DNA from: a virus | Length of the DNA stretch: 24,208 nt | Reading direction: 5' to 3' (one strand) | IMG/VR virus record: IMGVR_UViG_3300010883_000457 | Span: 1 to 24,208 of that record | Shown here: positions 1 through 24,208 of the stretch, one piece after another | How positions within the stretch are numbered: the first letter of the stretch is position 1 | Layout of the letters: every line of letters starts with the position of its first letter | The notes under the pieces: generated by a model | The model's database searches: none | Seen by the model: the letters and a program-made list of their open reading frames with translations, nothing else | What the model was told of the DNA's origin: nothing | Made by a program: the position numbers and the translations under genes

Positions 1-520
1 CACCTTCTGTAATAAGAATCTCTGCTACTCGTGCAGTAAACTCTGTTTGATCAATTTTAGCAATGTGAAATCCTTGACAACGACTGTGTAGTGCAGGAAT
101 AATTCTGTTAGGATAGTTACATGTTAAAATAAAACGTGCAGTTGTGTGATACTCTTCCATTACACCACGTAGCGCGGCTTGTGCGTTTGGCGACAAATAG
201 TCAGCCTCATCAAGTAGTACAACCTTAAAGTCACCAAACGGAATCATTTGTACAAAGTTAACAATCTTGTCACGCACATCATCAACACTGTTTGTGCGAC
301 TTGCGTTAATTTCTAAGACATCTAACGGATTAAGATCAAGTTCATTAAACAATAGTTTAGCAAGCGTTGTCTTACCAATACCTGCATTACCACTAAACAA
401 CAAATGTGGAATAGTCTTTTCTTTAATCCAAGTGTTTACTTGGTTGCGTTGTGCATCATCACGAAACACGTACCCTTGTACTGTTTTCGGACGATACTTT
501 TCTACCCATAATTCTTTCAA
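1..520 (-). CDS. 44: Sliding-clamp loader large subunit, T4 gp44-like AAA+ ATPase (3' end cut by window edge)
   Basis: ATPase subunit of the phage clamp loader, which opens the gp45 sliding clamp and places it on primer-template DNA for the replicative polymerase. The first 173 residues are visible; T4 gp44 has about 320. The N terminus has the RFC-box-like stretch WVEKYRPKT (residues 5-13). Walker A is GNAGIGKTT (44-52, with Lys50), Walker B is VVLLDEAD (100-107), and the SRC sensor/arginine-finger motif is at 146-148. I chose the TTG start at 520 because GGAG lies 6 nt upstream, an in-frame stop lies a few codons further up, and the family N terminus begins exactly there. This start lies inside the preceding 59-aa gene, so translation is probably coupled. 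The missing C-terminal third should hold the collar domain. Identification is strong; the start is likely but not proven. Confidence 0.93.
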   Translation of the reverse strand, partial: MKELWVEKYRPKTVQGYVFRDDAQRNQVNTWIKEKTIPHLLFSGNAGIGKTTLAKLLFNELDLNPLDVLEINASRTNSVDDVRDKIVNFVQMIPFGDFKVVLLDEADYLSPNAQAALRGVMEEYHTTARFILTCNYPNRIIPALHSRCQGFHIAKIDQTEFTARVAEILITEG

Positions 521-638
521 GTTCTTCTCCGTATTGTTGTTCAAATTTAACTGCTAGTTCATTCATGATATCGCTATCATCATCTAACATATCACTTAGT
601 TTAACACGTTTAACATTATTTGTCAATGGAGATTTCAT
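459..638 (-). CDS. Small acidic hypothetical protein (59 aa) overlapping the clamp loader start
   Basis: I do not recognise this protein. It is 59 aa, charged and probably helical, with an acidic centre (MLDDDSDIMNELAVKF, residues 17-32). Its ATG at 638 shares the sequence ATGA with the stop of the upstream membrane-protein gene, and GGAG lies 11 nt upstream. Its last 62 nt overlap the start of the clamp loader gene in another frame and contain that gene's Shine-Dalgarno sequence. A role as a translational coupler or a small replication-linked protein is possible, but this rests on position only. The C-terminal part that overlaps gp44 may be constrained mainly by the other frame. Confidence 0.55.
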   Translation of the reverse strand: MKSPLTNNVKRVKLSDMLDDDSDIMNELAVKFEQQYGEELERIMGRKVSSENSTRVRVS

Positions 639-799
639 CGTTTACTATTCTCCATACCCATGCCTACTAAGATTAAAAAGATATACAGCAAGGGCCATGC
701 CCACCCTGTTAAGTAACTTGTAACGTGTAATATCATAAGTGAAATACCAGCAAGACCTGCTGTACCTACACCTGTGTTTTTTTGTTCGGGGAATTTCAT
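635..799 (-). CDS. Small membrane protein (54 aa), first gene after a sigma70-type promoter
   Basis: The product is 54 aa with a short polar N terminus (MKFPEQKNTGVG). Two hydrophobic stretches follow, at about residues 13-29 and 33-48, and the end is basic (ENSKR). It probably spans the inner membrane once or twice. The start at 799 is supported by AAGGAG 6 nt upstream. It is the first gene downstream of the promoter at 828-856, and its stop overlaps the next start (ATGA). Function unknown; small early membrane proteins of this kind are common in T4-like phages. Confidence 0.6.
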   Translation of the reverse strand: MKFPEQKNTGVGTAGLAGISLMILHVTSYLTGWAWPLLYIFLILVGMGMENSKR

Positions 800-827
800 A
801 GTTTACTCCTTAATTACTATATGTCTT

Positions 828-856
828 ATTATACAAGATAATTGTATAAATGTCAA
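828..856 (-). promoter_or_regulatory. Sigma70-type promoter for the clamp-loader gene group
   Basis: On the minus strand, TTGACA (856-851), a 17-bp spacer and TATAAT (833-828) match the bacterial housekeeping-sigma consensus perfectly. The expected transcript start is near 821, about 22 nt before the ATG at 799. The -35 box overlaps the TGA stop (855-853) of the upstream 51-aa gene. This implies that the 54-aa, 59-aa and clamp loader genes can be transcribed early by unmodified host polymerase. Not experimentally shown. Confidence 0.75.
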
Positions 857-1008
857 GACTTTTTATTAATATTTTGGAGTATTTCTACAAGGAGTGCTTT
901 AATTTCTTTAATTTCTTGTTCGACATCAAAAGAGGAATCTTTTGTTGGGTTTGGAATATTAACCTTTGCTACTTTGGTGCCTTGTTTTTCTACGCTACTA
1001 AGTTTCAT
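853..1008 (-). CDS. Small hypothetical protein with predicted C-terminal helix (51 aa)
   Basis: The product is 51 aa. A lysine-containing N-terminal half (MKLSSVEKQGTKVAKVNIPN) is followed by a heptad-like helix (about residues 27-48, VEQEIKEIKALLVEILQNI) that could form a short coiled coil. The ATG at 1008 overlaps the upstream stop (ATGA), so translation is likely coupled, and no strong Shine-Dalgarno sequence is visible. The gene ends inside the -35 box of the next promoter. Function unknown; support comes from tight packing and protein-like composition. Confidence 0.55.
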   Translation of the reverse strand: MKLSSVEKQGTKVAKVNIPNPTKDSSFDVEQEIKEIKALLVEILQNINKKS

Positions 1009-1304
1009 ACTGTTATGTCAATCTCTTCTTTTGATCTAGTAAATTCTTTTTCAGGAATAATTGGTTCTAACCAAGTATCGGCAATATATGCTTTAGGGCT
1101 TGGTCCTAACTGTATGTCTATATCATTACCTTCAATCCACCAAAAATGGTCGTGTACAACACAAGCACAAGTCATACCGTATGCTTCAAACTCTTCGCCT
1201 TGTTTAAACTTACCAATGTATTCAACTACTTTTACTACTCGTCCAATGTTACTTGGATTTACTGAATATATAATGCGAGCAAAGTCGCCTTGTTTACATT
1301 TCAT
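1005..1304 (-). CDS. Conserved-type hypothetical protein (99 aa)
   Basis: The product is 99 aa. Its N terminus (KQGDFARIIYSVNPSNIGRVV) resembles small beta-barrel, KOW-like openings of the 'GD.A.....N.GR.V.V' type. The end, DTWLEPIIP, resembles the 'W-L-x-P-I' finish of many small phage and bacterial hypothetical proteins. It has Cys at residues 3, 46 and 48 and a Trp pair in the middle (HDHFWWIEG). The start overlaps the end of the upstream membrane-protein gene by 11 nt, and the stop overlaps the next start (ATGA). The fold is a guess and the function is unknown. Confidence 0.7.
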   Translation of the reverse strand: MKCKQGDFARIIYSVNPSNIGRVVKVVEYIGKFKQGEEFEAYGMTCACVVHDHFWWIEGNDIDIQLGPSPKAYIADTWLEPIIPEKEFTRSKEEIDITV

Positions 1305-1476
1305 ATTTCGCTCTATATTTTTCGTAGGCTTTCCATAATTCCCATACTACAAGCAAGATGGTGCCTGTTATCAAGCCACCACCTACTAATGTAAGAATTA
1401 CTAAAACTTGCATCACTTTAGCAAAGATTGCTATGACTACAAAGTCATACCATTCAAAATCTTTAAAGATCTCCAT
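1294..1476 (-). CDS. Small integral membrane protein (60 aa)
   Basis: From the internal ATG at 1476 the product is 60 aa. A short amphipathic start (MEIFKDFEWYDF) is followed by a long hydrophobic region (about residues 13-46), probably two closely spaced membrane segments around a Gly-Gly-Gly turn at 32-34, and a charged tail (WKAYEKYRAKYEM). A longer reading from 1515 would extend 52 nt into the MazG-like gene and add an unconvincing leader. I prefer 1476, which overlaps that gene by only 14 nt. Function unknown. Confidence 0.6.
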   Translation of the reverse strand: MEIFKDFEWYDFVVIAIFAKVMQVLVILTLVGGGLITGTILLVVWELWKAYEKYRAKYEM

Positions 1477-1873
1477 CTTTGCGATTCTCGCTATAATGAA
1501 CATCAAACTCGCCACCTGGATAGCGTGATTTTAATTTGTTTACATTTTCTGCTAAGACGTCATTAGGGTCCAAGCCCAATGCCCTGCAACTATTGATCCA
1601 ATACCAAGCAATATCGCCAAGTTCTCGTTTAGCATGAAAGATTGTGTCTGAATCCAAAGGCTTACCTTGGAAAATACATTTTTTAACAATTTCAGCAAAT
1701 TCGCCTCCTTCACTCGCCATTCCGATCGAGCCTGTTAGTAGTAGTGCCATGTTAACACCACTTTCGTTTTCTAAATTATCTAAAGTTGTTGCTAGTGCAA
1801 CTGTACTGTTCGATGCTTCACTGGTCACTTCTTTTACAAAGTCACTGTATTTGTTTAAATCTACGTTATCCAA
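1463..1873 (-). CDS. mazG: MazG-like nucleotide pyrophosphohydrolase
   Basis: Member of the all-alpha NTP pyrophosphatase (MazG-like) superfamily, which hydrolyses nucleoside triphosphates or (p)ppGpp-related nucleotides to the monophosphate plus PPi. The protein is 136 aa, a typical single-domain length. The metal-binding pattern is present: E55-x-x-E58 (in SEGGEFAE), then E84-x-x-D87 (in KRELGDIAWYW), with 25 residues between the two halves. The C terminus (VLAENVNKLKSRYPGGEFD) is also family-typical. The start codon is TTG at 1873, with GAGG 6 nt upstream; the first ATG would delete too much. It lies 9 nt after the co-chaperonin gene. Marine T4-like phages often carry mazG, with a proposed role in host nucleotide or stringent-response control. 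The substrate cannot be read from sequence. Confidence 0.85.
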   Translation of the reverse strand: MDNVDLNKYSDFVKEVTSEASNSTVALATTLDNLENESGVNMALLLTGSIGMASEGGEFAEIVKKCIFQGKPLDSDTIFHAKRELGDIAWYWINSCRALGLDPNDVLAENVNKLKSRYPGGEFDVHYSENRKDGDL

Positions 1874-1882
1874 TTTTGCCTC

Positions 1883-2311
1883 TTATGCTTGGTTGTTCAT
1901 TGCTGTGCTTACAAATTGACCTGGGTCAACTGTATCGGGTGCGTAGTCGCCTTCGCTACTACCGCTCATTCGTATGTCGTCTGGTTTTTCATCTGCATAT
2001 GCTAATATACTTTCTGCTTCAACCATACGTAATACAACATCTTCTTCGTTTTCGTCGGTCATAGTAATTCCACGTGTCCAACGACCATGTTCTACTAAAA
2101 TCCACTGTCCAATTTCAAATGGATCAACATTCTTTGGACCTTTAGATTGTACTTTACCCCATCGTGGATAAATTCCTCTAACATTACCGTCATCGCTTCC
2201 GATAATAAGTCCACCGGCTGTTTTCTGTTCACCAAAGTCCATGTCACTTACTAGCACTCTATTACCAATTGCTTTTAAGTTACCTTTATATTTGTCGATA
2301 GTCGGAATCAT
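1883..2311 (-). CDS. groES: GroES-like co-chaperonin (functional analogue of T4 gp31)
   Basis: Predicted 10-kDa-type co-chaperonin that caps host GroEL during capsid-protein folding. Residues 12-100 have the GroES layout: a first strand, AIGNRVLVSDMDF, then the mobile loop KTAGGLIIG (residues 30-38) with a hydrophobic tripeptide where GroES has IVL. These are followed by a domed core (PRWGKVQSKGPKN, then a GQWILVEHGRW stretch). The protein is 142 aa against about 97 for GroES, and the extra C-terminal 40 residues are acidic and polar. Its ATG overlaps the preceding stop as TAATG, with GAGG upstream. The MazG-like gene follows after 9 nt. The family assignment rests on the loop and core pattern and is probable rather than certain. 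Confidence 0.75.
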   Translation of the reverse strand: MIPTIDKYKGNLKAIGNRVLVSDMDFGEQKTAGGLIIGSDDGNVRGIYPRWGKVQSKGPKNVDPFEIGQWILVEHGRWTRGITMTDENEEDVVLRMVEAESILAYADEKPDDIRMSGSSEGDYAPDTVDPGQFVSTAMNNQA

Positions 2312-2700
2312 TATTCACCTCTTTTTACAAAATTACCGTCGTCATCTTCCGTCCAGTCGTCTTCAGCATCAGTTTCTTCAATTGCTTTTGCTTTTTTAGC
2401 ATTGTCTACTGATTTCTTTTGGGCTTTTGTTTGAACAGGTTCTGCTACGTCTTCTACAGGTTGTTCAACTTGTGCTACTTCGTCTGGCGCTGCCTGTGGA
2501 TTATCTTCGTAATAATCACGCATTGCATCTTCACGAGACTTTACAATTCTACCACCTGGGCCTAATTGGTCGCCTCTAGCATTTACACGAGCATTACCAA
2601 CTGCTGGTGTTAGTTCATTGCGCTGACGCAATGTATCCATATCAATTTTCTTACCTTGAAATGTTTGATAAGATTGTTTTTGTTTTTGCTTCATTGGCAT
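2311..2700 (-). CDS. Conserved-type hypothetical protein with acidic, disordered C terminus (129 aa)
   Basis: No function recognised. The N-terminal third is basic and ordered-looking (a Gln/Lys-rich start, then DMDTLRQRNELTPAVGNARV and the motif NARGDQLGPGGRIV at about residues 39-53). The rest is low-complexity, Glu/Ala/Gln-rich, and ends very acidic (DAEDDWTEDDDGNFVKRGE). The start is supported by AAGGAG 7 nt upstream. It shares TAATG with the GroES-like gene, so the two are translationally linked. Such basic-then-acidic small proteins can be scaffold-like or DNA-associated, but nothing here decides it. Confidence 0.75.
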   Translation of the reverse strand: MPMKQKQKQSYQTFQGKKIDMDTLRQRNELTPAVGNARVNARGDQLGPGGRIVKSREDAMRDYYEDNPQAAPDEVAQVEQPVEDVAEPVQTKAQKKSVDNAKKAKAIEETDAEDDWTEDDDGNFVKRGE

Positions 2701-2727
2701 AATAGATCTCCTTCATTATATTAGTAC

Positions 2728-3261
2728 TTATCTCAAGAACTCTCTCCAATCCAGGCCAAACTGGATTGAATCTATTTTGTGTACACCTATTAAATATAGC
2801 ACATAACTTGCTACACTACTACCTCTACCGACTCCCCATACAATATTATGCTCTCGCATAAAGTCTACAAGATAGATCATGTAACGTAATAAGTTGTGCA
2901 TACCACGTGCTTCGTATTCTCTAAGTTCTTCCCATATACGTTCTTGATGGGGGATTTCTTCACAGGGCGTTTCTGCTTTACCTAATACATACTTGAATAC
3001 ATTAATATCTTTATATTCATCAGGCATAAACCATTCACTCTGTAATGCACCATCAAATGTCTTTTCATCTACATCTAACGGAATATACTTTTGTAATTTA
3101 CTAAACCCTTGTTCTTCCATTGCTTCATTAAACTTATCAATATCATCCGAAGCATCACATAAGACCACATGAACTTTATCACTATGACCTGTATAGATCA
3201 TATCAACTAAGTCTTTATTTGTAAATCGCGGAATACCGAGTGAGTCTGTTTTCATAAGCAT
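2728..3261 (-). CDS. Stand-alone DnaE-like (DNA polymerase III alpha) palm fragment
   Basis: The product is 177 aa. The C-terminal half (about residues 105-177) resembles the part of bacterial DnaE just before its active site: a helix RYMIYLVDFMREHN, then VGRGSSVASYVLYLIGV matching the DnaE GRGSGAGSLVAYAL motif, then a GLDWREFLR ending matching LLFERFL. The protein stops where DnaE continues with the PDFDxDF catalytic aspartates, so it should not polymerise DNA alone. The N-terminal half has no recognised domain and does not look like the PHP nuclease. It has ATG at 3261 and a second ATG two codons later; neither has a clear Shine-Dalgarno sequence. A promoter lies immediately upstream. Role unknown. 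Confidence 0.75.
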   Translation of the reverse strand: MLMKTDSLGIPRFTNKDLVDMIYTGHSDKVHVVLCDASDDIDKFNEAMEEQGFSKLQKYIPLDVDEKTFDGALQSEWFMPDEYKDINVFKYVLGKAETPCEEIPHQERIWEELREYEARGMHNLLRYMIYLVDFMREHNIVWGVGRGSSVASYVLYLIGVHKIDSIQFGLDWREFLR

Positions 3262-3267
3262 ACTACT

Positions 3268-3296
3268 ATTTTAACTGATATTGATTAAATTGTCAA
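3268..3296 (-). promoter_or_regulatory. Sigma70-type promoter in front of the DnaE-like gene
   Basis: On the minus strand, TTGACA (3296-3291), a 17-bp spacer and TAAAAT (3273-3268) differ from consensus at one position. The -10 box contains the TAA stop of the upstream 81-aa gene. The expected transcript start is within a few bases of the ATG at 3261, so the message would be leaderless or nearly so. It marks the switch from virion genes to the early or middle gene group. Confidence 0.6.
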
Positions 3297-3516
3297 GAGA
3301 ATTATCGCCATCTTGACTATTATTTTTAGGTTTGGCTCTACGGCCTTCTATTTCTACCTTGAACATATCTAAAATAGCAGTAATTTGTTCTCTAACTTGA
3401 GGGTTTTGTGTTTGCCAGTAGCGTTTATTAAGTGCTAGGATTTTATCTTCTACTTCCCGGTCAGATAGTAGATCAAAACTTTGTACTAGCGGATTAAAGG
3501 ACTGTATCGAACTCAC
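3271..3516 (-). CDS. Hypothetical protein at the end of the virion module (81 aa)
   Basis: From the GTG at 3516 the product is 81 aa. It is helical and charged: the core SFDLLSDREVEDKILALNKRYW is followed by NPQVREQITAILDMFKVEIEGRR and a polar Asn/Asp/Ser-rich tail. I chose the GTG over the upstream ATG at 3594 because GGAGAG sits 7 nt before it and the longer version would run far into the 195-aa gene. It overlaps that gene by 23 nt. I do not recognise a family with confidence. It could be a small structural or tail-associated protein given its place, but that is inference. Confidence 0.65.
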   Translation of the reverse strand: MSSIQSFNPLVQSFDLLSDREVEDKILALNKRYWQTQNPQVREQITAILDMFKVEIEGRRAKPKNNSQDGDNSLDNLINIS

Positions 3517-4081
3517 CCTTATACTCTCCGTAGACAGTTTGTCCACCGTCAATAGTCCAGAACCTATATATGTATGGATGTGTACTGTCGTCAATAGTTG
3601 CAGGATGTGCGAACCCTGTTGCTACTTTAATTGAACCACTGTTTGCAGTGTCAAATGTTACTGTGTCTGCTTGTCCACGTCCTCTTAGTTCAATTAACAC
3701 TTCTGCATATTTTCCACTTGCTGGCCAATCTGCAAGTTGAAGTGTAACACCTGTACTATTAATTGTATAAGAATGATATGTTGCTATTTCGTAACTAACT
3801 GGTCTAACACCTGCACTACTTAAAACACCGCCGCTGTAGAACTTTTGCGAACCTCTAGTAATTACTACATTGTTAATAGTATTACCTTGCATGTTAGTAA
3901 TTGCATCGTTATTTTTAACTGTATTAGTATCTAATGCTGTTAAGTCTGCATGTGCATTAGTCATCTCTGCTTTAAGTTTAGTGAAGTTATCTCTAAACCC
4001 TTGCGAGTCATTATCTTGTCCTGCAACAGGATAATCTGCGTTGATTGTTCCAATATTAGAACTGCTTGTTGTAATGGCCAT
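3494..4081 (-). CDS. Virion structural protein, short fibre-like (195 aa)
   Basis: Probable tail or baseplate-associated protein. The N terminus (residues 1-37) has the pattern INADYPVAGQDNDSQGFRDN followed by FTKLKAEM, a divergent form of the N-terminal motif seen in three neighbouring fibre genes. A short helical stretch (about 33-65) is followed by a beta-rich C-terminal domain (70-195) with no recognised enzyme motif. ATG at 4081 has AGGAG 8 nt upstream and a late-promoter octamer just before it. It ends overlapping the 81-aa gene. The structural assignment comes from the motif, composition and context. Confidence 0.75.
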   Translation of the reverse strand: MAITTSSSNIGTINADYPVAGQDNDSQGFRDNFTKLKAEMTNAHADLTALDTNTVKNNDAITNMQGNTINNVVITRGSQKFYSGGVLSSAGVRPVSYEIATYHSYTINSTGVTLQLADWPASGKYAEVLIELRGRGQADTVTFDTANSGSIKVATGFAHPATIDDSTHPYIYRFWTIDGGQTVYGEYKGEFDTVL

Positions 4082-4099
4082 ATTATGTTCTCCTACACA

Positions 4100-4107
4100 T
4101 ATTTATC
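4100..4107 (-). promoter_or_regulatory. T4-type late promoter octamer before the 195-aa structural gene
   Basis: GATAAATA reads on the minus strand in a 29-bp gap, 18 nt before the ATG and just ahead of the AGGAG ribosome-binding site. It matches the T4-family late motif TATAAATA at seven of eight positions, in the usual place. Recognition would need the phage late sigma factor (gp55-type). Confidence 0.5.
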
Positions 4108-4110
4108 ATG

Positions 4111-6582
4111 TTATATATTATAATTATACTTTCCGAATACAATGTATTGGTCGGTCGAATTGCCTACAACACTGTCTACTGTATATCGATCTATTTCTAT
4201 ATCTAAATCTTTAAAGTCATACGTCCTATTTCTAAGAGTAATCATCATTTCGTTACTAGTACCTGGTTTGCAGTAACATAATGGTATTGCTAGTATAAAC
4301 CCTGTTTCTTGCTCTCCAGCAATTTGTGGAGTACGCATCCACAGCGGTAAAAAGTCGTATTCTGTACGTCCTAATGCTTTTATACTATCTTGCATATTAG
4401 TTATATTACTAATGTATTTCTTGCCTTGTCCACCACTAGCAAGTACTGCATCACTATCTGTTTTTACAACATTATGTTGCCCAAATACAAAAGGATCGCT
4501 TTCTGTGTTTGCTGTGGCTGTTAACGTTTCATTAGTTGTATTAGTTTGAACTGTATCACCTATATCAAGTTGTGTGTCATCTGTCATAAATTTATACTGT
4601 TCTGCATTTCTATTAACATTAGAACTATCTAACAGTGTAGGCGTTCCACTAGGATGATTATTACGTTGTGCTAAGTCTGCTTTGAGTTGCTGTGATCCTT
4701 GTTGCACGAGTGTCTTTTTAGTTTCGCCTACTTTTGCTTTTGCAGGATCAATTAGTTCAATGTATATAACTTCGTATACAACATCTTGAGTGCCTGGAGT
4801 TTTTGCTACTGCACTCTTTAATGCTCCGACATTAAATCTACGTCTTCTATGCCATTTTTGACTTGCTATTGCAAACTCGTCTATAGTTTTAGTTTCAATA
4901 CCGGCATACGCTAATATTTTAATATCACGTTGTAATCCAAAATTCGGATCGTTTGGTCTATAAATTTTTGTTGGTGGAAAGTTTACAGGATCACTTACAA
5001 ATTGTCTATATGTTTCACGTTTAGTTTCTTTCATAAACGGCTTCATAAACAAGTTGCTATATTGCGTATCATCATCGTCGATAACTTCAATATTAAATTC
5101 TTTAGAACTTGCACTAAATGCAAATCTATCTTTTGCTTCTACAGTAAACGTATATGTTCTGTCAATACCTGTAGTATCGCCATCAAACGTCATATTATCA
5201 TTATCAAAGAATGTAAGTCCTTTAATTACTGTAGGCGATGTTTGACCAAATTGTACAACTGTTCCTGTAATTTCTCCGTTGTATTGTAATTCAAGTCCTG
5301 GAGGTAAAGTTCCGCTCTTTAATGAATAAAATAACGGAGCATCAGGCACTGTTGTTGTACCCTGTACTTTGAATACACTAATTTGATTTGCTGGTATAGA
5401 ACCTAGTTTAGTTTTGCTAGTCCATGCAATGCTACTATCAATGTCACCGAGTAATTTAACTGTAAATGTTTTGTCTTTAAATGTTGTTATGTTAATTACA
5501 TTGTTTTCAGATATTAACAATTCTGCTCTTACTGTAAATTTGTACTCTTTTGTAATTGTAGGTTGATATGCAACCCGTCCTGCAATTTCTCCAGTGTCAG
5601 CATCAATAGTCATACCCGGTGGTATAACACTATTTGTTGAATCATCATTAAGTGCTTGCAGTACATAACGTATTGCACCTATTTGATTTTCGTTTTTTAA
5701 AACTTCTAAAAATAATGTAACGTAATTGTTTGCTCTTCGATAACCAAATTCTGATGGAGTAATCCATACTGGAGTTCTAACGTTTGTGTTGTCAGCAGTG
5801 AATACACCTGTTGCAACCTGTACAACAACGTTGTCTGCACGTAAGAAGTCTTCACCAACTACATATATAATAAAGTTTCTTTTTACAACTGCATTACCAT
5901 CACTAACACTTACTTTAAATTCATAGTATCGATTTAATTTTTTTGGTGGGTTATATACATAGTTTGGAATCAGTTGTCCTTGATAATACAAACTACTTCT
6001 GTTTGAAAAGTCATGCAAGTACATGTCGTAGTTTGCAGTATCATATTCGCCAATTTTAGATCTTTTATCTAATGCAAGCAACGGTTCAACAACACCTGAT
6101 AGTTTACCTGCTTTTGACATTGCAATACCTGGAGGTAATTCTCCGTCTGCTTTATCAATCCAAAATTCTAAACTTTTTCCTGTTGGTAAGTCAACATCTG
6201 TTGCTACTAATTGAAAATCAATTATTTCATTATCTAATATAAAATAACGATTGTTTAGCGGACTATTACCTATGCTTAATCTACCTTCTTTAGTTTTCCA
6301 CAAAGGATCATCTGCACCATTAACTACTATTTTAAATGTTCTATCTTCTATTACGGTACCTACAGTTGCTCTAATTACAAATACAAACGTAGTAGTACGC
6401 TCAACTTGAATAGCCGTGCCAATAATATTATTTTGATATATCCTTAGACCCGGTGGCAATGCACCAGTAATAAGTGCTATTGTAGGATTTAAGCCTGCAG
6501 TAAGCGGCAAGCCTATTGAGAGTGTTACTTCTTCCTCAACAGTTACGAGTGTTGTTCCTGATTTCTGGGTCCAATGAGACAT
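4111..6582 (-). CDS. Large virion/fibre protein with putative-Ig (He_PIG-like) repeats (823 aa)
   Basis: Probable tail-associated structural or adhesion protein. At least four copies of the loop 'LPPG(L/I/M) ... G.I.G' typical of He_PIG/cadherin-like Ig folds occur: ALPPGLRIYQNNIIGT (about 41-56), ELPPGIAMSKAGKLSG (148-163), IPPGMTIDADTGEIAG (320-335) and TLPPGLELQYNGEITG (425-440). Between them lie typical Ig strand patterns. The C-terminal 300 residues are different: a charged region, Gln/Thr/Asn-rich stretches, then a compact end (about 730-823) with DFLPLWMRTPQIAGEQETGF. There is no signal peptide or enzyme motif. It begins one base after the stop of the 184-aa gene, so translation is coupled. 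Exact position in the virion unknown. Confidence 0.8.
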   Translation of the reverse strand: MSHWTQKSGTTLVTVEEEVTLSIGLPLTAGLNPTIALITGALPPGLRIYQNNIIGTAIQVERTTTFVFVIRATVGTVIEDRTFKIVVNGADDPLWKTKEGRLSIGNSPLNNRYFILDNEIIDFQLVATDVDLPTGKSLEFWIDKADGELPPGIAMSKAGKLSGVVEPLLALDKRSKIGEYDTANYDMYLHDFSNRSSLYYQGQLIPNYVYNPPKKLNRYYEFKVSVSDGNAVVKRNFIIYVVGEDFLRADNVVVQVATGVFTADNTNVRTPVWITPSEFGYRRANNYVTLFLEVLKNENQIGAIRYVLQALNDDSTNSVIPPGMTIDADTGEIAGRVAYQPTITKEYKFTVRAELLISENNVINITTFKDKTFTVKLLGDIDSSIAWTSKTKLGSIPANQISVFKVQGTTTVPDAPLFYSLKSGTLPPGLELQYNGEITGTVVQFGQTSPTVIKGLTFFDNDNMTFDGDTTGIDRTYTFTVEAKDRFAFSASSKEFNIEVIDDDDTQYSNLFMKPFMKETKRETYRQFVSDPVNFPPTKIYRPNDPNFGLQRDIKILAYAGIETKTIDEFAIASQKWHRRRRFNVGALKSAVAKTPGTQDVVYEVIYIELIDPAKAKVGETKKTLVQQGSQQLKADLAQRNNHPSGTPTLLDSSNVNRNAEQYKFMTDDTQLDIGDTVQTNTTNETLTATANTESDPFVFGQHNVVKTDSDAVLASGGQGKKYISNITNMQDSIKALGRTEYDFLPLWMRTPQIAGEQETGFILAIPLCYCKPGTSNEMMITLRNRTYDFKDLDIEIDRYTVDSVVGNSTDQYIVFGKYNYNI

Positions 6583-6583
6583 G

Positions 6584-7138
6584 TTAAGCGATGGTTCCTA
6601 TATTACTACCAAAGAAAGATGGCACTGTGATAGTACCATAATCGATATCTATTGCTAATTGCATAAACTGTGCATGATTCACAATGTTTGGAACAAATTC
6701 ACCAAAGTCTAATTGTGTTTGAAATACTGCACTTCCTTCATCTGCTGTGTTTGTAATTGTTAAGACATTATTAACCATTGCAGTGTTTATGCCAGCACCG
6801 CCAATGATACGGAATGTTTCACCGTCATCAACATTACTACTACCTGCATCAGTAGTTACTAGTATGCCTTGTAAATTTGCACTAATTTGAATATCATTGC
6901 CTGCAACTGCGGCAACTGCCATTCCTGTTCCTGCTGTTAAATTTTTAAATTGTAATGCATCACCCGATTTACCAGCAAAAATTGCAACTCCTGTACCTAT
7001 ACCAGCACCTGTTGTTGACTCTGGTTGACGTAGGTCTAGTTCATCAAAGTTTTCGTTTACTTTGCGAAATGCTTCACGTAGATCATCACCTGTGCCATCG
7101 TTAGCAATATTACCAATGTTAATGTTTTGTATTGTCAT
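6584..7138 (-). CDS. Short tail-fibre-like protein with shared N-terminal motif (184 aa)
   Basis: Residues 3-34 contain INIGNIANDGTGDDLREAF followed by RKVNENFDEL, the cleanest copy of the N-terminal motif shared with the 321-aa and 2462-aa genes. The rest is Gly/Ala/Thr-rich and beta-predicted, with a phage-fibre look (GAGINTAMVNNVLTITNTAD at about 113-132). It lacks a recognisable receptor-binding end and may be a connector or short fibre. A late-promoter octamer lies 18 nt upstream of the ATG, with AAGGA between. The 823-aa gene follows after one base. Confidence 0.78.
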   Translation of the reverse strand: MTIQNINIGNIANDGTGDDLREAFRKVNENFDELDLRQPESTTGAGIGTGVAIFAGKSGDALQFKNLTAGTGMAVAAVAGNDIQISANLQGILVTTDAGSSNVDDGETFRIIGGAGINTAMVNNVLTITNTADEGSAVFQTQLDFGEFVPNIVNHAQFMQLAIDIDYGTITVPSFFGSNIGTIA

Positions 7139-7156
7139 AATCTTTTCCTTATACTG

Positions 7157-7164
7157 TATTTATT
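7157..7164 (-). promoter_or_regulatory. T4-type late promoter octamer before the 184-aa fibre-like gene
   Basis: AATAAATA reads on the minus strand in the 42-bp gap after the giant protease gene, 18 nt before the ATG at 7138. The spacing is identical to the octamer at 4100-4107. It fits the NATAAATA late motif of T4-like phages. No terminator is visible in the same gap. Confidence 0.5.
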
Positions 7165-7180
7165 ATTAATGCTAATACAA

Positions 7181-10100
7181 TTATACATCTGCTGTATTAG
7201 TATTAGGATACGCTCTACCTGATCCCCAGATAATTCTAACAGCACCGTCTCCTGCATAACCTGTTGCACTTGAATAACCTGCTCCGCCTCCGTACTGTTT
7301 TCCAGATCCGCCACTTCCAGGGCTACCTGGATACGTGTAGCCATAAATGCTTTCTCTAGGTGCGCCACCTGCACCACTTGTACCTTCTCCAAGTATGCCT
7401 ACGCCGCCACCATGTGATGGAAGAGCCTGATAGCCAGGACCACTACCGCCACCACCGCCGCCTTGGCCATCGCCACCACGACTGTTTGTAGTAGCATTAC
7501 CACCACCACCACCATCACCAGAATAACCGCCAGCACCGCCTGCACCGCCGCCTTGGCCGGAACCAATGCCGCCTCCACCACCTAAGCCGCCACCGCTGGT
7601 TGCTATAGAGTCAGGAGTGAAACTACTTGATCCACCGTCTCCTCCGTGGTTAGTTCCTCTTGCACCAACAACAACAGTGTATGATTGCCCTGCTGTTACT
7701 GCTCCAGTAATCCACTGAAGGCCGCCTCCACCGGATCCACCTCTAATTTGTTGGGCACCAGCACCGCCGGACTTAGTACCACCAGCACCGCCATCGCCAC
7801 CAGTTATACCAACACCACCGTTGGACGAACCACCGCCTCCGCCAACCATAACGACACTAACTTCAGTAACACCCTCAGGAGCAACCCACGAATAAGTACC
7901 CGGAGTTGTATATGCCGTTTGACCTGCTAGTGTTCCACTTGTATCGTTAATTGTAACGCTTTGTGTTACACCTAGATCATCTAATGTCATTAAGAATATT
8001 TCTGTACCTTCAGTTACTGCGTCAGACATCACAGCATATGTAAGTTGGGCACTATTACTTTGTACTGTAAGTGTACCAGTTAGTGCCACCCCGCCAATAT
8101 CTGCACTTGTAACACCTGTAATTGTATACGGAACATTCGAACCGTTTGTTACATTTGTAGTATCTAATGTGATTGTGAAACTTTGTCCTTCGTTTATGCT
8201 TGAAGCACTCGAAGTTAATGCATAAGTCGAAGCACTTGAAACTGGTTCTGCTTGTACGCTAATATCAAGCACCATTTTATATTCAACATATGCTGATACA
8301 CTAGTACTAGTAGTACCATTTACTAATCCGCCTGCTGTTGCTGTATTATCATCAATGGTCATACCTAAGTCGTGTGTAAGAAGCGGTGAATTACTATCTA
8401 CGCTAATACTACCATGTACTTCGTATGCCCAATCTTCAACTGTTAATAAATCTGAATCTGCATCAGCCTGGTTAATTGGAACACTTGCAATAACTCCGCC
8501 TACTCTACCAACGCCTGTTTGTGTACTAGAAACTCCATAACCACTTACCCACAGTCTATTATTTGGATTAAGCGTATTATCTAAACTACATTTATAAAGG
8601 CCTACATTTAAGTTAGCACTTGTACTAGTATGCAAGTTTCTAAATTTAACATTGCCAAGGGCGTCATCAAACGTTATAACCATGCCTCGTTTATTTGCAT
8701 TTGTATCATCTTTGTTTTGTTCACCTACACATACAATCTTATTGTTTCGTGTATCAAAATCAATATCTCTAAGTTTTGGATTACTTTGTCTGTAATCACT
8801 TGCTATAGGTTGTGTGTCTATGTCATTTAATACCCAATCAGTTGTAATAATACCTGTTAATGGATTAATTTTAAGTATATGTGATTGTTCATAATTTACT
8901 TGTGGATTATCAACATGACCTAACCCAATAATTGGATTATCATTTTCATCAATACAAATACCTGCTGGATTAAATCCAGTGCCTGTATCTGAATCTACAT
9001 ACCAACTCTTAGCCCATTGTTCTGTTAATGAACTATTAAATTTCCATAAACGTACTGCTGTTTCAGTATCGTCTGATTTAATTTCTGTACCATAAACATA
9101 AATGTTTCCTGTGCTATCTACAGCAACATCTTGTGCTTGTCCATGTTTACTTGTTGGATTTGCTTTTCTAACTGTCAATGTATCACCGTTACTAACATCA
9201 ATTTTAATAACCCATAATCCGCTATCTAAATTTTGTAAGTAGTTTGCACCTACAGCAATAATATTTCCATCACTAGCAAATGCCATTGCTGTAATAGCAA
9301 CACCATTACCGTCACCGTCGGAATAATTACGTTGCCACTGTACTGTGCCTGAAGCATTTAGTTTTGTAATATATGCATCACTTGGATAATCTGCACTAGG
9401 TGTATTAGTTTCCCAATTCCACGAACCGCTGTAACCAACATAAATATTTTCTGAATTATCAGAAACTGCACTTGTAACTATATAGTTTGAACTAAATGAT
9501 CTTCTCCAAATCGGAGAGCCTCTATCAGTATATTTTACCATAGCACACGATTTATTACTTCCGCTATCTATTTGCTCTATAACGATTGAACTATTACTGC
9601 CTGCGTGAGCAACGAATTGGAATGTTGTATTTGCTGTACGTAAAGTATTAAATCCAAAGTGTGTAGTTACCCAATGTTTATCTGCTAGATAAATTTCACC
9701 ATTCATATCATTGTGTATGCTACATTGATAATACTTACGACCGCCTTTTGTAGGAGTATAACTAATACCACTATTTTGAGTACCTTGCCCTATAACGCCA
9801 TTAGTTTGATTATTTGCTCCACTGCCTTGTACATCTTTAATATAAAATGGATGCCCGCTTGCATTAACAGTCCAACTTATAGTATCACCTCTGTCAATAA
9901 CTATAGCAGGATTAAGTCCACTAATTGTTCCATTTCTATCATTACCTGTAGTCCATGTGTATCCTCCAGCACCGCTGTTGGTAACACCACCTGGCAATGA
10001 AATTTGGGTGCCATCACTAGTATCATTAATTGTAATATCAATATCTTGGGCGTTATCAGTCATGAATGGAAGATAATGGTTAGTATCAACTTGTGTAGTT

Positions 10101-13100
10101 GCTGTTAGGCTTTCAATAAGTTTAAGGTTCATTGTTTCTGTACCATCAAACGTATTGTCTGCTGTTATATTAAATGTTTTACTATTTGCAACTTGGGTTA
10201 ATGACCCTCTAATATTTCCATAAGCAGTAGTTAGACCAGTAATATCAATATCGCTTGTACCTACACCAGTAATTTCATACGGTATTAATATCTGTGGATC
10301 TGTTGTACTTAGGTTAGTATTAACACTAACTGTAACTGTACTACCTTCGTTTGCATTTGTTTTGTTTGATGCTAGTGTATATTGCGGTGCTTCGAACTTA
10401 TCTCTACTTCCTGGATACATAATCCAAATGCCGCCATCTTGGCCTGTCTCTGCTCTATTTGTACTGCCTGATGTTGCAAGGCCCATAACAAGTACACCAC
10501 CTGCTCCTGCACCAACTTCATAACTTGTTGCTGCCGGCGTTACTGCAGATATGTTGTTACCCTGTTGGCCAGCAACACCTGTTTTTACTACGCCTGCACC
10601 TGAGATAGATAACGTTGGTGGAGTAGTTGTAGCCAAGCCTCCGCGATTACTTGTTACTTCTCTAGTAAGAGTAGCACCGCCGCCTATAGCACCATAAGTT
10701 ATTCCTGTGCCACTTTGCCAATTTTCAACATATCCATGCCCGCCGCCAGTACCTGCAGTTTGTTGTGGTATAACTGCAATGTTACCTTCAGGCGATAAAT
10801 TAATTTTTGCTAGTTGTACAGTATTTAAATCCGTAGCACTAGTACCAACACCGCCTCTAAATTCAATTATTGTTGCATCACCTAGCCCAGTGTATCCTGT
10901 GTTCCTTGCAAACGTTAATCCGCCATAAGATGTAGTTGTTTCAATTGAAACACCGTTACTTACATTTGCAAAATTGTATTGAGCATTTGTACCACTAAAG
11001 GATGATGTACGAATAGTATCAAATCCTTTAGATAAGTTTTTGTAAACCTGTAATGGAGCATTACTACCATTTCTTACAAGAATATAATACGCATCATAAT
11101 CTTGACTCTCTTCATTTACCCATGTTCCTGAAGTTGCTAAAATTTGATTTATTCTATTTTCTAAGATATAAGCATATTCATTTCCATAAGATCCTGCATA
11201 TACATTAAAGGTAAATTGAATTTGACTTGAATAACTTAAATTGATTGCACTAACTGTTGTTGATGCAGGTGCAGTCCAGTTATACGGCGAAGTTTGACCA
11301 TTTACATTAGGATCTAATATTTGATTCAATGGATATCCTGAGCCACCTGTGCTTCCAGCACCAGCGCCACCGCCGCCACCGCCAACAACTGCTGACCCGG
11401 TATTAAATCTCATCGAGTCTCCACCTGCACCACCGGCTTTACCAATATTCCACGCACCAGTAGTAGTGCCGCCTGCACCGCCTATCTTACGTTCAAAAGT
11501 TTTTGGTTCTAAAGAACTTAATGCTATTGCTGGACTTGTTTGTCCGCCACCTGCTGTATATGTAACACTGCTATAAGTTACTGTAGTGTTGCCACCTGCA
11601 TTACTACCAGCGCCTCCGGCGCCTACACTATAACTAATAACTTGACCCGGAGTTACTGAAAGATTATTAATAATTCCAACTGCACCCGAACCTGCACCAC
11701 CTGTAACTTGGCCTGCACCTAGTGGCGATGAGGTACCTGTTCCGCCGCCTGCACCTACAGCCATAATACTAACACTTGTTACATTAGTTGGAACTGTAAA
11801 TGTTCCACTACCAGTTGTTGTTATAACTTCGTCACCAGCAACTAATGTTGTACTAGTATCGTTAATTGTAACACTTGTTGAAATATTGTCTATTGTAGTT
11901 AATGCTATAACAAATGTTTCAGACCCTTCAGTTGTAAAGTCTGCATTTACTGTAAAGGTTGCTCGGGTAACACTTCCTGTAGTATAAGTTCCTGATAGTG
12001 ATCCTGTTGACAGATCAGTAGCACTAATTCCAGTAACAACATATCCAAGCACTACTCCAGGAATTCCATTATCAACGTTTAAGTCGACATAAAAACTTTC
12101 ACCTTCGTCAACTGCACCAATACTTGCAACTAAGTTGTATGTAATAGGTGAGTTACTTGTATCGTTAATTTGTACTGTAATAGTTTGACTTGCGGATTCA
12201 AAATATAAAGTTTCAGACCCTTCTAATGAACCATCTGCGGCAATAACATATGTACGTGTTATATCCGTTCCAACAACAAAATTACCTGTTAAAGGTTCCC
12301 CACTAATATCTGCTGAATCAATACCTGTAATTGTATACGGTACAGTTGTACCAGATAACACATTAGTTGCTGTTAAAGTAATTGTAACTGATTCCCCTTC
12401 GCCTAAACTATCTCTTGTACTTGTAAGAGCGTAAGTCGGATCTGGTTTGCTAGTATCAGCAATAATTACGCTGACATTTTTGCCTGCTTGATCATCTAAT
12501 GTCATTAAGAATGTTTCATTGCCATTATCAAATTCATTATCTTCAGATGCGGTGAATGTTATTATTTGGTTAGTACCTATAATAAAAGATCCAGTTAGTG
12601 ATGCACCGCCAATATCTGCACTTATAATGCCTGTAATTGTGTAAGGGACAATTGTTCCGTTTACAAGACCAGTAGTAGTTAACGTAACTGTAAACTGTTG
12701 CCCTTCATTTACACTAGAAGCACTTGCGGTTAATGCATATGTTGCTTCAACAGCGCCTGCATCTGCGACAATAGTTTCATCGCCAGCAATAGTCATAACG
12801 CTTGCTTGGTTATATGGTTGGAAAGCATAAGCATTTGTTCCGCCCATTAAACTTCTATAGTTTGTATAATCTGAACCAGTATTACCATTAACATCTAATT
12901 GCTCTTTGGCATTGGTAGTTACCCATGTTTTTCGTTGTGCTGGAGTTGAACTAGGTTGTATCTCACCATACGTTGCTATTAGTCCTGCAATCTGTGGAGC
13001 CGCCATAGACGTACCACCTATGTTTGCAATTCTAAATGAAGTGCTACCATACGGGCCATCATTAAAACTATTTGTATTACTAGTAGCACTAAAAATATTT

Positions 13101-14305
13101 ACACCCGGTGCATACACATCAACTCCAGGACCCTTTTCAGAAAATACTGCTACTTGTTCATTTCCATCTGCGTCTAATGCACTATCAATAGCACCTACCA
13201 TAAGAGCCTTTGTACTAAAAGGTGATCCACCTCTATGATAGTATATTGTTTGACCAAAGGCATTTGTATAATAGTTGTTATAATCTACATCAGTAGATGT
13301 TGCAATTTTATGGTAATTGTTGCCAGCGGCAATTACAACTGTAACACCAGCATCGATAAGTTCATCTACATCAGCATCAACACTTGCAAGTCGTGCAGGA
13401 TGTCTATGACCTGTTCCATCAAATGAACCAGTCATTCCGTAACCGTCTACTTTAGTATTTCCTGACCATTCTGATCCTCTATATGATCCGCCGGTAACAC
13501 TTAGATATCTACCAATGTAACCCCAACTCATGTTTATAACTGTTGGACGTTTTTGCCCAGTTAATACATCTGGAGTTTTTGCTTTGTGCCATTCTTTAAC
13601 AACATCAAAAATATCACTAATAGGCATACCGCCGTTTGGATCACTAGAACCTTGTAAGCCTCCAACTTTAATTGAATAAATCTTTGAATTCTTAGCCCAG
13701 CCATATGTTTTACCAACTGCTGTACCTGCAACATGTGTGCCGTGCCCGTCATAGTCTGTATAAAACCCTGCTGGTAATGTTCCACTTACTACCGACTGTG
13801 CTTGATACCAATCAATTTCTTGTACTCTAGTGTTACCAAAAGAGTCTTGGAATTCTGGATGGTCTGCTTGTATACCTGAGTCTTGTATAACAAAATCAAC
13901 ACCTGTACCTGTAAGTGTGTGCGTATAACCGCCTACTACTGCGCCGTTGGAATTATAAGGATTTGACAACGCACTCATTCTGCGTAGTCCCCAGTTTAAA
14001 CTTGCTCCACTGGTTAAAGATGATTTATTAAAGTCGCCTACTTGTGTAGCCGCTCTTACAATACTGACATCGTCTCGCAAGTCAGGTCTTAGTTCAACTG
14101 CTTCTACTCTTTGGTCATTTTCTAATTCAACTGCTTCTTGGTCAGTAAGCATATAGTGAGTATTTCTTTGCGAGCCTGGTCTTTCATTTGCAACCGTAAC
14201 CGCTTTGGTCGGAACATAAGGTAGCATATTATCTGCTATCATATCTTGCCTAAATGCTATGGGATCTACATCTTTATGCAGAGTAACAATGTATTCTTTT
14301 TCCAT
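7181..14305 (-). CDS. Giant virion-associated subtilisin-like protease with Calx-beta, cupredoxin, propeller and glycine-rich domains (2374 aa)
   Basis: Multidomain protein. Residues 1-80 look like an I9-type propeptide (EYIVTLHKDVD start). Residues 130-445 form a proteinase-K-like S8 domain with Asp142 (QDSGI), His188 (DGHGTHVAGT), Asn329 (AAGNN) and Ser433 (GGTSMAAP). Calx-beta-like repeats follow at 523-619, 624-717, 722-818, 1309-1430 and 2027-2123, most ending INDTS. Glycine-rich modules lie at about 826-990 and 2130-2374, the second ending GAVRIIWG. A region at 1010-1180 has no assigned fold. A cupredoxin-like domain (1433-1542) carries His1485, Cys1528, His1531 and Met1534. Propeller-like repeats (GNIYVYGT, NIIAVGA) span about 1560-1990. 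There is no signal peptide. AAGGA precedes the ATG. Placed between fibre genes, it is probably a tail-fibre or tail-tip component that can digest surface or released protein; its location in the virion is inferred. Confidence 0.88.
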   Translation of the reverse strand: MEKEYIVTLHKDVDPIAFRQDMIADNMLPYVPTKAVTVANERPGSQRNTHYMLTDQEAVELENDQRVEAVELRPDLRDDVSIVRAATQVGDFNKSSLTSGASLNWGLRRMSALSNPYNSNGAVVGGYTHTLTGTGVDFVIQDSGIQADHPEFQDSFGNTRVQEIDWYQAQSVVSGTLPAGFYTDYDGHGTHVAGTAVGKTYGWAKNSKIYSIKVGGLQGSSDPNGGMPISDIFDVVKEWHKAKTPDVLTGQKRPTVINMSWGYIGRYLSVTGGSYRGSEWSGNTKVDGYGMTGSFDGTGHRHPARLASVDADVDELIDAGVTVVIAAGNNYHKIATSTDVDYNNYYTNAFGQTIYYHRGGSPFSTKALMVGAIDSALDADGNEQVAVFSEKGPGVDVYAPGVNIFSATSNTNSFNDGPYGSTSFRIANIGGTSMAAPQIAGLIATYGEIQPSSTPAQRKTWVTTNAKEQLDVNGNTGSDYTNYRSLMGGTNAYAFQPYNQASVMTIAGDETIVADAGAVEATYALTASASSVNEGQQFTVTLTTTGLVNGTIVPYTITGIISADIGGASLTGSFIIGTNQIITFTASEDNEFDNGNETFLMTLDDQAGKNVSVIIADTSKPDPTYALTSTRDSLGEGESVTITLTATNVLSGTTVPYTITGIDSADISGEPLTGNFVVGTDITRTYVIAADGSLEGSETLYFESASQTITVQINDTSNSPITYNLVASIGAVDEGESFYVDLNVDNGIPGVVLGYVVTGISATDLSTGSLSGTYTTGSVTRATFTVNADFTTEGSETFVIALTTIDNISTSVTINDTSTTLVAGDEVITTTGSGTFTVPTNVTSVSIMAVGAGGGTGTSSPLGAGQVTGGAGSGAVGIINNLSVTPGQVISYSVGAGGAGSNAGGNTTVTYSSVTYTAGGGQTSPAIALSSLEPKTFERKIGGAGGTTTGAWNIGKAGGAGGDSMRFNTGSAVVGGGGGGAGAGSTGGSGYPLNQILDPNVNGQTSPYNWTAPASTTVSAINLSYSSQIQFTFNVYAGSYGNEYAYILENRINQILATSGTWVNEESQDYDAYYILVRNGSNAPLQVYKNLSKGFDTIRTSSFSGTNAQYNFANVSNGVSIETTTSYGGLTFARNTGYTGLGDATIIEFRGGVGTSATDLNTVQLAKINLSPEGNIAVIPQQTAGTGGGHGYVENWQSGTGITYGAIGGGATLTREVTSNRGGLATTTPPTLSISGAGVVKTGVAGQQGNNISAVTPAATSYEVGAGAGGVLVMGLATSGSTNRAETGQDGGIWIMYPGSRDKFEAPQYTLASNKTNANEGSTVTVSVNTNLSTTDPQILIPYEITGVGTSDIDITGLTTAYGNIRGSLTQVANSKTFNITADNTFDGTETMNLKLIESLTATTQVDTNHYLPFMTDNAQDIDITINDTSDGTQISLPGGVTNSGAGGYTWTTGNDRNGTISGLNPAIVIDRGDTISWTVNASGHPFYIKDVQGSGANNQTNGVIGQGTQNSGISYTPTKGGRKYYQCSIHNDMNGEIYLADKHWVTTHFGFNTLRTANTTFQFVAHAGSNSSIVIEQIDSGSNKSCAMVKYTDRGSPIWRRSFSSNYIVTSAVSDNSENIYVGYSGSWNWETNTPSADYPSDAYITKLNASGTVQWQRNYSDGDGNGVAITAMAFASDGNIIAVGANYLQNLDSGLWVIKIDVSNGDTLTVRKANPTSKHGQAQDVAVDSTGNIYVYGTEIKSDDTETAVRLWKFNSSLTEQWAKSWYVDSDTGTGFNPAGICIDENDNPIIGLGHVDNPQVNYEQSHILKINPLTGIITTDWVLNDIDTQPIASDYRQSNPKLRDIDFDTRNNKIVCVGEQNKDDTNANKRGMVITFDDALGNVKFRNLHTSTSANLNVGLYKCSLDNTLNPNNRLWVSGYGVSSTQTGVGRVGGVIASVPINQADADSDLLTVEDWAYEVHGSISVDSNSPLLTHDLGMTIDDNTATAGGLVNGTTSTSVSAYVEYKMVLDISVQAEPVSSASTYALTSSASSINEGQSFTITLDTTNVTNGSNVPYTITGVTSADIGGVALTGTLTVQSNSAQLTYAVMSDAVTEGTEIFLMTLDDLGVTQSVTINDTSGTLAGQTAYTTPGTYSWVAPEGVTEVSVVMVGGGGGSSNGGVGITGGDGGAGGTKSGGAGAQQIRGGSGGGGLQWITGAVTAGQSYTVVVGARGTNHGGDGGSSSFTPDSIATSGGGLGGGGGIGSGQGGGAGGAGGYSGDGGGGGNATTNSRGGDGQGGGGGGSGPGYQALPSHGGGVGILGEGTSGAGGAPRESIYGYTYPGSPGSGGSGKQYGGGAGYSSATGYAGDGAVRIIWGSGRAYPNTNTADV
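7937..8227 (-). repeat. Calx-beta-like repeat 5 in the protease gene
   Basis: Residues 2027-2123 of the giant protein. It opens YALTSSASSINEGQSFTITL and ends VTINDTSG. It is very close to repeat 1 (12449-12739): both share NEGQ.FT.TL, VPYTITG, SADIGG..LTG and FLMTLDD, although about 1400 residues separate them. Confidence 0.8.
9680..10009 (-). other. Cupredoxin-like domain inside the protease gene
   Basis: Residues 1433-1542. The order is a beta strand (ISWTVNASGHPFYI), a loop and the closing motif KYYQCSIHNDMNGEI. The expected type-1 copper ligands are His1485, Cys1528, His1531 and Met1534. The C-x2-H-x2-M spacing is that of amicyanin rather than plastocyanin (C-x2-H-x4-M). Copper binding is inferred. 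Confidence 0.75.
10016..10381 (-). repeat. Calx-beta-like repeat 4 in the protease gene
   Basis: Residues 1309-1430, the most divergent copy. It keeps YTLASNKTNANEGSTVTVSV, IPYEITGVGTSDI and the terminal ITINDTSD. It lies directly before the cupredoxin-like domain. Confidence 0.7.
11852..12142 (-). repeat. Calx-beta-like repeat 3 in the protease gene
   Basis: Residues 722-818. It has VDEGESFYVDL, VTGISATDLSTG and the end SVTINDTST. It is followed at once by the first glycine-rich module. Confidence 0.75.
12155..12436 (-). repeat. Calx-beta-like repeat 2 in the protease gene
   Basis: Residues 624-717. It has LGEGESVTITL, VPYTITGIDSADISG and the end VQINDTSN. It is tandem with repeats 1 and 3. 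Confidence 0.75.
12449..12739 (-). repeat. Calx-beta-like repeat 1 in the protease gene
   Basis: Residues 523-619, shortly after the catalytic domain. It has NEGQQFTVTL, VPYTITG, SADIGGASLTG and FLMTLDD, and ends IIADTSK instead of the usual INDTS. Confidence 0.75.
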
Positions 14306-14322
14306 TAACTAAATCCTTAAAT

Positions 14323-15288
14323 TTATAATGCCGCTATTCTTGTTTTGAAGTCTGCAAAGTCTGCACTCGCCGCTACTTCTGTTTTTAGTGTTGACAAAGC
14401 AACTCCAGTTACTGGTGCTGTCCAAGCATATCCTGATGCTGATTTTGTAAGTACATCACTTAGATTACCGCCTGGTAACAAGTCGCCTATACTGTCAGGA
14501 ATGGCGTCTGCATTATCTGTAAGTTGTGATATATCTGTTTTAATTAAGTTTGATGCATCTGCTAAACTAGAAACGTCAGTCGGAATAACTGCACCACTAT
14601 CTGACAGTTGTCCTACATCAGTAAGTGTCATGTTTCTCCACTGACCGTTAATGTATGCTTCAACATGACCTGTTTGTGTATTAGCAACTATAAAGCCTTC
14701 GGTAGTAAATGCGTTACGTCCTGCTGAATCATAACTTGGTGGAATAACTTTTGCAAATGCATTTACATTTAATGTTCCGTTCACATTAAGTGTAGAACTG
14801 CTATGACCTATTTCAACATCACCACTTCCAGTATCAAAACCAATCTGTATGCTTTGACCTGCTGTTCTAATTGCTACACCTGAATTTGAAAAAAGTATAA
14901 TTCCGTTTTGGCTAACTTGCACATAATCTTGTGCGGCACTTTCTTGTAGTGTAATTATACCTTGTGCTTTTAATGTTATGTTTGCATTTGTGCCTGTGTT
15001 TGTAGTAGTAAGTTCAATGTTTGAATCTACAACGTCCCAAGTTGTGCTTGCGATAGGACCTACAATTTTACCATTGTTACCGTCAACTAGTAGTGTACTA
15101 TCAGTTGCATTTACACTACCAATAGTATCTACAATTAGTGTGCCGCCTCCTGTTTGTGCTGACTTAACTTGTTTTAAATCAAGATATAATTCGTTGAAGT
15201 TATCATTTACTTTATCAAATGCTGTGCGTAATGGATCACCATCACCTTTGTTAGCACTTGTACCTAAGTTAACTATTTGTTTTGCCAT
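14323..15288 (-). CDS. Tail-fibre-like structural protein with shared N-terminal motif (321 aa)
   Basis: Residues 4-35 carry the shared motif (VNLGTSANKGDGDPLRTAF then DKVNDNFNEL). The middle (about 50-230) is a beta-rich, Ser/Thr/Gly-rich fibre with short repeats such as GTLNVNAFAK, plus a stretch FIVANTQTGHVEAYINGQWR resembling the surface-loop segments of other phage fibres. The C-terminal end is helical (ALSTLKTEVAASADFADFKT then RIAAL), which may help trimerise. The ATG shares one base with the stop of the 2462-aa gene (TAATG). The protease gene follows 17 nt later. Its role as an accessory fibre is inferred from motif and context. Confidence 0.8.
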   Translation of the reverse strand: MAKQIVNLGTSANKGDGDPLRTAFDKVNDNFNELYLDLKQVKSAQTGGGTLIVDTIGSVNATDSTLLVDGNNGKIVGPIASTTWDVVDSNIELTTTNTGTNANITLKAQGIITLQESAAQDYVQVSQNGIILFSNSGVAIRTAGQSIQIGFDTGSGDVEIGHSSSTLNVNGTLNVNAFAKVIPPSYDSAGRNAFTTEGFIVANTQTGHVEAYINGQWRNMTLTDVGQLSDSGAVIPTDVSSLADASNLIKTDISQLTDNADAIPDSIGDLLPGGNLSDVLTKSASGYAWTAPVTGVALSTLKTEVAASADFADFKTRIAAL

Positions 15289-18200
15289 TATACTTTTCCT
15301 ACTACGATTTCAATTACACCTTTATCAGTACTATCTTTGGCTTGCAATGCTTTACCAATTACTGTACCAATAGTTGGATTATTATTAACTATTGCATATC
15401 CTGCAATAGCACTTGACACTAACATGTCGCCTGGTACTACCCGTCCAAGTACTTTACATGGAACTCTACCAGTTAGTGCAACTGGAGTAACAAACTCACC
15501 TTGCAATGCACTATTCATTAAGTATGCAGGTTTTTCACTAACAACACCAATTACTTTAGCATCACCTTTAGTAGTTGTTGTTGTAATTTCTTTTGTGCCG
15601 CCTAGTACAATAACTGTACCTGGCTCATGCTCTGCATCTGCTGAATAATTCTCTGCTAAGTCAGCGTATTGTGCAGACGTTGCTTTACCATCAAACACTG
15701 TTGCATAAACTGTATTGTATTTTAACGCACTTGAGCCAATGTTATATGTAGTTGTTACATCTGGAACAACACCTGTTGCACTAAATTTAAATGGTGCTTT
15801 GGTAGCCGCTGAATCTTTAACAAGAATACTAACTTCGCCTGCGGATGTTTTACCAGTTCCTGCACCTAGTGCAATACCTGTTGAACCTGTACCTTTTTCA
15901 TTAGCCGCTTCAATAAATTGTGTGTAAATCCAATCTGAACTTAAACGTCCTTCATTGTTATATGTTGAGTTTTGTTGTAATGTACTCTGTGTGTTTGCTC
16001 CACTAGCATCAATATCAATACTAGCACTAAACTCTGCTGTAATAGCACTTGTACCTGTTGCTTCAAGTATTGTAGCACCACCCGGTGTTAGCATTTGAAT
16101 TGTTGTTGCCGCACCTGTCTTTGGTTGTAAAATTACATACCCATCATCACTACCAACAATAAGACCAGTTGTTCTAATCTTACCATCTGCCTTTGTCATT
16201 ACAAGACTGCTGTTACCACCAGTTTGTGTAATAGGATTTGCTGCCGCACTTGCCGAAGCACCACTAATATTTGTTAGTGCAGTCATATTCGCAATAGGCA
16301 CAATATCAGATAAGTCAATGTTACCTGTTTTGAGTGTTACCCAACCATTTGTTACACTAAAGTCACCATCATCAAAACTTGCAAGTCCTAAATCTGTTTG
16401 TGCAATACCTGTAGCATTTGCTCTAGTACTTGCGGCATTCATATTCAATTTGCTTTGTGCTATTGCCGCTGTTGCACTTACATCAGCATTTACAATACTA
16501 CCATCTTTGATATCGTAACTTACTCTGTACTCGTCTGCAAGTCTAGTACCAATCATTTCAATCTGACTGCCACTTGCAGGAGTAGCGTTTGCCATCTCAT
16601 GATGTGGGCCACTTGTTATTGTGCCTGTTGGTTGTGTAACTAGTCCTGTTGTACCAGTAATAGTTGCCGCTGTAATTGCTCCACTACCATCAACTGAAGT
16701 AATGTTAATTGTTGCATTGTTTGCTGGTGTTGCTCCGCCTAAGTCTGCACCAGCGACTGTAAATGTCTCTGCCGCACTATAACCCGAACCTGCTGTTGCA
16801 ATAGCAACGCTGTAACCAGTACCACGTCCAACATTAAATGTTGCACTTGTACCTGCACTTGCTGTAGTAGTTGTTGGTGCTTTTGTATAAACTTCTGTGT
16901 GTACAGATGCTTGTGTAAATGTACCTGTAAGTTCTTTATAAACAACTCTTTGTACGTTACCAAGTACGCCATCAGTTTCTGAAACAATGTCATAAATTTC
17001 ACCAGTGTTTCCGCCTTGTACTAATTTACCATTTGCTGTTAATGGACCGTTAGCAATAGCAGTCGAGTCAATCATTATAACTCTGTAACCAGTTCTGTGC
17101 ATTAATTGATCTTTGTAGAAGTCTGCATCAGTTGATGCACTAGCACTTGCTGGTTTTTCAAGACTTACATCTCTCATACCATCTACAGTATTGTATTGTT
17201 CTACAACAGTATCAACGTATGCTTTATTAACTGCATCTGAATCTTGTGATGGAGCCGCTAAGTTAATAATACGCTTACTGGCCATATTAAAGTTGCCAGT
17301 CATTGAGATCGAACCATCTCTAGCAATAGCGCCACCGCCAATTACATTGTTAACTGCAAGTCCGTTATGATCCCATCCTAAGCGTCTGTTTACATAACCA
17401 CGCACTGCGTTTTGTGTTGGAACAATGTCTGAACCGTTTTGCGTCATGCCATCGTCAGTACTAAATTCACTAACAACAACACCACGTTTAAATCCAATAC
17501 CGTCCAAGTTACTTAACGCAATACTACCTGCGAATGTAACTGTACCAGTACCTTGGTCAACTGTAAAGAATCTACCTACACGGAAGAAACCATCTTGGTC
17601 TGTACTTACATAAAAACATCTACCCTTGGCACGCTCTTGTACTTCGTATGACTGATTTGGTTGTCTTGGAGCACCAAGTAGTACGTTTGGATAGTTACTA
17701 GTGTTGTATGACCCTGTACCAATGTCTAAGAAGTCATGTCCTGTTGCTCTTGTAAGTGATATGTTAATTGTAATATCACCCGGAGCACCTGATGGTAAAC
17801 CAATTCTAATTGTATTTGCTTGGCCACCACCTAGTGTAACTGCGGCATGGATGCCTGTTGCATTTGATGTTAAGTTGTGATCAACAAATCCACTTGGGTT
17901 AGTTGCATCAACAACATCTGCAATTTTAATAACTGCATAACCTACAAAATCTAAGTAGTCAGTTACTTTATGTAATTTACCTTCCCAACTAAAGATCATG
18001 TTACCTGCACGTAGTCTTGCAATGTCTGAAACTTCAGTAAGTTCTGCAACCGCAATACCCACGTCACCTTTAGTTGCACCTAGTGTAGTGCCGCCAAAGC
18101 CTGCCGCTGGCGTATCGCCTGTATGGTTAGTGTCTACAATAACTCTAACGTAATCGTAAGTAGCATCAAAGCCCATTAAGATTTCGTCACTTGGTAAGTT

Positions 18201-21200
18201 TTCGCCTGTTGTTTCTGTAGTTGTAAATTCTGTTGTTCTAAATGTATATCCTGGACGCTCGTCAAATTCAAACGCTGTACTTGGTCGAATAGTAAGTCTA
18301 CCGGTGTCTAACACATTATCAACAACAACAACTTGGTTATGTCTATACGAAACAAAGTGCTTTTGACTCACACCTTCAATTAAACCATCATTACTAAATC
18401 CTGCTGTTGCAGTACTAAAGTTTAGTTTGAAAACTTGACCGTCATATATTGGTGTGTCTGCTGTAACAACTACTGTACCAGCGGCTGTTACTGTTAGAAT
18501 TTTACCATCAGCATCAACGGTTGCAACTGTAATTGTACAATCGTTTGTTGTTGTAGCACCGTCTAGTTTTGTACCATCTACAACAAATGTATCGCTTACT
18601 GTATATCCTGTACCTGCGGCAATAATGTGTGCAACATATGTTCCGCTACTCTGACGTGTTTTCTGCACATCAAATTTAGCACCAGTACCTGAACCTACTG
18701 CTGTGTATGCTACATCAAGGTGTCCGTCTACTCTAAAGTTTATAACTTTAGCAATACTTGAAACTTCATATCTTCCGTAAGTTCCGTTAGAGTGTAAAAG
18801 GTTAATTTCACCTCTGTTTTGCGGTAATGACTCAAAGTCATATGCGTGTACATTTAGTTGTTCTGCTGTAAGCAATAAGCCAGCGGCACTTACATCAGCC
18901 GCCGCACCTTGGTTTACACCGTTAACTGTAATATCGTTTGTTGTGTTGAATGTGCCTGTTGCTGTTTTTAAGTAAAGTCTTTTACCTTCTGTGCCAAATA
19001 CTACAACACCTGTTGCACCACTAACTGCTTGAGTCACTGCCTGACCTGCTACACAAGCGGCAGACATAACATCAGCAAAGTCGATTATAACTGCGGCTTC
19101 TGCTGTTTTAGCAACCTTAGCCATGTTATCACGTAGTGTAACTGCGTCTGGAACTTCGTTTGGATCACTACCGTTAGCAACCAGTCCATATTCACCATAT
19201 GCGTTTGAGCCGTTAAGTGATCTAATTTCACCACCGTTGTTTGCATAGTATGCTGTCCAACAGTAGTAAGTAAACTGTGATACCATTTCTGATAATGCAC
19301 CGTTTGTAACTACTAGTCCATAGCCTAAGTCGTTAACTTGTGTAAAGTCATTACCTAACATACTTCTGTTACCAGCAGTTTGTACAGTAATTTCAACTGG
19401 GTTAACTGAACTTGCACTGTCTAGTGTAACTGATCCGTATAATGTTCCTGTCCAACCTACTTTAGAGTTTGAACTTGGATCAAGTATAAGTGTTGCTGTA
19501 CCTAGTGTCGGATCCCAATCTCTAACTGCGTTAACTTGGAAACGTCTACCTTCCATATAGAACGGAGCAGGTACTTGTGGTTTCTTAATAAACAATCCCT
19601 GTCCTGCTTGTGAACGCACATCAACTTTAAATGCTGTTTGCTTGTTAATAACTTCCATAGGAACGTTACCAACAAATGCGTCAACAAACATACCGCCTCT
19701 AAATGCTTGTCTGTTTAATGACTGTGAGAAACTTGAACCTGTTTGACAGTAAGGTGACTTAGTAAGCACTTGTCCATCTGGGTCAAGTACCATCATAAAT
19801 CCACCGTGTCCTGTAACAGAACAGTTTCTTACAATAGTACCGTCGTTACACAAGAACACATCAAGTTGGTTGTTATTTTTTGGTGGGTTAATGTTTACGT
19901 TAAATGCAAACGCCACACAATCAACAAGTGCATCTAAGTTTGTATATGCTGTTGCTTCAGCAGTTAAACTAGTATCAATAATCTGTACTTGGTTTGCTTG
20001 GGTTGCTGTAACTGTATTATTTGCTAAAATTGTATTTGCAAGTGTACTAATGTATTGTATTGCCGCTTCAGTTTCTGTTTCTTGACCATTAACTGCACCC
20101 GCATAATATGCACCTTGGTTTGTTAATGATTCTTGACGTCCGCCGTAACTCAAATCTGCCGCTAGACCTTTTACAATTAATCTTGTATCTCTACGACATT
20201 TTGTTTGGCTATATGATAGTGAAGGATAAGTTGTGTTTATATAACTAATAACTTCTTCAACAATAAATTCTACGTTTTTAGTAATAATCTTACTTGCTTG
20301 TTTAAATTTACCTGGGTTAGTAATACCAAAGTTACTTACGTTTGTATCTTTTGTTGGATCTGTAAGATAGTGTTTACCAAACCAACCAATTGGGTTACCA
20401 GTTAATGGGTTAACATAACGTGAACCGCCTGTTGGCATGTTTGTATCTTTAACACCTGTTACACTAGTTCCCGCATCTCCAGTTAGTCCATCAAATATAT
20501 CGTCACGGTAGAAGTATACGTTTGCCCATTTTGATTGCGAACTACCTTTCTTAGGTCTAATAATTACTCGTCTAAACTCGTCACCTTTAAGTGATACGTT
20601 TGCAGGTAATCTGATTGGAAAATGCTCGTTATATGTACCTGATTCAATTCTAATACTAATTTGATTAAATTTAATTGTATTTGCATATTCAAGTTCTTCG
20701 CCTACTATAAAGTCAGTTGGCTCAAGTAATTGCAATTCAAGTATGTCTGTATTAGCAGGGTTGCTTGGATTTAAGTCTTCACTTAAATATTCAACAACTC
20801 TACCCAATGCGCCCGACTCTTTACCTCGGATAACTTTGCCTGGCAAGATGTCTGTATTGTTTGGGTCACCTTGGTCAACGTAACTATTTGTGCCGCCATT
20901 ACCAAATTGAATGTTGTATGTACTACCGTCAACAATAGCAGGTGCATCAAATACATTGCCGTCGTTGATAATACCCATAATAATATCAAATTTTGCACCA
21001 ACAGAGTTACGTGCTGTTGCATCTGTTTGATATCCACTATTAATGTATTGTGGATATAAAGTTTGGAACGTTGTACCTGGACTTAAATTTTGCAGTACAA
21101 CATCAACAAGTGCTTTAACAAATGTAATACCTGCAAGTGTTTCAGTTTTTTGTGTTGTAATTGCCGCTGTTGCACTTGCATTAGCATAATACCTAAGACC

Positions 21201-22676
21201 AGCACGTCTTGAAAGGAAGTTAGCATTATTACCTGTTAGTGTATCAAGTATAACGGCATCAACCATAAGTCCTACATCGCGAGCACAAGTATCGTTATCG
21301 TATTTAAAGTTAGGATAGGTAACATTAAGATATGCAATAGTTTCTGCTTTAATAAACTCTTTGTTTGGATCTAATAATGATTTAACACTACCACGTCCTG
21401 TTGGAATAGTTTTGACTGCTGCCGCACTAACTGATGTTGGTGTTACAAAAGACGTATGTGTAATTGTTTGTGCATAGTTACCTAGTTCAAACTTTGAAGC
21501 AATTTGTAATTCTTCTGCTCTACGTGCCGCCGCACCAATCGAAGCCAATGAATATGAACTACTTCTACCTGCTTTACCCGGTGCTGTAGTAAGAAATCTA
21601 TCATCGCCGCTATTTGAAACATATAAGTTTGATGAACTAATGCCTTCTTGCTGGTCAACGTATAATTTTGTTGCAAATTGTAAATCGTCTGCATCAGGGC
21701 CTACAGTACCTGCTAGAGCGCCTGGATGATCATGTGCAAATAATGCACCAGTCATTGTATCGCCTGCTCTACGTACTACACTCTTACGAGGTAATGCTTC
21801 GTTTGATAGATAGTAACCTGCTAAACTTGCGTCTAATCCTTGATCAACTAATGTATGTACGCTTGCAACTACTGTTCCTGTAATATTAACACTATCTGTA
21901 TTTGTAATAGCATCAGATGAACTAGTGTGCATACTAACTGAGTTGTCGTCAATAACACGAATGTAATAAATTGTATCTTTTACTAGCCCTGTTAATGCAG
22001 ACCCAGTTGACTTGTATTGATAACTTGCTCCATTACTTGCTCTGTCCAATCCGTGATCTTGAATATGTAGATCTTGTGTTGAAATTAAACCTGTAACTGC
22101 TAGAGTATATTCTGTAGCATCAGATGGTTCGTCACGCACACCGCCTTGCTTACCAGGACTAGTTGCTTTTGCATAACGTTGATCATTATATTCTTTGTCT
22201 GGAACAAGATCATGTATTGTGTAGTTGCCGCCATACTTACTAGTAAATGCTGTTGCACTTGCTGTTGAAATATCTACGTTACCAATTGCAAAGCCTGCCG
22301 CGCTAAGATGACCGCCTAGTTGTGGACTAGTATCACCTGCTACGTTTGTTTTACCTGCTTGTATTAAAAGTTTGCCTGCTTGTGTTACGTTAAACACAAT
22401 AGTATCGTCTGCAGGGTCACCTGTAATTGCACCGTTTGATACTAGTTCTAGTGCTTCCACGCCATCTTCTGATGTATTAACTGCAAGTACTCTACTTGCT
22501 AAGCCTGTATAATCATCTGGAGTGTCACTTAAACTTCTAAAGTTTATCTGTCCGCCGATTCCAAATACAGCATATAGTTCTTTAAAGTTTTCATTACCTT
22601 TGCGAAACGACTCACGTAAACTGTCACCAGTACCGTCATTGCCCTCTACACCAATATCAATTATTTCTCTTGCCAT
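15288..22676 (-). CDS. Giant tail-fibre / tailspike-like protein (2462 aa)
   Basis: Main fibre candidate. Residues 5-36 hold the shared N-terminal motif (IDIGVEGNDGTGDSLRESF then RKGNENFKEL). Phage-fibre segments with the MTG...K.YVD pattern lie at about 304-342 and 1791-1822. Two copies of a cysteine-containing helical module lie at 436-527 and 790-885. A pectate-lyase-like strand pattern (IRIESGTYNEHFPIRLPANV) starts at 675. Two copies of a Gly/Thr-rich beta module lie at 1328-1400 and 1940-2010. The last 130 residues start QYADLAENY (2336) and resemble C-terminal domains of marine phage fibres; some related domains act as intramolecular chaperones or self-cleave, but I cannot confirm that here. 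The start has GGAG upstream, 12 nt after the HesB-like gene. There is no polysaccharide-lyase active site I can name. Confidence 0.88.
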   Translation of the reverse strand: MAREIIDIGVEGNDGTGDSLRESFRKGNENFKELYAVFGIGGQINFRSLSDTPDDYTGLASRVLAVNTSEDGVEALELVSNGAITGDPADDTIVFNVTQAGKLLIQAGKTNVAGDTSPQLGGHLSAAGFAIGNVDISTASATAFTSKYGGNYTIHDLVPDKEYNDQRYAKATSPGKQGGVRDEPSDATEYTLAVTGLISTQDLHIQDHGLDRASNGASYQYKSTGSALTGLVKDTIYYIRVIDDNSVSMHTSSSDAITNTDSVNITGTVVASVHTLVDQGLDASLAGYYLSNEALPRKSVVRRAGDTMTGALFAHDHPGALAGTVGPDADDLQFATKLYVDQQEGISSSNLYVSNSGDDRFLTTAPGKAGRSSSYSLASIGAAARRAEELQIASKFELGNYAQTITHTSFVTPTSVSAAAVKTIPTGRGSVKSLLDPNKEFIKAETIAYLNVTYPNFKYDNDTCARDVGLMVDAVILDTLTGNNANFLSRRAGLRYYANASATAAITTQKTETLAGITFVKALVDVVLQNLSPGTTFQTLYPQYINSGYQTDATARNSVGAKFDIIMGIINDGNVFDAPAIVDGSTYNIQFGNGGTNSYVDQGDPNNTDILPGKVIRGKESGALGRVVEYLSEDLNPSNPANTDILELQLLEPTDFIVGEELEYANTIKFNQISIRIESGTYNEHFPIRLPANVSLKGDEFRRVIIRPKKGSSQSKWANVYFYRDDIFDGLTGDAGTSVTGVKDTNMPTGGSRYVNPLTGNPIGWFGKHYLTDPTKDTNVSNFGITNPGKFKQASKIITKNVEFIVEEVISYINTTYPSLSYSQTKCRRDTRLIVKGLAADLSYGGRQESLTNQGAYYAGAVNGQETETEAAIQYISTLANTILANNTVTATQANQVQIIDTSLTAEATAYTNLDALVDCVAFAFNVNINPPKNNNQLDVFLCNDGTIVRNCSVTGHGGFMMVLDPDGQVLTKSPYCQTGSSFSQSLNRQAFRGGMFVDAFVGNVPMEVINKQTAFKVDVRSQAGQGLFIKKPQVPAPFYMEGRRFQVNAVRDWDPTLGTATLILDPSSNSKVGWTGTLYGSVTLDSASSVNPVEITVQTAGNRSMLGNDFTQVNDLGYGLVVTNGALSEMVSQFTYYCWTAYYANNGGEIRSLNGSNAYGEYGLVANGSDPNEVPDAVTLRDNMAKVAKTAEAAVIIDFADVMSAACVAGQAVTQAVSGATGVVVFGTEGKRLYLKTATGTFNTTNDITVNGVNQGAAADVSAAGLLLTAEQLNVHAYDFESLPQNRGEINLLHSNGTYGRYEVSSIAKVINFRVDGHLDVAYTAVGSGTGAKFDVQKTRQSSGTYVAHIIAAGTGYTVSDTFVVDGTKLDGATTTNDCTITVATVDADGKILTVTAAGTVVVTADTPIYDGQVFKLNFSTATAGFSNDGLIEGVSQKHFVSYRHNQVVVVDNVLDTGRLTIRPSTAFEFDERPGYTFRTTEFTTTETTGENLPSDEILMGFDATYDYVRVIVDTNHTGDTPAAGFGGTTLGATKGDVGIAVAELTEVSDIARLRAGNMIFSWEGKLHKVTDYLDFVGYAVIKIADVVDATNPSGFVDHNLTSNATGIHAAVTLGGGQANTIRIGLPSGAPGDITINISLTRATGHDFLDIGTGSYNTSNYPNVLLGAPRQPNQSYEVQERAKGRCFYVSTDQDGFFRVGRFFTVDQGTGTVTFAGSIALSNLDGIGFKRGVVVSEFSTDDGMTQNGSDIVPTQNAVRGYVNRRLGWDHNGLAVNNVIGGGAIARDGSISMTGNFNMASKRIINLAAPSQDSDAVNKAYVDTVVEQYNTVDGMRDVSLEKPASASASTDADFYKDQLMHRTGYRVIMIDSTAIANGPLTANGKLVQGGNTGEIYDIVSETDGVLGNVQRVVYKELTGTFTQASVHTEVYTKAPTTTTASAGTSATFNVGRGTGYSVAIATAGSGYSAAETFTVAGADLGGATPANNATINITSVDGSGAITAATITGTTGLVTQPTGTITSGPHHEMANATPASGSQIEMIGTRLADEYRVSYDIKDGSIVNADVSATAAIAQSKLNMNAASTRANATGIAQTDLGLASFDDGDFSVTNGWVTLKTGNIDLSDIVPIANMTALTNISGASASAAANPITQTGGNSSLVMTKADGKIRTTGLIVGSDDGYVILQPKTGAATTIQMLTPGGATILEATGTSAITAEFSASIDIDASGANTQSTLQQNSTYNNEGRLSSDWIYTQFIEAANEKGTGSTGIALGAGTGKTSAGEVSILVKDSAATKAPFKFSATGVVPDVTTTYNIGSSALKYNTVYATVFDGKATSAQYADLAENYSADAEHEPGTVIVLGGTKEITTTTTKGDAKVIGVVSEKPAYLMNSALQGEFVTPVALTGRVPCKVLGRVVPGDMLVSSAIAGYAIVNNNPTIGTVIGKALQAKDSTDKGVIEIVVGKV
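16647..16859 (-). repeat. Gly/Thr-rich beta module, copy 2, in the giant fibre gene
   Basis: Residues about 1940-2010. It contains GTSATFNV, ATAGSGYSAAETFTVAG and TINITSVDGSGAI. It aligns with the copy at 18477-18695 over its whole length. Confidence 0.7.
18477..18695 (-). repeat. Gly/Thr-rich beta module, copy 1, in the giant fibre gene
   Basis: Residues about 1328-1400. It contains GTGAKFDV, IAAGTGYTVSDTFVVDG and TITVATVDADGKI. The common pattern is 'G..A.F.V ... AG.GY...(D/E)TF.V.G ... TI.(V/I)..VD..G.I'. Confidence 0.7.
20022..20309 (-). repeat. Cysteine-containing helical module, copy 2, in the giant fibre gene
   Basis: Residues about 790-885. It contains FIVEEVISYINTTYPSLSY, then TKCRRDTRLIV, AADLSYGG and GAYYAG. 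It is homologous to the copy at 21096-21371. Confidence 0.65.
21096..21371 (-). repeat. Cysteine-containing helical module, copy 1, in the giant fibre gene
   Basis: Residues about 436-527. It contains FIKAETIAYLNVTYPNFKYD, then DTCARDVGLMVDAV, LDTLTGNN and AGLRYYA. The shared pattern is 'FI..E.I.Y.N.TYP...Y....C.RD...(I/M)V'. Confidence 0.65.
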
Positions 22677-22688
22677 CTTATAACTCCA

Positions 22689-23051
22689 TTAAGCAGGTAT
22701 TGCTAGTTTGTCCACATCAAAGTTTACACTTACGCCACAACCACATGCTGATTGTGCGTTAGGGTTAACAATGTCAAACATTGACCCCATAATATCTTTT
22801 TTGTAATTAATTACGGTTCCAAATAAGAACATTATACTTGTGCCGCCTATAATGAATGTGCTACCTTCTGTGCCATAAATTATTGTGTCGTCATCAAGTA
22901 GTTCGTCTGCCGTAGCATATGTTCCCCATTCGTATTCAAAGCCTGCACAACCACCACCTTTTAGGTTAAGTGTTACTGCATAGCACTCATTTTCTTTACA
23001 AACCGAAGCAATCTGTGCTTTTGCAGTGTCTGTAAGTGTACAAATATCCAT
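22689..23051 (-). CDS. hesB: HesB/IscA-like A-type iron-sulfur cluster carrier (120 aa)
   Basis: A-type carrier fold that receives Fe-S clusters from the scaffold and passes them to target proteins. The length is typical. All three conserved cysteines are present: Cys35 in LKGGGCAGFEYEW, and Cys103 and Cys105 in SACGCGVSVNFD. The start at 23051 is supported by AAAGGAG 6 nt upstream. It lies directly upstream of the giant fibre gene, 12 nt away, and a late-promoter octamer precedes it, so it is likely expressed with virion genes. HesB/IscA genes recur in T4-like marine phages, where the target is not settled. It could serve a phage Fe-S enzyme or a metal site in tail proteins; this is inference. 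Confidence 0.9.
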   Translation of the reverse strand: MDICTLTDTAKAQIASVCKENECYAVTLNLKGGGCAGFEYEWGTYATADELLDDDTIIYGTEGSTFIIGGTSIMFLFGTVINYKKDIMGSMFDIVNPNAQSACGCGVSVNFDVDKLAIPA

Positions 23052-23072
23052 TGAAACTCCTTTTATTACTGT

Positions 23073-23080
23073 TATTTATC
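23073..23080 (-). promoter_or_regulatory. T4-type late promoter octamer before the HesB-like and fibre genes
   Basis: GATAAATA reads on the minus strand, 21 nt before the HesB-like ATG, with AAAGGAG between. It sits in the 62-bp divergent gap shared with the plus-strand zinc-ribbon gene. It is probably the head of the long late transcript. Confidence 0.5.
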
Positions 23081-23113
23081 TTAGTGTTTTGTAATCTTAA
23101 TGTAAATATAGTT

Positions 23114-23404
23114 ATGTTCATAGAAGAAATTAAGAAGAAAAGCCGGCACGTAAGAAAGTCTAAAAACGGTGTTGAACACCAATATGTTAAGACAAAAACA
23201 TTTGCTAGATTGCGCTGTGATAATTGTAATACAGAGTTTGTACGACCACGAGGAAGTATGGACCCTAAGCGTCTAAGTAATAACTATTTTCATGTATGTA
23301 ATGACTGCGATGCGAAAAGATTTGCACAGAAAGCCGGGGTAGACCAGAAGCAGAAGTGGGATAATATCTCTGCTTCTAGTAATTTGACTATTGGTAAACT
23401 TTAA
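23114..23404 (+). CDS. Four-cysteine zinc-ribbon protein (96 aa)
   Basis: The only convincing plus-strand gene. The product is 96 aa with a basic N terminus (MFIEEIKKKSRHVRKSKNGV). Cys35-x2-Cys38 (LRCDNCNTEF) and Cys62-x2-Cys65 (HVCNDCDAK) are 23 residues apart and form a probable structural zinc site. Between them, RPRGSMDPKRLSNNYFH resembles the zinc-binding recognition region of small phage nucleic-acid-binding proteins. I chose ATG 23114 because a longer reading from 23036 adds an odd hydrophobic leader and overlaps the HesB-like gene. No good Shine-Dalgarno sequence is visible before it. DNA or RNA binding is a guess; no HNH catalytic motif is seen. Confidence 0.75.
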   Translation: MFIEEIKKKSRHVRKSKNGVEHQYVKTKTFARLRCDNCNTEFVRPRGSMDPKRLSNNYFHVCNDCDAKRFAQKAGVDQKQKWDNISASSNLTIGKL

Positions 23405-23568
23405 TCTTCACGTTTGTAAATTGTCCAAGCACCGTATGCTATTGCGGCATATGCTACTAAACTTGCAATCGGCTTAAAGATTAAAAATGCAATGCCTGCA
23501 CCAATTAGAACGGCTCCATCAAGAGTTGTTCTTTCGTTGAGTCTTGCTGTAATCCATTTTTTGACCAT
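23401..23568 (-). CDS. Small single-span membrane protein (55 aa)
   Basis: The product is 55 aa: a basic N terminus (MVKKWITARLNERTT), a hydrophobic region (about residues 19-49, perhaps one long or two short spans) and a charged end (YKRED). ATG at 23568 has GGAGAAG about 8 nt upstream. Its first 64 nt overlap the end of uvsE in another frame. Its stop interlocks tail-to-tail with that of the zinc-ribbon gene: the palindrome TTAA at 23401-23404 supplies TAA on both strands. It is a plausible conserved small phage membrane protein of unknown role. Confidence 0.65.
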   Translation of the reverse strand: MVKKWITARLNERTTLDGAVLIGAGIAFLIFKPIASLVAYAAIAYGAWTIYKRED

Positions 23569-24208
23569 GTTTCTTCTCCTATTACATATTTATTGTATAA
23601 TTCTATACTTGCTAGATTCTTGCATTTACTTTCACACATAATATCTGTATAAGGTAAAAAGGACAATGCCCATTCGTTAACTTTGTCGTTAGGGTAATAA
23701 TCACTATGCGCTCGTAGTTTGCCTTTTTTGTAGCCTGCTTCTAATAGTGCTGGCATATCAGGCATTGTGTTGTGTGCAAAGCCTTCGGGCAAATGCTCAG
23801 TCCTGCTATAAGAATAATGTATTGCAGGTCGAACACCACGCCACGAGTCTATTACGCGAGCAAATCTATCGTCGGTGGGTTGTATGTATTCACCTTCTCT
23901 TGCCCAGTGATGGTGTATGTCGAGTACAAGTGCGAGGTCGTCTGCAAGTTCAAGACTGTCTGCAATGCCCCACTTGTTTTCGTCGTTTTCGATTGTGATG
24001 GTGTTTCGCGCTTCTGGCGATAACCGCTTGAGGGCGGCTTTGATGCCTGCTGGACCATTGCGGCCTGATATATGTACGTTGCACTTAAAGTCTTGGAAGG
24101 ATTTCCCGTAACCCATATAGCGGATGACATCGGTGTGATATTCAAATTCTTCTATGCTCCTATCTACAATTTCGGGGTTGTCGCTTGCAAGTACAGTAAA
24201 TTGGCCTG
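23505..24208 (-). CDS. uvsE: UV-damage endonuclease UvsE/UVDE (5' end cut by window edge)
   Basis: TIM-barrel endonuclease that nicks DNA 5' to UV photoproducts, with structural kinship to endonuclease IV. About 234 residues are visible of roughly 280-300. Family landmarks in order: GQFTVLASDNPEIVDRS at the window edge; an ENDE motif (Glu43, counted from the in-frame Met at 24116); DIHHHW (Asp66, His68-70); a RPAIHYS loop (His100); HSDY (His137); and CESKCKN (Glu162). These are the expected metal-ligand positions except where noted in the findings. The reading frame stays open to the right edge, so Met24116 is internal. The 3' end overlaps the 55-aa membrane gene by 64 nt. It fits a phage of sunlit surface water. 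Confidence 0.9.
   Translation of the reverse strand, partial: GQFTVLASDNPEIVDRSIEEFEYHTDVIRYMGYGKSFQDFKCNVHISGRNGPAGIKAALKRLSPEARNTITIENDENKWGIADSLELADDLALVLDIHHHWAREGEYIQPTDDRFARVIDSWRGVRPAIHYSYSRTEHLPEGFAHNTMPDMPALLEAGYKKGKLRAHSDYYPNDKVNEWALSFLPYTDIMCESKCKNLASIELYNKYVIGEETWSKNGLQQDSTKEQLLMEPF

Follow-up and report, generated by a model that had tools for sequence, protein, structure and literature searches.

The giant open reading frame and its neighbors

The window analyzed in this study, i.e., the whole stretch of 24,208 bases, represents a complete IMG/VR record and harbors a cluster of tail-fiber genes, in which a giant open reading frame (ORF) with an N-terminal protease was identified:

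6584..7138, minus strand: downstream gp9/10-like fiber-connector gene, 184 aa (Pfam T4_gp9_10_N, 27.8 bits)
7181..14305, minus strand: giant multi-domain protein, 2374 aa, with an N-terminal S8 protease; ATG at 14305, stop codon ending at 7181
14323..15288, minus strand: upstream gene, 321 aa, with a gp9/10-like fiber N-terminus, located 17 nt ahead of the protease gene
15288..22676, minus strand: tail fiber of 2462 aa with a near-threshold Peptidase_G2 C-terminus

A preliminary description of this DNA had reported a proteinase-K-like protease at the N-terminus of a giant protein encoded between fiber genes, and both the ORF and its location were borne out. No internal stop codon was found in 7181..14305, Pfam placed the S8 domain at the N-terminus, and with gp9/10-like genes on both sides and the 2462-aa fiber nearby, the giant ORF belongs to the fiber gene cluster. 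The C-terminus of the 2462-aa fiber (window positions 15291-15809, minus strand) matched Peptidase_G2, a self-cleaving chaperone type, with 24.5 bits against a cut-off of 25. An IscA-like Fe-S assembly gene (22689-23051, minus strand) and a gene for a UV endonuclease (UvdE; 23505-24206, minus strand) adjoin the fiber cluster. Apart from these two, the window also codes for an 823-aa He_PIG Ig-like protein and for further T4-type replication and accessory proteins, namely a clamp-loader-like ATPase, MazG, a GroES-like protein, and a Pol III alpha-like fragment. The phage is a marine, T4-like myophage of the T4 superfamily. Assignment to a specific host was tried and abandoned, with Erwinia jumbo phages being closest for UvsE and Pseudomonas PA5oct-like phages for the clamp loader, all at less than 60% identity.

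Downstream of the protease, the giant protein consists of a series of modules:

11846..12748, minus strand: three internal repeats, Calx-beta/Ig-like by eye, residues 520-820 (internal BLAST matches)
11336..11818, minus strand: Gly-rich domain 1 (Gly_rich_2), residues 830-990 (Pfam PF21722, 35.9 bits for the whole protein and 25.1 bits for the slice)
9683..9994, minus strand: cupredoxin domain, residues 1438-1541, with the putative ligands H1485, C1528, H1531, and M1534 (ligand conservation, profile matches)
8336..9673, minus strand: beta-propeller-like repeats, residues 1545-1990 (NCBIfam matches below cut-off, Pfam match)
7184..7933, minus strand: Gly-rich domain at the C-terminus, residues 2125-2374 (Gly_rich_2; the slice scored 20.8 bits)

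Further copies of the Calx-beta/Ig-like repeats were detected by internal BLAST at residues 1305-1430 and 2020-2120, while a search of the internal repeats against Pfam matched no family. For the propeller-like region, NCBIfam profiles of the LipL53-type SBBP (42.5 bits, E = 3.4e-11) and the delta-60 repeat (E = 1.1e-6) were found, both under their curated cut-offs, and Pfam SBBP matched with E = 0.025; residues 1995-2373 were matched by phrog_4474. Comparison with close relatives, domain by domain, revealed identities of 82-92% for the propeptide and 77-84% for the protease, but of 48-87% for region 991-1190, while the C-terminal Gly-rich domain was missing or replaced. In eight close contigs the giant protein terminates around residue 2099, followed in several cases by a separate ORF of 324-332 aa. 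In a more distant relative (L017), identity was lower in every domain. Judged from these alignments, the pattern is that of a conserved enzyme with putatively exchangeable adhesin parts.

The S8 catalytic domain and its predicted propeptide

The N-terminal part of the protein is organized as follows:

14078..14305, minus strand: propeptide-like domain, residues 1-76, beta-alpha-beta-beta-alpha-beta (AF2 pLDDT about 77-95 over blocks)
14036..14077, minus strand: linker, residues 77-90, likely self-processing region (AF2; cleavage site predicted)
12806..13993, minus strand: Peptidase S8 (proteinase-K-like) catalytic domain, residues 105-500 (Pfam, AF2, Foldseek)
13880..13882, minus strand: catalytic Asp142 (homolog alignments)
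13742..13744, minus strand: catalytic His188 (homolog alignments)
13319..13321, minus strand: oxyanion-hole Asn329 (homolog alignments)
13007..13009, minus strand: catalytic Ser433 (homolog alignments; partly ascertained in the 89-row set)

By profile, residues, and predicted fold, this domain is a Peptidase S8 (subtilase) of the proteinase K subfamily. Pfam Peptidase_S8 matched residues 140-469 with 113.8 bits (E = 1.2e-32, cut-off 21.8), and the best sequence matches among solved structures (phmmer) were aqualysin-1, a keratinase, and proteinase K. The four residues already named in the preliminary description as an intact catalytic set aligned with the S8 positions and were invariant in 25 of 25 homologs of 26-83% identity, a set collected without the Ser motif. 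Such conservation at this divergence suggests that the protease activity is probably under selection. The same residues were invariant in an alignment of 89 rows, where only 29 columns were invariant altogether; for Ser433 this set is not independent, since the scan pattern included GTSMASP. Based on these 89 rows, an AF2 model of residues 1-505 reached a mean pLDDT of 91.6 and a pTM of 0.81, replacing an earlier model from ten close sequences (pLDDT 47.8). Structure prediction had been proposed as a check on the catalytic set, and the model displayed a proteinase-K/aqualysin fold, with ProteinT, keratinase, and aqualysin I ranking first in Foldseek and proteinase K close behind (target TM-score of 0.82-0.87). 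In three contigs (L019, L020, and L021), the catalytic domain carries an insertion of about 110 aa after protease residue 243.

Subtilisin propeptides follow the order beta-alpha-beta-beta-alpha-beta, and the model revealed the same order for residues 3-72, ahead of the catalytic domain; residues 81-84 were the sole internal stretch with a pLDDT below 50. The I9-like propeptide proposed earlier was thus retained as a predicted ferredoxin-like fold, but not as a sequence family: a Pfam search of residues 1-105 for I9 matched no family at E ≤ 1, so that the label of a Pfam I9 member was dropped and "I9-like" is used here for the fold only. The Foldseek list also included pro-subtilisin structures, but with an rmsd of about 22, the domain placement being unmatched. 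In agreement with the preliminary description, no hydrophobic signal sequence was found in the first 50 aa, in which the most hydrophobic 12-mer averaged 0.86 (Kyte-Doolittle). We infer a phage zymogen outside the secretion route that would be activated by self-cleavage. Proteinase K, aqualysin I, and keratinase (MEROPS S8A) belong to a family secreted with a signal peptide. The window protease resembles them in fold and catalytic residues but differs in being phage-encoded, without a signal peptide, and joined to fiber modules.

A family of phage proteases and an accompanying cupredoxin domain

While the protein had been treated as singular, relatives are encoded in at least 575 stretches of viral contigs from a single collection, and its giant form turned out to be neither the commonest nor the minimal one. 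Most members are stand-alone proteases of about 504-550 aa (c. 520 aa) beside a fiber gene, and in those of 504-535 aa, which form the majority, no evident anchoring domain was found; longer members gain C-terminal modules and reach up to 2414 aa. Since the stand-alone form is both minimal and commonest, the fiber domains are to be regarded as optional modules. Contig L121 displayed the gene order of the window with a stand-alone protease of 517 aa, which is consistent with the window giant being a protease gene fused to fiber modules. Among 64 loci dereplicated at 70% identity, 61 had another ORF lying no more than 100 nt ahead of the protease start, with a median gap of 11 nt. Most of these upstream genes were of the tail-fiber type, judged from both termini, and their C-termini fell into 12 unrelated groups, the largest comprising 36 of the 61 loci.

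A tblastn search against phage records revealed 63 records, nearly all from T4-like phages of Synechococcus or Prochlorococcus, several of which are isolates with a gene already annotated as "subtilisin-like serine protease" or "peptidase". The core enzyme is therefore already known as an annotation. PHROG 9158 corresponds to the protease family; its profile of 696 positions runs through the S8 region and has the cupredoxin at its end. A bacterial origin of the gene was considered and rejected, as the two full-length matches of the genome scan (L120 and L121) were both flanked by phage fiber genes; the remaining matches, in cellular genomes, had identities of about 23-42% and were mostly confined to the catalytic domain. 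L120 (a Neomarinimicrobiota MAG) and L121 (a Rickettsiales MAG) carry phage tail-fiber clusters in contigs binned as bacterial and, given the fiber genes around both matches, are probably phage contigs in metagenome bins. A match to the Acinetobacter "phage" MD-2021a was set aside, its flanking genes being bacterial. In two contigs, an S8 protease of 684/718 aa was followed in tandem by an S8 protease of another type with about 510 aa (L041, 4707-8312; L060, 4816-8536).

Among annotated relatives, the stand-alone "subtilisin-like serine protease" of T4-like cyanophages (PHROG 9158; T4-GC 292), e.g., of S-H38, S-H9-1, S-WAM2, Sf-FR1, P-SSM2 (gp297), and S-RSM4 (gp39), shares with the window protease the propeptide plus S8 architecture, the catalytic set, and the place after a fiber-type gene. 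These proteins mostly have 551-723 aa, lack the giant fiber extension, and are about 28-37% identical to the window protease. Closer in layout are S-SCSM1 ORF228 (1411 aa) and a protein of ACG-2014h (974 aa), in which an S8 N-terminus is likewise fused to long C-terminal modules; those of S-SCSM1 are of the Laminin-G type and the ACG-2014h protein ends in a cupredoxin, while the window has its repeat, Gly-rich, and propeller set. The "peptidase S8" giant of S-BM3 (T4-GC 519, 2648 aa from coordinates; L118, 5122-12306) also combines S8 with a cupredoxin, but there the cupredoxin (residues 295-395) is embedded in the S8 domain, unlike in the window; no match to the propeptide was obtained, the S8 match starting at profile position 103. 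No paper on a subtilisin-like protein or subtilase, or on a cupredoxin, in connection with phage tail fibers was found in the open-access literature. New in this study are the giant protease-fiber fusion and its coupling to a domain with copper ligands.

This latter domain and the size of the family had both been missed in the preliminary description. In 23 phage copies of the cupredoxin, the only invariant columns were His, the Pro next to it, Cys, His, and Met. Residues 1438-1541 matched the NCBIfam amicyanin profile with E = 4e-4, under the curated cut-off, and a profile built from the 23 copies matched copper nitrite reductase, amicyanin (5.6e-5), and plastocyanin (9e-5), i.e., in a range of about 5e-5 to 1e-4. 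Spacing of the type Cys-x2-His-x2-Met is that of the type-1 copper set of amicyanin. By ligand pattern and profile, residues 1438-1541 thus look able to bind copper at a predicted type-1 site. Amicyanin and plastocyanin share the His...Cys-x2-His-x2-Met set and the profile match but are free electron carriers, whereas the phage cupredoxin is a module of tail proteins and a putative copper binder. It accompanied the protease in 33 of the 64 dereplicated loci, fused in 17 and encoded by an adjacent gene in 16, while 29 loci had none. In non-fused loci, 17 of 20 cupredoxin ORFs directly adjoined the protease against 8.1 expected at random (P about 5e-5, with loci still partly related). The domain often forms the extreme C-terminus of a tail protein, and with invariant His/Cys/His/Met it recurs in tail proteins of T4-like phages (L003, L004, L019, L020, L027-L031, and L119).

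Probable virion residence and possible role of the protease

Display of the protease on the virion, as inferred in the preliminary description, found indirect support in a single homolog, which is 29% identical to the window protease. This protein of cyanophage S-SCSM1 (QFG06492.1, ORF228) combines S8 with a C-terminal lectin-like Laminin_G_3 domain and is marked as "virion protein" in its record. For S-SCSM1, 45 proteins were determined by mass spectrometry of CsCl-purified virions (PMC9602691), compared to 48 such marks in the record. Among the marked proteins are the three non-structural ones that the paper names, and some obvious structural homologs, e.g., ORF17, are unmarked, so that the marks seem to track detection rather than mere homology. 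By analogy with this one marked homolog, of which the detected part is unspecified, and with the mass spectrometry paper, the window protease is likely virion-borne. BFVD names the S-SCSM1 protein "Baseplate wedge subunit"; a fold match there was the S-CAM1 protein considered a putative proximal tail fiber.

We consider it about an even chance (c. 50%) that the proteinase-K-type serine protease is a tail-fiber-associated virion enzyme acting on host surface proteins at adsorption. It would be a late product, present in the host cytoplasm as a zymogen, with the N-terminal propeptide folding the enzyme and holding it inactive until it frees itself by cutting near residues 77-90. The protease would then be borne on the fiber/baseplate complex encoded immediately upstream, and in the lineage of the window the fused fiber modules (Ig-like repeats, Gly-rich domains, cupredoxin, and propeller) may hold or aim it. 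At contact, it would trim host-surface proteins, so that the receptor is reached or exposed. The S8 match and fold, the invariant catalytic residues, the propeptide-like N-terminus with its low-confidence linker, the lack of a signal peptide, the placement behind fiber-type genes, the mark on the S-SCSM1 homolog, and the fused partners, being adhesin-like and variable beside a conserved protease, speak for such a virion enzyme, while the stand-alone majority without an evident anchor speaks against it.

The main rival reading is an assembly protease that trims neighboring fiber or baseplate proteins, or itself, as a maturation step, either intracellularly or on the virion under assembly. Its conserved placement directly after a fiber gene and the near-threshold Peptidase_G2 domain of the neighboring fiber would fit, and other phage fibers are known to undergo self-cleavage; furthermore, with one C-terminal cluster accounting for over half of the upstream genes, a shared fiber substrate is possible. 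However, no common cut-site partner was seen among the 12 groups of upstream C-termini, a broad enzyme of the proteinase K type is unlikely as a site-specific maturase, and the neighboring fiber may own a self-cleaving domain. The unrelated C-termini and this possible G2 end mildly weaken a dedicated role in fiber maturation, which we regard as a serious but rather unlikely alternative. Self-release, in which the protease splits off the C-terminal fiber modules to give two products with only the fiber part kept in the virion, appears improbable: although the protease is a separate gene in most relatives and the giant ORF of close ones lacks the Gly-rich part at its C-terminus, the fusion is stable in more than ten related contigs.

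Even less probable is a role outside the virion, with a late protease degrading host proteins at lysis or scavenging debris and the fiber link reflecting operon timing only. Subtilases are often broad degraders, and the unanchored stand-alone forms would suit this role, but the fusion to fiber modules, the fixed position in the fiber cluster, and the virion mark on the S-SCSM1 homolog argue against it. Retention of the S8 fold as an inactive scaffold for structure or binding is very improbable in view of four catalytic residues kept invariant in very divergent members.

Returning to the virion enzyme, its frequent companion permits a more speculative extension, to which we give only a small probability: marine T4-like phages may carry a paired fiber module of a proteinase-K-type protease and a copper-binding cupredoxin tip, which would act together at adsorption, with the copper domain docking to a component of the host surface and the protease cutting the surface layer. 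If true, the pair would be an entry device of metalloprotein plus protease, for which no description was found.

Enzymes cleaving sugars and peptidoglycan are known from phage tails. A protease of broad specificity on fibers would, if true, represent a different way through the host surface, and the at least 575 related stretches suggest that it is widespread among aquatic T4-like phages. A separate question, on metals in tail fibers, is raised by the recurrent copper-ligand domain next to the protease and is likewise testable, and the protease family as such allows one to test directly in which ways cyanophages and related phages handle proteinaceous cell surfaces.
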